Source of the DNA: Candidatus Woesearchaeota archaeon CG10_big_fil_rev_8_21_14_0_10_45_16
GTDB lineage: Archaea; Nanobdellota; Nanobdellia; Woesearchaeales; GW2011-AR9
Direction of reading: 5' to 3'
Assembly: GCA_002762785.1 (NCBI GenBank)
Contig: PCXY01000004.1
Coordinates: forward strand, 124,001-188,000
Length of the DNA: 64,000 nt
Below are positions 1 through 64,000 of this stretch, one piece after another. The position numbers and the translations under genes were made by a program. The first letter of the stretch is position 1. Every line of letters starts with the position of its first letter. Below the pieces are notes generated by a model. It ran no database searches and was not told the DNA's origin. It saw nothing but the letters and a program-made list of their open reading frames with translations.

Positions 1-74
1 CGCTTACTATTGTTCTTGTAGCGGTAATCGGCTTCCTGCTGGTATCATTCCTGGAATCGCTGTATGATGGTTGA
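1..74 (+). CDS. C-terminal end of a membrane protein (partial)
   Basis: The third forward frame is open from the window edge and stops with TGA at 72-74. The 23 visible residues are strongly hydrophobic (LTIVLVAVIGFLLVSFLESL...), so this is most likely the last transmembrane helix of a protein whose body lies outside the window. The family cannot be named from so little sequence. It converges on the thioredoxin gene that ends at 106. Confidence 0.45.
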   Translation, partial: LTIVLVAVIGFLLVSFLESLYDG

Positions 75-105
75 GAATAAAAAGAAAAATTTCTTTAGAT
101 TAATT

Positions 106-1206
106 TCACCCAAACGTAAATGAATGCACCCTGACATCACCATGCATCTTCAGTTCTAATCCTGCCTGCTGATATTCGCCGTCAACCACGTTATACAGTC
201 TAGCTTCATCGACGACGATATACGATCGTTCACCATCAAAGATGACATCACTGCCGGCTTCTTGCGTAACGTAATGGTCGTCGACCAAGACATCTACCTC
301 GACCGGATCGTCAGCGTCTGCAACGATATTGACAGAACGGGCCATGAAACCTAATCCTAACGAGCCGTCGCCGAGAGATTCAACATTATCAGCATTGCTC
401 TGCCAGCGGCCGTCAAGATAGATGACATCTCTCTTTAAAGTTGATGGAAATGAATATTCGACCGCTTCGCCCGGTTTTAATCCGGGATCGCCAACATCCT
501 GACCGCGCGGCAGGGCAAATTCATACCCCAGGTATAGCTCTGGTGTCGTCGCTACGGCTACCTGTTCTTCAAGCACGGTGATATCTTCTTCCGGCATGTC
601 AGTTATTTCTGCTAATAATTCCTGGATCTTGCGTTCGGTCTCTTCATAGCCACCTTCACCGATATGGTCATAGCGGATGTATCCTTCAGAATCAATCAGA
701 TATTTGCGAGGCCAGAAGCGGTTCTGGAACGCTCTCCAGGTCTGCTTGTTGTTGTCCTGCACTACTCTATATTCGATGCCGTACTTCCCCATGGCCATAC
801 GGACATTGTCAGTATCTTTCTCAAACTCAAACTCCGGGGCATGGACGCCGATGATGACTAGTCCTTTATCTTTATATTTGGCATCCCAGGCCGTCAGGTA
901 TGGTAACGTCCTGATGCAGTTGATGCAGGAATAGGTCCAGAAATCGACCAACACGACTTTCCCCTGGAAATCACGGATGTGGATCCCTTCATCGGCGTTG
1001 ATATATCCGGTGATGCCTGTCAGTTCCGGTGATAACGGAAAACCATTCTTGACTGGGGCTCGAGTTTCGACGTATTGCTGGGTCTCTGTCACACCATCAA
1101 CTTCATCTACAATCGGTGTGTCGGCAACTCCAACTGTGTCTTTCTGAAGATAATAGATGGAAAAAACGATGGCAACGACCACGACCAGAAGAGCAAGCTT
1201 TTTCAT
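106..1206 (-). CDS. Membrane-anchored thioredoxin-like protein, DipZ C-terminal type
   Basis: 366 residues from the ATG at 1206, which overlaps the stop of the upstream ccdA-like gene as ATGA; this coupling decides the start. An N-terminal membrane anchor (about 3-20) and a short linker lead to a thioredoxin fold with the redox motif WTYSCINCIR (CxxC) and the HAPEFEFE and WPRKYLID segments typical of DipZ/TlpA-like proteins. The C-terminal 130 residues resemble the carbohydrate-binding-like domain that follows thioredoxin in DipZ. It probably receives electrons from the CcdA partner and reduces disulfides outside the membrane. In bacterial DipZ the two halves are fused; here they are separate, coupled genes. 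Confidence 0.85.
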   Translation of the reverse strand: MKKLALLVVVVAIVFSIYYLQKDTVGVADTPIVDEVDGVTETQQYVETRAPVKNGFPLSPELTGITGYINADEGIHIRDFQGKVVLVDFWTYSCINCIRTLPYLTAWDAKYKDKGLVIIGVHAPEFEFEKDTDNVRMAMGKYGIEYRVVQDNNKQTWRAFQNRFWPRKYLIDSEGYIRYDHIGEGGYEETERKIQELLAEITDMPEEDITVLEEQVAVATTPELYLGYEFALPRGQDVGDPGLKPGEAVEYSFPSTLKRDVIYLDGRWQSNADNVESLGDGSLGLGFMARSVNIVADADDPVEVDVLVDDHYVTQEAGSDVIFDGERSYIVVDEARLYNVVDGEYQQAGLELKMHGDVRVHSFTFG

Positions 1207-1931
1207 CGTTTCACCCCGACCGATGCCAGATAAGACAAGAACGCTGGTATCAACGGCAGGACGCAAGGACTAAGGAACGAGACGAAACCTGCAAAGAAAG
1301 CGATGCCCAGATTGAGACTGCTCATGCTGGTGCCGACGTTAAGAGCAGTCAGGAAATTGGCGATCAAGGAAAAGTTAGCGATACGGCTAAGCTGATTGGT
1401 GAATACAAAAACACCTAAAGCGATAAGGATGACGCCAAAGACATACTGTAAATACTGTATCCATCGGCCTGCTTTAGAGATCAGTTTCTGGGCCTGGTTG
1501 GTGAACAAACCCACCAATAAGAAAGGAATACCTAGGCCGAGAGAATACGACATCATCAACAGGAAAGCTGTTCCCGGCTGGGTTATAGCTAGAGTAAGGA
1601 TCGCTCCTAGTACTGCGCCGACACAGGGAGTCCAGCCGACAGCAAAGGCCGCGCCAAAGATAAATGAAGCGAGGTACATGGAGTGAAATCTTTTTTTAAC
1701 ATGAAGTTTATGTTCCTGTTGTAAGAACGGGATATTGATCAATCCTAACAGATAGATACCGAACAGGATGATGATTGCTCCGCCGATCCTTCCTAACCAG
1801 ATCTGCACTGGACCTGCCACGTTTGCCAGGACGCTTTGTAATAAAACTCCTACTATTGAGAACACTACTGAAAAACCCAGCACGAAGAAGATGCTGGCTA
1901 TGAATATCCGCCAATTTCGTTTTGTTTCCAT
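1203..1931 (-). CDS. ccdA: CcdA/DsbD-type transmembrane electron transporter, apparently circularly permuted
   Basis: 242 residues with about six membrane helices. CcdA passes electrons from cytoplasmic thioredoxin to outward-facing thiol proteins through one cysteine in each half. Both motifs are present but in unusual order: GWTPCVGAVLGAIL lies mid-protein, while the segment that normally opens the protein, GFVSFLSPCVLPLIPAFLSY, is at the C-terminus. The N-terminus begins with what is normally helix 2 (FFVLGFSVVFSIVGV). The start is the ATG at 1931, six bases after GAGGTG; a GTG at 1940 lies inside that ribosome-binding site. It is translationally coupled to the thioredoxin gene downstream. 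The family is clear; the permutation is read directly from the residue order. Confidence 0.85.
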   Translation of the reverse strand: METKRNWRIFIASIFFVLGFSVVFSIVGVLLQSVLANVAGPVQIWLGRIGGAIIILFGIYLLGLINIPFLQQEHKLHVKKRFHSMYLASFIFGAAFAVGWTPCVGAVLGAILTLAITQPGTAFLLMMSYSLGLGIPFLLVGLFTNQAQKLISKAGRWIQYLQYVFGVILIALGVFVFTNQLSRIANFSLIANFLTALNVGTSMSSLNLGIAFFAGFVSFLSPCVLPLIPAFLSYLASVGVKR

Positions 1932-1993
1932 ACTGTCCACCTCTTTATCTCTTTAGCATAGGTAAACTTTATTCTTTATAAAATTGATGGGGG

Positions 1994-2488
1994 ATGGCAA
2001 GTTATATAAACAGAAAAGACCTGACCACCATTATGGCGAAACATGGTTCCTTACTGTTTGAATATTCGCAGATAACTCCTAATATCTACGTAGGTACTAA
2101 CATGTGCTGTCAGACTCATTTCAAGAAAGTGCTGGTAAAGAAGGGCATCAGTGCTGACATCAGCCTTGAGCAGGAACGTGTCGATAAGCCGTTCGGCGTC
2201 AGTTATTACTGCTGGCTTCCTACTAAGGATCATACTCCACCTGACCGTAAGCAGCTTTTGATCGGAGTTCAGCTTTTAACTTCCCTCATCTCTCATAAAG
2301 AAAAGGCCTATGTCCATTGTCAGAGAGGTCATGGAAGAGCTCCTACGTTAGTAGCAGCTTACTTGATAAGTCAAGGGAAAAGCGTTGAGGATGCAATCGA
2401 TCTGATCAAGAAAAAAAGGCCTTCCATCCATCTGGAGAAAAATCAAATTCTGGCGTTGAAAAGATTTGGAAAGTTTCTTAAGAGATGA
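1994..2488 (+). CDS. Dual-specificity protein phosphatase-like
   Basis: 164 residues. The signature HCQRGHGRAPT holds the phosphatase P-loop CX5R (Cys109, Arg115), and Asp79 in TKDHTPP is a candidate general acid. The overall pattern fits small dual-specificity/PTP-like phosphatases that dephosphorylate proteins or small phospho-compounds; the substrate is unknown. A TATA-like TTTATAAAA lies at about 1975-1982, roughly 15-20 bases before the ATG, so a leaderless transcript is possible though the spacing is short. The stop overlaps the next start (ATGA at 2485-2488), so it is coupled to the FAD oxidoreductase. Confidence 0.8.
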   Translation: MASYINRKDLTTIMAKHGSLLFEYSQITPNIYVGTNMCCQTHFKKVLVKKGISADISLEQERVDKPFGVSYYCWLPTKDHTPPDRKQLLIGVQLLTSLISHKEKAYVHCQRGHGRAPTLVAAYLISQGKSVEDAIDLIKKKRPSIHLEKNQILALKRFGKFLKR

Positions 2489-3798
2489 ACATGAAACGAT
2501 ATCAAGTAGCGATCATCGGAGCTGGTGTTACTGGTACGTCTATCTTATATGTTTTGAGCAAGTATACAGATGTTAAAAGTATCGTCCTGATCGAAAAATA
2601 TTCCGGAGTGGCTAAAGTCCAGTCGGCTTCCACCAATAACAGCCAGACTTTACATTTTGGCGATATCGAAACCCATTACACGCCTGAGAAAGCTAAAAAG
2701 GTCAAAGAAGCTGCTGACATGGTGCGGATCTACGTTGAGAAGCATGGCCGGCATCTTTACCGCAAGTTTCACAAGATGGCTCTTGCCGTCGGGAAAGACG
2801 AAGTGAAGACTTTAACAGAACGGCAGAAAGTATTTAGCAAGATCTTTCCCAAACTAAAGTTGATCGGTAGAAAAGAGTTAGAAAAGATCGAACCGAATGT
2901 TGTCAAAGGCCGCGATCCAGATGTAGAACTGGCAGCCGCTTTCACTGAAGATGGCTATGCTGTCAATTACGGCAAGCTTTCAGAAGATTTTGTCAAAGAG
3001 GCTCAGAGGTCTGATAAAGAGATTGATATTCTGTTTAACACTTCTATTGATTCCATCATAAAAAAAGATAAGCATTACTTGCTGAAACATAAAAATACAG
3101 AGATCATGGCCGATGCCGTCATCGTCGCCGCTTCTGCTAATAGCTTAACATTTGCCCATCGGTTAGGTTACGGGAAAGACCTCATCCTGCTGCCGGTAGC
3201 CGGCGATTTCTTCTGCGTCCCTAAGCTTCTTAACGGCAAGGTCTATATGATGCAGCATCCGGACCTGCCATTCGCAGCCATCCACGGTGATCCTGATGTC
3301 ACTAACCCAGATGAGACTCGTTTTGGACCTATCGCCAAAGTTATCCCCGTCCTGGAGAAAAGGAATTATGCTTCATCGATCGATTTTCTCAAGTTGTTCC
3401 GTTTTCGCTGGTCAGCTCTCATGAGCCTGCTGGCAATCCTTTCCAAGCCAGTTTATTATCGTTACGTATTCTGGAACTTCTTGTACGGCATTCCCTTCAT
3501 CGGCAAATATTTCTTTCTGAAAGAGGTCCGCAAGATCGTCCCTTCTCTGAAAGGTTCACAGTTGAAGTACGGTCGGGGCATCGGCGGTATCAGGCCGCAG
3601 GTAGTAGATACCAAGACTAAGAAAGTTTCTTTAGGTGAAGCTAAGATCGTCGGAGACAGGATCATCTTCAACATCACTCCTTCTCCCGGCGCTTCGGTCT
3701 GTCTTAAGAACGCTGAAGAAGATGTCCGGAAAGTTTGTGAGTTCCTAGGATCAACCTTTGATCAGAAAAGGTTTGATGCTGAATTTAAGACTGGCTGA
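2485..3798 (+). CDS. FAD-dependent oxidoreductase, malate:quinone oxidoreductase-like
   Basis: 437 residues. The N-terminus has a Rossmann FAD-binding motif (VAIIGAGVTGTS), followed by NNSQTLHFGDIETHYT, which resembles the NSQT..H.GDIET.YT block of malate:quinone oxidoreductases. A later GxG-rich segment (YGRGIGGIRPQ) fits the C-terminal FAD contact of that family. Mqo oxidises malate and passes electrons to quinone at the membrane face; whether this organism has quinones cannot be judged here, so a related 2-hydroxyacid oxidase is an alternative. It follows the phosphatase with ATGA overlap and overlaps the convergent cysS by 14 bases. Confidence 0.65.
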   Translation: MNMKRYQVAIIGAGVTGTSILYVLSKYTDVKSIVLIEKYSGVAKVQSASTNNSQTLHFGDIETHYTPEKAKKVKEAADMVRIYVEKHGRHLYRKFHKMALAVGKDEVKTLTERQKVFSKIFPKLKLIGRKELEKIEPNVVKGRDPDVELAAAFTEDGYAVNYGKLSEDFVKEAQRSDKEIDILFNTSIDSIIKKDKHYLLKHKNTEIMADAVIVAASANSLTFAHRLGYGKDLILLPVAGDFFCVPKLLNGKVYMMQHPDLPFAAIHGDPDVTNPDETRFGPIAKVIPVLEKRNYASSIDFLKLFRFRWSALMSLLAILSKPVYYRYVFWNFLYGIPFIGKYFFLKEVRKIVPSLKGSQLKYGRGIGGIRPQVVDTKTKKVSLGEAKIVGDRIIFNITPSPGASVCLKNAEEDVRKVCEFLGSTFDQKRFDAEFKTG

Positions 3799-5176
3799 TC
3801 TCATATCCTTCTTTGGTATCGCCGACAGTATAGCCTAACTTAGCTATCTTCTCTCGTAGTTCATCAGACTTCTTCCAATCTTTCTTCTCTCTCGCTCTCT
3901 GCCTTTCTTCAGCTAGAGAAATCACTTCTTTCGGCACATCAGCTTTCTCTGCGCCATTTAGATCTAAGCCCAGAACGTCATCAAATTTTAACAATAGAGA
4001 GTACTTATCCTTACCGCTGAGAGTTTTATCTTTCAGCATCTCCCACATCGTAGCCAGAGCTTTTGGTGTATTTAAGTCATCGTCCAGATCCTTTCCAAAA
4101 GCATCAAGATATTTTTTCTGTCTGGTCTTACTTTCTTTACTTTCTGAATCTTTTAGTTCTAATACTTTGTCGACTAGCTTTCTACGGGCTTTCTGAGCGC
4201 CTTCCAACGCTTCAAAGGTAAACATCAAAGGTTTCTTGTAATGTGTCCCTAAGCATAGATAACGGAAATCCAGAGGATCATAACCTTTCTTCTCTAAAGC
4301 AGTAAGCGTGATGAAATTGTCGCCGGACTTGGCCATCTTCTTTCCAGCGCCTAATACCAACCATTCATTGTGGAGCCAGTATTTCACCCATGGTTTCTTG
4401 CTGAAAGCTGCTTCCGACTGGGCAATTTCATTGGTATGGTGGATGGCGATGTGTTCCCGACCACCACAATGGATATCAAATTGTTTCCCTAAGTACTTAG
4501 AAGCCATGGCTGAACATTCGATATGCCAGCCCGGGAAACCTTTTCCCCATGGTGCTTCCCAACCTAAAGAGTCGTTAAACTTCCAGAGAGCGAAATCTTC
4601 CGGGTTCTTTTTCTCTGTCTTGCCCTTCAACCTGGCATGTTCTTCATCAGATTGTTGATCAGAACCGAGCAGCTTGCCGTAATCAGGTAATCTGGACGTG
4701 TCGAAGTAAACGCCGTCACTGGTCTTGTAGGTAAACTTCTTCTTTTCCAGCGATCCAATCAGCTCAATATCTTCTTTGATATGTTCGCTGGCTTTTGGCA
4801 TGAAGTCCGGAATTAGAATCTGTAGCTTATCCAGGTCATCTTTGAAAGCTTGTGTATATTTCTCTGCCAATTTACCCATGCCTTCTAATGTTAAAGGCAG
4901 GCCTTCCCTTTGCAGGCCTTTGGTCATCTTGTCTTCCCCCTGGTCTGCATCAGATGTAAGGTGGCCGACGTCAGTGATGTTCATGACATGTTTCACTTTA
5001 TAGCCATCAAGAATTAGGACTCTTTTCAATATGTCAGTAAACACATAAGCCCGTAGGTTGCCGATGTGCGCATAGTTATAGACGGTCGGTCCGCAGGTGT
5101 AGAGACCGACAGCCTTGCCTAATGGAATAAATTTTTCTCTCTTTTTACTCAGCGTGTTAGATAATACTAATGGCAT
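3785..5176 (-). CDS. cysS: Cysteinyl-tRNA synthetase
   Basis: 463 residues, the usual CysRS length. Class I signatures are present: HIGN in the position of HIGH (about 37-40) and KMAKSGDN in place of KMSKS. Zinc ligands are visible as TCGPT near the N-terminus, GWHIECSAM and HHTNE. It charges tRNA-Cys with cysteine. The gene begins one base after the stop of the ThiI-like gene, so the two form an operon that links cysteine use and tRNA thiolation. The Ala in KMAKS is a modest deviation from the consensus. Confidence 0.95.
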   Translation of the reverse strand: MPLVLSNTLSKKREKFIPLGKAVGLYTCGPTVYNYAHIGNLRAYVFTDILKRVLILDGYKVKHVMNITDVGHLTSDADQGEDKMTKGLQREGLPLTLEGMGKLAEKYTQAFKDDLDKLQILIPDFMPKASEHIKEDIELIGSLEKKKFTYKTSDGVYFDTSRLPDYGKLLGSDQQSDEEHARLKGKTEKKNPEDFALWKFNDSLGWEAPWGKGFPGWHIECSAMASKYLGKQFDIHCGGREHIAIHHTNEIAQSEAAFSKKPWVKYWLHNEWLVLGAGKKMAKSGDNFITLTALEKKGYDPLDFRYLCLGTHYKKPLMFTFEALEGAQKARRKLVDKVLELKDSESKESKTRQKKYLDAFGKDLDDDLNTPKALATMWEMLKDKTLSGKDKYSLLLKFDDVLGLDLNGAEKADVPKEVISLAEERQRAREKKDWKKSDELREKIAKLGYTVGDTKEGYEISQS

Positions 5177-5177
5177 T

Positions 5178-5792
5178 TTAGAAAGAGAGTATCTCTGCTT
5201 TATTTAAACTTTCTTCCAGCAGTTTCGGCAGGTCTAACTGTTCCAGGTCCCGTCTGATCTCTTCCGGGTTGGCTCTAGTAGCCGGATCCTTCGGACCAAG
5301 AAGGCTGCAGATCTCCGGTCCTTTAGAAATATCGTACGTTCCGGCCTTCTTGGCCATGTTGATGATCTCCTGCTTGTCAAAGGTAAGGACTGGCCTGAAG
5401 ATCTCCATCCCCACGTTTTTGGTGATAGTTGTTAGGTTCTGCAAGGTCTGGCTGGATACCTGGGCCAGGTTTTCTCCAGTGATCAGATATTTTGCATCCT
5501 CTTTCTTCGCGACTATAGCTGCCGTCTGGAACATGACGATCTTGCTAAGGATGTAATAATTCTTATGGTGGCATTTTTCGGTGAGAATCTTCAATACTTC
5601 AACAAAAGGGATAAGATAGACTTTCTTCACTTGGAGAACCTTGACCAGCTCTTTGACTTTCTCTACCTCTTTCTCATCGGTCAGCGGCAGCTGGTGAAAA
5701 TGGACGGCGATGATATCCAACCGTTCTTTCATCAGGTTTATAGCTACTGGAGAATCGATTCCTCCCGACAGTAAAGCGACCCCTTTTTCCAT
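5178..5792 (-). CDS. thiI: ThiI-like PP-loop tRNA sulfurtransferase core (no THUMP domain)
   Basis: 204 residues from the ATG at 5792; a longer frame begins upstream but the TATA box lies inside it. The PP-loop SGGIDSPVA, the GENLAQVSSQTLQNL block, FRPVLTFDKQEII and PEICSLLGP match the adenylating/sulfur-transfer domain of ThiI, which makes 4-thiouridine in tRNA. The N-terminal ferredoxin-like and THUMP domains of full ThiI (about 390 residues) are absent, and no rhodanese domain follows. A separate THUMP protein may supply tRNA binding. A cysteine desulfurase at 30090 is a candidate sulfur donor. Operon with cysS. Confidence 0.8.
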   Translation of the reverse strand: MEKGVALLSGGIDSPVAINLMKERLDIIAVHFHQLPLTDEKEVEKVKELVKVLQVKKVYLIPFVEVLKILTEKCHHKNYYILSKIVMFQTAAIVAKKEDAKYLITGENLAQVSSQTLQNLTTITKNVGMEIFRPVLTFDKQEIINMAKKAGTYDISKGPEICSLLGPKDPATRANPEEIRRDLEQLDLPKLLEESLNKAEILSF

Positions 5793-5813
5793 GACCCTAG
5801 AATAAATAAGTAG

Positions 5814-5822
5814 ATATTTAAA
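5814..5822 (-). promoter_or_regulatory. TATA box of the thiI-cysS operon
   Basis: TTTAAATAT on the minus strand, centred 26 bases before the ATG at 5792. The spacing implies a leaderless mRNA and supports the short ThiI start. Confidence 0.6.
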
Positions 5823-5876
5823 ATTTTGGGTGGTGGGGGCTCTGTAGAAAACCATCTTTATTCTAAACAAAAACCT

Positions 5877-5885
5877 TTATATTAA
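5877..5885 (+). promoter_or_regulatory. TATA box of the transglutaminase gene
   Basis: TTTATATTA about 28 bases before the ATG at 5909, again consistent with a leaderless transcript. It is divergent from the thiI promoter 60 bases away. Confidence 0.55.
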
Positions 5886-5908
5886 CTCTCTAACTCCTAA
5901 ACGATACC

Positions 5909-7867
5909 ATGAAGAGGTTGTTCTTTGTCCTTCTATTGATCCTCATCCCGCAAGCTTTAGCTGCTGACTTCTACTTTGATGATTCGCTGAACATCCAGAT
6001 GAGCATTGCCGGTGGTTTTTCTCTGGTTCCGGATGGAGACGGCGCTAAAGTAGAAGAAGTGTCCACGGAACTGCTGTTGTTTCCGCATACCGATTACCGG
6101 CAGAGTGTTCTCAGCGTCGATACCGAGGGGAAGGTTAAAGATGAATCTGTATCATTTGTCTGGAATTCTCCGCAGTTAGGCGAAAAAGACTTTCATTATA
6201 CTGCTAATGTTAATACTGTCAACCAGCGGCTGAAAGTCAAGAACAAGATCCCTTTTCCGCTTTCAGATCAGGATGTAGTTGGTCTGGAACAATACTTACA
6301 GCCAACTATTACTATAGATTCAAATAATCCAGAAGTCATCAAAAAAGCAGCCGAACTGGCTGACGGTGAAGATGATCTGTTCAAAGTGGCTTTCAACCTG
6401 GCCAATTGGGTGGAATCCAACGTCAAATATGATCTTAATACAGTAACTGCCAAAGCTTCCAAGTCTGCTTCCTGGGTCTTGCAGAACAAGCAAGGTGTCT
6501 GCGATGAGATGACTTCATTATTTGTAGCCATGGCCCGCTCTTTGGGAATACCGGCCCGTTTCGTCTCAGGTATCAGCTATTCAACATCTCCTCTTTTCCC
6601 TGAACCCTGGCAGCCGCATGGCTGGGCCGAAGCATATTTTCCTGAAGTCGGCTGGGTAAGTTTTGACATAACCTTTGGTGAATATGGTTATATCGATGTG
6701 ACCCATGTCAAGTTTCGCGACGGTTTTGATCCAGCTGAGCCGGCCACGACCTATCACTGGGTGTCACATAATGTTGAACTGCAGGCTAAAGAACTTGACT
6801 TCGATATCCAAGTTACGGGAAGAGGCTCGAGGATCACGGAAGATCTGTTATTAGAACAGGAAGTCCTTTCACCATCCGTCGATTTCGGCAGTTATAATCT
6901 GGTCAAGGGCATCATTAAGAACACCGGCGATTATTATGCTGCCACAACCTTGCAGCTGGCCATCCCGTCGGAAGTTGAAGTGCTGGGAAGAAACCGGCGG
7001 ACAATATTGTTAGATCCAAAGCAGGTGCGGGAAACTTACTGGATCGTCAGGGTCAAGGACGATCTTAACCCTCATTTCAGCTATGAGTTTCCCAGCGTCA
7101 TCTATTCAGAAAAGAATGTTTCCATCCGTGATTCGTTCAGCGCCAAGTCTGGTGAAGAGGTTTTCTCTAAAGAAGAGATCGAGCAGCTGACGGTCGAGGA
7201 CGAGGATAAGACCTATTCTAGAAAAGTCTCCATCGATTGTTCGTATCCTGAAAACGTGAAACTATATGCTGCTTTTACCGCTTCCTGCACCCTTCGCAAT
7301 AGAGGGAATGCTAATCTCGACAATATCCGCTTCTGCCTTGATGATGACTGTAAAGCTGTATCATTGCCGATAAACCAGCAGTCTGTCAGGACCTTGACCA
7401 TCCCAGCTTCGACGGTCGGCCGGCAGAAACTGATAGTCAGCGCCGTCAATACTTTGGTGGAAAAGCGTGATTCCTTCTCTTATCAGGTTGTCGACGATCC
7501 GGCTCTCTCTATCGTCGCTGCTCACCCTTCAGTTGTCCATCCAGGGGAATCTTTTGACATCTCTTTGGACGTCATGAAAACATCTTTCAGCGTTCCTGAG
7601 AACATCGTCGTCTCCATCAGCCATGCCGGTTTCGAGAACACGTGGGAGATCGCTAATTTTCAGGAACAGCAGCGGTTGACACTTACTATGGATAAGCCGC
7701 GTCTCAGCCGCAGCAACAGTTTCCTGGTCAAGGCAGTCTGGCAGGATAGTGAAGGTAAGATCTTCTCTGATGATCAGGAAATTCTTATCGATGCTGAGCC
7801 GCTTTCATTCAAAGACAGGATCACCTTGTTCTTTAACGGAATAATCAACGCTTTCTATTCAAATTAA
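5909..7867 (+). CDS. Secreted transglutaminase-like (cysteine protease fold) protein
   Basis: 652 residues. A signal peptide (MKRLFFVLLLILIPQALA) precedes a beta-rich region and then a transglutaminase core: Cys about 197 in KQGVCDEMTSLF, His in QPHGWAEAYF and Asp in SFDITFGEYG form the expected Cys-His-Asp triad. The C-terminal half has immunoglobulin/CARDB-like repeats (LYAAFTASCTLRNRGNANLDNI and a later PSVVHPGESFDISLDV). Such archaeal proteins act at the cell surface as proteases or amidases, but the substrate is unknown. The C-terminus ends in an amphipathic hydrophobic stretch that could touch the membrane. Confidence 0.85.
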   Translation: MKRLFFVLLLILIPQALAADFYFDDSLNIQMSIAGGFSLVPDGDGAKVEEVSTELLLFPHTDYRQSVLSVDTEGKVKDESVSFVWNSPQLGEKDFHYTANVNTVNQRLKVKNKIPFPLSDQDVVGLEQYLQPTITIDSNNPEVIKKAAELADGEDDLFKVAFNLANWVESNVKYDLNTVTAKASKSASWVLQNKQGVCDEMTSLFVAMARSLGIPARFVSGISYSTSPLFPEPWQPHGWAEAYFPEVGWVSFDITFGEYGYIDVTHVKFRDGFDPAEPATTYHWVSHNVELQAKELDFDIQVTGRGSRITEDLLLEQEVLSPSVDFGSYNLVKGIIKNTGDYYAATTLQLAIPSEVEVLGRNRRTILLDPKQVRETYWIVRVKDDLNPHFSYEFPSVIYSEKNVSIRDSFSAKSGEEVFSKEEIEQLTVEDEDKTYSRKVSIDCSYPENVKLYAAFTASCTLRNRGNANLDNIRFCLDDDCKAVSLPINQQSVRTLTIPASTVGRQKLIVSAVNTLVEKRDSFSYQVVDDPALSIVAAHPSVVHPGESFDISLDVMKTSFSVPENIVVSISHAGFENTWEIANFQEQQRLTLTMDKPRLSRSNSFLVKAVWQDSEGKIFSDDQEILIDAEPLSFKDRITLFFNGIINAFYSN

Positions 7868-7998
7868 AGAAGATAAAGAAGATCTACTCTAATTAAAGAA
7901 AATGCTTCTCCGAGACGCATCCGATGGATTTTCGCTGATTTCACTTAAAGACGACAGAAACCCAGAATAAACTAATAAAAAAAATAAAAAAAGAAGAC

Positions 7999-8190
7999 TT
8001 ATCTTTTCTTCTTAGCAGCTTTTCTTTTTGGAGCCGCCTTTCTTTTAGCTGGCTTCTTAGCAGCTACTTTCCTTTTAGCTGGCTTCCTTTTTGGAGCTGC
8101 TTTTCTCTTTGCTGCTTTTCTTTTAGCTGGAGCTTTCTTAGCTACTCTCTTCCGAGCTGTAGATTTCTTTTTTGTTGCTTTTCGAACCAT
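7999..8190 (-). CDS. Lys/Ala/Arg-rich histone H1-like small protein
   Basis: 63 residues composed almost only of Lys, Arg, Ala and Pro, with repeated PAKRKAA/APKRKAA units, like the C-terminal tail of histone H1 or bacterial H1-like proteins. It most likely binds DNA or RNA non-specifically and condenses it. The ATG at 8190 follows GAGGTG with a seven-base spacer; a TTG one codon upstream is unlikely. There is no globular domain. It lies upstream of and divergent from pan. Low sequence complexity means homology cannot be asserted. Confidence 0.75.
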   Translation of the reverse strand: MVRKATKKKSTARKRVAKKAPAKRKAAKRKAAPKRKPAKRKVAAKKPAKRKAAPKRKAAKKKR

Positions 8191-8236
8191 CAAGAGTTCA
8201 CCTCTTTATTTTTTCTAAGCGGAGAAAAGTAGTTTA

Positions 8237-8248
8237 CCTTTTTAAAAG
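8237..8248 (-). promoter_or_regulatory. TATA box of the H1-like gene
   Basis: CTTTTAAAAAGG on the minus strand, about 53 bases before the ATG at 8190. This would give a leader of about 25 bases that includes the GAGGTG ribosome-binding site. Confidence 0.5.
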
Positions 8249-8418
8249 TTTCTAAAACGCAACTCGTTTTTTGTCGCTTCCGATTTTCAGAAATATTTTT
8301 TGGCGTTTTGAAAACTTTTTTTTTGTTTTCTTTGCATGATCTTTTGTTTTTTACATTTTATCGTCGGTGATTTTTCTTTCTGAAACTTAAGATGATGTTT
8401 TAATTATTCTAGAAAAAG

Positions 8419-8577
8419 ATGAAAAACGATCAGTTCAATCTGTTCTTTTACGAATTCACCGTGCCACGATGGAAAAATTTTAACATTCAACATCAAGGCG
8501 TAAAGATTTTTCTAAGAAATTCTTTTTTCTTGGTTGACAAAAAGTTCTGTCGTGTTATTTCGCCGCCGGCTATCTAA
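8419..8577 (+). CDS. Possible small protein (52 aa), unsupported by homology
   Basis: Reading frame MKNDQFNLFFYEFTV...ISPPAI, rich in aromatic residues. An AT-rich TATA-like TTTTAATTATT lies about 20-25 bases before its ATG, which suits the leaderless pattern of this genome. No Shine-Dalgarno or recognisable domain is seen. It may be a chance frame in an AT-rich spacer, or a small gene just upstream of pan. Confidence 0.25.
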   Translation: MKNDQFNLFFYEFTVPRWKNFNIQHQGVKIFLRNSFFLVDKKFCRVISPPAI

Positions 8578-8592
8578 AACTCCCTTTTCTCG

Positions 8593-8614
8593 CAATCTTT
8601 AAAAAGAAAGATTG
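8593..8614 (+). promoter_or_regulatory. pan promoter: TATA box inside a perfect inverted repeat
   Basis: CAATCTTT-AAAAAG-AAAGATTG is a perfect 8-base inverted repeat whose centre contains the TATA element TTTAAAAAG (8598-8606). The ATG of pan is at 8628, about 26 bases after the TATA centre, so the mRNA is probably leaderless. A dimeric repressor bound here would directly block TBP. Confidence 0.55.
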
Positions 8615-8627
8615 TATTTTGCCTCAT

Positions 8628-9851
8628 ATGGCCAAAGATGAAGCTAAGAAAGTTGTCTATTCCGGCACTATCAATGTCAACAACAACGGAGTAGAAGAGA
8701 TCGGACAACCAGATATCCATCAGGAGATGCGCCGTCTTGAAGACGAGAATAAAGTAATGCTGCATACACTCCGCCGCCTGGAAGAAGAGACAGTATTATT
8801 AAGAGAACTATTTAACAAGGCCAATGGGGAGCTGAGCAATATCAAGAAACCGGCTCTTCTGGTGGCTGATCTGATCTCAGTCGTTGAAGACAAGGCTGTC
8901 ATCAAGCTGCCGAACGGCAACAAGTTCTATTCTTTCATCTCTCCGGACATTTCCGGCCTGCAAAGCGGCGATTCGGTCTTGGTCGACCAGAAAGGACTGA
9001 ACGTGGTGCAGCGGATCAATGTCAATGCTCAGACTGAAGTTGAGAAGTTTGTCATCATCCAAAAGCCTAAAGAAAGCTGGAAAGAGATCGGTGGACTGAA
9101 GAAAGAGATCCAGGAAGTCAAAGAAGTTATCGAACTTCCATTGAAAAAGCCGGAACTGTTCAAGAAAGTCGGCATCCAGCCTCCAAAAGGTGTATTATTA
9201 TATGGTCCTCCTGGAACCGGGAAGACATTATTGGCAAAAGCGGTCGCTCACAGCACCAACGCTACGTTTATCGAAGTGGTCGGCTCCGAACTGGTTCAGA
9301 AATTTATCGGTGAAGGCGCTAAGTTGGTCAAAGATATCTTTGCTTTAGCAAGGAGCAAGGCTCCTTCCATCGTCTTTATCGATGAACTTGATGCTCTCGC
9401 TGCGACCAGGATGGACACCGGAACTTCTGGTGAGAGGGAAGTCAACCGCACGTTCATGCAATTATTGTCTGAAGTTGACGGCTTCAAAGCGTTGGATGAT
9501 GTCAAGATCATAGGAGCTACCAACAGGCTGGACATCCTTGATCCGGCTATCATCAGGCCTGGCCGCTTGGATAGGTTGATCGAAGTCTCTTTACCGGATG
9601 AGGAAGGCCGGGAAGAAGTTCTTAAAGTACATACCAGAAGCATGAATCTTCAGAAGGTCAATGTTAAAGAGATTGCAAAGAAGATGGAAAACTTCTCCGG
9701 CGCTGAGATCAGGGCAGCCTGCACCGAAGCTGGATTCTTTGCCATCAGAGACAACCGCGATCATGTTACAAAAGATGATTTTTTACAGGCGATAGAGAAG
9801 GTGCGTTTTGAAGATCTAGAAGATGAGGATCATCAAAAACTGTTCGGGTAA
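8628..9851 (+). CDS. pan: Proteasome-activating nucleotidase (PAN)
   Basis: 407 residues. An N-terminal coiled coil (about 32-72) leads to an OB-like domain and an AAA+ module: Walker A GPPGTGKT (193-200), pore loop KFIGEGA, Walker [11 protein letters not shown], sensor GATNR and arginine-finger region RPGRLDR. PAN unfolds proteins and feeds them to the 20S proteasome. The C-terminus ends in LFG, which fits the HbYX docking motif with Phe in place of Tyr. The ATG at 8628 is preferred over an in-frame TTG at 8619 because of the TATA spacing. Confidence 0.95.
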
Positions 9852-9856
9852 GCTTG

Positions 9857-10591
9857 ATGGATTTTCTTGACAGCAGGGTTTCTGTATTAGACGCGTGGAA
9901 CAATGGACATTGCGGCGCTCCTGAAGTTCATGAAGCTCTTGGTTCTCTCGGATTCCGACCAGTCGTCGATTTTCTTCAGGGGAGCGATTGGCAGTTAGCG
10001 CCGACCGCTTCTTTAGGCGGCCCCGGCAGCTACCATATAGATGGTGGTTTCCGTCTCTATCGTGATATTTCTGACAGCAGCATTCTGGTAGCCGGTGAGA
10101 GAAGATGCCGTTTGTCTGAACTTGCGCCCTACCTGCAGCAGCTTTCTTTACAGGGAACGACCGCTTACCTTGTCGGGATCGAAAACGTAACTGATGACGA
10201 CGAGGTCTCGCAGATATATCATTTCAAAGGAAGACGTCTTCCCTCTGGTCCGATCGGTCCTATCTCTTTGCAGGCTGGTATCACTTTTTATTACACTATC
10301 ATAAAAGAAGACGGGCGTTTTGAAAGAGCTGGTTCTGTTCTTGAGGTAAAGATGAACCCTTTATCTTTATATCTTTCAGGTATTCCTGACTTAGATTTTG
10401 AGAACGTGGTTCCTTTCTTAGCTTCTATCCCTTCACAGGCTGGAAGGAGTTTTTCTATCGCGGATGGAAAGATAAAATCTTCTGAAGTAGCTGACGTGCT
10501 GGTTGATAATATCATTCGGTTGTATGAGATCGGAAAAATGGGTGACATACGGCTGGTAACAGCTAAAGAAAAGGTTTATGGGCGTTCTTAA
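9857..10591 (+). CDS. Hypothetical protein
   Basis: 244 residues from the ATG at 9857, five bases after the pan stop, so probably co-transcribed with pan. I do not recognise the family. The sequence is soluble-looking, with no signal peptide or membrane segment, and alternates beta-like stretches (GSYHIDGGFRLYRDI, ITFYYTIIKEDGRFE) with short helices. The position behind pan may mean a role in protein quality control, but nothing in the sequence demonstrates that. Confidence 0.75.
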   Translation: MDFLDSRVSVLDAWNNGHCGAPEVHEALGSLGFRPVVDFLQGSDWQLAPTASLGGPGSYHIDGGFRLYRDISDSSILVAGERRCRLSELAPYLQQLSLQGTTAYLVGIENVTDDDEVSQIYHFKGRRLPSGPIGPISLQAGITFYYTIIKEDGRFERAGSVLEVKMNPLSLYLSGIPDLDFENVVPFLASIPSQAGRSFSIADGKIKSSEVADVLVDNIIRLYEIGKMGDIRLVTAKEKVYGRS

Positions 10592-10742
10592 GTTACTTCC
10601 GTTCATCATCGGCCGAAGCCTCAGGTGGTGTTCACTCAGTCATCACGCTTTCCACAATCCCCCTTTAAGGAGCTTTTCTTTTAAAGCTTACCCCTGCGGC
10701 TGGCCTTTTGGGTCATTTCAGTTTGGCCGGAATATCAAGAAA

Positions 10743-10752
10743 ATTTATAAAT
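10743..10752 (+). promoter_or_regulatory. TATA box of the cold-shock gene
   Basis: ATTTATAAAT, 62-71 bases before the ATG at 10815. The predicted leader of about 40 bases carries GGAGG at 10805-10809. The preceding spacer from 10592 has no supported gene. Confidence 0.5.
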
Positions 10753-10814
10753 CAGGGAAGGATTTTCTCTTAAAAACCAGAAGTAACAGTATGTGATACT
10801 GTTTGGAGGAAAAA

Positions 10815-11180
10815 ATGGAAGGAACAGTGAAGTTTTTTAACAGGAAAAAAGGGTTCGGCTTTATAGCTGGAGATGATGGAAAAGAGTACTTTGTCCATTT
10901 CACAGGACTAGCTAAAGGCACTTTTTTAAGAGACAATGACCGTGTTTCGTTCGAAGGAGCGGAAGGAGATCGCGGCCTGAAGGCTCAAAATGTCACTCTT
11001 ACACAGAAAGCATCTGACCGATCAGATGTGCCGCAGGAGTCTCGTGGGAAGCACCATGAAGAATCCGCTGATGATACGGACGATGAAGGTTCTGAAGATG
11101 ACTTCGCTGAAGATTCTGAAGAGGATGAGGATTCTGCAGAAGACTCTGAAGAAGATCAGGAAGACGAGGATAAAAATTAA
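10815..11180 (+). CDS. Cold-shock domain protein with acidic tail
   Basis: 121 residues. Residues 1-65 form a cold-shock OB fold with RNP1 (KKGFGFI) and RNP2 (YFVHF); it starts MEGTVKFFN at the ATG behind GGAGGAAAA. The remaining half is a highly acidic Asp/Glu/Ser tail. Cold-shock proteins bind single-stranded RNA or DNA and loosen structure; the acidic tail, uncommon in bacterial CspA, could mediate protein contacts or tune RNA affinity. This family is mainly bacterial and patchy in archaea, so transfer is likely in its history. Confidence 0.9.
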   Translation: MEGTVKFFNRKKGFGFIAGDDGKEYFVHFTGLAKGTFLRDNDRVSFEGAEGDRGLKAQNVTLTQKASDRSDVPQESRGKHHEESADDTDDEGSEDDFAEDSEEDEDSAEDSEEDQEDEDKN

Positions 11181-11188
11181 TTTTTCTT

Positions 11189-12208
11189 TTATATTTTTTT
11201 CATATCAAAACAGACCCTGAATGTTCCAGGTGAGAACTGGCCGCATTTAACTTTTCTGACGATCCTGACCGGATACTTTAGTCTCTTACACATGCTGGCG
11301 ATAACCCTAGCGTGTTTATTGATGTTTGACTCTTCCAAAAACTGGTAGAGATGGATCATCCCTCCTTTCTTCACTTTAGGCAAAGCTACGCCCAAAAACT
11401 CTTCTCCAGTCTTAGGCAAAGGCATGACGATCCTATTGAACTGCTGTCTAAATTTTGGCACAACTTTCCTGGCATCTCCCAGATGGACCGTCACTTTCTC
11501 CTGAAGATTATTAAGATTAACATTATCGATGGCATACTTGTGGCCGAGCGGGTTCAGTTCTACCCCGTAAATATGTTTTGCTTCCGAGCCTCTAGCGATA
11601 ACCAATGGAAAAGGCGCCGCCCCCGAGAACATCACCAGGACATTCTCGCCTTTCTTGACCTGTCTGGAGATCCTTAACCGTTCGCCTCCAGACCTGGCAG
11701 AGAAATAGACTTTTTCCAGATGAAGCTTTATCCTGACGCCATTTTCAAGATGGGTGGTCTCTTTCGTCTTTTTCCCACACAGGATCTTTACCTTTCTGGT
11801 GCGATATTCGCCAGAATGCATCTTTTCTTTCTTGACGATGGTGGTAATATTCTTGTTGAGGGCCAGATACGCTTCAGCGATGTCTTTCTCTTTGTCTTTC
11901 AGCTCTTCTGGAATCTCCAGAATCATGATGTTTCCGACAATCTCCTGTGATTGCGGCAATAATGAAAATTGTTTCTTGCTCAGCTTGTCTTTAAGAATGT
12001 CTTCAATAGTCTCTTTCTTTTCTCTTTGTGGAAGGAGGAACTTGGTATTGATAACTTCGGCATTAGGGATCTTGGCTTTTTTTATGATCGGGAAATAGAT
12101 GAAGCCCATCTCTTTTAGCGGCAGGAAATGTGGATGGAAAAGATCTTTCTTCTGTAGGTATTCCTTGACTTTCTGGGCATTTTGCAAGGAGGTATAGGCC
12201 GTGAGCAT
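11189..12208 (-). CDS. trm5: tRNA (guanine37-N1)-methyltransferase Trm5 type
   Basis: 339 residues. It has an N-terminal D1-like region, the HSGEYRTRKVKILCG block, KVYFSARSGGERLRIS, a class I SAM-binding motif (MFSGAAPFPLVIAR, GVELNP) and the MPLPKTG catalytic-site segment corresponding to the NLPK motif of Trm5. Trm5 methylates G37 next to the anticodon to prevent frameshifting. SGAAP replaces the usual AGVGP. Wyosine-pathway paralogues (Taw2) are related, but the catalytic block favours Trm5. Confidence 0.88.
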   Translation of the reverse strand: MLTAYTSLQNAQKVKEYLQKKDLFHPHFLPLKEMGFIYFPIIKKAKIPNAEVINTKFLLPQREKKETIEDILKDKLSKKQFSLLPQSQEIVGNIMILEIPEELKDKEKDIAEAYLALNKNITTIVKKEKMHSGEYRTRKVKILCGKKTKETTHLENGVRIKLHLEKVYFSARSGGERLRISRQVKKGENVLVMFSGAAPFPLVIARGSEAKHIYGVELNPLGHKYAIDNVNLNNLQEKVTVHLGDARKVVPKFRQQFNRIVMPLPKTGEEFLGVALPKVKKGGMIHLYQFLEESNINKHARVIASMCKRLKYPVRIVRKVKCGQFSPGTFRVCFDMKKI

Positions 12209-12252
12209 GGATTTCAGGAAGAGAAGTTATTTTATAAAAGTATCGAGAAGGA

Positions 12253-12260
12253 TTTAAATA
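12253..12260 (+). promoter_or_regulatory. TATA box of the Zot/HerA-like ATPase gene
   Basis: TTTAAATA centred about 26 bases before the ATG at 12283, indicating a leaderless mRNA. Confidence 0.6.
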
Positions 12261-12282
12261 ACATTATCGTTTTTTTACTGCT

Positions 12283-13185
12283 ATGAAAAAGCGTACCAAG
12301 CAAAAGCTGGTCAGGGCTGCTGGAAAAAGTGTCCAGGGGCTGTTCAAGCTGATCTTTATCTATCCGTTCAAAGCCGCCTGGTTTGTCAGCAAGCATGGTT
12401 ATTATGCCGTGCGTGATTCTCGTATGAAGAACAAAAAAGAGCCGGTTGAAAGTTCAACTATCGTTAAAAATGTTAAAACTATCAAAAGGGGTGATGAACT
12501 TTCCCTTCCTGCTCCTCAGCCAGGCAAGATCAAGAACGAACCGCGACCGGCGGCATTAGAAGAGATCAAGCACAAGACCGGCAAGTTTGAGTCATTTCAG
12601 AAAAAACTATACCATAATAAGAGCACCATCGGTCTCATCTTGGGAGCAAGAGGTACAGGAAAAAGCGCGTTAGGGATGAGATTATTAGAAAACTTCAAGC
12701 TGCAGACTGACAAGAAAGTTTATGCGCTCGGTTTCAAAGCCAAAGCTTTGCCAGGTTGGATCACCGTCATCCATGACATCCATGATATCGAGAATAACTC
12801 CGTGATACTTATCGATGAAGGCGGCATCGAGTTCAGCAGCCGTAAGACGATGAGCGACGCCAACACTCTGCTTTCAGAAATACTGTTGATAGCCAGGCAT
12901 AAAGACCTGAGCGTCATCTTCATCGCCCAGAATTCAGCCAACCTGGAGATAAATGTCATCAGACAAGCTGATTATCTGTTACTTAAACCTTCTTCGTTAT
13001 TACAGAAAGACTTTGAACGGAAGAAGATCAAGGATATCTATGTGCAGGCGGAAGACGATTTTGAAGAATTGAAAGACAATATCGGCCTTACATACATCTA
13101 TGCCGACAATTACCGTGGTTTTGTCAATAATGGCCTGCCGGGATTCTGGAGCGAGGATGTGAGCAAGGGTTATGCTCATAAATAA
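12283..13185 (+). CDS. P-loop ATPase resembling Zot/FtsK-HerA morphogenesis ATPases
   Basis: 300 residues. A basic N-terminus and one hydrophobic segment (FKLIFIYPFKAAWFV, about 21-35) precede a RecA-like core: Walker A GARGTGKSAL (121-130), Walker B SVILIDEGG (173-181) and a downstream block LLIARHKDLSVIFIAQNSA that resembles the S.ARH...I..ITQ motif of Zot/pI and HerA-type ATPases. Those proteins drive DNA or phage/virion extrusion through membranes. No capsid, integrase or plasmid gene lies nearby, so it may be a domesticated viral gene or a cellular protein. The function is not determined. Confidence 0.65.
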   Translation: MKKRTKQKLVRAAGKSVQGLFKLIFIYPFKAAWFVSKHGYYAVRDSRMKNKKEPVESSTIVKNVKTIKRGDELSLPAPQPGKIKNEPRPAALEEIKHKTGKFESFQKKLYHNKSTIGLILGARGTGKSALGMRLLENFKLQTDKKVYALGFKAKALPGWITVIHDIHDIENNSVILIDEGGIEFSSRKTMSDANTLLSEILLIARHKDLSVIFIAQNSANLEINVIRQADYLLLKPSSLLQKDFERKKIKDIYVQAEDDFEELKDNIGLTYIYADNYRGFVNNGLPGFWSEDVSKGYAHK

Positions 13186-13319
13186 AGATTTATCCTATCA
13201 CTTTTTTTTCTCTAATTCTCTGAGTAAAATGTCTTTGGGTTCTTCCATTTTTCCTTGCCGTGAGTGATACTCTACATCTCCCCTATTCTTTTAATAATCT
13301 GAATGATATATACTATCTC

Positions 13320-15530
13320 TTACTCTAGTTTTCTTACTGTCCCTTTCTCAGCGTCAACTTCTACTAAATCGCCGTTTTTAAGAACTTTAGTTGCAACCTC
13401 TGTGCCGACGATACAAGGGATTCCTAACTCCCGGCTGACAATGGCCGCATGGGATAATATCCCTCCTTGGTCAGTAACGATGGCTGATGCTTTCTGCATC
13501 AATGGCACGAAATCAGGGCTGGTCATGGAAGTTACCAATATCTCTCCTGGCTGGAAGCCATCCCTTATGTTATGAACAATCTTCACCCGTCCCTGCGCTT
13601 TTCCCGCGGAAGCCATCTGTCCGCTGAGGATCCCTTCTTTCTGTGTACCCAGATTGGGCATGAAAGTGTCATACATCTTTCCTAGGATCCGGTTATAATC
13701 GCAGAACCATAATCCTTGGCTTCCTGAAGAGGCCGTCTCAAAGTAACCATCAAGATAGTTCTTTGAAAAAGTTGCATCTAACCTGTTGCGTAATACTGCT
13801 TTTTTCTCTTCTGCTACCTGAAGGTGATCTGTTATCATGATCAGATGCTCTTTCGCTTCCTGATTATCTTCACTGAGATACCAGTTCTCAAAATTGTACG
13901 AAAAAAATATGGGTTTTTGTTGATCATAGAAGCCCTGTGTCAGCTGGTAATGCCCGCCACGGATAATCTCTCCGAATATTCCTTGCCTGTTGATGACGAA
14001 AATGGTTGACCAAAGATAATCCTCGGCATGTGGGACAAAATCGGCTTTGTATTGTGATGGGTCGATGTTTTGTTCCCTAAACCAGTGCATGACATCTTTG
14101 ACGGTGTGACCGCGCATCCGTAATTTCGGCAGATCAGGGTAGGTAGGGATCAATCTTAAAGCGCAAAGGTCATCGCCTCTTTTGTCTAGAAATTCCTGAA
14201 AATGGGCTGACCTGTCCTTAAGATCTGTGGCCGAAAACTGGGTAGGTTCATCAAACGGCGTCCCTATCTCTTCTTTCAGGATCTTTAAGCGTTCTCGTTT
14301 TTCATTATCCTCCAAGCGCATCTCATTTGTCCTATGGTGATCTATCTTTTCGAACCATTCAGTAAAAGAGATTTGCGTCTGATATAATTTTGATTGGTCA
14401 ACCCTAATTTTCTTCCGGCAGATGTAATTGAGGAAAGTTTTGTTTTCCAATCTGGTCTCTGAAAATGATTCAACCTGAAATTTATCTTTAAGATATTCTC
14501 GAATCTCTGCATCTTCGTATAGTGAAAACCATCTCTTCGTCTGAGGATACCTTTGATCGTTTGAAACAAACCCTTCAGTTTTTCCTTCTTTCATAGCAAG
14601 GAAGAAAATTCCGTCATTATCAAGCAGAGAATGTACTCTTTCCAGCATCTTCGGCAGATTCTTTTTAGGGATGTGTAACAGAGAGGTGTAGGCAAGTACA
14701 GCATCAAATCTCTCTTGTAGGACAAAATTCTCAAAGTCCATGACTCTGGCTTGCAATCCTTTCTCTAGGCATGATTTGACCATCTCCTCAGAAAGATCGA
14801 TACATAGCACTTCATGCCCCTTGTTTTTAAGATACAACGCCTGATTCCCAGAACCGCTTCCAAGATCAAGGAGTTTTGCCCGAGCAGGCAATAGTCGAAG
14901 GAATTCCCGCATCTCCTCCTGGATCAATGGCACATAATCTTCAAATTTTTTTTCAAATTGTTGTTGATATCTGTCAAAAGATATTATTGTCTCCTTCTTA
15001 TAATCCCCAAAATACATCTCTTTCTTCACGAACGGTACCAGAGCCATGATAATTCCCGGCAGATACAATCCTTTCCTGTCTACCACGCCTTCTGTCAGAA
15101 AACCGATGAAACCGCCTTTCTGCTTCTCGTTCTGGACGTTGGTGAACCGAGTTGTAATGTTGCCCAGCTCTTCGCCTTTCATAAGTTCATCAACAATTCC
15201 GGCGGGCAGTGAATAATGCGGACATAAACCGAATCCTGCTTTTCCATCGTTGTCGATGATGCACATCACGCCGTTGGCAAACCAGATATTATGCAGCTGT
15301 TGGATGCCTCCCTCGATGCCGACGAAGAAATCAGCATCTGGATGAAGCTGTCTCAGATTCTCTGCTCTTTGTTTTGCTCCCCTGAAAGTCTCCTCGTTCT
15401 TCGGTTGGTCAGAGACGCCGGAAGGAACGTTGATGCCTTCTACAATGACATCTTTGAAAAAAAGTGAGAAAGCTTCCTCTACTGCTTTAACTTTTACTGG
15501 ATTGCCTGAACCTACCAAGACTTTCATCAT
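13320..15530 (-). CDS. Three-domain fusion: YjjX-type (d)ITP/XTPase, SAM methyltransferase, PEP-utilising swivel domain
   Basis: 736 residues, one uninterrupted frame. Residues 1-175 match YjjX/PRRC1-like non-canonical purine NTP phosphatases (VLVGSGNPVKVKAVEEAF, FVGIEGGIQ, GFIGFLTEGVVDR). Residues about 190-370 are a class I methyltransferase (AKLLDLGSGSGNQALYL, CIDLSEEMV). A 260-residue segment of uncertain fold follows, including IFGEIIRGGHYQLTQG, and the C-terminal 95 residues form the phosphohistidine swivel domain of PEP synthase/PPDK-like enzymes (TDQGGILSHAAIVSRELGIP, His694). It starts in ATGA overlap with the Nudix gene. The combination is unfamiliar to me; the substrate is unknown. 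Confidence 0.85.
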   Translation of the reverse strand: MMKVLVGSGNPVKVKAVEEAFSLFFKDVIVEGINVPSGVSDQPKNEETFRGAKQRAENLRQLHPDADFFVGIEGGIQQLHNIWFANGVMCIIDNDGKAGFGLCPHYSLPAGIVDELMKGEELGNITTRFTNVQNEKQKGGFIGFLTEGVVDRKGLYLPGIIMALVPFVKKEMYFGDYKKETIISFDRYQQQFEKKFEDYVPLIQEEMREFLRLLPARAKLLDLGSGSGNQALYLKNKGHEVLCIDLSEEMVKSCLEKGLQARVMDFENFVLQERFDAVLAYTSLLHIPKKNLPKMLERVHSLLDNDGIFFLAMKEGKTEGFVSNDQRYPQTKRWFSLYEDAEIREYLKDKFQVESFSETRLENKTFLNYICRKKIRVDQSKLYQTQISFTEWFEKIDHHRTNEMRLEDNEKRERLKILKEEIGTPFDEPTQFSATDLKDRSAHFQEFLDKRGDDLCALRLIPTYPDLPKLRMRGHTVKDVMHWFREQNIDPSQYKADFVPHAEDYLWSTIFVINRQGIFGEIIRGGHYQLTQGFYDQQKPIFFSYNFENWYLSEDNQEAKEHLIMITDHLQVAEEKKAVLRNRLDATFSKNYLDGYFETASSGSQGLWFCDYNRILGKMYDTFMPNLGTQKEGILSGQMASAGKAQGRVKIVHNIRDGFQPGEILVTSMTSPDFVPLMQKASAIVTDQGGILSHAAIVSRELGIPCIVGTEVATKVLKNGDLVEVDAEKGTVRKLE

Positions 15531-16075
15531 ATCACTTCCAAGTATCGAGCGGCTCTTAAGATTATCAGGGCGCTTAAAGCATCTTTTATGGTTCCGTCCA
15601 GCGCTTTCTTCACCGCTTCAGTCAATGGCATCTTGACGATCTTGATCTCTTCGTTTGCGTCTAACTGTTGTTCTCCTAAAGCCAGATCAAGAGCCAAATA
15701 AGGGTATACTTTATAGAACGAATGTGACGGCAACGGATCGATGACCCCCAGGTCGATAAATCTCTCGGCAGTTATCCCTAACTCTTCTTTTAACTCTCTT
15801 TTGGCCGTCTCTAGAGGCTCTTCACCTTCTTCGATGCCGCCAGCGATGACTTCCAGAAAAATCTCTCCCGCTCCGTACCTGAACTCTTCAGCGAGATAGA
15901 CATTATTATCATTATCCACTGGAATAACATGCGAACCGTTTCTGATGCTGATGTGGCTGTACTTTTTCTTCTCTCCAGCTATACCTATAACATCGTCTTC
16001 ATATACTTTCAGCCAGTTATTGCTATAAATATTCTTAGTCGCTTCAACGATCCATGGTCCGTGTCTCTTTTTCAT
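15527..16075 (-). CDS. Nudix hydrolase, ADP-ribose pyrophosphatase-like
   Basis: 182 residues. The complete Nudix box is present: GGIEEGEEPLETAKRELKEELGI, matching GX5EX7REUXEEXGU. The preceding EEFRYGAGEIFLEVIAGG segment is like that of ADP-ribose/NDP-sugar pyrophosphatases. It probably hydrolyses a nucleoside diphosphate derivative. Its start overlaps the fen stop by one base (TGATG) and its stop overlaps the start of the fusion gene, so the three are translated as a coupled unit. Confidence 0.9.
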   Translation of the reverse strand: MKKRHGPWIVEATKNIYSNNWLKVYEDDVIGIAGEKKKYSHISIRNGSHVIPVDNDNNVYLAEEFRYGAGEIFLEVIAGGIEEGEEPLETAKRELKEELGITAERFIDLGVIDPLPSHSFYKVYPYLALDLALGEQQLDANEEIKIVKMPLTEAVKKALDGTIKDALSALIILRAARYLEVI

Positions 16076-17109
16076 CAGAAAAAGCTCCCTAAACCTTTCT
16101 GTGTTCCTTTCTTCTGTACTTCCTGCAGTTTCTCCAGCTTGCTCCTGACCCTCTCTTCTGAGAAATCATGTTCTTTTACCAGTAAAGTAAACAATTTTTC
16201 TTCATCGATCTTTTTCCATTCCAATGAGTAATCGTCAGTCACCGGGATGTCTTTGATCGTATCATAGATCTTCTTCCAGGGGATATCATATTCTTCATCC
16301 CATTTGACTTCTTTGAAAAGAGCGTCAAAATCATCTTTATGCGCCTGCACCAGTTTCAATCCTTTCTTGGGGCCGATACCTTTGACGCCGCCGGGGTTAT
16401 AATCAGTTCCGACTAAGATGGCTAGGACAATCAGCTGTTCCCTGGTGATCTTAAGATTTTCAAGTACATCATCCAGCAGGATCAGTTCTGGTTTTACGGT
16501 TACAAATCCCAATTTTCCGGTCTTCTTCCTCTTGCCAGCGATGGAAAGGTTTCTGATGAGTCTTGGACAGCCGAAGATAAGATTATCATAATCCTGGGAG
16601 ACTGATGCAAAAGCATCGCCGGTGGTGACCATGTAGGCTGTCTGCGCTTCTCCTTCGGAAGGGGCCTGGACGATCGGCAATCCTAAAGTGGTGATGATCC
16701 TCTTGGCATCCTCGATCATGTCTTTGTTCAATACGGCTGTGCGGGAAGCTTGTCTTCTCATCTCTTCCAGGTCGCCTGCCTCCTCGGCTTCTTTTAACCG
16801 TAAGGTCGCTTCTTTTTTGACAGCTTTCCTTTTCTCCCAGGTTTTCTGCTTGATCTCCGGCGGCTTGCCGTCAAAGACGAAGACCAGTTTTAATCCTTCT
16901 TCCATCAATGAGGTAGTCCGGTTGAACAGCCCGATCAGATGGGAAGTGACCCTCCCTTTAGAATCTGTCAGCACCGACCCGTCAACTCCTCTGATCGTGG
17001 TCAGAAATTGATATAACAAATTGAGAGAATCGACAGCGAGAATTTTATCTTTCAGATCTTTTACCACCAGCTCTTCTTTTACCACCAACTCTTTAAATTG
17101 CAGTCCCAT
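16075..17109 (-). CDS. fen: Flap endonuclease 1
   Basis: 344 residues, the archaeal FEN1 length. Metal-binding acids are visible in AVDSLN, FVFDGKPP, APSEGEAQTAY, SVSQDYDNLIFG and VGTDYNPGGVKGIGPKKGL (helix-hairpin-helix). The last residues QKGLGSFF are a canonical PIP box for PCNA. FEN1 removes 5' flaps in Okazaki fragment maturation and base excision repair. It begins two bases after the stop of the winged-helix gene and leads into the Nudix gene. Confidence 0.96.
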   Translation of the reverse strand: MGLQFKELVVKEELVVKDLKDKILAVDSLNLLYQFLTTIRGVDGSVLTDSKGRVTSHLIGLFNRTTSLMEEGLKLVFVFDGKPPEIKQKTWEKRKAVKKEATLRLKEAEEAGDLEEMRRQASRTAVLNKDMIEDAKRIITTLGLPIVQAPSEGEAQTAYMVTTGDAFASVSQDYDNLIFGCPRLIRNLSIAGKRKKTGKLGFVTVKPELILLDDVLENLKITREQLIVLAILVGTDYNPGGVKGIGPKKGLKLVQAHKDDFDALFKEVKWDEEYDIPWKKIYDTIKDIPVTDDYSLEWKKIDEEKLFTLLVKEHDFSEERVRSKLEKLQEVQKKGTQKGLGSFF

Positions 17110-17111
17110 CT

Positions 17112-18215
17112 TTATGATTCATTTTCTATCTTCTTGACAACGACATTCTGTAGAGCATCAGATTCCAGCATCTCCTGGGCTTTCTTGTTCAGATCGTTGC
17201 TGTATAGGAAGAGCAAGGGCAGTTTCTTCATCTGGGCTTCTACGAAGGCTGCAGAAAGATCTTTCTCATCGCATCTGTTTTTCTTCTTGGCTTTGCAGAA
17301 ATAACGGGTGCGGCCGATAACTGACGGGATGTCGCCGATGAAATTGATCTCTGAATTCTTTCTGATCATCTCCATGTCACGCATGGTAATGTCCAGTTCC
17401 TTGCAGTATGCTTCGATGATCGGCAGGAACGGATCATTGACAACTTTCTTCTTGATCGTCGGAACAGGCTTCTCTTCCAGCGTATGCTGTTCATCTGCCC
17501 CTTCTTTTTTCTTTTCAGCTTTTGGCTGTTCTTTCTTCACTTCTTTTTTCGTCTCTTCTTCAATAACCTTTTCCTTCTTACTTTCTTTCTTAGGTTCTTT
17601 TTTAGGATCATCAACAACTTTCTCCTCTACAACAGCTTCTTCCACCGCTTTTTCCTTCTTCTCTTTCTTCGGCTTTTCTTTAACTTTTTCAGGAACAACT
17701 TCGGGTTCGGCCGGTGTTACCGGTTCTTCAGCCGGCGTCTCTTGAATCTCTTCTTTCTTCTCTTCCATCTCCGGCTTGAGGATGTTCTTGATCCCTTCGT
17801 TGGTCTGATCGGCTGACAGCAGATGCCATTTCCAGAACAGTTCAGTCCTATCAGGTGTGCTGACTTGTAAAGGGATAGCAAAATCTTTCAATCTTCTGAG
17901 AGCTACTTTGGAAAGCAGATCAAGGTCGCCTTCCCGTAAGACTCTTTCTTCTTTGAGCCGTTCCAGTACCATAACGTCTTTCTCGTTCATATTGCCCGCA
18001 GCGAAACGGTAGAGCTGGTCTTCCTGGCCGGGCAGGTAGTATAATGGAGAACCGCCTACTTTAAGATCAGAGATCCTAAGCTTGCGCTGGGAAGATAGAT
18101 CAGAAAGATGAGCGGAAGCGATCAGGGTTTCTTCTTTGATGACTTTCGCTATCCTCGTCGGGGTTGTCGGTCCGCTCGCTTTGATATAAAGAAGGATCTG
18201 GTCGTGGACGTGCAT
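17112..18215 (-). CDS. Winged-helix protein with charged linker and degenerate nuclease-like C-terminal domain
   Basis: 367 residues in three parts. Residues 1-75 look like a winged helix (HDQILLYIKASGPTTPTRIAKVI...LSDLSSQRKLRIS). Residues about 150-260 are a low-complexity Lys/Glu/Pro linker. The C-terminal 100 residues (INFIGDIPSVIGRTRYFCKAKKK...DLSAAFVEAQMKKLPLLFLYSN) resemble the layout of restriction-endonuclease-like PD-(D/E)XK domains, but the expected acidic residue before the lysine is not clear. It is the first gene of the FEN1 operon. Cys277-region and FCKAKKKNRC cysteines could bind metal. The role is inferred to be in DNA repair. Confidence 0.7.
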   Translation of the reverse strand: MHVHDQILLYIKASGPTTPTRIAKVIKEETLIASAHLSDLSSQRKLRISDLKVGGSPLYYLPGQEDQLYRFAAGNMNEKDVMVLERLKEERVLREGDLDLLSKVALRRLKDFAIPLQVSTPDRTELFWKWHLLSADQTNEGIKNILKPEMEEKKEEIQETPAEEPVTPAEPEVVPEKVKEKPKKEKKEKAVEEAVVEEKVVDDPKKEPKKESKKEKVIEEETKKEVKKEQPKAEKKKEGADEQHTLEEKPVPTIKKKVVNDPFLPIIEAYCKELDITMRDMEMIRKNSEINFIGDIPSVIGRTRYFCKAKKKNRCDEKDLSAAFVEAQMKKLPLLFLYSNDLNKKAQEMLESDALQNVVVKKIENES

Positions 18216-18236
18216 CTATTTATAGGTGAAACCGGC

Positions 18237-18245
18237 GTTTATATA
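18237..18245 (-). promoter_or_regulatory. TATA box of the winged-helix/FEN1/Nudix operon
   Basis: TATATAAAC on the minus strand, centred 26 bases before the ATG at 18215; a leaderless start for the four-gene operon that runs to 13320. Confidence 0.6.
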
Positions 18246-18270
18246 CTTTTTGTAACTTCCAGTATAGATA

Positions 18271-18870
18271 TTATGGACGCATCCACTTGACTTCGTAGTA
18301 GGTCACGTCGCCTTCATCATCAACGACACCCAAAAGCAGCCGTTTCTTGGTACTGTGGGCAACCCGATTCTTGGCTGAAAACTCATGCCAGGTGAAGACG
18401 CTTGCTTCGTGCACCGGGAAGACGATCCATCTGGCGTGGTCTTCCCCTGGTTTGACGCCTCGGTCATAGACTCGGAAATCGGCGCCGAACTTTAAGGCCG
18501 TCTTGATGATATAACCACGGTTGCGCATGTCCCTAAAGACGACATAGCGGATCCAGAAGTTAGGTTCGACTTTTCTTGCTCTTTTTACATAGCTTTCAAA
18601 CTTGACTTCCCTTCCTGATTGGCTCTTGACGCTTAGTCTACTGCGTTCCATCAGGTATAGGCCTTCCAGTAATGACAGCTCAACTTTGCCGTTATCGATC
18701 AGAGAACCGAATCTGGACTGGTTGTAGAACTCTCTGGCCTCGTCTGAGGACTCAGTGATGATACGTTCACCGGCGATGATGCCTTTTACTAATTTCTTCT
18801 TGGTCTTTGATTCTGAGGAAGTTTCAGTCTCTGCTGCTTTCCCAGGATCGACCTTCTTTTTCTTTGCCAT
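18271..18870 (-). CDS. endA: tRNA-splicing endonuclease
   Basis: 199 residues from the ATG at 18870. The C-terminal catalytic domain shows the expected triad: Tyr in DFRVYDRG, His in GEDHARWIVFP and Lys in AHSTKKRLLLGV. EndA cuts bulge-helix-bulge introns out of tRNA and rRNA precursors. The single-domain length fits the homomultimeric class. A TATA element TTTAAAAAG at about 18892-18900 overlaps the radC stop and supports the internal ATG over the longer frame. A likely substrate, an intron-bearing tRNA-Ser, is at 40108. Confidence 0.95.
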   Translation of the reverse strand: MAKKKKVDPGKAAETETSSESKTKKKLVKGIIAGERIITESSDEAREFYNQSRFGSLIDNGKVELSLLEGLYLMERSRLSVKSQSGREVKFESYVKRARKVEPNFWIRYVVFRDMRNRGYIIKTALKFGADFRVYDRGVKPGEDHARWIVFPVHEASVFTWHEFSAKNRVAHSTKKRLLLGVVDDEGDVTYYEVKWMRP

Positions 18871-18896
18871 GACTTCTATGTTCCCGAAGAGGCTTT

Positions 18897-19562
18897 TTAA
18901 ACGTTTTGGTGTTCCTTCCAGCTCCACCATGTATCCTTGCCGATGATGACATGGTCCAGAAGCTTGATACCGATGACGTCCCCCGCTTCTAGTAATGCTT
19001 CCGTCACCTGCAGGTCTTCTTCCGAAGGCTGTGGATCGCCGGAAGGATGGTTATGCAGGACGATCACCGCATGAGCCAGGTTCTTGATGGCTCCATGAAA
19101 CACTTCCCGGGAATGGACTAGTGAGGAGTTTAAGGTTCCTATGGTGATGATCTGTTCTGAGATTACGTTAAATTTAGTATCCAGATAGACTGCTACGAAC
19201 TGTTCCTTCTTGAGATGACTGAGTTTAGGCAGATAGATGTTGGCGATGTCTTCGGCTTTCCGTATCTTTATGGACTCGTTTTTCAACGGTATCCTTCTGT
19301 ACAGTTCGAACAAAGAGACGATCTGGCAGGCTTTGGCTGTGCCGATACCGTGCTGTTCCTGCAGTTCTTGGAGCGAACAGCTGCTCATTTTTTCAAGTCC
19401 ATATTTACCTAATAGTCGTTGAGCCATCTCCAGGACATTTTCCTTTTGTGTACCAGATTTGAGGATGATGGCTAATAGTTCTGCTGTGGAGAGCGACTGC
19501 GGCCCTTCTTTCTGCAATCGTTCTCTGGGCCGGTTCTCCGGCGAGAAATCAGTGAGTTTCAT
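18897..19562 (-). CDS. radC: RadC-family JAB/MPN metalloprotein
   Basis: 221 residues from the ATG at 19562 (MKLTDFSPENRPRERL), chosen because a TATA box lies 26 bases upstream. The N-terminal region has a helix-hairpin-helix (QHGIGTAKACQIV); the C-terminal JAB domain has the zinc motif HNHPSGDPQPSEED with Ser and Asp spacing intact. RadC-type proteins are mostly bacterial, and their biochemical role is still unclear despite the name. The gene looks intact and conserved end to end. Confidence 0.92.
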   Translation of the reverse strand: MKLTDFSPENRPRERLQKEGPQSLSTAELLAIILKSGTQKENVLEMAQRLLGKYGLEKMSSCSLQELQEQHGIGTAKACQIVSLFELYRRIPLKNESIKIRKAEDIANIYLPKLSHLKKEQFVAVYLDTKFNVISEQIITIGTLNSSLVHSREVFHGAIKNLAHAVIVLHNHPSGDPQPSEEDLQVTEALLEAGDVIGIKLLDHVIIGKDTWWSWKEHQNV

Positions 19563-19581
19563 GGTTGATGAGAAAGAAGAT

Positions 19582-19594
19582 AGTTTATATAATT
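19582..19594 (-). promoter_or_regulatory. TATA box of radC
   Basis: AATTATATAAACT on the minus strand, centred 26 bases before the ATG at 19562. It overlaps the end region of the preceding gene (19630-21210) only slightly, so radC has its own promoter. Confidence 0.55.
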
Positions 19595-19629
19595 GTTTTT
19601 CTGTCTGAATGATTACGTAATTATAAATT

Positions 19630-21210
19630 TTAAACCAGAAGTTCATACGTTTTTACTCTTGCTTCATCTCCAATCTGTCGAGCAAATGAGAGCGCTCTTT
19701 CTAGGTCATATTTTTCAAGGCTCCTAAATTCTCCTTCAATAACTTTCTGCTTCCATTCTTGGGGAATGAATGGTTGTCTTACAAATTCGATAGGATTTCT
19801 CCGATACGTTCCTTGTTTTATTCTTTCTAACTGATTGAATGTATCTTCACTTGTAAGTTCAGTTAAACTTTCTCTTGAAACCGTGAACCCTGCTTCTTGA
19901 GCCACTTGTTCTGCGCCTTCAAGATTTCCTTCGTACACATATTTACCAGCAGCTTCTAGGAACCAAGACCAGGAATCAAGAACAAAACTTCTATCTTCTC
20001 CATCTAAATGCATCTCTCTAGCTACAATATTCCTAGATTGTGATAATGTTCTGGCGATTGGAACTCTTTTACTGTTGTAATCATCGGTCTTAAATCTCTT
20101 TGGTCTCTCTCCTACATAGAACTTGGAGATCTCAACGTGGTCCTCTAATTTTTTCGCAAGTTCAAAAGCCCGATCGTATTCAGGTACATGGGGCTCACGA
20201 GAACCCCAATTACGACGGTTCCAGGGGAAGCTAGGTCTTGGATTCTCTTTTGAAAAGATTTCTACCAGAAAATTATATCTTTCTCGGTTGGTTCCGAACT
20301 GGTATAAAAATGATTCAGCTTCTCTAAACCGTTTAGATTTAGCATATGCCTGTGTGATTCCTGTTCTTGCGTCTGCTTTCACTTCTTTAGGAAGATCTGT
20401 TTTTAAGAGTTTTTTAGCTTCATCAACAAATTTTTCTTGAACATCTTTATATCTGGAAAAAATGTTGCTATAGTAAGCTGTAAGAAGCAGAGCTTGTTCT
20501 TCTCTCCCCATTTTCTTCAAAACTCTTAGAGCGGTATGTGCGGAAGGAAGGGTTTTATTGAGTTCTCTTTTATATTCAAGTTCTACAAACTCAAATTCGC
20601 TAGAAGCAATCCAGATATCGTCACCCCTATATATTGGACCTTTTCCAGTCTCAATAAGCTTATCCATCTCAGTTTCAAGAGTTTGTATAGTAGGTCTATG
20701 TTCATCGATGATGAGAGAATTTTGTAAGAGCACTTGTCCATATTGTTCATGAGCAGCCTGAGGATTATTCACTAAAGTAAAAATATCGCCGGCAATCTCT
20801 CTATTTAACTCTTCTATGGCTTTGGTTGCTAAAGACTCCACCTGTTCTTTTTCCTGAGCTAACTGGACGAGTTTCTCTAGATCAGGGGGGTACCGAGTGG
20901 TATTTAAGAATAGACGAAAAGCTTCAAGAGTTCCTTCACTGCGCATAGCAACTTCGAAAGCATCCTCATAGTTATGGTTTAATTCATAAATCTGGATGGC
21001 CACATCTGGCTTACCCCTCATTTCAGCAATCTGAGCAGCGACTCTAAGTTCTGGACGATTAGGTCTATTGTAAAAATTAAAAGCTTCATCAATTAGATCC
21101 TCTGATAAGTCATGATTAGGGTTCCGTTGCATCTGATTGTAGACTGCTTTGGACCTGGCTTCTATTGTAGAAAGGCTCTGTATGGCTCGCTCTAATTCGG
21201 TAGGCATCAT
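19630..21210 (-). CDS. Hypothetical alpha-helical repeat protein
   Basis: 526 residues, almost entirely helical by composition, with TPR/COPI-like blocks: PDVAIQIYELNHNYEDAFEVA, AKSKRFREAESFLYQFG and NLEGAEQVAQEAGF. No signal peptide, membrane helix or catalytic motif is visible. Such repeat proteins usually act as protein-binding scaffolds. Two ATG codons open the frame. Base composition is more AT-rich than the FEN1 region, as are the next three genes, which may indicate a younger or transferred segment. Family not recognised. Confidence 0.75.
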   Translation of the reverse strand: MMPTELERAIQSLSTIEARSKAVYNQMQRNPNHDLSEDLIDEAFNFYNRPNRPELRVAAQIAEMRGKPDVAIQIYELNHNYEDAFEVAMRSEGTLEAFRLFLNTTRYPPDLEKLVQLAQEKEQVESLATKAIEELNREIAGDIFTLVNNPQAAHEQYGQVLLQNSLIIDEHRPTIQTLETEMDKLIETGKGPIYRGDDIWIASSEFEFVELEYKRELNKTLPSAHTALRVLKKMGREEQALLLTAYYSNIFSRYKDVQEKFVDEAKKLLKTDLPKEVKADARTGITQAYAKSKRFREAESFLYQFGTNRERYNFLVEIFSKENPRPSFPWNRRNWGSREPHVPEYDRAFELAKKLEDHVEISKFYVGERPKRFKTDDYNSKRVPIARTLSQSRNIVAREMHLDGEDRSFVLDSWSWFLEAAGKYVYEGNLEGAEQVAQEAGFTVSRESLTELTSEDTFNQLERIKQGTYRRNPIEFVRQPFIPQEWKQKVIEGEFRSLEKYDLERALSFARQIGDEARVKTYELLV

Positions 21211-21309
21211 AGCCCCTGATTTTAGACATTATTTAATTATTTCTATGCTTGAAAGATGATATTCTCTTCCACCTAAATTAATTTAAAGCTCCATCTTATC
21301 AATCCCATT

Positions 21310-21792
21310 ATGGTCAAAATTTTAGCAACTCCAGATTATGTCCAGATAGGAGAACATCAGATTTTGGTTCCGATCAAATCCTGTACTGTTGGAAAGTATG
21401 AAACCTCTTTTTATGAAAAAGCAGGAATACTCGCGAGAGAAAGAGGTATAGAATTTGACTATGTTTTTTCTAATGGACCAAATCACTTCTTTGCGAGAAA
21501 TGGTCTTAGCGCAGATAGTATTTTAATAAAATGTCCTCGAGTCACTACTTCCGAAGTCGAAACAGTCCCTTCAATCTATTCTAAACATGTAAATATAATC
21601 CCAGAACAGCGAGATAATCAGGGAACCGCAGTAATGAAAAATCTGGAAGAAGAACTAAATGCTCTTGATCTAGAAGCTTTAGATGCGGTGGTTCAACATG
21701 AATCGATGGGTCCCCGTCACAGCAACATTTTCTACCCAGTAAGTGTTCTCGTCAAGGTTTCAGATGATTACGATATCACCATCAGATTTTAA
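21310..21792 (+). CDS. Hypothetical protein
   Basis: 160 residues, soluble, mixed alpha/beta. A beta-rich start (MVKILATPDYVQIGEHQILVP) is followed by a helix (YEKAGILARERGIEFDYVF) and a C-terminal VLVKVSDDYDITIRF strand. I do not recognise a family or catalytic motif. It is a single gene with a divergent neighbour upstream (19630-21210) and a convergent one downstream. The intervening 99 bases are AT-rich and probably carry promoters for both directions. Confidence 0.65.
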   Translation: MVKILATPDYVQIGEHQILVPIKSCTVGKYETSFYEKAGILARERGIEFDYVFSNGPNHFFARNGLSADSILIKCPRVTTSEVETVPSIYSKHVNIIPEQRDNQGTAVMKNLEEELNALDLEALDAVVQHESMGPRHSNIFYPVSVLVKVSDDYDITIRF

Positions 21793-21804
21793 CAAGTATA
21801 GAAG

Positions 21805-21990
21805 TTATATCAACCCTCTTCCTTTGAGATATTTCCTTGCTTCGGTCTTGAAATCACCTTTGAACATTCTTTTAAATAATGAAGAACTACCTCGTAACTG
21901 AGACTCAATCAGTATTTTTTGCTGGGCAAACAATCTATTATCATCTCTCATCTTCTCTGCATATAATTTTACATAATCAATGTTGTTCAT
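21805..21990 (-). CDS. Small helical partner of the nucleotidyltransferase
   Basis: 61 residues, charged and helical (DYVKLYAEKMRDDNRLFAQQKILIESQ...FKTEARKYLKGRGLI). Its ATG overlaps the stop of the nucleotidyltransferase gene as ATGA, so the two are translationally coupled and probably act together. The size and arrangement resemble toxin-antitoxin or regulator-enzyme pairs, but no known antitoxin motif is visible. Confidence 0.7.
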   Translation of the reverse strand: MNNIDYVKLYAEKMRDDNRLFAQQKILIESQLRGSSSLFKRMFKGDFKTEARKYLKGRGLI

Positions 21991-22580
21991 TGTAATTCCA
22001 ACCTTACTATTGGCTCGTATTCTTTAAACTTTTCTTCTTTTAAGATATCCGAAAAGAAAGTCCTGAGGTGTCTGGCATCAGCTAGATCCTTTTCTCCCCC
22101 AAGAACCAGTTCTTTATATAAAATTTCAAACTCAATAGGGGGTATCTTAAACTCAAAATCCTGAACTTTGATCTTTTGGGGGTGATGTAACTCAAAAGAT
22201 TTCGTCTTCTTTGTATTGTCAATAGAGATAAATTCCATGTTAGGAAAGACTTGGCCTACTTTAGCGAACCGGATATTAAGCATATCTTGGACATAAGCAT
22301 ATGTTGTTTCAGCAGTATCTCCTTGATAACACCAGAATCCATTGTTCTTTAGATCATTAAACAAGTTGGCAAATCTGGTTTCATCCATCTTCGGCACAAG
22401 AATGTCCACATCTTCAGTACCTCTTGTCCGGCCAGTAGAGATGCTTACAAAGCCACTGACGATCAGATAATCAGAATGTTTTTCTAACACTTTCAGAAAG
22501 TCTTTTACAAATAGGTCTAGTTCAGTAATATCTCTATTTACGATGATTACTCCTTCTTTAAGATGGTAGCCTTTCGACAT
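21987..22580 (-). CDS. Nucleotidyltransferase-fold protein (AbiEii/MNT-like)
   Basis: 197 residues from the ATG at 22580; a TTG one codon upstream is less likely. The signature SGFVSISTGRTRGTEDVDILVP has the order of the minimal nucleotidyltransferase fold: a GG/GS-like turn followed by a DxD metal site (EDVDI). The C-terminal part carries a KDLADARHLRTFF segment seen in related proteins. Members transfer nucleotides to proteins or RNA, often as toxins or antibiotic-modifying enzymes. The coupled 61-residue gene is the likely partner. Confidence 0.75.
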   Translation of the reverse strand: MSKGYHLKEGVIIVNRDITELDLFVKDFLKVLEKHSDYLIVSGFVSISTGRTRGTEDVDILVPKMDETRFANLFNDLKNNGFWCYQGDTAETTYAYVQDMLNIRFAKVGQVFPNMEFISIDNTKKTKSFELHHPQKIKVQDFEFKIPPIEFEILYKELVLGGEKDLADARHLRTFFSDILKEEKFKEYEPIVRLELQ

Positions 22581-22611
22581 CAATACTTAGGAGCAATCAT
22601 GATATTTAAAT

Positions 22612-23247
22612 CTACCTTTGCGTTTTAGCCGTTCCAACAGCCTTCCTTAACTCTTTCATCGCTTTCTTGGGATCGTCAGATCTAGAGACAAAACTGCCGG
22701 AAACGATATCATCAGCGCCAGCTTTGACGGCATCTTTCACAGTTTCTGGATTCATGTGCCCGTCAACAATAACCTTCACTTTAGGATTGATCTTCTTGAT
22801 CTGTCTGATCTTCCGCAGCGGTGCTTTAAGATATTTTGCTCCATAGAAGCCGGGATGTACGGTCAAGACCAAAACGTAATCCACCAAGGTGAGATATTTT
22901 TTTACAGATACTACACTTGTTTCCGGTTTTAAAGCAATTCCTACTCTTTTTTTTTCTTTCCTCAACAAAGAAATCACTTTACTGATATCGCCAACCTCAG
23001 GATGGATGATAACCAGATCAACTTTCCTCCCCTGCTTCTCTACCCATTCCAACGGTTTCTCAACCATCAGGTGGGCGTTATACCTAAAAGAAGAAGATAA
23101 CTTGAAAGGAAACCATAAAGATTTATTTGGAACAAACCTGCCGTCAGCCACATCTAAGTGTAATACTTCAGCTGTGCCTTTTAACTTAGAGAACAATAGG
23201 TCTATCTCCTTCTGCGACTTGCCCATGACGGAAGGGTAGATGTTCAT
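22612..23247 (-). CDS. rpe: Ribulose-phosphate 3-epimerase
   Basis: 211 residues, TIM barrel. Family motifs are clear: LHLDVADGRFVPN, YNAHLMVEKP, VLTVHPGFYG and KVIVDGHMNPE, with the metal-binding His and Asp residues in place. It interconverts ribulose 5-phosphate and xylulose 5-phosphate. The ATG overlaps the rpiB stop (ATGA), so both pentose-phosphate isomerising enzymes are made together. It is the last gene of a four-gene operon starting at 24417. Confidence 0.93.
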   Translation of the reverse strand: MNIYPSVMGKSQKEIDLLFSKLKGTAEVLHLDVADGRFVPNKSLWFPFKLSSSFRYNAHLMVEKPLEWVEKQGRKVDLVIIHPEVGDISKVISLLRKEKKRVGIALKPETSVVSVKKYLTLVDYVLVLTVHPGFYGAKYLKAPLRKIRQIKKINPKVKVIVDGHMNPETVKDAVKAGADDIVSGSFVSRSDDPKKAMKELRKAVGTAKTQR

Positions 23248-23708
23248 CGTTCTAATCTCTTGATCTTATTGATCCTGCGCACGTGCCTCACAGCTCCTGA
23301 AAACGGCGTATTCAAGAATGTTAAGATCATCGTCTTAGCTTTTGGTAATGACAACGCCGGTTGTCTTACCCGTGATTCTCCACCAGCTAAGCAGAGGATG
23401 TTGGCATCTTCATGCCTGCGTGAAAACTCTGCCTGAATCACGCCGTAAGGATTGACAGCACGTATTCCTTTGATCTTGTTGGCAGCGATACACACGCCTT
23501 CAGCCGAACCGCAGAGAAGGATGCCTTTACTCTTACTTTTCACAACCTTCTTGGCTACTATTGCAGCATAGTCGGGGTAATCATCGTTCTTATCATATTT
23601 CAGATCGCCGCAATCCTCAAATGGAACCCTCTCCGCTTCCAGCCATCTCTTAAGCTTCTCTTTCAGGTGGAATCCGGCGTGGTCGGCACCTAGATAGATC
23701 TTTTTCAT
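23244..23708 (-). CDS. rpiB: Ribose-5-phosphate isomerase B
   Basis: 154 residues. YLGADHAGFHLKEKLK, YPDYA, LLCGSAEGVCIAANKIKGIRAV and FLNTPFSGAVRHVRRINKI are RpiB/LacAB signatures. It interconverts ribose 5-phosphate and ribulose 5-phosphate, feeding rpe. A stretch SRVRQPALSLPK between the LAGGE strand and the C-terminal helix is about seven residues longer than usual and is encoded by a near-perfect palindrome. Most archaea use RpiA, so RpiB here suggests bacterial ancestry. Confidence 0.92.
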   Translation of the reverse strand: MKKIYLGADHAGFHLKEKLKRWLEAERVPFEDCGDLKYDKNDDYPDYAAIVAKKVVKSKSKGILLCGSAEGVCIAANKIKGIRAVNPYGVIQAEFSRRHEDANILCLAGGESRVRQPALSLPKAKTMILTFLNTPFSGAVRHVRRINKIKRLER

Positions 23709-24059
23709 CTATTTCCTCGCAAAGACGATGATCACATATGTCACTATCAGGATCAAAGCATGGACAACAGCAGAGACGACACTCTTCGACACCAGATAAT
23801 CGGCTTGTACCAGTAATGCCCCGAACAAAGCTGACGAGTAGATCGGTAGGAAAGCTAGCCAGGCCGGTAATCTTGACCAGTCCTTGCTCCAGGGAAGCAG
23901 GAATAGGATGACTAAAGCTGTCGCTCCGATCAAAGTAGCTCGGATAGGATTAACCTCGGGGTAGATGAACACAAAAATGTAGTCGATCACCAGCTGCAGG
24001 ATCAGCAGCATCACAATAACTTTGCTATGGAATAGCAGTTTCGTATTAACATTGGTCAT
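23709..24059 (-). CDS. Hypothetical four-helix membrane protein
   Basis: 116 residues from the ATG at 24059, nine bases after GGAGGTG; a GTG at 24071 sits too close to that site. About four membrane helices (VIVMLLILQLVIDYIFVFIY, ATLIGATALVILFLL, LAFLPIYSSALFGALLV, VSAVVHALILIVTYVIIVF). It lies between another small membrane protein and rpiB in one operon. No family is recognised. Confidence 0.7.
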   Translation of the reverse strand: MTNVNTKLLFHSKVIVMLLILQLVIDYIFVFIYPEVNPIRATLIGATALVILFLLPWSKDWSRLPAWLAFLPIYSSALFGALLVQADYLVSKSVVSAVVHALILIVTYVIIVFARK

Positions 24060-24417
24060 GGTAATATACACCTCCAGTTATTATCAATAATAACAATGAA
24101 AAGATCCCTGCGCCCCACCAGGAGATGGGTGAGAGGTAGGATAAGTCTGAACCGTCAGTAAGTATCAGGAAAAATAGTTCGTCTGCTACCAGAGCTGATC
24201 CGATACCAGTAAGACTTAGGGTCAGCGCATTAAATCTGCCGAAGATCAGAAAAGGTATCGTGCCGAGCATCAGCACAGCTCCGATGAACAGATGATGGAT
24301 GTTATATCCGCCTACGTTCAGGTTGGTGAACGGTGACAGCGACAGGAATAAGCGGAAACCGATCAGCACCGTAAAGAACGACCCCCAAAAATACCACAAC
24401 CTCTTTTTAACATCCAT
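24046..24417 (-). CDS. Hypothetical membrane protein
   Basis: 123 residues with about four membrane helices; an NIHHLFIGAVLMLGTIPFLIF segment with paired histidines and an acidic site (VADELFFL) may be functional. It is the first gene of the operon with the 116-residue membrane protein, rpiB and rpe. The end overlaps the next gene by 14 bases. I cannot name a family. Confidence 0.7.
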   Translation of the reverse strand: MDVKKRLWYFWGSFFTVLIGFRLFLSLSPFTNLNVGGYNIHHLFIGAVLMLGTIPFLIFGRFNALTLSLTGIGSALVADELFFLILTDGSDLSYLSPISWWGAGIFSLLLLIITGGVYYHDQC

Positions 24418-24449
24418 ATCCTGGATAAAAGAAAATAGGTATTTAAAGA

Positions 24450-25364
24450 TTATGCCTTCCCTTTGCTTCCGAATAACCTGATCCTGTCCTCTGCTACTTT
24501 CTGGATAGCCTCACGGGCAGGTCCCAGGATATGACGGGGATCAAAATCTTTCGGCTTTTTCATGACAACCTTTCGTACAGCAGCGTCAAATGCCAAGCGT
24601 AAGTCGGTATCTGTATTGATCTTGTTGATGCCGTTCTTGATAGCCATCTTTATCTGCGTGTCGGGAATTCCCTGGACGCCCTTAAGGTTGGCGCCATACT
24701 TTTCCGCTTCTCTTACGACTGAGAGGGGAACTTCGGAAGCTCCATGCAGCACTAAAGGCATCTTTACCTTTTGCTTGATCTCTTTAAGGATATCCTGTCG
24801 TAACGCTACTTTCCCGGCAAACTTATACGCTCCATGCGACGTGCCGATGGCTACGGCCAGAAAATCACAGCCGGTCCGTTCCACAAACTCTTTGGCTTTT
24901 ATTGGATCGGTGTAGATGATCTTTCTGGATCTGATGTCATCTTCTGCCCCGCCGATAGTTCCCAGTTCTGCTTCCACGGAAATGCCCTTGCGGTGAGCCC
25001 AGGAGACAACTTTCTTCGTTACTATAACATTTTTCTCAAACGGCAGGTGCGAACCGTCAAACATGACTGAAGAGTAGCCGATCTTGATCGCTTCTTTTAT
25101 CGTCTTGAGATCCCTTCCGTGATCTAGATGGAGAGCTATCGGAATCTTTGTCAATCTTGTTGCAGTCTCTACCAACGAATACAGGAAATTCATCCCAGCG
25201 TAGCTGATCGATCCTTCTGAAGTAGCCAGGATCAACGGTGACTTGAGGTTGACTCCTGCCTGCACCACACCTTGCAGGATCTCCATGTTATTGATGTTGA
25301 AGTGAGGGACAGCATATCGTTTACGATGAGCTTTTAGTAAGATATCTTTCGTTGATGCTAACAT
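24450..25364 (-). CDS. fba: Class II fructose-bisphosphate aldolase
   Basis: 304 residues. Zinc and substrate sites of class II aldolases are present: YAVPHFNINNME, ALHLDHGRD, EAELGTIGG, AIGTSHGAYKF, VLHGASEVP and KINTDTDLR. It splits fructose 1,6-bisphosphate (or a tagatose analogue) into two trioses. Archaea commonly use class I enzymes, so the class II type points to bacterial-like central metabolism. Its ATG overlaps the stop of the preceding membrane protein by one base (TAATG). Confidence 0.93.
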   Translation of the reverse strand: MLASTKDILLKAHRKRYAVPHFNINNMEILQGVVQAGVNLKSPLILATSEGSISYAGMNFLYSLVETATRLTKIPIALHLDHGRDLKTIKEAIKIGYSSVMFDGSHLPFEKNVIVTKKVVSWAHRKGISVEAELGTIGGAEDDIRSRKIIYTDPIKAKEFVERTGCDFLAVAIGTSHGAYKFAGKVALRQDILKEIKQKVKMPLVLHGASEVPLSVVREAEKYGANLKGVQGIPDTQIKMAIKNGINKINTDTDLRLAFDAAVRKVVMKKPKDFDPRHILGPAREAIQKVAEDRIRLFGSKGKA

Positions 25365-25711
25365 TAGAATTCCACCTCAGCTTGTTCTGCTTTCTCCTGA
25401 TAAAAATAATCCGTGATATATAACGCACCGATGGCGAACAAAGGCGCTGAAGCAAGATAATACCCGGCACTGAGCTTGTTGCCGAAGATGAATATCATAA
25501 ACACAACTCCTAACACTAGGAACAAGAAGCCGCCGAAGATCTCTGTTTTCCAGGCCATCAAAGTAGTGGAGACCAAGATCATCCAGATCAAGGAGCCGGG
25601 GATGAAATATTCAGTAAAACCGACAGCTACCACTACACCAAGTATCCATATCAAGACGACTACGGCTGAAAGCAGCCGTGGTAGCCAGTGTAATGTATTC
25701 CGAAGGTCCAT
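25364..25711 (-). CDS. Hypothetical four-helix membrane protein
   Basis: 115 residues with about four membrane helices (LLSAVVVLIWILGVVVAVGF, GSLIWMILVSTTLMAW, GGFLFLVLGVVFMIFIFG, YLASAPLFAIGALYI). A GAGGAGAT ribosome-binding site precedes the ATG. It is directly upstream of fba and coupled to it. No family or function is recognised. Confidence 0.7.
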   Translation of the reverse strand: MDLRNTLHWLPRLLSAVVVLIWILGVVVAVGFTEYFIPGSLIWMILVSTTLMAWKTEIFGGFLFLVLGVVFMIFIFGNKLSAGYYLASAPLFAIGALYITDYFYQEKAEQAEVEF

Positions 25712-25823
25712 GATCTCCTCTTTTTTACTTTAGAAAGAGAACAGTGTTTAAATTACTTATGGTCATCCTTATTGATAACGCCGATCAGCAAAGCATATAA
25801 ACCAGATCGTCATCTCTTTTACC

Positions 25824-26594
25824 ATGGCAGCTGTTTTATACACCATCCTTAGCGTAGTCTTGGTCTCATTAGTTTCACTAACAGGGATTCTGACCATCCT
25901 TCTTGGCAGGAAAGACCTGAACAAGATCCTTCTTTCTTTGGTAAGTTTGTCAGCTGGTTCATTACTTGGGGGAGCTTTCCTTCATCTTCTTCCGGAAGTG
26001 GTTGAAGAGAAAGGCTTTGGCCTGTTTGTTTCGCTCTCGGTCCTTGGCGGCGTGGTCCTGTTCTTTATCATCGAACGCTTCATCCATTTCCATAAGTGTG
26101 ACAAGCCGGAACAGCACACGCATCACATGGCCCATATCCATCACCATAAGCATCACCTTGGGGTATTGAACCTAATCGGTGACGCTGTCCACAACTTTGC
26201 CGACGGCCTGATCATCGCCGGCAGTTATCTGGTGAGCATTCCCGTAGGCGTTGCCACGACCATGGCCGTCATCTTCCACGAAGTGCCGCAGGAGTTGGCT
26301 GACTTCGGCGTCTTGTTATATGCTGGTTTTTCGAAATGGAAAGCATTATGGTATAATTTTTTGTCTGCTATGACATCAATCTTGGGAGCTGTCATCGGTC
26401 TGATCTTAGGTGCGAAAAGTCAGGAATTTGTCTTGTTTATCCTGCCGTTTGCGGCCGGCGGCTTCATCTACATCGCTGGGGCCAACCTTATCCCGGAACT
26501 GCATCATGAGTGTAAGCTGAAGAATTCGATACTTCATCTCTTTTTCCTGCTGCTTGGCATGGCTATCATGGTGGGATTGTTGTATCTTGAATAA
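25824..26594 (+). CDS. ZIP-family metal transporter
   Basis: 256 residues with about eight membrane helices. The signature metal sites HNFADGLIIAG and HEVPQELADFG are intact, and a His-rich cytoplasmic loop (HTHHMAHIHHHKHH) separates helices 3 and 4, typical of zinc/iron ZIP importers. It probably brings Zn2+ or Fe2+ into the cytoplasm. A TATA-like CATATAAA lies about 26-30 bases upstream. Confidence 0.93.
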   Translation: MAAVLYTILSVVLVSLVSLTGILTILLGRKDLNKILLSLVSLSAGSLLGGAFLHLLPEVVEEKGFGLFVSLSVLGGVVLFFIIERFIHFHKCDKPEQHTHHMAHIHHHKHHLGVLNLIGDAVHNFADGLIIAGSYLVSIPVGVATTMAVIFHEVPQELADFGVLLYAGFSKWKALWYNFLSAMTSILGAVIGLILGAKSQEFVLFILPFAAGGFIYIAGANLIPELHHECKLKNSILHLFFLLLGMAIMVGLLYLE

Positions 26595-26653
26595 AGTTAA
26601 TGTCTGTTTTTCAAGCATAAATCTTAAATAATCTCTCTTAACAGATTCTTAAG

Positions 26654-27436
26654 ATGGAGATCGACAGGAGTACGAGGAATGTTTTTGGTAATATCAGTGA
26701 GTTATATGATAAAGCGAGGATCGGTTATCCACGTCAGTTGATCGAAGATATTATCGCTTTTTCGGAGATAAAAAAAAGAGGCAAGATCCTCGATGTTGGC
26801 TGCGGAACTGGTCAGGCTACAGTCCCATTCGCCCAAAAAGGTTTTACAGTTCTTGGAGTCGATCTGGGAAAAGAATTGGTGGAGATAGCGCGTCAGAAAT
26901 GCGCCATTTTTCCCAATGCCCAGTTTATGGTCGGCTCTTTTGAGGATCTCTCTTTTCCTCCCCAGTCATTTGATCTTATCATTTCCGGCATGGCCTGGCA
27001 CTGGATCAATCCAGGTAATAGGGAAGAAAAAGCGTTTCAGCTTTTGTCGACGAAAGGGACCATTGCGTTGTTTTGGTCCTATCAGCAGAAACAAAAGTCC
27101 CTTTTTGTACAGGCTGTGGGCAAGATTCTTGACCGGTATGGCGGGGTTGATCGTGGTCCTGCTGGTTCAAAAGTAAGACAGATCGCTGATTCTTTATACG
27201 AGCAATTTAACAGCAATAAAATGATTAAAGATGTTAGGCGTAAAGAGTACGATGAAGATCTCAAATTTACAACAGAAAGCTATCTTGATCTTGTCCTTTC
27301 TTATGGTTGGGTACAGGCACTTTCTGAATATCAGCGAAGTGACCTGATATGTGATCTGCAGAAATTATTTGTGGATTGTCCTAAGTTAATAGTGGTTCCT
27401 TACCAGCATGTTTTGATTCTTGCCAAGTTGGCGTGA
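26654..27436 (+). CDS. SAM-dependent methyltransferase
   Basis: 260 residues. A class I methyltransferase fold with motif I GKILDVGCGTGQATVPFA, GVDLGKELVEIAR and the post-I block FEDLSFPPQSFDLIISGMAWHWI. The AWHWI segment and N-terminal LYDKARIGYP resemble small-molecule methyltransferases of the UbiE/trans-aconitate type. The substrate is unknown. It is monocistronic and converges on the PfkB kinase gene three bases downstream. Confidence 0.88.
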   Translation: MEIDRSTRNVFGNISELYDKARIGYPRQLIEDIIAFSEIKKRGKILDVGCGTGQATVPFAQKGFTVLGVDLGKELVEIARQKCAIFPNAQFMVGSFEDLSFPPQSFDLIISGMAWHWINPGNREEKAFQLLSTKGTIALFWSYQQKQKSLFVQAVGKILDRYGGVDRGPAGSKVRQIADSLYEQFNSNKMIKDVRRKEYDEDLKFTTESYLDLVLSYGWVQALSEYQRSDLICDLQKLFVDCPKLIVVPYQHVLILAKLA

Positions 27437-27439
27437 AAA

Positions 27440-28396
27440 TCATATGATCTTAACTTTTATCTTCAGCTTCTTCATGTACACTACCGCTTCCTTCTCTCTT
27501 AACAGCCCGTTCTTCGTCCCTACGTATTGTATCAGCGATGAAGCATTAGCCTGGGCCAGCTTCAATGCTTCCGTAAACGGATATCTCTTGATCATCCCTG
27601 CCACCAAAGAAGAAGCGAAACAATCGCCGGCGCCAGCAGTATTGACTCTCTTAACAGGAGGAGGTATCATCTCATATATCTTCTCTTCATGCAGCGCATA
27701 GAATTTCTTCCTGCCGTCAGTGATGACCACTGTCTTAGGCCCGAACTTATGGATGCCTTGCAGCAACACTTTGAAAGAATCTGTTTTCTTCTCCAGCAGG
27801 CTTTGCGCTTCTTCTTTATTTAGGATCATCACACTAGTGGCCTGTAAGATCTTATGGAGAGCTTTCCCGCCTTTCTTAGCCATGTATGAAGAAGGATTGA
27901 ACGCCAAGTTGATGTTCTTCCTCTGTGCATAATCGGCTACGGCTACGGCAACTTTGAAAGACTTGTCCACGAGACTGCCAAGGTAGATCCATCTGGCTTT
28001 TAGCTGAGATCTCTTGAAATCATGCTCATTAAGGTCGGTCGAAGCTCCTTTGTGCACCAAGATGATCCGATCTTTTTCTTTCAATGATGAGATGATGGTG
28101 CCTGTATCGGTATGGTGTCTGCTGTGATGTTTACAGATATTCTTGATTTTATACTTCTGAAGGTCTTTCTTGACAAAATCAGCTTCATGGTCGTCTCCTA
28201 ACTTGGCCAGGATCTTGGTCTTTAAACCAAGTAATGAGAAACAGGCGGCTGTATTGGTGGCTGCTCCGCCGGTATGCAGCTCTTCCGAGACGACCCTGGC
28301 TTTATCCCCTGCTTTTATCGATGAAAGAGGCTGTTCTGTCGTGATGAAATGATCTACAGTGGCCGAACCTACGCAGAGAACGTCATGCTTGAACAT
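27440..28396 (-). CDS. PfkB-family sugar kinase
   Basis: 318 residues. Ribokinase-fold signatures: the N-terminal HTGGAATNTAACFSLLGLK and the C-terminal catalytic NTAGAGDCFASSLVAGM with the base Asp. ATP-dependent phosphorylation of a sugar, nucleoside or sugar phosphate is expected; the substrate cannot be assigned. NTAGAGD carries Asn where most members have Asp. A GAGGTG ribosome-binding site lies five bases before the ATG. Confidence 0.9.
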   Translation of the reverse strand: MFKHDVLCVGSATVDHFITTEQPLSSIKAGDKARVVSEELHTGGAATNTAACFSLLGLKTKILAKLGDDHEADFVKKDLQKYKIKNICKHHSRHHTDTGTIISSLKEKDRIILVHKGASTDLNEHDFKRSQLKARWIYLGSLVDKSFKVAVAVADYAQRKNINLAFNPSSYMAKKGGKALHKILQATSVMILNKEEAQSLLEKKTDSFKVLLQGIHKFGPKTVVITDGRKKFYALHEEKIYEMIPPPVKRVNTAGAGDCFASSLVAGMIKRYPFTEALKLAQANASSLIQYVGTKNGLLREKEAVVYMKKLKIKVKII

Positions 28397-28449
28397 AGTA
28401 CACCTCTTTTTTGAGATGGAATACCTTCAGCTTTAAAATGGTTATGGTT

Positions 28450-29265
28450 TCAAGAAAAGACAATTCTGTAATATTCGTGCTTTTGATCTACTTTAATTAC
28501 TGCATCAGGCCTGATCTTTTCATAACAGACGTAGGTGAACGGCAGATAGATATCGACAAACTTGCTTATCTGCTCTTTGCTCAGGCCTTCCCCTTTCTTC
28601 TCCCTTAGCCTTTTCTCTTGTAGTGATCGCCATTCTTTATGGACTTCAGAAGAATCTGGCTTGATCATCACCATGTAATCTAAGTATTTCCATAACGGCT
28701 GATACTCTTTTATATGTTTCAAGACAACTTTGTTCCCTTTTGGCAAGTCAATCTTAGTTTTCTTACAGATGTTGATCAATTCCGCTGAGGAGACCGTCGG
28801 CAAACCGACGCACCAGCCTTCGAAGAGAATAAAATCTTGTCTCTTGGTAACTTTAATTGTTTTCTTAGAAATATCTCCCTGAGCTTGACGTAATGACTTG
28901 TCAAAGACAGGTATCTGAAACGGTTTCCCCTGTCTAATCTTCTGCAAGGTCTTTAATAAATAATCGACCCGATGCGTTCCCGGCATGCCTCTGGCTATCT
29001 GATAGAACGGATTATCTTTGTACTTCTTTGCTAGTTTCTGTCTATCCTGATATGACGTATAGAAATCATCGATGGAGAAAGAATGAACATTATAACCCCT
29101 CAGATTTTTCTTGATAACTTCAACAATGGTGGTCTTGCCCGTTCCCTGACCCCCCTGCAGGCCGACGATGAGGGTCTTACCAGGCTGACGCATTTTTTTT
29201 AATTTTTCTACTAAAGGTAGGACTATCTTTTTCTCTTCTTCTGACGTAAAACTTCTGGAGCCCAT
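28450..29265 (-). CDS. GLYK-type P-loop kinase (D-glycerate 3-kinase-like)
   Basis: 271 residues. P-loop GLQGGQGTGKTT, then SIDDFYTSYQDRQKL, RGMPGTHRVDYLL, FDKSLRQAQGD and FILFEGWCVGL, the order seen in plant/fungal glycerate 3-kinase and related uridine-kinase-like proteins. It may phosphorylate glycerate to 3-phosphoglycerate, joining lower glycolysis. A TATA-like CTTTTTAAG sits about 28 bases before the ATG at 29265. Confidence 0.8.
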   Translation of the reverse strand: MGSRSFTSEEEKKIVLPLVEKLKKMRQPGKTLIVGLQGGQGTGKTTIVEVIKKNLRGYNVHSFSIDDFYTSYQDRQKLAKKYKDNPFYQIARGMPGTHRVDYLLKTLQKIRQGKPFQIPVFDKSLRQAQGDISKKTIKVTKRQDFILFEGWCVGLPTVSSAELINICKKTKIDLPKGNKVVLKHIKEYQPLWKYLDYMVMIKPDSSEVHKEWRSLQEKRLREKKGEGLSKEQISKFVDIYLPFTYVCYEKIRPDAVIKVDQKHEYYRIVFS

Positions 29266-29396
29266 GGAAAGTAAGGAAGATTCCTGCTCTTAAAAAGCTT
29301 TCTTAAACGTGGGTTCTATAGAAAATCTCTTCGAGGCGTCACGGCGACTCGTACAGAGGCGGTGGCATTTCAATCTCGACAGAGCCTTAATCACGC

Positions 29397-30035
29397 CTAC
29401 GCTTTCTTCAGTTCCATCAGTGAACGATGGGCTTCGATAAGGTCGCTTTCTTTTACATACACTAACCAGTCGGGGATGCTATACATGACTTCTTTGATGT
29501 TGATATCCCTGAGAGCCAGTTCGGCCGTGATCCTGGCCAAGATACCTTTGATCTCATCGATCTTCTTGGGAAAATGCAGGCGTATCTCACTAAGATCTTT
29601 CTCGGTCTCCAAGACATCACTTGCTTTGAAAAGGGCCAGCTTCTTCTCAATATCTCGCTGGTTGACTATAAGCGTGATCGTCTCCTTGGCCCGGACGATC
29701 CGGAAGTTATTCTTGAGAAGTTTTTTGTTGAGGTAGTCATCGCTGATCTCTTTGAAGGCGCTGTCCCTGAGCAATATCCTAGCCACACCATCTTTAGTGG
29801 AGACGGCCATCTTGTTAAAAAGATCGGATGCTTCTTTAGAGCTTGATAAAGAAATCTCATCGACATCATAACGCCGCAAGGCGCTGATGACGGCATCGGT
29901 GCTGTGCGGAAGGTTGTGGCTTTTGATAAGATCCCTGGCTAAAGAACGGGTGTTGATGATGCCACGACGTAAACATTTTTGGACAGCGATATCTTTGTCG
30001 ATAATGGCCTGGACCTGCTGGTTGACGCTTTTCAT
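29397..30035 (-). CDS. Helix-turn-helix plus ACT-domain protein
   Basis: 212 residues. The N-terminal 65 residues are helical and HTH-like (CLRRGIINTRSLARDLIKS...DAVISALRRYDV); the C-terminal region has a beta-alpha-beta ACT-like pattern ending in EIKGILARITAELALRDINIKEVMYSIPDWLVYV. ACT domains bind amino acids or other small ligands, so a ligand-sensing regulator is plausible. It is divergent from cysteine desulfurase across 54 bases. The 131 bases between this gene and the GLYK gene contain no supported feature beyond the GLYK promoter. Confidence 0.75.
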   Translation of the reverse strand: MKSVNQQVQAIIDKDIAVQKCLRRGIINTRSLARDLIKSHNLPHSTDAVISALRRYDVDEISLSSSKEASDLFNKMAVSTKDGVARILLRDSAFKEISDDYLNKKLLKNNFRIVRAKETITLIVNQRDIEKKLALFKASDVLETEKDLSEIRLHFPKKIDEIKGILARITAELALRDINIKEVMYSIPDWLVYVKESDLIEAHRSLMELKKA

Positions 30036-30089
30036 CTTTTTTCTGTGTGGAAGTCAAGATTTAAAAAGGTTTAGTTCTTACACGATATT

Positions 30090-31202
30090 ATGATCTATCT
30101 TGACCATGCGGCTGCTACACCGGTGCGAAAAGAAGCTTTGAAAGCGATGCTTCCTTATTTTTCAGAGTCTTATGGAAATCCTAATAGTTATCACGAGCTT
30201 GGAAAGAACGCAAGAGAAGCAGTTGAGAAAGCAAGAGTTTCTATTGCCCAGAAGCTGAATGCTCGTTTTCCGGAAGAGATCATCTTCACCGGCAGCGGGA
30301 CTGAAAGTGTAAACTTAGCTCTACAGGGGATAGCAAAAGCATATCAGAAAAAAGGCAACCATATCATCACTTGCAAGACTGAACATAAAGCGGTGCTGGA
30401 AACCTGCAAAGCGTTGGAAAAACAAGGTTTTAAAGTGACTTATCTGGATGTTGATAAGAAAGGTTTGCCAAACCTTGCAGAGTTGGAAAAGGCCATCACC
30501 AAGAAGACCACCTTGATCTCTATCATGTACGTCAATAATGAAACTGGTGTGATTCAACCGATCCAGAAGATAGTTTCTTTAGCAAAAAAATACAGGGTGT
30601 TGTTCCATACTGATGCCTGCCAGGCTGTCTATCAGTTGTTAGATGTTCAAGAGCTGGGAGTTGACCTATTGACGATGAATGGCAGTAAAGTTTACGGACC
30701 GAAAGGTATCGGCTTACTTTATAAGAAGAAAGAAGTCTTATTGCAGCCGTTGATCCATGGCGGTTCTCAGGAATCTGGTTTCCGGTCAGGGACTGAAAAC
30801 GTTCCCGGTATCGTCGGTTTTGCTGCAGCGTTACAATCTTCTTTAGATGGGAAGAAGTTGTCTCAGTTACAGCAGTCTTTTGAAAGAGAGTTGTTAAAGA
30901 TCTCCAAGACAAAGATCAATGGCGGTCAGCATTCACCTCATATCACCAATGTTACTTTCTCCGGCGTTGATGCAGAAACTTTATTACACTATCTTGATTC
31001 CAAGAGAATCTATGCTTCAGCTGGCAGTGCCTGCACTGCGGGAGTGCAAGAGCCTAGCCATGTTCTGAGGGCTATGGGAATCTCTGAAAAAGAAGCAAGG
31101 AGTACTGTCAGATTCAGTTTTGGCAAGGATACCACTAAAGCTGAACTGAAGATGGTTGTCAAGGCCGTGAAAGAGATTGTGGGCAGTTTAAGGAAGATCT
31201 AA
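30090..31202 (+). CDS. iscS: Cysteine desulfurase (IscS/NifS class)
   Basis: 370 residues. PLP fold type I: YLDHAAATPVRKEAL at the start, TGSGTESVNLAL, HTDACQA, PLP-lysine in NGSKVYGPKG, and the active-site cysteine loop SAGSACTAGVQEPSHVL. It releases sulfur from cysteine as an enzyme persulfide for Fe-S clusters and tRNA thiolation; the ThiI core at 5178 is a likely acceptor. No scaffold (IscU) gene is adjacent. A TATA-like TTTAAAAAGG lies 21-31 bases upstream. Confidence 0.94.
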   Translation: MIYLDHAAATPVRKEALKAMLPYFSESYGNPNSYHELGKNAREAVEKARVSIAQKLNARFPEEIIFTGSGTESVNLALQGIAKAYQKKGNHIITCKTEHKAVLETCKALEKQGFKVTYLDVDKKGLPNLAELEKAITKKTTLISIMYVNNETGVIQPIQKIVSLAKKYRVLFHTDACQAVYQLLDVQELGVDLLTMNGSKVYGPKGIGLLYKKKEVLLQPLIHGGSQESGFRSGTENVPGIVGFAAALQSSLDGKKLSQLQQSFERELLKISKTKINGGQHSPHITNVTFSGVDAETLLHYLDSKRIYASAGSACTAGVQEPSHVLRAMGISEKEARSTVRFSFGKDTTKAELKMVVKAVKEIVGSLRKI

Positions 31203-32185
31203 TCTTTCATCTTCTCCAGGATAAACCTCATTGCGTCATCTGCCTTGCCGGCAAGAACCGTACAACCGCCGACTTGCAGATGGCCGCCGCCAGAGCCTTC
31301 GCCGAACTTTTTGCCTACTTCCCGGCAGAGGTTGCCGATATGGATCTTACAGCGTTCTTTATGGAAGATGTTACAGCCGATGCTCATCCTAACTTGGTCG
31401 CTTTCCAGTTCCGGGCGCAGGCTGATAGAATAGCTGGTCTCAGGGAACTTGTAATGGACATAGAACCGGTCTACTAGGCCTTTCCTGAACCTTATCTTGC
31501 GGTCGTCTTGTACCACGCACTTGCTCTTCTCATCATAATAAACATAGGTGTCGACCTGGTCACGCCATTCCTGGTAGCTTCGGAGACGGGCGTCGTAAAA
31601 GAACCTGATGAACTCGGACTTGAACCAGGAGGATGTTATCGGCGACCGCTCCAGATTATTGGATAGTAATCGTCTGTAGATCTCGTCGTTGAGGTTCGGA
31701 TCTTTGGTCTGGAAGGAAGAACTGAGGGCATGGAACTGTTGCAGTGCTGTAAGCTTGTCTTTTGCAGGGTAATAGCATTCTTTATACTGCTTCTTGTCGT
31801 ACATGGCGCCGTCGATGATATCCATGCACTGCTTAAAATTCTTTAACTCTTCATTCTCTTTCACGCCTCGCGAAACAGCTAGTTCAATCAAGACACCAGT
31901 GCAGCTTGGCGCCAGTTTCCAATGATGGTTCTTTTTTTCTTCCTCTGGCTTATTGGTGATGTGGTGGTCGCACCAGAAGAACACTTCTTTTTTTGGTCTT
32001 GGCAAGTCTAAGATGATATCTCCTTTCTGGATCTCGACCTCTTCCAGCTCGATCTCTTTCGGCATCACCGGGACGATCTCAATATCTTCTGGAATCTTAA
32101 GGGTCGGAGCGATATACTTCTTGAAGACAAAAGCGCTGCAAAAGCCGTCCAGACAACCGGCATGGGTGATTATCCTGTGTTTCAT
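31199..32185 (-). CDS. DHH-superfamily phosphoesterase-like protein
   Basis: 328 residues from the ATG at 32185, which follows GGAGGTG and overlaps the stop of the secretion ATPase gene (ATGA). The DHH motif is in FFWCDHHITNK; an N-terminal CLDGFCSA matches motif I with one Asp replaced; the C-terminal DHHA1 segment is GSGGGHLQVGGCTV. DHH proteins hydrolyse phosphodiesters in short oligonucleotides, cyclic dinucleotides or single-stranded DNA. The altered motif I (Cys for Asp) might reduce metal binding. Confidence 0.8.
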   Translation of the reverse strand: MKHRIITHAGCLDGFCSAFVFKKYIAPTLKIPEDIEIVPVMPKEIELEEVEIQKGDIILDLPRPKKEVFFWCDHHITNKPEEEKKNHHWKLAPSCTGVLIELAVSRGVKENEELKNFKQCMDIIDGAMYDKKQYKECYYPAKDKLTALQQFHALSSSFQTKDPNLNDEIYRRLLSNNLERSPITSSWFKSEFIRFFYDARLRSYQEWRDQVDTYVYYDEKSKCVVQDDRKIRFRKGLVDRFYVHYKFPETSYSISLRPELESDQVRMSIGCNIFHKERCKIHIGNLCREVGKKFGEGSGGGHLQVGGCTVLAGKADDAMRFILEKMKD

Positions 32186-34473
32186 CCTGACACCTCCTTT
32201 TTCGCTTCTTTGCGCAGCCATTCTTTGTATTCGAAAAGGATCTGGCTGCTCTTACGTTTTCCTTCTTTCTCTTTGATCTTGTCGCTGATAAGATGGAACT
32301 GGTCGTTGGCTTTGATCACAAATTCAGCCTCTAACAATAAAGGGTTCTGGAGTTCCGTGAACATATCGACGATGGCCTGCTTGCAGTCTCCCCTTAAAAT
32401 AATATTGTCCCAGATGGCATCCCAGTCACCGGCAAATTCTTTCACCCGTCCAGCCATCCGCTTAAGTATGGCAGAGTTGCCGTTTCTTAACTCATCGGTT
32501 ATCTCCAGCTGGTCAGTCTGCGGGTTATAGACCATCAGGTCGACGAAAGCTCCTTCCTGCAAAGGATCGTTCTCCCATTCTTTTCGCACTTCAGTGACTC
32601 TTAAGACCCGTTTATACTTTTTCAATCCTGAGATGACCGGGTTGGTGACGACGATGATGTCTATGGCTTTGAAAGATGTTTTCGGCACGCCGATATCGTT
32701 GACGACCCTGTCAAATACGCCGTACGGTGAATCGGCATGGATAGTTCCAGCAACCACGTTGGCTGCCGCGCCGACCCGCATCGCTTCAAACAAGGCGATA
32801 GCTTCCTTGCTCCTTACTTCGCCGACGAAGATGGCCGAATCTCCTAAACGTAAAGTAGAACGGATACCGATGGAAGGATCAACTTCTGATCCAGGAGCCG
32901 ACAAAGCTGAGGCGACTTTTAGCGATTCCAGGTTATAACCAAGTTTGCGCATGGATTTTCCTGGCAGTTCAAACGTGTCTTCTATCGTAATGATCCTGGC
33001 TCTTCGCTGGATCTCGACCAGAAAACTTCCCAGCAGACTGCTTTTCCCGCTGGATCGTGTCCCGGCGATGAGGATGGTGGCGTTGTTATCGATAAGGAAA
33101 CTGAGCAGTCCGGCTGCTTCTTTATTCATGTATCGGATCTTGGGCTGAGCATATAATGGAAAAGTCCAAGGAAAATCACGATGGCGTCTGAATGAGAACG
33201 CCAGACCTAATGGACTGAGCGGCGCGGTGAGAGCGGAAACCCTGGAAGTGAAACCTTTCACGTCTAGTTCTGTGTCTAGGATGGGGTTAGCTTCATCTAA
33301 CGGCCGTCCTGAGATCAGTCTTAACTTGGTAGCCCAGCTTTCGACTTCCAGATGGGTTGGATAGATATTTGTATAACAGTCACCGTAATCCTGATGGACG
33401 ATGAAGATCGGCAGTTCGCCGTTGGGGGAGTTGATGTTAACGTCTTGTACTTTTGGATCGGCCAATAACAGTTCGATCAGGCCGAAACCGACCGTGTAAC
33501 GCAGCAAGGCCTGAGCCAGCTGGTCTAGATCGTCCTCATCCAGGTCCAGCTCTTTTTGTCTGGCTAAATCTTCTAAAAGATCTTTGCCGATGCTTAAGAA
33601 AACCTCCCGCATCCGTTCCGGGTCGACAAACTCTTCTCTTGTCGGTTTGTGTTCTGCCATGATCCGCTTAGCGTCATCCAGCAGTTCGTACGCCTCTTCG
33701 CTGAAACGGAACTCCGGCGGCGTAAGATGATAGATCACTTTGATGTCATCGTCAAAAGAGAAGATGTTGACATCACAGGTGTCTTTGCCTTCACCGAACT
33801 GATAACTGCCTTCTAGATTTCCAGAAGGAAATTCAGTGATGAGCTTAGTGTACATGAAATCAGGTCTGGTCGTCGGATGAAAGACATTGCCGTAGATACT
33901 TCTGTCACCGACGCTGTACTCTTTGGCATGAGGCAAGAGTTGACGGATGATCTTCAGCTGCTCGAGGGAGGTAACGGCATTCTCGATGATCCGGATAAGA
34001 TGCTGCTGGCTCTGCTGCTGCTTTTGATCGAGGATGTTCTCAGACTTGATCTTCTCCTGTCTTTCCAGCCGTTTGAGCCGGACATAAGCTGCTAAAGGGT
34101 CTTCTTTGAGCCATTTGCTTATGATCTTTTGGAATTCTGCGTAACTACCTCGGACATAGCGCTCATGTTCGGGGCTGACGACCAGCTTAGAATGGTTAAA
34201 ACGATCTTCTTTAGTCAGCTTCTTATAAACTTGGGCAACCTCATTAAGGAGCATCGTCTGGGAATAATCATATTCATATTCCCGCAATTGTGAAAGGATG
34301 ATGACGGTTATTCCTGAATTGGCCAGCAGGGCGTCGATGATCTTAGCCATGCAGACTTCACTATATTCGATAGATGGCGGGAAAGAACAGTTCTCCATGT
34401 AGACCCGTAAGACTTTGTTCTCACCTTCATGGTAGGTCTCGCTTTCAAAACAGCTTTTTTTGGAGTTGATCAT
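32182..34473 (-). CDS. Type II/IV secretion (pilus/archaellum-type) ATPase
   Basis: 763 residues. The C-terminal 450 residues form an FlaI/TadA/VirB11-like motor: Walker A GTRSSGKSS, ITIEDTFELPG (Asp box), LRLGDSAIFVGEVRSKEA (Walker B) and GTIHADSPYGV (His box). The 300-residue N-terminal extension is charged and likely binds partner proteins. It would power assembly of a pilus-like or secretion structure. No pilin or canonical FlaJ/TadC platform gene is adjacent; instead there are two coiled-coil genes and three related membrane proteins. Confidence 0.9.
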   Translation of the reverse strand: MINSKKSCFESETYHEGENKVLRVYMENCSFPPSIEYSEVCMAKIIDALLANSGITVIILSQLREYEYDYSQTMLLNEVAQVYKKLTKEDRFNHSKLVVSPEHERYVRGSYAEFQKIISKWLKEDPLAAYVRLKRLERQEKIKSENILDQKQQQSQQHLIRIIENAVTSLEQLKIIRQLLPHAKEYSVGDRSIYGNVFHPTTRPDFMYTKLITEFPSGNLEGSYQFGEGKDTCDVNIFSFDDDIKVIYHLTPPEFRFSEEAYELLDDAKRIMAEHKPTREEFVDPERMREVFLSIGKDLLEDLARQKELDLDEDDLDQLAQALLRYTVGFGLIELLLADPKVQDVNINSPNGELPIFIVHQDYGDCYTNIYPTHLEVESWATKLRLISGRPLDEANPILDTELDVKGFTSRVSALTAPLSPLGLAFSFRRHRDFPWTFPLYAQPKIRYMNKEAAGLLSFLIDNNATILIAGTRSSGKSSLLGSFLVEIQRRARIITIEDTFELPGKSMRKLGYNLESLKVASALSAPGSEVDPSIGIRSTLRLGDSAIFVGEVRSKEAIALFEAMRVGAAANVVAGTIHADSPYGVFDRVVNDIGVPKTSFKAIDIIVVTNPVISGLKKYKRVLRVTEVRKEWENDPLQEGAFVDLMVYNPQTDQLEITDELRNGNSAILKRMAGRVKEFAGDWDAIWDNIILRGDCKQAIVDMFTELQNPLLLEAEFVIKANDQFHLISDKIKEKEGKRKSSQILFEYKEWLRKEAKKEVSG

Positions 34474-34583
34474 CTTTCGGTCTGAAAGAGCGGCGAGTGT
34501 TTATTATATTTTCTTTTCTAGAGAGAACACCACTCTTTAATGCTCACATAACTTTATTATACTGTTTTTGCTTTGAGCTGATA

Positions 34584-34961
34584 ATGGCAGCTCCTCCAGT
34601 TCCGCAACCTAGTTTTGATAGTGCTAAGCTTTACGTCTGGGTCAAGAGCCTGGAAGGCAAGGTCAATAATCTCCTGCGGGAAGTTGATATCCTCAAGACT
34701 GATTTCATCCAGCGGACAGAGAAGATGAAGAAAGAGCTGAAATCTTTCAATGATGACTTCCTGGAACTGAAGCGAGATCAGGAGGCGGCATCTCAGAAGA
34801 TGGATCTCGTCATCAAAGAGCTGAAAAGGACGGCCGGCATCGAAGAGATAACGACGATGAAGAAATATCTGGAGTACTGGAATCCTATGACTTTTGTGAC
34901 CCAGCAGGATCTTAATCGAGCTTTGGATGCCAGGATGTCCAAGCCTCAGCAAAAGACATAA
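34584..34961 (+). CDS. Coiled-coil protein next to the secretion ATPase
   Basis: 125 residues from the ATG at 34584; the longer upstream frame lacks support. A single long coiled coil (about 15-85: SLEGKVNNLLREVDILKTDFIQ...) precedes a short C-terminal domain ending FVTQQDLNRALDARM. It is soluble, without signal sequence. It lies divergent from the secretion ATPase and may be a structural or adaptor protein of the same apparatus, by position only. A TTTATTATACTG TATA-like element lies about 25-30 bases upstream. Confidence 0.65.
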   Translation: MAAPPVPQPSFDSAKLYVWVKSLEGKVNNLLREVDILKTDFIQRTEKMKKELKSFNDDFLELKRDQEAASQKMDLVIKELKRTAGIEEITTMKKYLEYWNPMTFVTQQDLNRALDARMSKPQQKT

Positions 34962-35004
34962 ATAACTGGGGATATTAATCTCATAAAAAGAAGGTGACAT
35001 AATC

Positions 35005-35547
35005 ATGGCTAATACTGACATAACTCCTGAAGTGATGCAACTGCGGAATCAGGGCTTGACCGATTCTTTGATAATGGAAGAACTGACCCGAAAAGGTTAT
35101 CCGCCGGAACAGGTCCACATAGCTTTGTCTCAATTAGAGTCGCAAGAGATGGCGGAACCGCAGCCAGCTTCTTATCCTGATCCGTTTCAAGGCCAAAGGA
35201 TGGAACAGCCGCAAACTGATGTCTATAGCCGAATGGAAGAGATCGCTGAATCATTGATAGACGAGAAATGGGATCAACTTTTGTCTGAAGTGAAGAAGAT
35301 CGTGGCCTGGAAGGAACAGGTTGAAGACACTCAGCGCCGCCTGTCATCTGATGTAGCCCGGCTGAAAGAGGATTTTAAAGTGTTGCACCAAGGTGTTCTC
35401 GGCAAGCTGGAAGATTACGATGGCCGTATGCAGGAAGTGGGCACGGAACTGAAAGCTGTCGGCAAGGTCTTCAAAGACGTAATCCCTGTGTTCGTCGACA
35501 ATGTCAAAGAGCTGTCGCACATCCGAGATGGCATGAAGAAGAAGTGA
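35005..35547 (+). CDS. Coiled-coil protein with N-terminal UBA/CUE-like helices
   Basis: 180 residues. The first 45 residues (PEVMQLRNQGLTDSLIMEEL...GYPPEQVHIALSQL) form a small three-helix pattern like UBA/CUE-type modules; a Pro/Gln-rich linker and a long coiled coil follow (about 80-175). It is the second gene of a short plus-strand unit with the 125-residue coiled-coil gene. A similar C-terminal helical pattern recurs in the membrane protein at 49153. The function is unknown; association with the secretion ATPase is positional. Confidence 0.65.
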   Translation: MANTDITPEVMQLRNQGLTDSLIMEELTRKGYPPEQVHIALSQLESQEMAEPQPASYPDPFQGQRMEQPQTDVYSRMEEIAESLIDEKWDQLLSEVKKIVAWKEQVEDTQRRLSSDVARLKEDFKVLHQGVLGKLEDYDGRMQEVGTELKAVGKVFKDVIPVFVDNVKELSHIRDGMKKK

Positions 35548-35681
35548 AGGTTTTTGTGATCAGTTTTTATCTAATTTCTTTAGTTTTGTGAACTCTCAAA
35601 TTTCAAGACTATATGTGATACATATTAATACTCAAAATTGGGTCATATTTTGACAAAAAAAAGAATCTATTGATGACGCAA

Positions 35682-36245
35682 CTACTTCTCACCGGCCGTC
35701 AACAAAGCCACTGTAAACACAGCTATGGTGAACAAGATCACCAGTCCTAGTACCTTCGGATTGAACAAAGTAGCCTGGATGTTCTGGTCGAAATTCTGAG
35801 AAGCGACGCTGCCGTCAGCCGCTGCAACCTGTTCGCCGTCGGTGAAAGCAGCTTCTGTAAATCTCTGTCCTAACACGGTTCCCAGTCCAGCGATGATGAT
35901 GACGATGCTGATGGCGATGATGACCCAGCCGATGGCTTTATCGCCTTGCATATAGCTGAAGATGCTCTCTTCACTGGCACCGAAGACTCGGAAGATCAAC
36001 AGCATCAGGATAAAGAAGATGATGGCTATGGTAAACCAGGGGATGGTGAAGTTGATGATGTCGATTATGTCTCTGGACAGCAACACCATGAAACCGACCA
36101 TAATTGCGATGATCGAATTGATGCCGATACTTTCGCCGATCGGTTTGTATTTTTGTAATATGGCGAAAGTTATGGCAAAGACAAAAATAACTGGGAAAAT
36201 GACGTCGAACGCCTGCAGTAATCCCACATCTAAGACAGTTGCCAT
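35682..36245 (-). CDS. Membrane protein, tandem paralogue 3
   Basis: 187 residues from the ATG at 36245, with about four to five membrane helices. The opening FDVIFPVIFVFAITFAILQKYKPIG is homologous to the same region of the two genes upstream. Central helices resemble those of the siblings (IIAIMVGFMVLLSRDIIDIIN). It follows the second copy with a one-base gap, so all three are one operon. The function is unknown. Confidence 0.8.
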   Translation of the reverse strand: MATVLDVGLLQAFDVIFPVIFVFAITFAILQKYKPIGESIGINSIIAIMVGFMVLLSRDIIDIINFTIPWFTIAIIFFILMLLIFRVFGASEESIFSYMQGDKAIGWVIIAISIVIIIAGLGTVLGQRFTEAAFTDGEQVAAADGSVASQNFDQNIQATLFNPKVLGLVILFTIAVFTVALLTAGEK

Positions 36246-36246
36246 C

Positions 36247-36822
36247 TTATTTTCTCTCAAATAATGAACCGAAGGCTTTGCCAGCTTCTTTCAGGACTTT
36301 TACTCCTGATCCCTCGCCAGGTTCTTTGGTTATGAACCAGACTACAACCCCAAATACCAGGATGATGATGACCAGTTCCGTCGTCTCAGCAGTCCACCAG
36401 TTCCAGAGGTCATATGGTCCTCTCCACAAATCAAGAGCTGAGCCGAAGATGTATAAGACAAAGCCGATAGCCGCAACCGCGATCAAAGGAGCCGCTCCCC
36501 TCGCAAAAGTGGTGCTGAATATACCTAACAGCAACAATAACATGATGGCGGCGACAGCGACAAGAGAGATGCTTGGCAGGGCTTCATTGATGACTGCTAC
36601 CGGATCGAAGCCGCCAGGGTAATTGCCAGTGATATGGGGGACGACGAATAGTAATCCTAACACTAACGCGATGATCACGTTAAAGTTTTTCCGATCTCCT
36701 AGAATCTTGGTCTTCTGCAGTACTGCGAAGATGATGGTGAACACTAGGATGAATGGGAGAAGAAAATCAAGAACCCCGTACGTCTGAAAGTAATTTACGA
36801 TGCTGGTAAGATCAGTTGCCAT
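36247..36822 (-). CDS. Membrane protein, tandem paralogue 2
   Basis: 191 residues, about five membrane helices. It shares the hallmark LDFLLPFILVFTIIFAVLQKTKILG with its neighbours and the following NVIIALVLGLLFVV helix. GGAGG lies eight to nine bases before the ATG. A loop with RGPYDLWNWW is specific to this copy. The three paralogues probably form a hetero-oligomeric membrane complex, given separate conservation of each in one operon; that is inference. Confidence 0.8.
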   Translation of the reverse strand: MATDLTSIVNYFQTYGVLDFLLPFILVFTIIFAVLQKTKILGDRKNFNVIIALVLGLLFVVPHITGNYPGGFDPVAVINEALPSISLVAVAAIMLLLLLGIFSTTFARGAAPLIAVAAIGFVLYIFGSALDLWRGPYDLWNWWTAETTELVIIILVFGVVVWFITKEPGEGSGVKVLKEAGKAFGSLFERK

Positions 36823-36852
36823 TATATATGCCTCCTTTTATTAGCTGAACCC

Positions 36853-37395
36853 TCATTTTGCTGCTGCGCTGGGTTTTTTTTCCCAGGTTATAAACACGAT
36901 AAAACCGACGATAACCAAGATGAACAAGATTGGGGCCAGGGTCTCTTCCACAAATAGTCCCAAAACGTACTGAAGCCAATCTAAAGCGTTAAGGAAAATG
37001 ACGATGATGCCGATGAACATGATCCAGATGAACGTTGTCGTCCAGCCGGGGAAATCTTTCAAGGTGAACTCTTTATCGCCGAAGAATACTCCGACCAACA
37101 ATAAGAAGCAGACGGCTAGGATCAAGAGTAAGACGATATTGGCCAGCACTTCATTGATGACTCCGACCAGTTGAGTGGAAGCGATGACTAGAAAAGCGAT
37201 GATGATGGCCACCATACTGTTTAAGTTTTTCTTGGTAAGCTCATGGCCGCCAGTCCTCTCCACGCCAAGGATCTTTGTCTTTTCCAGGATGGCGAAGACG
37301 ATAGTGAAGACTAGTAAGAACGGAAGGAGGACGTCATAGACGCCAAACTCACCTAAAAAGTCTACTACGCCGCGGAAAAGTGTTTCTTCAACCAT
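36853..37395 (-). CDS. Membrane protein, tandem paralogue 1
   Basis: 180 residues, about five membrane helices. Hallmark YDVLLPFLLVFTIVFAILEKTKILG followed by NLNSMVAIIIAFLVIAS. It is the first gene of the three-paralogue operon and ends in a short basic tail (EKKPSAAAK). Location near the secretion ATPase suggests a membrane platform role, but the proteins are much smaller than FlaJ/TadC and lack a visible T2SSF domain. Confidence 0.8.
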   Translation of the reverse strand: MVEETLFRGVVDFLGEFGVYDVLLPFLLVFTIVFAILEKTKILGVERTGGHELTKKNLNSMVAIIIAFLVIASTQLVGVINEVLANIVLLLILAVCFLLLVGVFFGDKEFTLKDFPGWTTTFIWIMFIGIIVIFLNALDWLQYVLGLFVEETLAPILFILVIVGFIVFITWEKKPSAAAK

Positions 37396-37477
37396 CTACA
37401 TCTGCCTCGTTTTATAGCCAGAATTAAAGCTGGTTAGTATATAAATGTTACGGAAGGCCAAGTTTGTAGCGGAAGTC

Positions 37478-37978
37478 TCACTTTAAGACTGCATAATGTA
37501 ATTGCACCGTATTTTGGGATATGCTTTTGGTTCCCAGCAATTCCAGCTTTGCATCGAGATCGTCCTCAGAAAATAATCTGATCCCTTTCCCGAAGATCAG
37601 CGGTTCGATGTCAAGATAGATCTCATCGACGAGTTTTTCTTTTAGGAATGATGAATTGAGCTTTCCTCCTCCAGCCACCAGGGCAGTTTCATATTTTTCT
37701 TTTTTCAACATTCTCAGCGCTTCTTTTGGAGAACCGACGGTCGTCACACCTGGACCGAGACTTTTACTAGAGACTATGACCATGAACGGATTTCCGATTT
37801 TGCTGAATTCATCATTCTCTTTCATGGCTTCATAGGTCTTTCGGCCGATGACCAGGTTCCTGGCGCTCTTGACCATCTTAGAAAAGTTCTGCCATTCTTC
37901 TTTAGACCAGGGGGTCTCTCCGTCTTCTCTGGCTATATACCCGTTTACGGTTGCGGCCATGTACAATATCACTTTCAT
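37478..37978 (-). CDS. Dihydrofolate reductase/RibD C-terminal family reductase
   Basis: 166 residues. MKVILYMAATVNGYIAREDGETPW, LVIGRKTYEAM and ALVAGGGKLNSSFLKEKLVDEIYLDIEPLIFGKG are typical of the DHFR-like RibD C-terminal family. These NADPH-dependent reductases act in folate or riboflavin metabolism; classical FolA identity is uncertain. The gene is monocistronic and divergent from the surface protein at 38062. Confidence 0.88.
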   Translation of the reverse strand: MKVILYMAATVNGYIAREDGETPWSKEEWQNFSKMVKSARNLVIGRKTYEAMKENDEFSKIGNPFMVIVSSKSLGPGVTTVGSPKEALRMLKKEKYETALVAGGGKLNSSFLKEKLVDEIYLDIEPLIFGKGIRLFSEDDLDAKLELLGTKSISQNTVQLHYAVLK

Positions 37979-38061
37979 GTTTTTGGAGAAATAATCTAAG
38001 TTTATTAATGTTTACTGGCGAAGCGAAGGGTTTAAATACTAGTGTGATTTATTTTTTTCCG

Positions 38062-39495
38062 ATGAGGTGGGTAAAAGTGAGGTGGGTTTCCTGGATTGTT
38101 TTAGCAGTCTTGATTCTAGCAGTTTCTGTAGCAGCAGATTCGACTGTTACTTTAAAGCCGATTGATGATCAAATAAAGCCTTCTGAAACTGCAACTTACT
38201 CACTGTCAATAACTAATACTGAGAGTTTGAAGCAAAGATATACTACTTATTCTTTGCAATCTGGTCAAGGTTGGATTGTTGATACTAAACCATTAAAAGA
38301 TAAAATCATCGAGTTAGCTGGTGGTCAGTCATATACCACAACTCTTCAAGTAAGGCCTTTAGAGAATATGGCTCCTGGGATATATTATTTAGATCTGAGT
38401 GTGGAAAGTGATCTTGGCGAAAAGCATAGAGAAAATATTAAAGTATATCTAAGTCCAGAACAACCTTTTGATTATTTGCCTTCCATAACTGCTAAAGTGG
38501 ATATGGATGAACGTATAGTTCCGGGGCAACCTTTGTCAATCAAATTATTTTTAGATAACAAAAATCCTTTGGATCTTAAAAATCTGGTAATTAAGTTGCA
38601 AAGTGATATCTCGGAGTTTTCTAAAGAAGTTATGGTTGATTTACCTCCATTACAACAGAAAACTGTCGAGTTTACGGTGATGCCGGATCAGTTCCAGCAG
38701 CCGAAAGACTATTTTTTGTTTTTCGTCTTTGAGCGTAATGACCAGGTTGTAAAGATTGTCGAAAAGCGGGTAGAGGTACAAGAGATTATCACTCCTTTTG
38801 AAAAGAGTGAAGAGACCCAGAGCGATTTCCTCCGTACTTTTGTCGCGCTCAATATCCATAACGGGGGCAACGTAAAGAATACGCAGACCGTAGTGATTCC
38901 GGTCTCGTTATGGCAGTCGTTGTTCTCTCATGGCGATGATCTGTTGAAGATGAAGATTGACAGCCAGCGCTACCTGTCCTGGGAAGAATCATTATCTCCT
39001 GACGAATCGGTTGTCGTCTATTATACAACTAGTTACCGGTCTTTATTATATCTGTTGATAGCTTTAGTCATCTTCCTCAGCTTTTACTTTTATGTGCAAT
39101 CCCCGATCACTGTCAGCAAGTCGGCCGTCACTACCAAGAGCGATGAAGACGGGGCCTTGTCAGAGATCAAGATCACTATCGAAGTTCGCAACAAGACCAA
39201 GAAGCCGATCAAGAATGTTGATATTACAGATATGGTTCCGGCTATCGCTAATGTTAAGAAAAGCCTGGAGCTTGGAACTTTGAAACCTCAAGAAGTCAAG
39301 CATTCATTACAGGGGACGAAAGTGAAATGGTCCCTGGCGGAGATCGATGGTCACGAGCATCGCCTGATCACCTACAAGGTGCGGGCCAAATTGAATATTG
39401 TGGGGATGTTCAGCCTGCCTCGCGCGGTCGTTGAGTTTGGGGAGAAAAAAAGGAAGAGTAAAGCGTACTCTAATATCTTCCGTCTACATTCCTGA
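38062..39495 (+). CDS. Surface protein with Ig-like domains, one transmembrane helix and a cytoplasmic DUF11-like domain
   Basis: 477 residues from the ATG at 38062, 26-30 bases after TTTAAATA, suggesting a leaderless mRNA. A signal segment (VSWIVLAVLILAVSVAA) precedes two beta-sandwich domains of the NEW3/CARDB kind (DQIKPSETATYSLSITN; later DNKNPLDLKNLVIKL). A helix (SLLYLLIALVIFLSFYFYV) follows, then a C-terminal beta domain (ITIEVRNKTKKPIKNVDITDMVP). The first 600 bases are noticeably AT-richer than the rest. Function: envelope structure or adhesion, not more precise. Confidence 0.75.
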   Translation: MRWVKVRWVSWIVLAVLILAVSVAADSTVTLKPIDDQIKPSETATYSLSITNTESLKQRYTTYSLQSGQGWIVDTKPLKDKIIELAGGQSYTTTLQVRPLENMAPGIYYLDLSVESDLGEKHRENIKVYLSPEQPFDYLPSITAKVDMDERIVPGQPLSIKLFLDNKNPLDLKNLVIKLQSDISEFSKEVMVDLPPLQQKTVEFTVMPDQFQQPKDYFLFFVFERNDQVVKIVEKRVEVQEIITPFEKSEETQSDFLRTFVALNIHNGGNVKNTQTVVIPVSLWQSLFSHGDDLLKMKIDSQRYLSWEESLSPDESVVVYYTTSYRSLLYLLIALVIFLSFYFYVQSPITVSKSAVTTKSDEDGALSEIKITIEVRNKTKKPIKNVDITDMVPAIANVKKSLELGTLKPQEVKHSLQGTKVKWSLAEIDGHEHRLITYKVRAKLNIVGMFSLPRAVVEFGEKKRKSKAYSNIFRLHS

Positions 39496-39520
39496 AACCT
39501 AGCGATTTAAGTATAAAAAG

Positions 39521-39530
39521 ATTTATATAC
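39521..39530 (+). promoter_or_regulatory. TATA box of sepF
   Basis: ATTTATATAC, 48-57 bases before the ATG at 39578. The predicted leader of about 25-30 bases contains purine-rich GGAGAGAGGG. Confidence 0.5.
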
Positions 39531-39577
39531 AAGGAGGCGAATTATCTTTACAGGAGAAACGGAGAGAGGGTGTTAAC

Positions 39578-39964
39578 ATGAAGGACTTTTTTTTACAATT
39601 GAAAGAAAAATTCGCTCGACCGGTAGAGGAAGAGATGGATGAGCCGCAAGGCGATGATTATGTCGAACTAAATTCACCTGCACCGCGGGAAGAGAAGTCA
39701 CGTGTCCTAGTGCGTCCTTTTGTGATGGAAGACTTTGAGGATATCAAGCAAGTTTTAGATGTCCTTCGTGAGGGTCACACCATCGCTCTGGTCAATATCA
39801 AGCCATTGAAAGATAAAGACATAGTGGAGTTGAAGCGGGCAATCTCTAAGCTGCGGAAAACCTGCGAGGCTATCGACGGCGACATCGCCGGCTTTGGTGA
39901 AGATTATGTGGTGGCGGTTCCTTACTTCGCTAGAATCCATCGGAACACGCTGACTGAAGAATAA
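39578..39964 (+). CDS. sepF: Cell division protein SepF
   Basis: 128 residues. The N-terminal amphipathic helix (MKDFFLQLKEKFARP) is the membrane-binding segment, then an acidic linker, then the SepF fold (VLVRPFVMEDFEDIKQVLDVLREGHTIALVNIKPL...KRAISKLRKTCEAIDGDIAGFGEDYVVAVP). Archaeal SepF anchors FtsZ to the membrane; ftsZ is present 14 kb downstream. The gene is monocistronic and followed by T-rich sequence that probably terminates it. Confidence 0.93.
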   Translation: MKDFFLQLKEKFARPVEEEMDEPQGDDYVELNSPAPREEKSRVLVRPFVMEDFEDIKQVLDVLREGHTIALVNIKPLKDKDIVELKRAISKLRKTCEAIDGDIAGFGEDYVVAVPYFARIHRNTLTEE

Positions 39965-40045
39965 GTTTTTATTATCTCTTTTCTTTGTTGTTATGTTTAT
40001 TTTCTTTATAGCAAACTTTAAATAAGGGGTCTTTTCTTTCTAATC

Positions 40046-40064
40046 CTAATGTCATGGTCGCATA
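40046..40064 (+). repeat. Partial copy of the 5' end of the tRNA-Ser gene
   Basis: CTAATGTCATGGTCGCATA matches 17 of 19 bases of 40103-40121, which spans five bases upstream and the first 14 bases of the tRNA. Both mismatches are transitions in the acceptor stem that still allow G-U pairing with the tRNA 3' strand. Confidence 0.6.
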
Positions 40065-40107
40065 CTCGACGAGATCGTTGTCCCGTCGGTCGCGCCTCGT
40101 GTCTAAT

Positions 40108-40229
40108 GCCACGGTCGCATAATCTGGTATTGCGCAGGATTGCTAGGGGCTGAATCTGTCCTTCAGATCTCCCGTAATACCAAACATCCTGTCCCTTTGG
40201 GATCGCCGGTTCAAATCCGGTCCGTGGCG
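40108..40229 (+). tRNA. tRNA-Ser(GCU) with an intron in the anticodon loop
   Basis: Acceptor stem GCCACGG (40108-40114) pairs fully with CCGTGGC (40222-40228); G73 at 40229 is the serine discriminator. D-loop has GG. The anticodon stem CAGGA (40135-40139) pairs with TCCTG (40187-40191) after removal of about 40 bases. Joining TTGCTA and A gives anticodon GCT. A long variable arm TCCC-TTT-GGGA (40192-40202) makes it type II, and the T arm GCCGG-TTCAAAT-CCGGT is intact. CCA is not encoded. The endA gene at 18271 would splice it. Confidence 0.88.
40146..40185 (+). other. tRNA-Ser intron
   Basis: Approximately 40 bases inserted after position 37. It contains a hairpin CTGAA...TTCAG with GGG/CCC flanks. 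The exact junctions are set by analogy with archaeal introns at 37/38; I could not fit a textbook bulge-helix-bulge, so a relaxed motif is likely. Confidence 0.65.
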
Positions 40230-40275
40230 TAGCTTAGCAAGCCCGGGCTGGTACAGAAATCTCTGATTTCTCGCA

Positions 40276-40287
40276 CCGGTCCGTGGC
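40276..40287 (+). repeat. Partial copy of the 3' end of the tRNA-Ser gene
   Basis: CCGGTCCGTGGC is identical to 40217-40228, the T-stem 3' strand plus acceptor 3' strand of the tRNA, displaced by 59 bases. A preceding hairpin AGAAATC-TCT-GATTTCT occupies 40255-40271. Confidence 0.6.
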
Positions 40288-40311
40288 ACTTTTCTTTTTT
40301 CTTCGAAGATA

Positions 40312-40321
40312 AATATATAAA
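40312..40321 (+). promoter_or_regulatory. TATA box of the 969-residue surface protein gene
   Basis: AATATATAAA, 29-38 bases before the ATG at 40350, one of three similar promoters (see 43267 and 45142) that each drive one of the proteins with the shared C-terminal module. Confidence 0.6.
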
Positions 40322-40349
40322 CAAAAAAACTCTCCTTCTTTCTAAAAAG

Positions 40350-43259
40350 ATGGATAGACACAAGACTTGGCTGTTAGTGGGTATAGCTGTAGCCTTGCTT
40401 GGCATCGTTATCTTAGTCTTCTTTTCACAGGGAACAACATCTGGGCAGGCAGTATTGCAACCAGGGGAATTGGTCTCCTGTTCTTTTGAGGGGAATTCTC
40501 TTTGTGAAGGTGTGGTTCTAAGGGGTTATGGAGAAGTCCAGCCTGTCGTCGGTAAACAAGGAAGCGCTATCCATCTTTCAGACAGGGGTTATGCGACTGG
40601 TCCTTCCAGTATCTTCGGGACCGATCCAGGGAAACCAGATCATTATGAATTTCCTGATCAGGGGGCTGTCGAGTTTTGGTACAAACCAGATCCTGGCGCT
40701 GTCGGCGACCTATTTACTACTCAGCCGGTCTCAAATATCGATACTTTGAGGATCCGTTATGTGCACGATCGTCTGGTGGTCGCTCTTTACAGCGACACTG
40801 AACAGCCTTATCTGATGACTCAAGTATCGGAAGACATCATCTTTAAGCCTGGAAGATGGTATCATCTCGCTTTCAGTTGGAGAAGAAACGCGCCCGGTAT
40901 TCCTGACGAGCTGCATCTCTTTATCGACGGCAGGGAGGCTGTCCTGAAGACGGAGTTCGGAACGCGTGACGCTAAGCTTCTGAGTGATAATTCATTGGCT
41001 GCTACTATTGAACTGGGGCATATCGCCAAACTGCCTAAGCAGATGTACAAAACTTTTACCTTGGGACTTAGCGGCGGCGCAGCAGCAGCAGGAACGTACG
41101 ACGAACTGAAGATCCATGATCGTCTTATCACTTCGTTCTGTCCACTCTGTGGTAATTATCAAAGTCCAGTCATCTACCAGAAGCCGTTGTTCGGTGAAGA
41201 AGGAAAAAATAACCTGGTCTTTCCAACGTCAAAACCGATGACGGACGAGATCATCAACTCTGTAGAGATCAGCGCGGCTCCAGGGGAATTCGAGCCAGCT
41301 TCTTTTACAGTCTATTCACCGAGAGCTTTGTCTTCTGTCTCTGTTACAACGACACCCCTTGTTTCTGGTCAGAATTCCATCCCTTTAAGAAATATTGATG
41401 TACGGGTGGTGAAAGTCTGGAAACAGGCAGGTTATGATCTGGAGAGTTGGTCGGGACAAGCAGGGGGTGTTCCTTCACAGATTCCCTGGGATCAATTTGG
41501 CGTCTTTGACAAGTCTGGTGTTCTGGTGCCGGAGCTTCTAGTCTACAATGATCAAGAAACTTATAAAGATAATTATGACGCGCAAGGTCGTTATATCTCT
41601 CCGAGTATCTCGACTACTTTACAGACAGAAATTCCTGCCGGCACGTCTAAACAGTTCTGGATCACTGTGGAAATTCCTAATAGTACCCCCGCGGGAAATT
41701 ATCAGGGAACACTTAGTCTTACTTCTAGTGGTCAATCAATTAGACAGATTCCATTCACGGTAAGGGTTTTACCGTTTACTTTAGATGAACCTGAACAGAC
41801 AAGGGCGATTTTTTATCGTGCAATATTGTCCCCTGATTTTAGTCGTTTCCCACGTAGATCGGCAAATTATCTGGAAGTTCTGCCGGAACAACAGATGCGT
41901 CAGCAGATGCAGGATATTAAAGACCATGGTTTTAATGCTCTTACTTTGAATACTGGGGGTCAGCCTGAAGCAGAATTACAGAAGACCTTGCAGATGGCTA
42001 AAGAGATTGGTTTTGAGAAAGTTATCCAATCTTGTTACTACCTTGACGCGGATTCTTCTTCAAGTCGTTGTGGTGATTTAGAGATTCAGATTAAATTAAC
42101 TAGGCGGGCTGGCTTTGAACCAATTTTCTTGGGTCCTGACGAGGTAAACAATTTCCCTAATCCGGACAGTTTTAGGGTGGTTTTTGATTATTATCTTCCA
42201 AACATTAAGAGTCAGGGCGCTAAGAGTTTATTCACTTCAAATTATGCAGTGGCTAAATTTTATGGTGATTCTAATAGTGAGATGTATAATCAAGTTTATC
42301 AAGGACAAACAGATCCAATTCGAGTAACGAATCCTGAATTTACTGCCATGCATCCGGATATTGCTGCCATCGCTCTGCCGGTTAAATCAAGTCTTAACAG
42401 AGGTTTTGAGAGATATAATGCGATAATGCAAGGCGCTCCTCGTGATGGTTTTGCGGCTGAGGAATGGTATTACTGGCAGCTTGGTCGTCAATATCCTAAA
42501 CTGACACGTCATAATACTGGCCTGGTCTTATGGCTGACGCAGGCTAGAGGTTTCATACCTTATGTTTATCAACATCTGGCTTCTCCAGGTGTATATACTG
42601 GTCCGCCGTTCGAAGAGTTCAGTTCAACCTATGTTGCGGAAAAAGGCTACCTTCCGCCGCAGATGGCAACGTATCCATCGCAGCAAGGGCCGATACCCAC
42701 CTTAGAGTGGGAAGCCATGCGTGAAGGTATCGATGACTTGAAGTATCTAGTTACTTTGCAGAACCGTCTGGATTCGATCCGTCTAAGTGATTCTGCGTTG
42801 TATGGTCGTGTTACAGCTGAATTAAATCGACAATTAGACCCTTTCAGAAACCTTAATGCCTGGCAGGCTTTGTCAGATGCTGATTACAGGAACCTGCGGG
42901 AGTTTATCATCAGTAAGATCCTCGAGATAGACGCAGCTAATCCTAGAAAAGTAGTTCTTGAATGCAGTCCGTTGAATTTCAATTTCTGCCGGTCTCAGAA
43001 AGAATGTCTGCTTCTGGCTGGCGGCAAATGGGTGCCGGAGTTCGCGTCGTGTACGGCGCAATGTCCTCTTGGGTTTACAGAGACAGCTGGTGTTTGTGAA
43101 AGGCAGCTATTCTTTGGCGAGGAAGAAGGTTCACCACAAAATCTTTGCGTCGATACTTCTGTTCTTTTACAAAGTATCTCGCAGTGGCGGAACGGCCAAT
43201 TAGATACTGCCGATCTTCTCACTTCGATACAGAGGTGGCGCACCCAGGAAAACTGCTGA
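40350..43259 (+). CDS. Surface protein: LamG-like and GH123/DUF4091-like domains with C-terminal WRT module
   Basis: 969 residues. N-terminal membrane segment (TWLLVGIAVALLGIVILVFF) then SGQA (31-34). Residues about 40-260 are a LamG/concanavalin-like domain (FPDQGAVEFWYKPDPGA, GRWYHLAFSW, LHLFIDGREA). Residues about 290-860 resemble GH123-type hydrolases with a DUF4091 end (WEAMREGIDDLKYLVTLQNRL). A Cys-rich GGKWVP segment (about 880-920) follows, then the Cys-bracketed ISQWRN...IQRWRT module (933-969). It probably binds and trims glycans at the surface; catalytic residues were not assigned. Bases 41560-42450 are AT-richer than the flanks. Confidence 0.8.
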   Translation: MDRHKTWLLVGIAVALLGIVILVFFSQGTTSGQAVLQPGELVSCSFEGNSLCEGVVLRGYGEVQPVVGKQGSAIHLSDRGYATGPSSIFGTDPGKPDHYEFPDQGAVEFWYKPDPGAVGDLFTTQPVSNIDTLRIRYVHDRLVVALYSDTEQPYLMTQVSEDIIFKPGRWYHLAFSWRRNAPGIPDELHLFIDGREAVLKTEFGTRDAKLLSDNSLAATIELGHIAKLPKQMYKTFTLGLSGGAAAAGTYDELKIHDRLITSFCPLCGNYQSPVIYQKPLFGEEGKNNLVFPTSKPMTDEIINSVEISAAPGEFEPASFTVYSPRALSSVSVTTTPLVSGQNSIPLRNIDVRVVKVWKQAGYDLESWSGQAGGVPSQIPWDQFGVFDKSGVLVPELLVYNDQETYKDNYDAQGRYISPSISTTLQTEIPAGTSKQFWITVEIPNSTPAGNYQGTLSLTSSGQSIRQIPFTVRVLPFTLDEPEQTRAIFYRAILSPDFSRFPRRSANYLEVLPEQQMRQQMQDIKDHGFNALTLNTGGQPEAELQKTLQMAKEIGFEKVIQSCYYLDADSSSSRCGDLEIQIKLTRRAGFEPIFLGPDEVNNFPNPDSFRVVFDYYLPNIKSQGAKSLFTSNYAVAKFYGDSNSEMYNQVYQGQTDPIRVTNPEFTAMHPDIAAIALPVKSSLNRGFERYNAIMQGAPRDGFAAEEWYYWQLGRQYPKLTRHNTGLVLWLTQARGFIPYVYQHLASPGVYTGPPFEEFSSTYVAEKGYLPPQMATYPSQQGPIPTLEWEAMREGIDDLKYLVTLQNRLDSIRLSDSALYGRVTAELNRQLDPFRNLNAWQALSDADYRNLREFIISKILEIDAANPRKVVLECSPLNFNFCRSQKECLLLAGGKWVPEFASCTAQCPLGFTETAGVCERQLFFGEEEGSPQNLCVDTSVLLQSISQWRNGQLDTADLLTSIQRWRTQENC

Positions 43260-43266
43260 TAGCAAA

Positions 43267-43275
43267 TTATATAAA
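43267..43275 (+). promoter_or_regulatory. TATA box of the 610-residue surface protein gene
   Basis: TTATATAAA, 26-34 bases before the ATG at 43301, lying a few bases after the previous stop. The block AGCAAAYTATATAAA is shared with the promoter at 45142. Confidence 0.6.
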
Positions 43276-43300
43276 CTAAAAATATTTGTTAAATTAAAAG

Positions 43301-45133
43301 ATGGTCGATACGCATAAGGTGTGGTTGATTGTAGGGATAGTTGTCGCTGTTCTCGCAGTTCTATTGTTGGCATTAGCTCCTCGTCTTACTGGTCCGGTGG
43401 CTGGGCAGGCGATAGATTTGGGTGGAGAAAATCTGCACTTTCGACAGTTGCAGGCTTTAGGAGATCGAGCATCACAGATCCAATGTCCGCGTTATGGCTC
43501 TTCTGCATTGATGTTCCGAAGTCCACGTTACGATGTGGGTGGTATAGAGTTAACGTCGCTGGGTAATCTTGAGCAGGAACAGATCAGGGGCTCCGTCTGT
43601 TATGGTCGGTTGGCCGATGTTTATGATACTCCCGACCTGTTCCATAAGAATGCTGCTTACCAAAACGCAGAGTATTACTGTGACGGTATGTATAAAGGGA
43701 TACCTTTTATCAGGATCAATAGGCCAGACTCACCGTTCTTATATCAGTTGGTGTCTTATAACGGGAAGGGGGTAGAGAAAAATGGTGTCCAGCCTGATGT
43801 GGTGCGGTTTGGTCTTCCCGCGGAGGTTTGTCCCGCAACTTCTTCATCTCCTGCTTTCTATAAGACTAAAGAGATTACTGAACCAAATGGTGCTCGTAGG
43901 AGTGTGCCGGTACCGGCTGCTGAAGCTGGTTTCTTTACTCTTGTAGGTCTTGTTGATTGTATCGATGAGGGTGTTGCTTCCGGCTTGTTTGATCAAGGTT
44001 TCTATCCTGCAGATGCTAACTTGCAATGTGGTGTGGAAGCTATTGCTCTCCAGGACGAAGATGCTCTCGGAATTTCTACTTTCTGTCAGTTACGAAACGT
44101 AAGGACCAATATCCCTCCTGCGGATTCTTCTGACGTTGGTGTAGGTTATGCTCGGAAACATCTCCCTGCGGCTACATTTGTTGAAGCAAGAACTCTCTGC
44201 ACTGATGCGGTCTATGATTCTTTATTGGTAGAATATTGCGAGGCAAATCCAGATGATGAAGTTGTGATCTATTCTGAAGTTGTAGCCTATGGTGCAGATG
44301 GTCAGTCAAGCAACGGCGGTCCTCTCGGCGGCGTTAAGGAATATTTCTGTTCTGATTTAGTAGAGGCTTGTCCCGCTGGTGTCACTAACTATCTTATCGA
44401 CGGAATTTACAATGATTGCGTCAATGGTGAATGGAAAAGACGATACTTACAGTCTTGTGAAGAATCTTCACAGTGTTATCCTGGTGCAGTCTGTGATGGC
44501 GGTCAGTGTCGCAGTCCTGTCGGAGGGATGTGCGGATACAAAGGCCAATTATGTGTTACAGGATTGGTCTGCGATGATAAAGGACGCTGCGCAGTTGCTG
44601 AAGAGGCAGCTCCGGTAGATGAAGTTGCCCTCGTGAACCTGAACCTTTGTGGCAATGGGGCTATTGATGAAGGAGAAGCTTGCGACGATGGCAATAAAGT
44701 AGCCAGTGACCTATGTTCCAAAGAGTGCCAATTGACCTTCTGCGGTGACGGTATATTGCAATCGCCAAATGGCCGGGGCTTAGTTGAACAATGTGAAGGC
44801 GGTCTTCTCTGCAATGCGCAATGCAAAAAAGATAATGATCGCGATGGTATCGGTAATGATGAAGATAATTGTCCTGCGGCTAATCCGGATCAGGCAGATA
44901 GTGACGGTGACGGTGTCGGTGATGTCTGCGACAACTGTCCTGCTGTCTCTAACGCAGATCAGGCCGATGCGGATGAAGACGAGATTGGAGATGTCTGCGA
45001 AGCTGCTCCAGCCGGTCTCTGTGTTGATACGGAAACTCTTTTACAGCACATCTCTCAATGGAGAAATAGTGCACTAGATACTGCTGGTCTTCTCACGTCG
45101 ATACAAAAATGGCGTACACAAGAAGGTTGTTGA
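43301..45133 (+). CDS. Cys-rich surface protein with DUF4215-like and thrombospondin-3 repeats and C-terminal WRT module
   Basis: 610 residues. N-terminal membrane segment ([20 protein letters not shown]) then [13 protein letters not shown] long Cys-containing middle part of unknown fold follows. From about 445: a DUF4215-like repeat ([17 protein letters not shown]...), then two Ca-binding thrombospondin type 3 repeats ([41 protein letters not shown]). Residues 574-610 are the ISQWRN...IQKWRT module between two cysteines. It is likely an extracellular, disulfide- and calcium-stabilised surface protein. Confidence 0.78.
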
Positions 45134-45141
45134 CAGCAAAC

Positions 45142-45149
45142 TATATAAA
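45142..45149 (+). promoter_or_regulatory. TATA box of the 495-residue surface protein operon
   Basis: TATATAAA within CAGCAAACTATATAAAG, about 40-47 bases before the chosen ATG at 45189. Same arrangement as the two preceding surface genes. Confidence 0.55.
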
Positions 45150-45188
45150 GAGTAAAAAAGTACTTAACTAAAAAAAGATGTGATGTTC

Positions 45189-46676
45189 ATGGCTGCAAAA
45201 AAGAGGTCTTCAAAAAAACCGGCTCGTAAATCTGCAAAGAGGGTTCCGGTTTCAGTTCCACAACAGATGTCTGTTGCCAAAAGAAATTCTTCAAAATTAT
45301 GGCTTACTTTAGGTATCATTGTCGCCCTTGTCGGTGTATTGATGCTGATATTCGCTCCGCGATTGTCAGAGACGGTTGCTGGACAGGCTTTGAAAGCTCC
45401 AGCAGATTTAGGCGATCAGTTGAAGATACCGGCAACTTGTGAACAGGCCGCGACCCAGCTGCAATGTGCTAGGGTTGCAGGATGTGAGTGGATCTTTTTG
45501 GGAGAATTCTGCCACCCGGTTGGCGCTGATGCTGAGAGGGAATTATCAGAACGTTCTACTATCCAAGAGATCTGTGATAGTCTTCTGGTTAATGATTGCA
45601 GTACTTGGTCTGAAGTGTGCGCTGTTGACCAAAGACAGCTACCTTTAGACTGTGAACCCAGATCTAACCTTGACGGCAGTTGGCGTCTTGATCAGTTGGA
45701 ACATGGCATCCGAAGATATGATTCCGGTTCTTTAAGTTTAGTCCCTAACCGTTATGGCGGCGTACAAGATAACGCTGAGATTGGTGTGACTTGCCCTGAT
45801 CGTCGTCTCGACGTTGGATTTGGTCCGATGTTCGTATGCGAAGTTACCGTCGATGGAGACACCTTCCAGAATGTTAACGTTGGCAGTGGTGTTGCAGTCC
45901 ATGATCAGTCCTCTTACAATGGTTATGTCATGTATTCTCAGGTTTCTTTAAGCCAGAGATTCAGCCTATCACCAGTACGAAAACAACAGGGCGAAAATCT
46001 TGTTGCGGTATGTTTTAGAAATGGTCAGTGGTATTATGACAATGATAGGGGATGTAATGTTCCTTTCGATCCACTATCTAATGATTTTATCCTTGCTAAA
46101 TTTTCCATAAAAGACGGTCAGATTGTGTCTCTCAGTGACTTTAGAGTGGGAGCTGGGGCTCCTGTTGCAGGAGATGTTGTTATCCCTTCAGAACAGCCGG
46201 GAGTCATAGGCGAACTTGTCTTGCCGGAAGATTCTGAACCAGCTGACTCCATCAGTCTGTTGTTAAATCCGGGACAATCCGGTCAATTTGCTTATAATGA
46301 TGTTACCTATTCGTTTAAATTAGTATATGCGGGACCGCGTGAGATAGGATACGAGATGTATCAAAGTGCCGAGCTGGTTGCGCGGTCTGGTTATCAGAGC
46401 GTAGGAGCTGCGCAGAATCAGAACATTGATGGACAAGCTGGCAGTGATATCGCTGTTCAGGTTATTAGTTCGCTTTCGGGCGAACGGGCTACAGTGAAGT
46501 TAGTCTCAGTTGGCGGTGGCTCACTAAGAGTCCTAGCAGATGCCGAACCAGCTTCCCAATGTGTCAGGACTAATGATTTGCTTGCAGCCATCTCACAATG
46601 GCGTAATGACGACGTAACTACTAATAATCTACTTAATTTGATTCAACGCTGGAGAACTGAGGAGGGATGTAATTAA
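45189..46676 (+). CDS. Surface protein with basic N-tail, GQA motif and C-terminal WRT module
   Basis: 495 residues from the ATG at 45189 (in-frame ATG at 45183 is an alternative). A Lys/Arg-rich cytoplasmic tail (1-36) precedes one membrane helix (LWLTLGIIVALVGVLMLIF) and APRLSETVAGQA (57-67). The middle region has several cysteines and beta-rich stretches (GVTCPDRRLDVGFGPMFVCE; INTKV-like strands near 350-440) with no recognised family. Residues 458-495 are the third copy of the Cys-bracketed ISQWRN...IQRWRT module. It is followed two bases later by the next surface gene. Confidence 0.75.
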   Translation: MAAKKRSSKKPARKSAKRVPVSVPQQMSVAKRNSSKLWLTLGIIVALVGVLMLIFAPRLSETVAGQALKAPADLGDQLKIPATCEQAATQLQCARVAGCEWIFLGEFCHPVGADAERELSERSTIQEICDSLLVNDCSTWSEVCAVDQRQLPLDCEPRSNLDGSWRLDQLEHGIRRYDSGSLSLVPNRYGGVQDNAEIGVTCPDRRLDVGFGPMFVCEVTVDGDTFQNVNVGSGVAVHDQSSYNGYVMYSQVSLSQRFSLSPVRKQQGENLVAVCFRNGQWYYDNDRGCNVPFDPLSNDFILAKFSIKDGQIVSLSDFRVGAGAPVAGDVVIPSEQPGVIGELVLPEDSEPADSISLLLNPGQSGQFAYNDVTYSFKLVYAGPREIGYEMYQSAELVARSGYQSVGAAQNQNIDGQAGSDIAVQVISSLSGERATVKLVSVGGGSLRVLADAEPASQCVRTNDLLAAISQWRNDDVTTNNLLNLIQRWRTEEGCN

Positions 46677-46677
46677 A

Positions 46678-47712
46678 ATGAAACATACTAAACTATTTAC
46701 ACTTTTGATGATTGTAGCCTTATTGGTGCCGATGGCCATGGCTGGATCTGTCACTAGATCATTCAGCAGCAATACGGTTGCTCCTGGCGGAGAAGTGACT
46801 GTCACGTTGAATGTGAATCTTGATCCGGGCGATAACGTTGTTACAATCGAAGAAGAAAGATTTCCTGTCGGTTGGACAGTGGTTGAGAGTAGTTTGCAGG
46901 AAAAACCGAATAGTGCCAATGCTTTCAGAGATGTCTTCTTTCAGAATGTTCAAAATACTTATACTTACACGCTTCGCGCTCCTGGTAGTGCAGGACAAGG
47001 AACTTTCGTAGGGACATATGTACTTGCTGCTGGTAATCAGATTACTGGGCAAGGGCCTATAGGTGGTTCTTCTCAAGTTACTGTCCAGGCGGCTGCTCCG
47101 GTCCCTACAGATACAGATGGTGATGGTATTCCAGATTCTAGCGATAACTGTCGTAGTATATCGAATGCAGGCCAGACCAATACTGACGGGGATCCATTCG
47201 GTGATGCTTGTGATGAGGATGATGATAATGATAATATCTGTGACCCAGGTGTCGCTTCACCCCGGGTAAGTCCTTGTAAAGTGGTGCCTGGTGGAGACAA
47301 CTGTCCTCTTATGAGTAATGGTGATCAATCTGATGCTGATGTTGATGGTATCGGTGATGTTTGTGATCCTTTTGTTGATAATCTGAACGATCAAGAACTG
47401 GCTGTGTGCGACATTAACAATCTTAATCTTTGTAGTACAGACCGAGATTGTTTTAAAGCAACCGGTAAATGGGTGCCGGATACGAACAAATGTGAAGCAA
47501 GATGTCCTGCGGGTTACGAAGACTCAAATAATGATGATGTTTGTACTGTTATAATCGGTGATCAACAATGCGATAACGGCCAAGACATGGTTGCAGGGCA
47601 ATGCAGCTCAGTATTGCAACAAATCAAAGTTGTTCTTGATAACAATGGATTAAATATACCTCAGAAACTAACCGGTATCGCAAGTATTCTTGGCGACTAC
47701 TTCAGACGATGA
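46678..47712 (+). CDS. Secreted protein with beta-sandwich, thrombospondin-3 repeats and GKWVP Cys module
   Basis: 344 residues. A classical signal peptide (LFTLLMIVALLVPMAMA) is followed by a beta-sandwich (about 22-140; VAPGGEVTVTLNVNLDPGD), thrombospondin type 3 calcium repeats (DGDGIPDSSDNCRSISNAGQ and a second) and a Cys module NLCSTDRDCFKATGKWVPDTNKCEARCPAG that resembles residues 880-920 of the 969-residue protein. It lacks the WRT module. GGAGGGATG supplies the ribosome-binding site; it is in an operon with its neighbours on both sides (ATGA overlap at 47709). Confidence 0.75.
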   Translation: MKHTKLFTLLMIVALLVPMAMAGSVTRSFSSNTVAPGGEVTVTLNVNLDPGDNVVTIEEERFPVGWTVVESSLQEKPNSANAFRDVFFQNVQNTYTYTLRAPGSAGQGTFVGTYVLAAGNQITGQGPIGGSSQVTVQAAAPVPTDTDGDGIPDSSDNCRSISNAGQTNTDGDPFGDACDEDDDNDNICDPGVASPRVSPCKVVPGGDNCPLMSNGDQSDADVDGIGDVCDPFVDNLNDQELAVCDINNLNLCSTDRDCFKATGKWVPDTNKCEARCPAGYEDSNNDDVCTVIIGDQQCDNGQDMVAGQCSSVLQQIKVVLDNNGLNIPQKLTGIASILGDYFRR

Positions 47713-49169
47713 AACCTAAAAGAAAGACGGCAGTAAGAAAAGTGCGCAGAGTGAGAGCTCCCCAGAAAAGAGTCATGTCTATCGATGGGGAGATTAACAA
47801 GCCTCTGCTGATCACCATCATCGCAGTCGTGGCTATCGCTGCTCTTTCTTTATTGCTGGTTTTCTCAGATCAACTTGCCGGAAGAGCTTTCTATACTGGA
47901 ACTGCTGGCAGCGCCGGTATCGTCGCACCTGCTCAAAATCCACAACCTAACACTCCTTTCGACCTGACGGTGAGGGCTAACCTTCGGGAACCGGCCACGG
48001 CAGTCGTCTTTGAATTAAGTTTTCCTGAACAGTTATCTTGTCAGTCAGTCGAGTCTCTTATCTTTAGTGGTTCTACTAGCCTTGTCTATAGTACTGCAGA
48101 GTGCGATAACGTGAATCATAAGGTTCATTTTGATTATACTACTATCGATCCGGCTGAGAAATTAGAAGCAGGCGAAGTTTCTGTTGCTACTATAACTTTC
48201 GTTGCTGATGCGGAAGGAAGTTACGATCTTGCTTTCCCTGATTTCACGATCCCTTCCTTTGTCGATCTCGGCAACCTCGTCAGCTCTGAAGCTGCGACGG
48301 TGGAAGTAGCTGTTCCAGAATCTCTTCAGCCTCTCTGCGGCAACGCCGTCATTGAAGGTGATGAGGATTGTGACGCAGGCGACCAGAACGGTGTCCTTGG
48401 CGACTGTCCTCCTGGTTCTATCTGTAATTATTGTACGGCTGATTGCCAAGAAGTCACTGTCGAGCCAGGTTTATGCGGCAACAGTGTCCTTGATGCAGGA
48501 GAAACCTGTGATGATGGTAACTCGGCAGCCACTGATGGTTGTTCAGCTGTCTGTCAGGTTGAAGAAGGTTACGCTTGTGAGCAAGGTTCAACTGGTGTCA
48601 GCACCTGTGTTTTAGCAGCTCCTGAGCAATGCGTCTCTGATGCAGCGTGCGGTGGACAGGAAGCAACGTTCTGTATCCCTCCTCCTCAATACACGACCAG
48701 TGTCGTCTGTGTAGAGCAGGAACCCGGTTGTTTCAGAGCGACCCAAACGGTCTGCCCTTCCGGCTGTGATGCTGCAACTGGTCAATGTCAGGCAGCAGTC
48801 GTCTCACCTTTGGATATCGAAGTTTTATCTAACGGTGTCGAAGTACAGGGAACCGATGAAGATCCGGTCAAGCGAGGCACGACCTATACCATCAAAGTCA
48901 CTCTTCGTCCTGAAGCTGCTGTTCCAGATCATATCATCCTGGCTCAGGTAAGTTATGGTGGAGAACCGTTGACGTTCTTCAGCGATAGGAAATCATCCCT
49001 GGCAGCAGGCGGCAATGAAGTGGTTGAGTTCGTCCACAACGTTCCTGCTGATGCTGAAGGCAGGATGACTGTACAGGCGTTTGTCTGGAACAAGGTCCTT
49101 AGCGAAGGTGTTACCGACTGGGCTGATATCGAAGCTCCTTTAGAGGTTAACTATGCGCTGGGCAATTAG
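47709..49169 (+). CDS. Membrane-anchored protein with cohesin-like domain and DUF4215-like repeats
   Basis: 486 residues. A basic cytoplasmic tail (1-30), a membrane helix (LLITIIAVVAIAALSLLLVF) and LAGRA (56-60) open the protein. Residues about 70-202 have the strand order and hallmark phrases of cohesin/CBM-like sandwiches (FDLTVRANLREPATAVVFELSF; AGEVSVATITFVADAEGSYDL). Two DUF4215-like Cys repeats follow (CGNAVIEGDEDCDAG, CGNSVLDAGETCDDGN), more Cys-rich sequence and a C-terminal CARDB-like domain. It may be a scaffold that binds the WRT-module proteins encoded upstream; this is inference. Confidence 0.7.
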   Translation: MKPKRKTAVRKVRRVRAPQKRVMSIDGEINKPLLITIIAVVAIAALSLLLVFSDQLAGRAFYTGTAGSAGIVAPAQNPQPNTPFDLTVRANLREPATAVVFELSFPEQLSCQSVESLIFSGSTSLVYSTAECDNVNHKVHFDYTTIDPAEKLEAGEVSVATITFVADAEGSYDLAFPDFTIPSFVDLGNLVSSEAATVEVAVPESLQPLCGNAVIEGDEDCDAGDQNGVLGDCPPGSICNYCTADCQEVTVEPGLCGNSVLDAGETCDDGNSAATDGCSAVCQVEEGYACEQGSTGVSTCVLAAPEQCVSDAACGGQEATFCIPPPQYTTSVVCVEQEPGCFRATQTVCPSGCDAATGQCQAAVVSPLDIEVLSNGVEVQGTDEDPVKRGTTYTIKVTLRPEAAVPDHIILAQVSYGGEPLTFFSDRKSSLAAGGNEVVEFVHNVPADAEGRMTVQAFVWNKVLSEGVTDWADIEAPLEVNYALGN

Positions 49170-50139
49170 TTTTTTTTTAGTACTTTTTTTGCTGCCAGCA
49201 GTCCTTGCTGATACTACTATCTCTGTAACGCAGTCTGACGGTCTCATCTACGTCAGCGGCACTTGTGTCGCTCCCCGAGTGGATGTTGCTCTGCAAGCTG
49301 GTCTTGGTGTGACGACCGTCTGGGTCGATCAAGTAGCAGCCGATGAAAACGGCGATTACTCTTCTTCATTCGTACCGCCGCAAGAAGGCAGTTATACGGT
49401 CTTTGCTGCCTGCGCCGGTGATTCTGCTGCCAGCCAGACTTTCTGTATCGGTGACGGCTGTCCAGCAGACGAAGTGCCTCCTCAAGATACTGGTACTGGT
49501 AGTAATCGTAGAAGTGGCGGCGGTGGTTCCATCCAACCTGGTTATTCTCAAACCCAATGTAACGACCGCGTCGATAATGATAGAGATGGCCTTACTGATT
49601 TTCCTAAAGATCCGCAGTGTGAATCCAGCCGCGATAATTCTGAAGCTCTCTGCGCTGAGAGTTGGATCTGCACCGAATGGTCTGACTGTCAAGGCGGATT
49701 GCAATATCGCAGTTGTGATGACGTAAACGTTTGCGAGACTATTTTTGTCAAGCCGATCGAACAGCGATCCTGCGGTGCTGCTGATCTCGGTCCGCGTCCA
49801 GGTCAAGTCCGTGGTCCTTACCAGCCTCCGGTCGGACCAGAAGAGCAAAGCCCTTTCACCAATTTTTGGAATAACTATAAATGGTGGTTGTTGGGTATCC
49901 TTGGCCTACTGTTGCTGGCGATCATCATCGTCCTGATCCTGGTCCATGCCAAGAAGAAGCACGTCGTCTATAATTACGATGAGCTGAAAGAGTGGATCCA
50001 GAAAGAACAGGCCATGGGAACTTCTAAAGATGATATCAAAGAGATTTTGGCTGATGAGACTGGCTGGGATGAACAGGAGATCGAGAAAGCCTTTTCCGAG
50101 CTGAATCCGGCTAGCCCTGCTGCCACTCCTTTGGCTTAG
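49153..50139 (+). CDS. Surface protein with thrombospondin-1-like motif, membrane helix and cytoplasmic UBA-like tail
   Basis: 328 residues; overlaps the previous gene by 17 bases in another frame. A signal peptide (MRWAISFFLVLFLLPAVLA) precedes an Ig-like domain (20-100), a Gly-rich linker, DGLTDFPKDPQCESSRDNSE, and a TSP1-like WICTEWSDCQGGLQYRSC. A strong helix (WWLLGILGLLLLAIIIVLILV, about 245-265) leads to a cytoplasmic tail with a UBA/CUE-like pattern (DELKEWIQKEQAMGTSKDDIKEILADETGWDEQEIEKAF). It could link the outer assembly to cytoplasmic partners. Confidence 0.75.
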   Translation: MRWAISFFLVLFLLPAVLADTTISVTQSDGLIYVSGTCVAPRVDVALQAGLGVTTVWVDQVAADENGDYSSSFVPPQEGSYTVFAACAGDSAASQTFCIGDGCPADEVPPQDTGTGSNRRSGGGGSIQPGYSQTQCNDRVDNDRDGLTDFPKDPQCESSRDNSEALCAESWICTEWSDCQGGLQYRSCDDVNVCETIFVKPIEQRSCGAADLGPRPGQVRGPYQPPVGPEEQSPFTNFWNNYKWWLLGILGLLLLAIIIVLILVHAKKKHVVYNYDELKEWIQKEQAMGTSKDDIKEILADETGWDEQEIEKAFSELNPASPAATPLA

Positions 50140-50214
50140 ATCTTAGGTAAACCCACTAGCCCCTACGATTTTCAAAAAATGTTTTATCTCTTCAATAACT
50201 TTTTTCTTTTCCCT

Positions 50215-50559
50215 TCACCTCACCACCAGCTTATTACCGACGACTTCCTTCTTTCCCTGATATTCTTCTACTGTGCCTTCCACCGTCACGTGGTCTCCCA
50301 GGTTGATGAAGATATCTTCCTTGGGAAAGAAGATAATATCCATGGTCTCGGTCTTCAGCCCTTCGACGGTGAGAAACACGACCTTATCTTTCTTAGTAAG
50401 CTTCGTCACCATGCCGGCGATCTTGACTTCTTCATCGAGAGGTACGTCCTCCAGTGATTGGATCCGTTCCAACTCTACTTCATTCAAATATATGAGCAGG
50501 AACAGCAAACCACTGATCAATATTGTTACAGCTATCTTCTGGAGAGACCCTTCTTCCAT
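50215..50559 (-). CDS. Membrane-anchored OB-fold protein
   Basis: 114 residues. One N-terminal membrane helix (IAVTILISGLLFLLIYL) followed by an OB-fold of the tRNA-anticodon-like type (EVKIAGMVTKLTKKDKVVFLTVEGL...GDHVTVEGTVEEYQGKKEVVGNKLVVR). It may bind nucleic acid or act as a small envelope protein, as in bacterial OB-fold membrane proteins. It converges on the surface cluster and has no partners on its strand. Confidence 0.75.
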   Translation of the reverse strand: MEEGSLQKIAVTILISGLLFLLIYLNEVELERIQSLEDVPLDEEVKIAGMVTKLTKKDKVVFLTVEGLKTETMDIIFFPKEDIFINLGDHVTVEGTVEEYQGKKEVVGNKLVVR

Positions 50560-50615
50560 CTGTCTATTTAATCCGCAAAGGTTTATATAGTTTCCACTCC
50601 TGAAGCTATATATAT

Positions 50616-50798
50616 ATGTCCCAAGAGAAATTATTACAATTACGTGAACAGCTCTCTCTGATGGAGAGGCGTCTGAAACCGCTGGAATGGGATCTTGGCC
50701 GGAATCAGATAAATGAATTCAAGAAGCGAAAATTGGAGCAGCTGAGAGTAGAGATGAAGACTCTCAGCCAGGAATTGCATGATCTTGAGAGCCAATAA
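50616..50798 (+). CDS. Small coiled-coil protein
   Basis: 60 residues, one heptad-rich helix (LLQLREQLSLMERRLKPLEWDL...LRVEMKTLSQELHDLESQ). TTTATATAG lies about 30 bases before the ATG, matching the leaderless promoter pattern, which supports expression. No family is recognised; similar short coiled coils are common and hard to classify. Confidence 0.5.
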   Translation: MSQEKLLQLREQLSLMERRLKPLEWDLGRNQINEFKKRKLEQLRVEMKTLSQELHDLESQ

Positions 50799-50950
50799 GA
50801 AGTGTTTGTAACAATATCCAGCTTATTCTAGCTTTAGCTGCTCTGTGGTAATATGGGGAACTTAACAATATCGGGTCTTGTATTCCATTACTTGCAGCGA
50901 CTAATCAATAGTGTGTGTTTACCTGAGCAGAACCTTTCCCTCCGAATGAT

Positions 50951-50960
50951 TTTTAAATAA
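50951..50960 (+). promoter_or_regulatory. TATA box of rps6e
   Basis: TTTTAAATAA, 83-92 bases before the ATG at 51043, predicting an unusually long leader of about 65 bases. The spacer from 50799 to this point has no supported gene. Confidence 0.5.
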
Positions 50961-51042
50961 ACAAAGAAATCTACGTTAAAAACAGCTGAGACCGCCTTAT
51001 TGGCGTGGATTGCTAAATCCTTTAGTCTTGGGGGGCAAAAAA

Positions 51043-51450
51043 ATGGAATATAAATTAGTTATCGGAACCAAAGACGGCAAGAGTTACCAGCACGTTATCA
51101 AAGACGAGCAGGCAGATGCTTTACACAACCATCATCTTAACGAGACCATTTCCGGCGATGCGTTAGGTTTTTCTGGCTACGAATTCTTGATAACCGGCGG
51201 TTCAGACAAATCTGGTTTTCCGATGCGGAAAGGTATTCAGGAACCACGAAAACGTATCCTTATCGGTAAGAGTGTAGGCTTCAACGGTAAAAACCGTAAC
51301 AAGGCTAAACAGAAAGGCCTGGTCAAGAGGCGCACCGTCTGCGGAGAACGTATCTCAAAGATCATCCGCCAGGTCAATCTTAAAGTCCTGAAAGAAGGTC
51401 CGCAGCCGCTTGGCGGCGAAGCCCAGCCGGAAGCGAAAGCTGAAGGATAA
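51043..51450 (+). CDS. rps6e: 30S ribosomal protein S6e
   Basis: 135 residues from the ATG at 51043 behind a G-rich GGGGGGC. The conserved blocks EYKLVIGTKDGKSYQ, GYEFLITGGSDKSGFPMRKG and RRTVCGERISKIIRQVNLKV define S6e, a component of the archaeal/eukaryotic small subunit. It has a short acidic, Ala/Pro-rich C-terminal tail. The long predicted leader may carry translational control. Confidence 0.95.
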   Translation: MEYKLVIGTKDGKSYQHVIKDEQADALHNHHLNETISGDALGFSGYEFLITGGSDKSGFPMRKGIQEPRKRILIGKSVGFNGKNRNKAKQKGLVKRRTVCGERISKIIRQVNLKVLKEGPQPLGGEAQPEAKAEG

Positions 51451-51520
51451 GTTTTGGTCACCAGACGATACCTGCTAAACGATACCTTTTTATACTCTTT
51501 TTATTTTTCTTAACCCTACG

Positions 51521-51676
51521 ATGGATGTAAAAAATGAGGTTAATGTTTTTTTTGCCTTCCTGAACAGCAAGCTGCAACAATTTCCAAAGCTTACTCGTGG
51601 AGAGCAGGTCTCATTTATTTCTATCGGTCTTGGAACTATTTTTATAATGGTGGGGTTATTTTTGTTTATACTATAA
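51521..51676 (+). CDS. Small tail-anchored membrane protein, SecE/Sec61-gamma-like
   Basis: 51 residues. An amphipathic N-terminal helix (EVNVFFAFLNSKLQQFP) leads through KLTRGEQ into one C-terminal membrane helix (FISIGLGTIFIMVGLFLFIL). This layout, with a PxLTRxE turn before the helix, is that of archaeal SecE, the small subunit that clamps SecY. A TATA-like TTTATAC lies about 30 bases upstream and the stop is one base from the next ATG, so it is a real coupled gene. NusG, the usual SecE neighbour in archaea, is not here, so the identity is tentative. Confidence 0.55.
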   Translation: MDVKNEVNVFFAFLNSKLQQFPKLTRGEQVSFISIGLGTIFIMVGLFLFIL

Positions 51677-51677
51677 A

Positions 51678-52556
51678 ATGGGAAACGTGCCAGATGATTT
51701 ACTTATCAGTGTTGAAGAAGATCGCCGCAGACGCAAGGAACGCAAGGTCAAAGTTGAAGCGGTTCCCAAGTCTTTTCAGAACAAGCCTCAAAGTCAAGCT
51801 CCACAGTCTGGGCAGAAACAATCAGGTTCCGTCTTACAGAAAGAAGTCACTATCAAGATAAATCCAGCCAGGATCATGAAAGGCGGTTTTTTTGTTGCCG
51901 TTCTATTTTTAGCATTCTTCCTTGGTCAATGGACCGGATCTCAGGATGGCGACGATTCGTTTTTTTCATTCCTATCTTTTTCCAGTGCTGCTGGCGCAGC
52001 TGTTGCTGAGAACAGTGATTCTCCAGAAGCGGTCACTGAAGAGCTTCCGGTTTCCGTAGAGGAAGTGCCGACAGAAGAACCTGTTGTTGAGAACGTGACG
52101 GACGAAGCGGTCGTTGAGGAACCAGCTGAGGAAGAACTTGCTGCCGAACCAGTTGAAGAAGAAGAGGTCCGCGAAGAGGATCAGGAACTGATAACTGAAT
52201 ACGGTCAAGTTGACTTTGCTCTTGACAAAGTCACCAGCCAGCCGAAGGATGGTTATGGAAAAATCACTCGCATCGATGTGACTGTTACCAATAATGCTGA
52301 TGGTAAGGTCGAAGTATCTAATATGCTCCTGACATTGAAGGGATATGACGATTACACTAAGATTGTCGAATTCTCTGGCGGGTCAGAGACAATCTACGCT
52401 GGTAAATCGATCCGACCATCTTTGGAAGTCCCTGGTGGATATGCCTACCATGAGTCGGTAGTTGAAGATTTTAGCAGGGCGCAGGTCTTCCTGACTCTTT
52501 ACGACGGTTCAGGTAAAGTTATCAAGACTATTTCCAAGGTTGTTTCTCTAAACTGA
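51678..52556 (+). CDS. Single-pass membrane protein with acidic stalk and C-terminal beta domain
   Basis: 292 residues. A basic cytoplasmic N-terminus (DRRRRKERKVKVEAV) precedes a membrane helix (GGFFVAVLFLAFFLGQW, about 74-90), an extended Glu/Pro/Val-rich stalk (105-175) and a C-terminal FxxxG-type beta-sandwich (ITRIDVTVTNNADGKVEVSNMLLTLKGYDD) like those in archaeal surface proteins. It is coupled to the SecE-like gene. Role unknown; a surface-exposed binding domain on a stalk is the simplest reading. Confidence 0.75.
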   Translation: MGNVPDDLLISVEEDRRRRKERKVKVEAVPKSFQNKPQSQAPQSGQKQSGSVLQKEVTIKINPARIMKGGFFVAVLFLAFFLGQWTGSQDGDDSFFSFLSFSSAAGAAVAENSDSPEAVTEELPVSVEEVPTEEPVVENVTDEAVVEEPAEEELAAEPVEEEEVREEDQELITEYGQVDFALDKVTSQPKDGYGKITRIDVTVTNNADGKVEVSNMLLTLKGYDDYTKIVEFSGGSETIYAGKSIRPSLEVPGGYAYHESVVEDFSRAQVFLTLYDGSGKVIKTISKVVSLN

Positions 52557-52613
52557 GCAGGGAGATACCTTTAAATACCTTCTTTATTTATCTCTTTTAT
52601 ATCGGTGATGTAG

Positions 52614-53333
52614 ATGAATGATATCCTAGATTTGATAGTATCAAGACGCAACATCAAGTATTTTCTTCCTAAGTTTGTCTCCTGGGAAAAGATCACCCGC
52701 ATCCTTGACGCCGGACGACATGCTCCCAGCAGCGGTAATGTCCAGAACTGGAAATTCATCGTCGTCTATGAAGCTGATCAGAAACACGCCTTAGCTGAAG
52801 CCTGCTATGAGCAATATGACTTAGTGATGGCCCATACGTTGATTGTCATCTGTGCTGAGCCGGAAAAAGCAGAAAGGTATTACGGGCTGCGCGGCGAACG
52901 TCTTTACACGACGCAGAACTGTGCTGCCGCTGCTCAAAACATGCTTCTGGAAGCCCATTCTCTCGGTCTTGGATCTGCCTGGATCGGCGCTTTTGACGAA
53001 GATGCGATCAGATCATTGCTGGGCATCCCTGATGAAGTGCGGCCGCAGGCTATCGTTGCCATAGGTCATCCGAAAGATATCCCTCCGAAACCGCCGAAGT
53101 ATCCGTTAGAGACAGTTGTTTACATCGGCAAATGGCGCAGCCGTTTCAAAGATATCTCTAAGTACATGAACGATACTTCGACGATTATCGCCCGCAAACT
53201 TGGCGGCGCTAAAGAATCTGTCGAAAAAGGTGCTTCCTCCATAGCCGGCAAGGTCAAAGAGAAAATTGTCCGTTCTAGGTCAGCTTCTCAGGGTAAGGAA
53301 GAAGTCCATACAAAAGAAAAAGAGACTCCTTGA
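52614..53333 (+). CDS. Nitroreductase-family flavoprotein
   Basis: 239 residues. ILDLIVSRRNIKYFLPK, AGRHAPSSGNVQNWKFIVV, and AAAAQNMLLEAHSLGLGSAWIGAF are the FMN-binding and NAD(P)H-site blocks of nitroreductases; AIVAIGHPKDIPPKPP ends the fold. An extra 50-residue basic tail follows (from about 185) with no known domain. Members reduce nitro compounds, quinones or act in cofactor chemistry; the substrate is unknown. TTTAAATAC lies about 40 bases upstream. Confidence 0.9.
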   Translation: MNDILDLIVSRRNIKYFLPKFVSWEKITRILDAGRHAPSSGNVQNWKFIVVYEADQKHALAEACYEQYDLVMAHTLIVICAEPEKAERYYGLRGERLYTTQNCAAAAQNMLLEAHSLGLGSAWIGAFDEDAIRSLLGIPDEVRPQAIVAIGHPKDIPPKPPKYPLETVVYIGKWRSRFKDISKYMNDTSTIIARKLGGAKESVEKGASSIAGKVKEKIVRSRSASQGKEEVHTKEKETP

Positions 53334-53552
53334 TCGTTAAGTGTACATCTTAGTTTGATCTTCATTCTATTTTTTCAAAGTTACTTTTCAAACTTTTCAG
53401 GGTTACAGTTAAAAAAGTTCCAAATCAAGATCCTAAAAGAACATTTGTGTTTGACTGGATGAGTTTCTACTCTGGAGTGATTGAAAAATTTTATATAGTT
53501 GAGGATTACTTCCATTTTTAGGTTTGGTTAATTATAATAAAAGAAGATGATT

Positions 53553-53577
53553 ATTATTGGTCTGGTAAACCAATAAT
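53553..53577 (+). promoter_or_regulatory. Perfect 9-base inverted repeat over a mini-ORF start
   Basis: ATTATTGGT-CTGGTAA-ACCAATAAT. The second arm ends in the first two bases of the ATG at 53576, so the hairpin would bury that start codon in RNA, or the repeat could be a protein-binding site in DNA. Confidence 0.5.
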
Positions 53578-53656
53578 GGATCGGGTTTGGTTGAATGTAG
53601 TGGTTTGGTTCTGGTTAGTTGTTGGTTTGTTGGTAATTTCGGTTGGTTGGTTCTAG
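53576..53656 (+). CDS. Possible 26-residue hydrophobic peptide
   Basis: MDRVWLNVVVWFWLVVGLLV... is long enough for one membrane span and very Trp/Val-rich. A TATA-like TTTATATAG lies at 53490-53498. There is no homology evidence. The GT-rich DNA itself forces Val/Trp/Gly codons, so this could be an accident of composition. Confidence 0.25.
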   Translation: MDRVWLNVVVWFWLVVGLLVISVGWF

Positions 53657-53673
53657 TAGTAGGAATGTCCCAC

Positions 53674-53697
53674 GAGTATATAAAAATTTGTATACTC
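53674..53697 (+). promoter_or_regulatory. ftsZ promoter with inverted repeat at the TATA box
   Basis: GAGTATA (53674-53680) and TATACTC (53691-53697) are a perfect inverted repeat around the TATA element TATATAAAAA (53677-53686). The predicted start site near 53705-53710 gives a leader of about 70 bases to the ATG at 53776. Confidence 0.55.
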
Positions 53698-53730
53698 TAG
53701 AATATAAACTGGAGAGGGGGAGTTCTGAAG

Positions 53731-53756
53731 ATTCGAAGGACAAAGATTCTTCGGAT
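53731..53756 (+). promoter_or_regulatory. Hairpin in the ftsZ leader
   Basis: ATTCGAAG-GACAAAGATT-CTTCGGAT forms an 8-base-pair stem with one G-U pair, ending ten bases before the GAGGTG ribosome-binding site of ftsZ. It could influence ribosome access. Confidence 0.45.
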
Positions 53757-53775
53757 GAAACTGAGGTGGTGTAAA

Positions 53776-54840
53776 ATGGATTTTATCGTGCAAAGTGCAA
53801 TGGAGAATATGCAGGACGAACAACTGCAGGGAATGAATCAGGCAAACATTAAAGTTATTGGTGTCGGCGGCGCTGGCAACAATATGGTTGGCTGGCTATA
53901 CAAGAAAGGTATCAAAGGAGCAGAGATCTTAGCCGTCAACACAGACTACCAGCACCTTCATATCACTGGCGCTGACAACAAGTTCCTTATCGGAAAGGAT
54001 TGTACTCGAGGACTTGGCTGCGGCGGTTTCCCAAGCAAAGGTGCTGAAGCAGCACAGGAATCGATGAGCAAGATCAAAGAGTCATTAAAGACGTCTGACA
54101 TGGTCTTTGTCTGCGCTGGTATGGGCGGCGGTACTGGAACTGGAGCAGCTCCTGTCGTAGCTCAGGTAGCTAAAGATACTGGTGCTATCGTCATCGGGAC
54201 GGTTACCATGCCTTTCAACATTGAAAGAGCAAGATGCGACAAAGCAGAATTCGGTCTGCAGCAGTTAAGACAGGTTTCTGATACAGTTATCGTTATCGAT
54301 AACAATAGGCTGGTCCAGATCGCTGGTAACTTACCGATCCAACAGGCTTTCGCTGTCGCTAACGAGCTTATCGCAACCATGATCAAAGGTATTGTAGAGA
54401 CTATCGCTGTACCCTCACTGGTCAACCTGGATTATGCTGACGTAAAAGCTATCATGTCCAACGGCGGTGTCGCTGCCATCGGTGTAGGCAGTTCCGATAC
54501 CAACAATAGGGTAGAAGAAGCTGTTAAAGGCGCTCTTTCCAACCCGCTCTTAGACATAAATTACGAAGGCGCAACAGGAGCATTGATCCACATTACTGGA
54601 GGACCAGACATGACTTTAGATGAGGTAAGCCGTATCGGTGAACTCGTTACAGAGAGCCTTGATGATGATGCAAACGTCATCTGGGGAGCAAGAGTCATGG
54701 ATGAGATGAAAGGCAAGCTGACTGTGATGACCATCATCACCGGCGTAAACTCGCCTTGGATCCTCGGAAAAGTGGATCACAAGAAATCTCAGGAACGAGC
54801 TCAGAAATTGAGCCACGACCTAGGGATCGAGTTGGTCTAA
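53776..54840 (+). CDS. ftsZ: Cell division GTPase FtsZ
   Basis: 354 residues from the ATG at 53776 preceded by GAGGTGG. The tubulin signature GMGGGTGTGAAPVVAQ, the N-terminal VIGVGGAGNNMV and T7 loop NLDYADVKAIM are intact. It polymerises into the division ring; SepF at 39578 would anchor it. The protein ends shortly after the GTPase core (SHDLGIELV), without a long linker. It has a long structured leader and ends in a strong hairpin-poly-T terminator. Confidence 0.97.
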   Translation: MDFIVQSAMENMQDEQLQGMNQANIKVIGVGGAGNNMVGWLYKKGIKGAEILAVNTDYQHLHITGADNKFLIGKDCTRGLGCGGFPSKGAEAAQESMSKIKESLKTSDMVFVCAGMGGGTGTGAAPVVAQVAKDTGAIVIGTVTMPFNIERARCDKAEFGLQQLRQVSDTVIVIDNNRLVQIAGNLPIQQAFAVANELIATMIKGIVETIAVPSLVNLDYADVKAIMSNGGVAAIGVGSSDTNNRVEEAVKGALSNPLLDINYEGATGALIHITGGPDMTLDEVSRIGELVTESLDDDANVIWGARVMDEMKGKLTVMTIITGVNSPWILGKVDHKKSQERAQKLSHDLGIELV

Positions 54841-54870
54841 GGTTGATCGGTCTAGGAATCATGTTCACCC

Positions 54871-54942
54871 CTTGCCCAACTGATTCTGCCATACACCACC
54901 CCCCCTTGCAAATCTTGGGCAAGTTTTTTTTCTTTTTTTTTT
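54871..54942 (+). terminator. Terminator of ftsZ
   Basis: CTTGCCCAA (54871-54879) pairs perfectly with TTGGGCAAG (54915-54923), directly followed by T8-C-T10. A shorter alternative stem CTTGC/GCAAG (54905-54923) also abuts the T tract, which by itself suits archaeal poly-U termination. Confidence 0.65.
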
Positions 54943-55005
54943 GATTCCTTCTGATCTCTTCTTATCTTCAAAAATGTTGCAGTGAACTGTTGCAAGGTTA
55001 TAGCT

Positions 55006-55332
55006 CTACTTAACTTTCCCTTCCAGCTGCTCAACAACCCCGCAGTTGCCGCATTTCATCCTGAATATGCAGTCTTCATCAGAATAAGAAGGCATGATCT
55101 CCAGCAGTTCAGCCTTGTCGTGACCGCATTTTTTACAGGTATGATCGTGGACGGCCAGAATATTTATCCCATCGGAGACTTCCATCTTCCTGCCTTGCTT
55201 TAAGTTCTTCTCGACTGACGTAACCTGCTCCTGGTTCAGTTCCGGCTGGGCGTGTCCTTGTGGACAGGCCATCCATTTGCCGTAGGGGGTCTTCTTCAGG
55301 ATGAGCAGGCCGCCGCAGGTTTTACAGAACAT
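55006..55332 (-). CDS. TFS/RpoM-like zinc-ribbon transcription factor
   Basis: 108 residues. An N-terminal ribbon (FCKTCGGLL...MACPQGH) and a C-terminal ribbon (CKKCGHDKAELLEI...FRMKCGNCGVV) are separated by a linker, as in transcription factor S and RpoM. The acidic hairpin that stimulates RNA cleavage is usually a DE pair; here SDEDC occupies the position. TFS rescues backtracked RNA polymerase. Four-Cys ribbons are common, so the assignment rests on domain order. It is divergent from proS. Confidence 0.8.
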   Translation of the reverse strand: MFCKTCGGLLILKKTPYGKWMACPQGHAQPELNQEQVTSVEKNLKQGRKMEVSDGINILAVHDHTCKKCGHDKAELLEIMPSYSDEDCIFRMKCGNCGVVEQLEGKVK

Positions 55333-55362
55333 CTATGCTTGGAGTGGCCTTGACATTAAAAA

Positions 55363-55373
55363 CTTTTATAAAA
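55363..55373 (+). promoter_or_regulatory. TATA box of proS
   Basis: CTTTTATAAAA centred about 26 bases before the ATG at 55394. It excludes upstream in-frame starts, one of which overlaps this element. Confidence 0.6.
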
Positions 55374-55393
55374 TGCTGAACAGTTCTCCCCCT

Positions 55394-56827
55394 ATGGCAA
55401 AAGATTTGAAGGGGATCACGGTCACCAAAGAAGGAGATTTCAGCGATTGGTTCACCCAGATCATCCAGAAAGCAGAACTTATCGATTATTCTCCCGTATC
55501 TGGTTGTTATATCTTAAGGCCGGCTGCCTACTCTATCTGGGAGAAAGTCCAGCAGTTCTTCGATGCCCTGATCAAGCAGGACGGTGTCCAGAACGCCTAT
55601 TTTCCATTATTTATCCCTGAATCGTTGTTGACGAAAGAAAAAGAGCACGTGGAAGGCTTCGCTCCGGAAGTAGCCTGGGTGGAAACTGGTGGCCAGAGCA
55701 AATTGACTGAAAGATTAGCAGTGCGTCCGACTTCCGAGACGATCATCAATGATTCCTATGCGAAGTGGATCAGGTCGCATCGTGATCTGCCGTTACGGCT
55801 TAACCAGTGGTGCAACGTGGTCAGGTGGGAGTTCAAGCATTGCACACCTTTCCTCCGCAGCCGTGAGTTCTTATGGCAGGAAGGTCATACAGCGTTTGCC
55901 ACACAGGGAGAAGCGATGCAGGAAGTCCATAAGATCCTTGATTTTTACGAAAAAGTGTTCGTCGAGCTTTATGCTGTTCCGGTGATGAAAGGCCGCAAGT
56001 CAGAAAAAGAGAAGTTTGCCGGTGCTGACATCACAACCTCAGTAGAAACATTTTTGCCGAACGGCAAAGCTATCCAGGGTGCGACGTCGCACCAGCTCGG
56101 TCAGAATTTCGCCAAAGCCTTCGGCATAACTTTTAAAGATGAGAATCAGGAAAGTCAGTATGTCTGGCAGAATTCCTGGGGTATCTCTACCCGGTCCATC
56201 GGTGTGATGATCATGATGCATTCTGATGATAAAGGCTTGGTCCTGCCTCCTAGAATAGCAGCAACTCAGGTTGTTGTCGTTCCCATCCTTATCGGTGATA
56301 AAGCGGAAGCTGTCATGAAGAAGGCAAAGGAGATCCAGAAGTCTCTGCCGAACAGCTATCTTGACGACCGTGAAGGTTACACGCCAGGCTGGAAGTTCAA
56401 CGAGTGGGAAGTGAAAGGTATCCCTCTGCGTATCGAGATCGGTCCGAAAGACTTGGAGAAGAAGCAGGTGATGATCGTCCGTCGTGATACTGGTGAAAAG
56501 AAAGCGGTGCCGTTCGCTTCCGTCGATTCTGAAGTTGCTTCTTTATTGGAAACTATCCAGTCTGACCTTTACACGAAGGCAGAAAAGTTCATGAAAGAGA
56601 GCATCATCGAAGTTACTAATCTGGAAAAAGCTGCTGCCGTCATCAAAGAAGAGAAGATGTTCTTCGCTCCTTGGTGTGGTTCTCCTGAATCCGAAGAAAA
56701 GTTGAAAGAACAGACTGGAGCAAAATCATTGAACGCGCCGTTTGAACAGCCTTCTGTTTCCGGAAAGAGATGTTTCATGGGCTGCGGTGAAGCTAAGCAA
56801 TGGTTTTATTTTGGGAAGAGTTATTGA
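55394..56827 (+). CDS. proS: Prolyl-tRNA synthetase, archaeal/eukaryotic type
   Basis: 477 residues from the ATG at 55394. Class II motifs: motif 2 as NQWCNVVRWEFKHCTPFLRSREFLWQEGHTAF, motif 3 as WGISTRSIGVMIMMHSDDKGLVLPPRIA; anticodon-binding domain and a C-terminal zinc-binding end (FFAPWCG...KRCFMGCGEAKQWFYFGKSY). No bacterial editing insertion is present, consistent with archaeal ProRS. Expected start supported by TATA spacing. Confidence 0.96.
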   Translation: MAKDLKGITVTKEGDFSDWFTQIIQKAELIDYSPVSGCYILRPAAYSIWEKVQQFFDALIKQDGVQNAYFPLFIPESLLTKEKEHVEGFAPEVAWVETGGQSKLTERLAVRPTSETIINDSYAKWIRSHRDLPLRLNQWCNVVRWEFKHCTPFLRSREFLWQEGHTAFATQGEAMQEVHKILDFYEKVFVELYAVPVMKGRKSEKEKFAGADITTSVETFLPNGKAIQGATSHQLGQNFAKAFGITFKDENQESQYVWQNSWGISTRSIGVMIMMHSDDKGLVLPPRIAATQVVVVPILIGDKAEAVMKKAKEIQKSLPNSYLDDREGYTPGWKFNEWEVKGIPLRIEIGPKDLEKKQVMIVRRDTGEKKAVPFASVDSEVASLLETIQSDLYTKAEKFMKESIIEVTNLEKAAAVIKEEKMFFAPWCGSPESEEKLKEQTGAKSLNAPFEQPSVSGKRCFMGCGEAKQWFYFGKSY

Positions 56828-56909
56828 GATTCTATTGGAATTTTATTGGAACTTTAGGGATACGGTTATATATTACTCTTGATAAAAGAAGATTAGAAAG
56901 AAAATGCTC

Positions 56910-57443
56910 CTAACTCTCTCCTAGATACTCTTTGAATGCATGTTTCTTGGTCTGCAGGTCTAGGATCTTCTTGATCATCCCTTGCAGGTTCCACATCCTG
57001 TACCATAAAGTGTCCATGTAGATCGATTCCAGTTCTTTCTGGGTAGCTCTTTCGTACATCTTGCCAAGCCATTTGCCGAGCCGGCCGCCTTTCTCGAAGC
57101 GTTTCTGCCAGTCCCATTCCACGACGCCGTTCATGGTCAGGTAAAGACGGCCGCTAGTCAACTGTTTAGTCTTGCCGCCAGTATTTACTTCCAGTTCGGT
57201 CATCTCGGTCAGAAGAAGCCTGATCTTGATCACATACTTGATATATTCCGTAACATTTTTGCTTAATTCCCAGTCGAGTTCTTGTTCTGCACCCAAGACT
57301 GAAGGGATCTTATGTTTGTACGATTTTTCATGCCACATATAGCCGTAGTTTTTAGCCCAATCAATAATTGAAGAGTACAGCGTGTCTAGGTCAAACAGCC
57401 CGGCGTAACGGACGATGATGGGTCCTAAGATATCTTTTGGCAT
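56910..57443 (-). CDS. Conserved-looking hypothetical protein
   Basis: 177 residues, soluble and rich in Tyr/Trp (FDLDTLYSSIIDWAKNYGYMWHEKSYKHKIP; GRLYLTMNGVVEWDWQKRF; SIYMDTLWYRMWNLQGMIKKIL). The regular alternation suggests a well-folded domain. No catalytic motif or family is recognised. It is located between proS and ileS with its own upstream AT-rich stretch; TTTATATAACC on the minus strand lies about 20-25 bases before its ATG. Confidence 0.7.
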   Translation of the reverse strand: MPKDILGPIIVRYAGLFDLDTLYSSIIDWAKNYGYMWHEKSYKHKIPSVLGAEQELDWELSKNVTEYIKYVIKIRLLLTEMTELEVNTGGKTKQLTSGRLYLTMNGVVEWDWQKRFEKGGRLGKWLGKMYERATQKELESIYMDTLWYRMWNLQGMIKKILDLQTKKHAFKEYLGES

Positions 57444-57513
57444 TACAAATGATGATTATTTATGGTTATATAAAGATTACTCCTGCAAAATCATCTCGTC
57501 TGCTTTCAAAAGA

Positions 57514-60500
57514 TCAGACTTTGTCAAACAATATCCAGAACATCTTTCCTTTTACGAGAAATTCTTCCTCAAACTGGTGTTTCCTGACTGGATCCACCAC
57601 GATCAGGTCCAGCTTGTCAGCACCGACCTTATCTCTGATCTCAACTGAGAACTGTTCCAGCATCCCCAGCATCTCTTCATCAACTTTGACGATAAGATGG
57701 ATCTCGTCGGTCTTCTGTAATCCTGCTTTCTTACGCAGGTTCTGTACGTTGCGCATGAGTTCCCGGGCGAAGCCTTCTGCCTCCAATTCGGCATTTCTGT
57801 CAGTATCCAGATACACCAGAGCATTCCGGCATTCGCTTTCTTTGTACTTTTCAGGAACAATCCTTTCGATCTTGACCATGTCCGGGGTAACCTCAACTTC
57901 TTTCTCTTTTACGATGAACTTGTAGGAACCGTTCTTCTCAAAATTTTCCAGGACAGTTTCTGGGCTGATGATCGTAAGTTTAGTGATGATCTCCGTCGAC
58001 AGCGGACCGTAGGCAGGACCGATCTTGCTGTATTCCGGCCTTATCTTCTTCTTGACAGCGGACAGGTCTTCTAAGACAGTAAAAGCCTTGCAATTTACCT
58101 GGCGGCTGATGACTTCATGCAAAGCAGAAGCACTCTCTACTACGGACTTGTCTTTGCTGACGACGATAACTTCTTTCACCGGCCAGCGTAATCCCAGTTT
58201 AGCTTTCTCCCTGGTATTGAGCGCAGCCTGGATGATCTCTTGAGCTGTCTTCATCTGCTGAAGCAGGTTTTCATCGACCATCTCATGATCTGCTTTCGGC
58301 CAACTGCAATGGCTGATGCTTTCTTCCTTGAGGTTGAACGCTTCTTTGAGGTTGAGATACATCGCTTCGCTGATGAACGGAGAGATAAGGCTTAGCATCT
58401 TGAGACAGTCTAGAAGCACCGTGGCTATAGTGTAAGTCACCACTTCTTTCTCTTGATCATCTTCAGAACCGCTCTTGTCCCGGACCATCTGGATATAGGT
58501 TCTTGACAGTTCCAAGAAAAGGTCCTCGATAGGTGTGATGATCTCATCGATGCGGTAGTTTTCCAGAAGCTCCGTCACTTTCAGGATGGTCTGGTGAAGT
58601 TTTGAGAAGATATACTTCTCTTCTACATCCAAAACATTGTGGATCAGACTTTTGTCGAGCGTGAAAGGGTTGATCTTATGGTCCTTTGTTAAAGTCAATA
58701 ATAACTTGTGGACGTTCCAGAGAATATGTAATTGACGTTCTTTCACAACACATTCCTCCCAAGTGAAATTGATATCTTCTCCGGCATTGGTCTGGCACAT
58801 ATAGTATCGCAGCACGTCAGCGCCATGTTTCTCGATCAATTCATAAGGTGAGATGATGTTGCCAAGTGATTTTGACATCTTTACACCGCTTACGTCAGTT
58901 ACGAAACCGTGCATAAAGACGTTCTTGAATGACATCGGCTTGTCGAAAGCTAAGGCGGATGCGACCATCAACAGGTTGAACCAGCCTCTGATCTGATCTT
59001 TTCCTTCCAGGATAAAATCAGCCGGGAACAATTTTTCCAATAGTTCTTGGTTGTTCGGATAATCAAGACAGTTCCAGGAGACAGTTCCCGCATCGATCCA
59101 GACATCCAAGACATCAGGCACCCTCTTATATATCTTACCGTCTTTTTCGATAGTAATCTCATCTATGTCGGGAATATGCATCTCTCCTATTTTCTTGCCA
59201 GAAAGCTCTTCCAGTTCTTTGATGCTGCCGATGACCAGGAAATCGCCGTCATCAGCCTGCCAGATCGGAACCGGCGTGCCCCAGTAGCGTTGTTTGGTGA
59301 TGGAGTTATCCCTCAGATTTTCCAGCCATGATCGGAAAGCATTCTTTCCTGCTTGGGGATTCCAGTAGATATCTTCATTAGCCTCAATCATCTTCTCTTT
59401 GAGATCTTCTACCTTGAAGAACCATTGCTTGGTCGTCCTGAAGATGACCGGTTCATGGCTGCGTTCTCCATGAGGATAATCGTGGATGTATGGTTCTTTA
59501 GCGATGAGTGCCTCAGCATCATCGATAGCTTGGATAAACTTTTTGTCGTCAGTTTTGGCTTTCCAGCCGTCGAACGATCCGAAATTCTCAAAGAAGCCTT
59601 CTTCATTGACACAGTTGAACGGCTGCAAACCGTTGCGATGTCCTACTTCGTAATCCTCAGGACCGCAGCCGGGAGCGGCATGGACCAGTCCTGTACCGGC
59701 GGAATCATCAACATATTCGCTTGACAGCAAGACACTGAACAGTTTTGGATTTTCCTGTAGTTCTTTTGGTAGGAACTGCTTGACGTCAAGGGGATGGATG
59801 TATCGTTTTCCTTCCAGATCTTTTCCATTGAACTCTTCTAATATTTTTAGGTCATCGTAGCCGGCTTTTTCCATAACTTGTTTGGCTAGACTCTTAGCAA
59901 GGATCCATCTTTCAGTTCCAACTTGGACTTTGACATAGCTTAGATCGGGATTGACCATCACTGCTAAGTTCAGTGGAATAGTCCAGGGGGTTGTCGTCCA
60001 GATGACGAAGAAGGTGTCCTGTTCATCTTTCAGTTTAAGCTTGACGTAGATGGATGTATCGGTGACCCGTTTGTATTCCAGTTCGTGCTTAGCGACGGCT
60101 GTCTGGGTGGCAGCATCCCAATGCATGGTCCGTAAGCCTTGATACAATCGGCCTTTTTCATAAGCTTGCTTGATCAGCCACCATTCGGCTTCCATGAACT
60201 CTTTCTTGATCGGCTGGTACGGGTCAGTATGGTCTAACGTGGTGCCGAGACGGGCGAAGTCCTCATCCATCTTATGCATCATCTCAGTGCAGAACTTGTA
60301 GCATTCATGCATGAAATTCTTAAGTCCGAATTTGATGATCTCGTCTTTATTCTTAAGATTGAGCTTGGCCATCACTTTCTGTTCCGTGGGCAGTCCATGC
60401 ATGTCATAGCCCATGCGGTCCCAGACGTTGAAGCCTTGCATCCTCTTATATCGCAAGATGATATCTTTGAGAGCCATGTTCCAGGCGTGCCCTAGATGAA

Positions 60501-60651
60501 TATGGCCGGATGTGTACGGCGGTCCTTCCAAAAAATAGAATTTTTGCTTGTCCTTGTTTTTCTCTCGTAAGATCTCGGTGATCTGGTGGCGTTTCCAATA
60601 GGTCAGGATCTCCGGCTCCAGTTCAGTGTGATTGTACGTCGGGAACTTCAT
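57514..60651 (-). CDS. ileS: Isoleucyl-tRNA synthetase, archaeal/eukaryotic type
   Basis: 1045 residues. HIHLGHAWN (HIGH) near residue 51, CP1 editing domain landmarks (TTPWTIPLNLAV; DSAGTGLVHAAPGCGPEDYEVG) and KMSKSLGN. The C-terminal extension is the archaeal/eukaryotic form, without a bacterial zinc finger. It charges tRNA-Ile. A TATA box (CTTTTTAAAG-like, 60673-60682) 26 bases upstream gives it a promoter separate from the sigma genes that precede it. Confidence 0.97.
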   Translation of the reverse strand: MKFPTYNHTELEPEILTYWKRHQITEILREKNKDKQKFYFLEGPPYTSGHIHLGHAWNMALKDIILRYKRMQGFNVWDRMGYDMHGLPTEQKVMAKLNLKNKDEIIKFGLKNFMHECYKFCTEMMHKMDEDFARLGTTLDHTDPYQPIKKEFMEAEWWLIKQAYEKGRLYQGLRTMHWDAATQTAVAKHELEYKRVTDTSIYVKLKLKDEQDTFFVIWTTTPWTIPLNLAVMVNPDLSYVKVQVGTERWILAKSLAKQVMEKAGYDDLKILEEFNGKDLEGKRYIHPLDVKQFLPKELQENPKLFSVLLSSEYVDDSAGTGLVHAAPGCGPEDYEVGHRNGLQPFNCVNEEGFFENFGSFDGWKAKTDDKKFIQAIDDAEALIAKEPYIHDYPHGERSHEPVIFRTTKQWFFKVEDLKEKMIEANEDIYWNPQAGKNAFRSWLENLRDNSITKQRYWGTPVPIWQADDGDFLVIGSIKELEELSGKKIGEMHIPDIDEITIEKDGKIYKRVPDVLDVWIDAGTVSWNCLDYPNNQELLEKLFPADFILEGKDQIRGWFNLLMVASALAFDKPMSFKNVFMHGFVTDVSGVKMSKSLGNIISPYELIEKHGADVLRYYMCQTNAGEDINFTWEECVVKERQLHILWNVHKLLLTLTKDHKINPFTLDKSLIHNVLDVEEKYIFSKLHQTILKVTELLENYRIDEIITPIEDLFLELSRTYIQMVRDKSGSEDDQEKEVVTYTIATVLLDCLKMLSLISPFISEAMYLNLKEAFNLKEESISHCSWPKADHEMVDENLLQQMKTAQEIIQAALNTREKAKLGLRWPVKEVIVVSKDKSVVESASALHEVISRQVNCKAFTVLEDLSAVKKKIRPEYSKIGPAYGPLSTEIITKLTIISPETVLENFEKNGSYKFIVKEKEVEVTPDMVKIERIVPEKYKESECRNALVYLDTDRNAELEAEGFARELMRNVQNLRKKAGLQKTDEIHLIVKVDEEMLGMLEQFSVEIRDKVGADKLDLIVVDPVRKHQFEEEFLVKGKMFWILFDKV

Positions 60652-60687
60652 ATCTGAAGAGGAGTGCCGGTCTCTTTAAAAAGATTG

Positions 60688-62103
60688 TCATGATTGTTCC
60701 CAGATTTGGCGCAGAGGGGCGTTTCTTCTGTTTTGGTTGTTGATTCTTCTTAAAGCCCTGGTTTCCAGCTGTCTAGCTCTTTCTCTAGTTAGTGTGCCTG
60801 ATCCATCTATCCTTTTAACCCTCTCTCCTGTCTCATCAAGAGTAAGTCCGTCACGATAGCGGTATATCAACACCGCTCTCTCTCTCGGAGGCAATTTCCC
60901 TAACTCCTGATCCATTACCCCTCGCAATTCAGATGATTCTGCAGCTGTCTCTATCGTTTCGTGAGCGTCTGGATCAACGATAAGATCTTCAAGGGTAGTG
61001 GGCCCGTCTTCAACAGTTTGGAGTTGTAACGACGTGGTACGCCGACTTTCTATCAGGATTCTCCTAACATCTCCCACAGCCAGCTTTGTTTCGGCAGCGA
61101 TCTCCTCTTCTGTAGGTTCCCTTTCACCACTAAGATCATCTCTCAGCTTGTTTCTTACCCTATACACTCTATTGATCAGATCCTGTTCCCCTCCTGGGAT
61201 GCGGATAGTCCGACCGTGCTCTTCTATCTCACGCAGGATGGCCTGGCTTATCCAGGTCCCGGCATAGGTGCTGAACTTGAATCCTCTTCGATGATCAAAC
61301 TTGTCGACGGCTCGCATCAAGCCGATGCTGCCGCTTTGGACCAGATCAGGATAATCTATTCCTCGGTTGCGATATCTTCTGGCTATTGCTGAGCAAAGAC
61401 GGAGGTTAGCTTTGATAAGACGATCTTTATCTTGTTTGATCTCTCTTAATGACTTGCGTATCTGTTGCGGGATGGTCTGGTCTTTGTAAAGATCTGTTTC
61501 TGCCAGGTGTCCAGCCACTTTTTCGATACTTTTTCTTTCTAAAGCAGTGGTGTTCCTGACATTCACTTCTGGGTCTGTAGAGTAGATACAGAAGTTAAGA
61601 AACTGTTCTTTATCTCCTCTTTTATAAGCCCATAACAAGTTCTGGTACGATCTTAGATAGGCTTTGTTGACTTCTGCCTCTAGCAGCTTTTCACCTCGTG
61701 TGTCTGGGACATAGGTTGTTAGCAGTTGATCCAATAATGGACCCCGCACTCTTACTGGCAGATTTTGCTGTCCGAAATCAGGAACGATGATGTCTAACTC
61801 TTCTACAAATTGTTTTAATCGTCTAAAATAACTATTCCGAGCTTCTTCATTATCAATTGGTTCTTCTTTTTTTGTTTGTAATCGTTGATACGCTTCAAAA
61901 TTTTCCGGCCGGTAGATCTGTACTACTCTTCCTAATAGCTCTAACCTTTCTGCAGTCACTACCTCGTGTCCGTCGAGGATGAAACCCAGCAGCTTCTGAT
62001 AGTTTCTCTCCAATCTTTGGCTTAGAGAGACTACTTCCTCTGGTTGAAGAATGCTGGTCTTCCCTCCGTTCTGGAGGATGAATGTGATGGTGTCTGGTAT
62101 CAT
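60688..62103 (-). CDS. Bacterial-type sigma-70 family factor, near-canonical
   Basis: 471 residues. Region 1.2-like ILQPEEVVSLSQRLERNYQKL at the N-terminus; region 2 IDYPDLVQSGSIGLMRAVDKFDHRRGFKFSTYAGTWISQAILREI followed by RTIRIP; region 3 with EEIAAETKLAVGDVRRIL; region 4 with LPPRERAVLIYRYRDGLTLDETGERV...LTRERARQLETRALRRI (helix-turn-helix with a small insertion). In bacteria these bind RNA polymerase and the -10/-35 elements. Core-binding and promoter-melting residues (FSTYA, W) are kept. It follows the other sigma gene with a five-base gap. Confidence 0.93.
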   Translation of the reverse strand: MIPDTITFILQNGGKTSILQPEEVVSLSQRLERNYQKLLGFILDGHEVVTAERLELLGRVVQIYRPENFEAYQRLQTKKEEPIDNEEARNSYFRRLKQFVEELDIIVPDFGQQNLPVRVRGPLLDQLLTTYVPDTRGEKLLEAEVNKAYLRSYQNLLWAYKRGDKEQFLNFCIYSTDPEVNVRNTTALERKSIEKVAGHLAETDLYKDQTIPQQIRKSLREIKQDKDRLIKANLRLCSAIARRYRNRGIDYPDLVQSGSIGLMRAVDKFDHRRGFKFSTYAGTWISQAILREIEEHGRTIRIPGGEQDLINRVYRVRNKLRDDLSGEREPTEEEIAAETKLAVGDVRRILIESRRTTSLQLQTVEDGPTTLEDLIVDPDAHETIETAAESSELRGVMDQELGKLPPRERAVLIYRYRDGLTLDETGERVKRIDGSGTLTRERARQLETRALRRINNQNRRNAPLRQIWEQS

Positions 62104-62108
62104 CCTGC

Positions 62109-63278
62109 TTAAGCCTTGCTCATCCTTTGCATCTCTAATGTGGCCAATTTTTTCCTAATTTTTTCGAGAGCTTTTCTTTCTATTCTTTCTATTCCCTGTC
62201 TCGTCAACCCAACCTCTTCGCCGATCTCTTTCGGGAGCATCTCTCGCCCGCCATTATTTCCATCTAAACAATATCGAAGCGTAAGAACTCTTTGTTCGTT
62301 TTGATCTAGTGTTGGAAGTACTGATCTTATCAATTCGAGCTGGTCTCTTTTGAGGATCACGGCCTCATCGTCCTGGCCGGAGTCTGCTGTCTCGGCAATC
62401 CTATCCAGCAAGGTATCCTCGGAATCTTCACCGATCGGCGCATCTAATGATATCTGCCTTCCTCTTACCATCTTCTCACGTGATAGATAGAAACTTACTT
62501 CCTTTGGATTGACGCCAGCTCTTTCAGCGATCTCTTCAACCGATACTCTCTTTCCTAGATCTCTTTTTAGTTCATTCTTGGCAATTACGATCTGATTTAA
62601 TTTTCGATATCCCTCATCTCCGATCTTCAAACCCTTTTCTTCCCAGATCTTTCTGTTCATCATGGTTTTTATCCAATCTTTAGCATAGCTCATGAACCTG
62701 ATTCCTCTTCGAGGATCATATTTTTCTAAAGCATGCATCAACCCGATGCTTCCTTCTTGGATAAAATCCATAAACCTTTCTTCGTATCCTCCTGCTCTGG
62801 TGTATGCTTCTCTCCTGGTAAAATATCGTAACGAGTTTAAGAATTCGCCCGTCTCTCGATCGATCATCTTTAAGACTTGCTGCATCTTTTTATAGGGCTG
62901 GCCGCCATGCTGTTCTTTCTGCCGTTCAATTCTCTTCTTCATAGCCTTGCGTATTTCTTTCCGAGACAGATTGTTGTAGATAAATCCAGCAGCTCTTTGG
63001 TATCTTTGGTCTTTCTGTTTCTTATTTCCAGATGATCGCAATTGATTCTCAAGATGACTCCATTTTTGTCGAACACGGTTTGATCCAGGATCATCTTTCA
63101 AGCGGTCTTCTAGTGAAGAATAGAGCATCTGGATCCCTTCGCTGTCACGGCAGAGAGTCGTGACTATCTCTTTATGATAGCTTTCTAGTCGCTGGAAGAA
63201 CCCTTTTTCTTCCTCTTCAGAGAGATATGGTACTCTACTCGTCCTATTGATGTAGATAGTGGTTGAATCTAGACTCAT
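62109..63278 (-). CDS. Sigma-70 family factor, divergent
   Basis: 389 residues. Region 1.2: YINRTSRVPYLSEEEEKGFFQRLE. Region 2: FMDFIQEGSIGLMHALEKYDPRRGIRFMSYAKDWIKTMMNRKI, with the RTIRIP block replaced. Region 3: VSVEEIAERAGVNPKEVSFYL. Region 4: VLPTLDQNEQRVLTLRYCLDG...PKEIGEEVGLTRQGIERIERKALEKIRKKL. All domains are present in order, but -10 contacting residues differ from bacterial housekeeping sigma, so DNA specificity has probably changed. It is the first gene of the sigma pair and has an archaeal TATA promoter. Confidence 0.92.
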   Translation of the reverse strand: MSLDSTTIYINRTSRVPYLSEEEEKGFFQRLESYHKEIVTTLCRDSEGIQMLYSSLEDRLKDDPGSNRVRQKWSHLENQLRSSGNKKQKDQRYQRAAGFIYNNLSRKEIRKAMKKRIERQKEQHGGQPYKKMQQVLKMIDRETGEFLNSLRYFTRREAYTRAGGYEERFMDFIQEGSIGLMHALEKYDPRRGIRFMSYAKDWIKTMMNRKIWEEKGLKIGDEGYRKLNQIVIAKNELKRDLGKRVSVEEIAERAGVNPKEVSFYLSREKMVRGRQISLDAPIGEDSEDTLLDRIAETADSGQDDEAVILKRDQLELIRSVLPTLDQNEQRVLTLRYCLDGNNGGREMLPKEIGEEVGLTRQGIERIERKALEKIRKKLATLEMQRMSKA

Positions 63279-63299
63279 AAGGCACTTTTTCGAACCATC

Positions 63300-63310
63300 A
63301 TTTAAAAATT
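63300..63310 (-). promoter_or_regulatory. TATA box of the sigma-70 operon
   Basis: AATTTTTAAAT on the minus strand, centred 26 bases before the ATG at 63278: an archaeal promoter and leaderless start for a bacterial-type gene pair. Confidence 0.6.
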
Positions 63311-63343
63311 ATATCATTAGAAATAGATTTTATGAAATCCTCG

Positions 63344-64000
63344 CTAACCCTCAGAAATGGTTTTCAGCAGTATAACATTGCCCCTTCCTTTTTTCACTTT
63401 CTCAACCAAACTTTTATGCTCCAGTTCCGTGATGATCAGGCTGACCTTGGCTTCAGACAGATACGCCATCTCTTTCCGCAGTTCCTTTTGGCTGATGCGG
63501 CCATCGTGTTTCTTGATGATCTCCAAAGCCTTTTCGACGTAGCCAGGTTCCTGCGCTAAGTCTTCTTTATGTTCTTCGATGGTCTTGGACTGTTCTATCT
63601 TCATCTTCTTCCTGAACTTACCCAAAGAGCCGTATCTCTTCCTGGCGGCGACTATTCTCCAGACGGCGAAAGCAAGGAATAATCCTGCTATTATGTACGA
63701 CCAGATATTGCTGCTTTCTTCTTCCACGCCAGCCAGAAGGTCCTCATCTGTCTCAGCCCATAATTCATCTTCATCGGTGAAATCGGGCAGCAAGAATAAG
63801 TCTAATTTGAACGTCCCTTCCTGTTGGATCAGAACTTTTTCGGTGACGGTTATCAAGCCTTTACGGGCTTCCAGCGTATAGGTTCCCGGGAGCAGCTCAA
63901 ACGCGTAATTACCATCTTTAGAAAGCAGCTTCTGGGCCGGAGTGGTATCGATCTCTAGTAATACGTCTTTTTCTACTTCCAGGTTGTCGTTATAGACCGC
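63344..64000 (-). CDS. Membrane-anchored winged-helix protein (partial, N-terminus outside window)
   Basis: The frame is open to the window edge at 64000; 218 residues are visible. A carboxypeptidase-regulatory-like beta domain comes first (LLSKDGNYAFELLPGTYTLEARKG), then an acidic stretch, one membrane helix (NIWSYIIAGLFLAFAVWRIV), a basic linker and a C-terminal winged helix (ALEIIKKHDGRISQKELRKEMAYLSEAKVSLIITELEHKSLVEKV). This layout fits archaeal one-component regulators with an outside sensor and an inside DNA-binding domain. It is upstream of the sigma pair on the same strand. Confidence 0.8.
   Translation of the reverse strand, partial: AVYNDNLEVEKDVLLEIDTTPAQKLLSKDGNYAFELLPGTYTLEARKGLITVTEKVLIQQEGTFKLDLFLLPDFTDEDELWAETDEDLLAGVEEESSNIWSYIIAGLFLAFAVWRIVAARKRYGSLGKFRKKMKIEQSKTIEEHKEDLAQEPGYVEKALEIIKKHDGRISQKELRKEMAYLSEAKVSLIITELEHKSLVEKVKKGRGNVILLKTISEG

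Follow-up and report, generated by a model that had tools for sequence, protein, structure and literature searches.

Archaeal tRNA genes are broken by introns, splits and integrations, and how insertions into them are tolerated and how they spread is an open question. A locus in the genome of a Woesearchaeota archaeon raises this question in compact form. There, within a stretch of 64,000 nt analysed as a whole (the window), a tRNA-Ser gene stands between partial copies of both its own ends. Where do such copies come from, and what might prevent a spare tRNA end from spoiling the tRNA beside it? The locus and its relatives point to a small recurrent module with an antisense strand of its own, and this antisense suggests how the spare end may be stopped from doing harm.

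The tRNA-Ser(GCT) locus and its end copies

The initial annotation recognized an intron-bearing tRNA-Ser, and gene prediction bears this out: ARAGORN with introns calls tRNA-Ser(gct) with a 40-nt intron, and the Rfam tRNA model scores the gene at 42.3 bits (C4:164108-164229 of the source genome), although neither ARAGORN in its default mode nor an Rfam scan of the window at gathering thresholds detects it. The gene has the cloverleaf, the serine anticodon and the intron at position 37/38 that typify an intron-containing archaeal tRNA-Ser. A split tRNA, with halves encoded apart and joined in trans, is ruled out, as the gene is contiguous and complete. The parts of the locus, all on the forward strand, are as follows.

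40017-40025 (+): TATA-like box, TTTAAATAA, 34 nt 5' of the outer 5' copy
40051-40064 (+): outer copy of tRNA nt 1-14, GTCATGGTCGCATA, the predicted first transcribed bases judging by the position of the TATA-like box
40067-40088 (+): variable stem-loop of the 5' unit, attached via an internal loop AU / AC-GU / N / C
40092-40101 (+): antisense strand of the 5' unit, GCGCCTCGTG, which pairs with the outer 5' copy
40108-40229 (+): complete tRNA-Ser(GCT), exons 40108-40145 and 40186-40229 (ARAGORN with introns, Rfam tRNA model)
40146-40185 (+): its 40-nt intron, position 37/38 (ARAGORN with introns)
40241-40252 (+): antisense strand of the 3' unit, GCCCGGGCTGGT, which folds on the outer 3' copy
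40254-40275 (+): stem-loop of the 3' unit
40276-40288 (+): outer copy of the tRNA 3' end, CCGGTCCGTGGC, plus an A in the discriminator place
40290-40301 (+): T-rich, terminator-like tract 3' of the outer 3' copy; none lies directly behind the real tRNA

The upstream copy, as first reported, matches at 17 of 19 positions (40046-40064 against 40103-40121, spacing 57), extends to 19 of 22 (40046-40067 against 40103-40124) and includes five bases (CTAAT) that precede the tRNA. Downstream, the 12 bases CCGGTCCGTGGC occur exactly at 40217-40228 and again at 40276-40287, a spacing of 59. Neither match is attributable to composition: in 20,000 trials each, first-order shuffling of the 150-nt flanks never gave the 16 of 19 observed for the 5' copy in the register tested, or the exact 3' 12-mer. 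The copies are also present in relatives, so that absence from all relatives at chance level, which had been named as the finding that would speak against them, does not apply. A scan of the window for close direct repeats gave 15 pairs against 2-7 in 10 shuffles, six of the 15 lying around 8.0 kb; it includes the tRNA 3' pair, while the 5' pair falls under the threshold used. In none of these 15 pairs does an exact antisense run of at least 7 nt lie between the copies.

The minimum free energy fold of the whole predicted transcript contains both unit hairpins (z -4.64) and pairs D-arm bases of the tRNA with the intron. The 3' part of the intron (40173-40182) is complementary to the D-arm (40125-40134) at 9 of 10 positions; by eye, comparable complementarity is seen in relatives L022, L002 and L024, and involves different bases in L007, L014 and L019. 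Beyond the tRNA, the window holds two adjacent large ORFs (40350-43259 and 43301-45133) with similar hydrophobic starts, both of which end in a near-identical 37-residue motif, CVDT..LLQ.ISQWRN..LDTA.LLTSIQ.WRTQE.C.

A recurrent unit with a covarying hairpin

What goes beyond the initial annotation is the internal organization of the flanks (the unit hairpins and antisense strands), the promoter-like site before the outer copy, and the recurrence of all this across the order. On the 5' side the parts run copy, variable stem-loop, imperfect antisense, spacer and real tRNA; on the 3' side the order is mirrored. We captured the 5' arrangement in a covariance model, R1, whose leader element comprises a copy of the gene's first 14 nt, the AU / AC-GU / N / C loop, a covarying stem and the antisense, followed by the spacer and the real gene. 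The window unit (40051-40106) scores 41.1 bits with R1, a match that holds by construction because this unit was in the seed alignment. Unit lengths range from 49 to 105 nt across 49 loci. In 15 aligned units AUAC-N and GGUY are almost invariant and flank the variable stem.

Covariation supports a conserved fold. On the 15-unit alignment, from which the scored structure was itself drawn, the score is 0.410 against 0.145 for shuffled and at most 0.126 for slid structures, with changes on both sides in 12 of 20 pairs. On 70 distinct rows fitted to R1 (alignment A2) it is 0.395 against 0.143 shuffled and at most 0.076 slid; the 15 pairs changed on both sides there are not unusual (13.1 expected, and attained by 45 of 500 shuffles). 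The upper helix is 97% paired in A2 and variable in sequence, and pair 14:60 is A-U in 60 rows, C-G in six and G-C in two. The acceptor part pairs poorly (at pairs 2 to 5 and 8, bases are unpaired in 23-37 of 66-69 rows), and covariation in the lower helix could partly reflect the origin of the unit, namely an antisense copied from the end. Template switching that yields a perfect inverted repeat is rejected as the sole cause, since the antisense has GGYC where an exact complement would differ.

The units differ from gene to gene in step with their hosts. The copy equals the following acceptor strand at all seven positions in 36 of 49 loci, compared with 4.4% against other loci and 0 of 2,000 permutations, a figure that leans to similarity because whichever stretch 40-125 nt downstream best matched the copy was counted as the real start, which in some tandem loci (e.g., L206) is the next unit. 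Twenty-four distinct acceptors are represented among the 49 loci. At nt 10-14 the copies mostly read GCATA, and the real tRNAs GCATA, GCACA or GCTTA. By anticodon, the hosts of 5' units at the loci read are mostly tRNA-Ser. An element confined to tRNA-Ser is nonetheless rejected by three hosts: L212 is tRNA-Thr(TGT) by ARAGORN, L229 resembles tRNA-Pro(TGG) by eye (ARAGORN calls Tyr(ata)), and L234 is the start of an ORF. In this last case a 57-nt duplication-insertion (source genome C5, about 22800-22858) that shares the hairpin motif and has a 17-nt direct repeat, AATGGCATACACAAAAA, lies immediately 5' of the ORF for Rrp41, an exosome gene whose ORF in the family starts with ATGGCATA or a variant. 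Among the 29 upstream-readable of 30 Rrp41 loci, only the source genome has the copy, GGTC hairpin and antisense, which favours insertion as their origin; a different copy-hairpin-antisense precedes Rrp41 in L265. By eye, a spacer type, TTCRYTNCRYTCRY, recurs before the tRNA in L064, L069, L071, L006 and others, and in L064 and L069 a stretch complementary to the spacer (e.g., GTAGCGAATGTAGTGAGTGAAGC) lies behind the tRNA and could form a long stem around it.

R1 matches occur in 62 of 352 genomes of the order, including 18 of 49 in the source family, and in 36 of 371 genomes of a phylum sample; all 36 belong to the same order, the share of the 371 outside it not being given. These counts are those of a scan that loses some units: by eye, units are present at L008, L033, L061 and L137, where R1 gave no match, and G022 and G046, the genomes of L008 and L033, count as matchless. 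Conversely, three of 77 R1 locus matches (the second matches in L214, L249 and L069) are not whole units, matches in G114 and G325 are partial, and matched genomes were read in context at the fetched loci only. A tRNA search in the 49 family genomes found extra 5' copies 55-92 nt upstream in several loci and none in others. A pattern scan of named genomes yielded 12 stretches (six Woesearchaeota, four labelled "archaeon," one Euryarchaeota archaeon SM23-78 and one Nanoarchaeia archaeon), all 12 of which have end copies. Tandem 5' units, two to four at a locus, are frequent; other loci have one or none, and 5' units only, 3' units only or both occur. In all 54 loci were counted; L070 and L205 read identically, and L205 was dropped from the tracking (n = 49), TATA (n = 46) and folding (n = 42) sets. 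Cut contigs, the ORF case and L002 were likewise dropped, as were loci with another unit on the upstream side (TATA set) or with no tRNA 3' end in reach (folding set).

A census of 150 tRNAs in 11 genomes, comprising all 16 tRNA matches of the source genome and 134 of 149 in the others (one tRNA being short of flank at each end), shows that most tRNAs lack any unit. A 5' copy (at most 3 mismatches of 16) occurs at five tRNAs against 0.29 expected, a count that underestimates leaders since the 15 omitted matches include the leader-bearing G002:C51 and G048:C24 and the nested G006:C50. A 3' copy (at most 2 mismatches of 14, within 140 nt) occurs at 10 against 0.23 expected from other tRNAs' ends. 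Among the 16 source-genome tRNAs, 3' copies are found at L048, L049 and the window locus; outside those 16, L233 has both 5' and 3' copies by eye.

The 3' units are less uniform than the 5' units. Folds covering no more than the last 70 nt pair 10 to 12 of the 14 copy bases in every one of the 10 units, and segment stability gives z between -2.1 and -5.2 in nine of 10, the exception being L125 (z 0.3). Equal numbers of paired copy bases are frequent after shuffling (2 to 65 of 200 segments), and the evidence therefore lies in the stability and not in the count. The initial annotation had suggested decayed tandem tRNAs. For the 5' copies this finds no support: the copy stops at nt 14 and is succeeded by a conserved, covarying hairpin and antisense, and the upstream copy has no remnant of a tRNA body past nt 14, where the 15-unit alignment has a conserved non-tRNA hairpin. 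Some 3' copies of relatives (L125, L139, L248 and L249) do retain a whole T-arm, so that older tRNA remnants occur there.

Rfam 15 gave no match in the window at gathering thresholds, and eight loci searched at E up to 0.1 gave five matches, all tRNA. The open-access literature (PubMed Central) returned no account of units of this type, nor of one tRNA lying within another. Judged on their sequences, the tRNA-flanking units seem to be a type of repeated RNA element that has not been described before.

Transcription, folding and origin of the units

Promoter-like and terminator-like signals lie mostly outside the copies. Among 46 leader loci, a TATA-like site lies 25-40 nt 5' of the outer copy in 36 and at that distance from the real tRNA in none; 89 of 144 census tRNAs that lack a 5' copy have such a site. 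At 3'-unit loci, TTTT occurs within 20 nt behind the outer copy in six of 10 cases and behind the real tRNA in three, compared with 92 of 138 tRNAs without units. The placement of these signals suggests that units are probably transcribed together with their tRNA.

Such a transcript would have competing ends. The initial annotation held that the upstream acceptor strand can still pair with the tRNA 3' strand; GTCATGG can indeed pair with CCGTGGC via two G-U pairs, but in the folded transcript this has a probability of 0.004, against 0.99 for the real acceptor (0.93 without the trailer). Across 42 loci, folded as unit plus tRNA, the outer copy pairs with the 3' strand at a mean of 0.53 and the real strand at 0.43, and the equilibrium fold favours the outer copy at 25 loci, the window not among them; sequestration in silico thus falls well short of complete. 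When the antisense is shuffled, mean correct acceptor pairing falls from 0.43 to 0.17 (Wilcoxon p 2e-5); counting changes greater than 0.05, real pairing drops at 26 loci and rises at four, and in the window it goes from 0.93 to 0.73. The antisense therefore helps correct pairing in these predictions. Folding during transcription should favour the local hairpin, which is transcribed in full ahead of the real strand.

The best explanation, to which we give about an even chance of being right, is that short insertions duplicated the tRNA ends, that the antisense hides the spare copy and that the units are trimmed off. On this account the window would encode a single transcript, a tRNA-Ser(GCT) bearing one 5' and one 3' unit. 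The 5' insertion would have duplicated tRNA nt 1-14, up to the D-loop, and the 3' insertion the 3' strands of the T-stem and acceptor, each also bringing a hairpin with an imperfect antisense of the duplicated end. Transcription would start at the outer 5' copy and stop past the outer 3' copy. The spare ends, folded onto their antisense, are proposed to compete less with the true acceptor strands, which may be why the antisense is kept. Cleavage by RNase P at the inner 5' end and by tRNase Z at the inner 3' end would then detach both units, which would be discarded. The source genome encodes an RNase P RNA (109.7 bits) and a p30-like protein match over the cut-off, which makes trimming at the inner 5' end possible; a lack of RNase P, which would have left splicing as the only reading, is rejected on the same grounds. 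Recombination between the direct repeats may multiply or remove units and keep copy and tRNA alike. The duplication trap proposed in the initial annotation is backed in part, in that the direct repeats do bear tandem arrays (two identical 66-nt units in L235) and the copies track the following gene.

Among other readings, the remains of integration at a tRNA end, raised initially for the 3' end, are an unlikely account: recombinase-integrated elements would have left the displaced tRNA end and later been lost, leaving no function. This has partial support: the copies resemble target-site duplications, the direct repeats of the tRNA ends that a scar should show are present, and archaeal recombinases use tRNA ends, including 5' ends (PMC8371274 and PMC3293823, in the passages on integration). 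At L152 and L139 the 3' copy takes in 14 nt of repeated flank as well, and a 17-nt direct repeat marks the Rrp41 insertion. Against this, the window has a copy at each end with only about 45 nt between repeats on either side, which leaves no room for an integrase gene, and no element or recombinase gene lies between them. More generally, units of 49-105 nt have a conserved, covarying internal loop, are commonly tandem, and sit between the TATA-like site and the tRNA in an interval too small for such a gene.

It is rather improbable that the units are exon-copying introns, the outer ends being the true exons and the interval with the inner end being removed by splicing at the D-loop (14/15) or T-loop. 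The TATA-like site and often a T-run do lie at the outer copies, the predicted preference of 25 of 42 loci for pairing with the outer copy is in line with this reading, and by eye these genomes have many intron-like T-loop insertions. The inner tRNA is complete, however, and RNase P RNA is present. In the window the outer ends pair with each other at a probability of 0.001 and the outer 5' with the inner 3' end at 0.004, and no bulge-helix-bulge (two 3-nt bulges round a 4-bp helix) recurs at the junctions of eight MFE folds inspected by eye. A single outer tRNA built from both outer ends is rejected for the window, where besides that pairing of 0.001 the forced fold costs 6.7 kcal/mol.

Least probable of these, in our estimate, is a regulatory leader whose competing pairings act as a switch setting tRNA-Ser supply, perhaps controlled by a ligand or protein via the AU / AC-GU / N / C loop. 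A conserved internal loop beneath a variable stem would suit such a role, as would two pairings balanced on average (0.53 and 0.43) and a position between TATA-like site and tRNA. The units are patchy even in the source family (18 of 49 genomes), however, and also stand before an ORF start, a Thr and a probable Pro tRNA; we know of no ligand or protein for them.

Returning to short insertions that duplicate tRNA ends, a bolder and doubtful extension is that the units are self-propagating tiny parasites of gene starts and tRNA ends. They would insert after GCATA-like sites and in T-loops, duplicating the displaced end and acquiring its antisense, and so be harmless at once; the same process might drive tRNA intron gain and the placing of whole tRNAs within older copies of themselves, as in L020 and L235.

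Comparison with known systems

The closest published case found is tRNA-Thr-F of Caldiarchaeum subterraneum, in which, as far as the account of this gene goes, a 5' fragment lies 1.8 kb upstream of the complete tRNA with a putative recombinase gene between (Sugahara 2012, PMC3293823). Both systems place a 5' tRNA fragment before a complete archaeal tRNA, which is read there as an insertion with tRNA-end duplication. The units here, in contrast to what is described for tRNA-Thr-F, span a few dozen nt, have a conserved hairpin plus a strand antisense to the copy, and are often tandem.

A displaced tRNA-end copy, 3' or (in the pTN3 type) 5', is likewise a product of SSV, pNOB8 and pTN3 integration, for which the part of PMC8371274 on att sites gives lengths usually of 40-50 bp, and much shorter for SNJ2. 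Compared with the SSV, pNOB8 and pTN3 types as outlined there, the copies here measure 12-22 nt, occur at both ends and enclose a structured interval without an element or integrase.

Archaeal bulge-helix-bulge introns, including those at noncanonical positions (PMC4090602, in its relevant portion), are also insertions in tRNA genes, and the window tRNA has an intron at 37/38. The units differ from them in carrying an exon copy, so that the tRNA can be restored without splicing. Intron-like insertions in the T-loop (59/60) were noted by eye in L003, L004, L005, L014, L019, L037, L038 and others, several ending in GAGAAAG or TGAAAG just before the T-stem 3' strand; ARAGORN with introns calls no gene in L003, L004, L005, L014 and L019.

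Two nested arrangements were also observed, in which a complete tRNA-Ser lies inside a V/T-junction insertion of another tRNA-Ser: L235 (reverse complement, about 662-1023) and L020 (1413-1698), from genomes of different families (G293 and G006). By eye, the partners share an anticodon (GGA in L235, TGA in L020), and inverted repeats of 15 and 13 nt flank the inner tRNA; the outer tRNA of L235 has a T-loop insertion in its T-arm and one acceptor mismatch. The complementary sequences on either side of a tRNA in L064, L020 and L235, seen by eye, recall split and permuted tRNAs as presented in the pertinent part of PMC3218864; unlike the genes treated there, the inner tRNA is here complete and contiguous.
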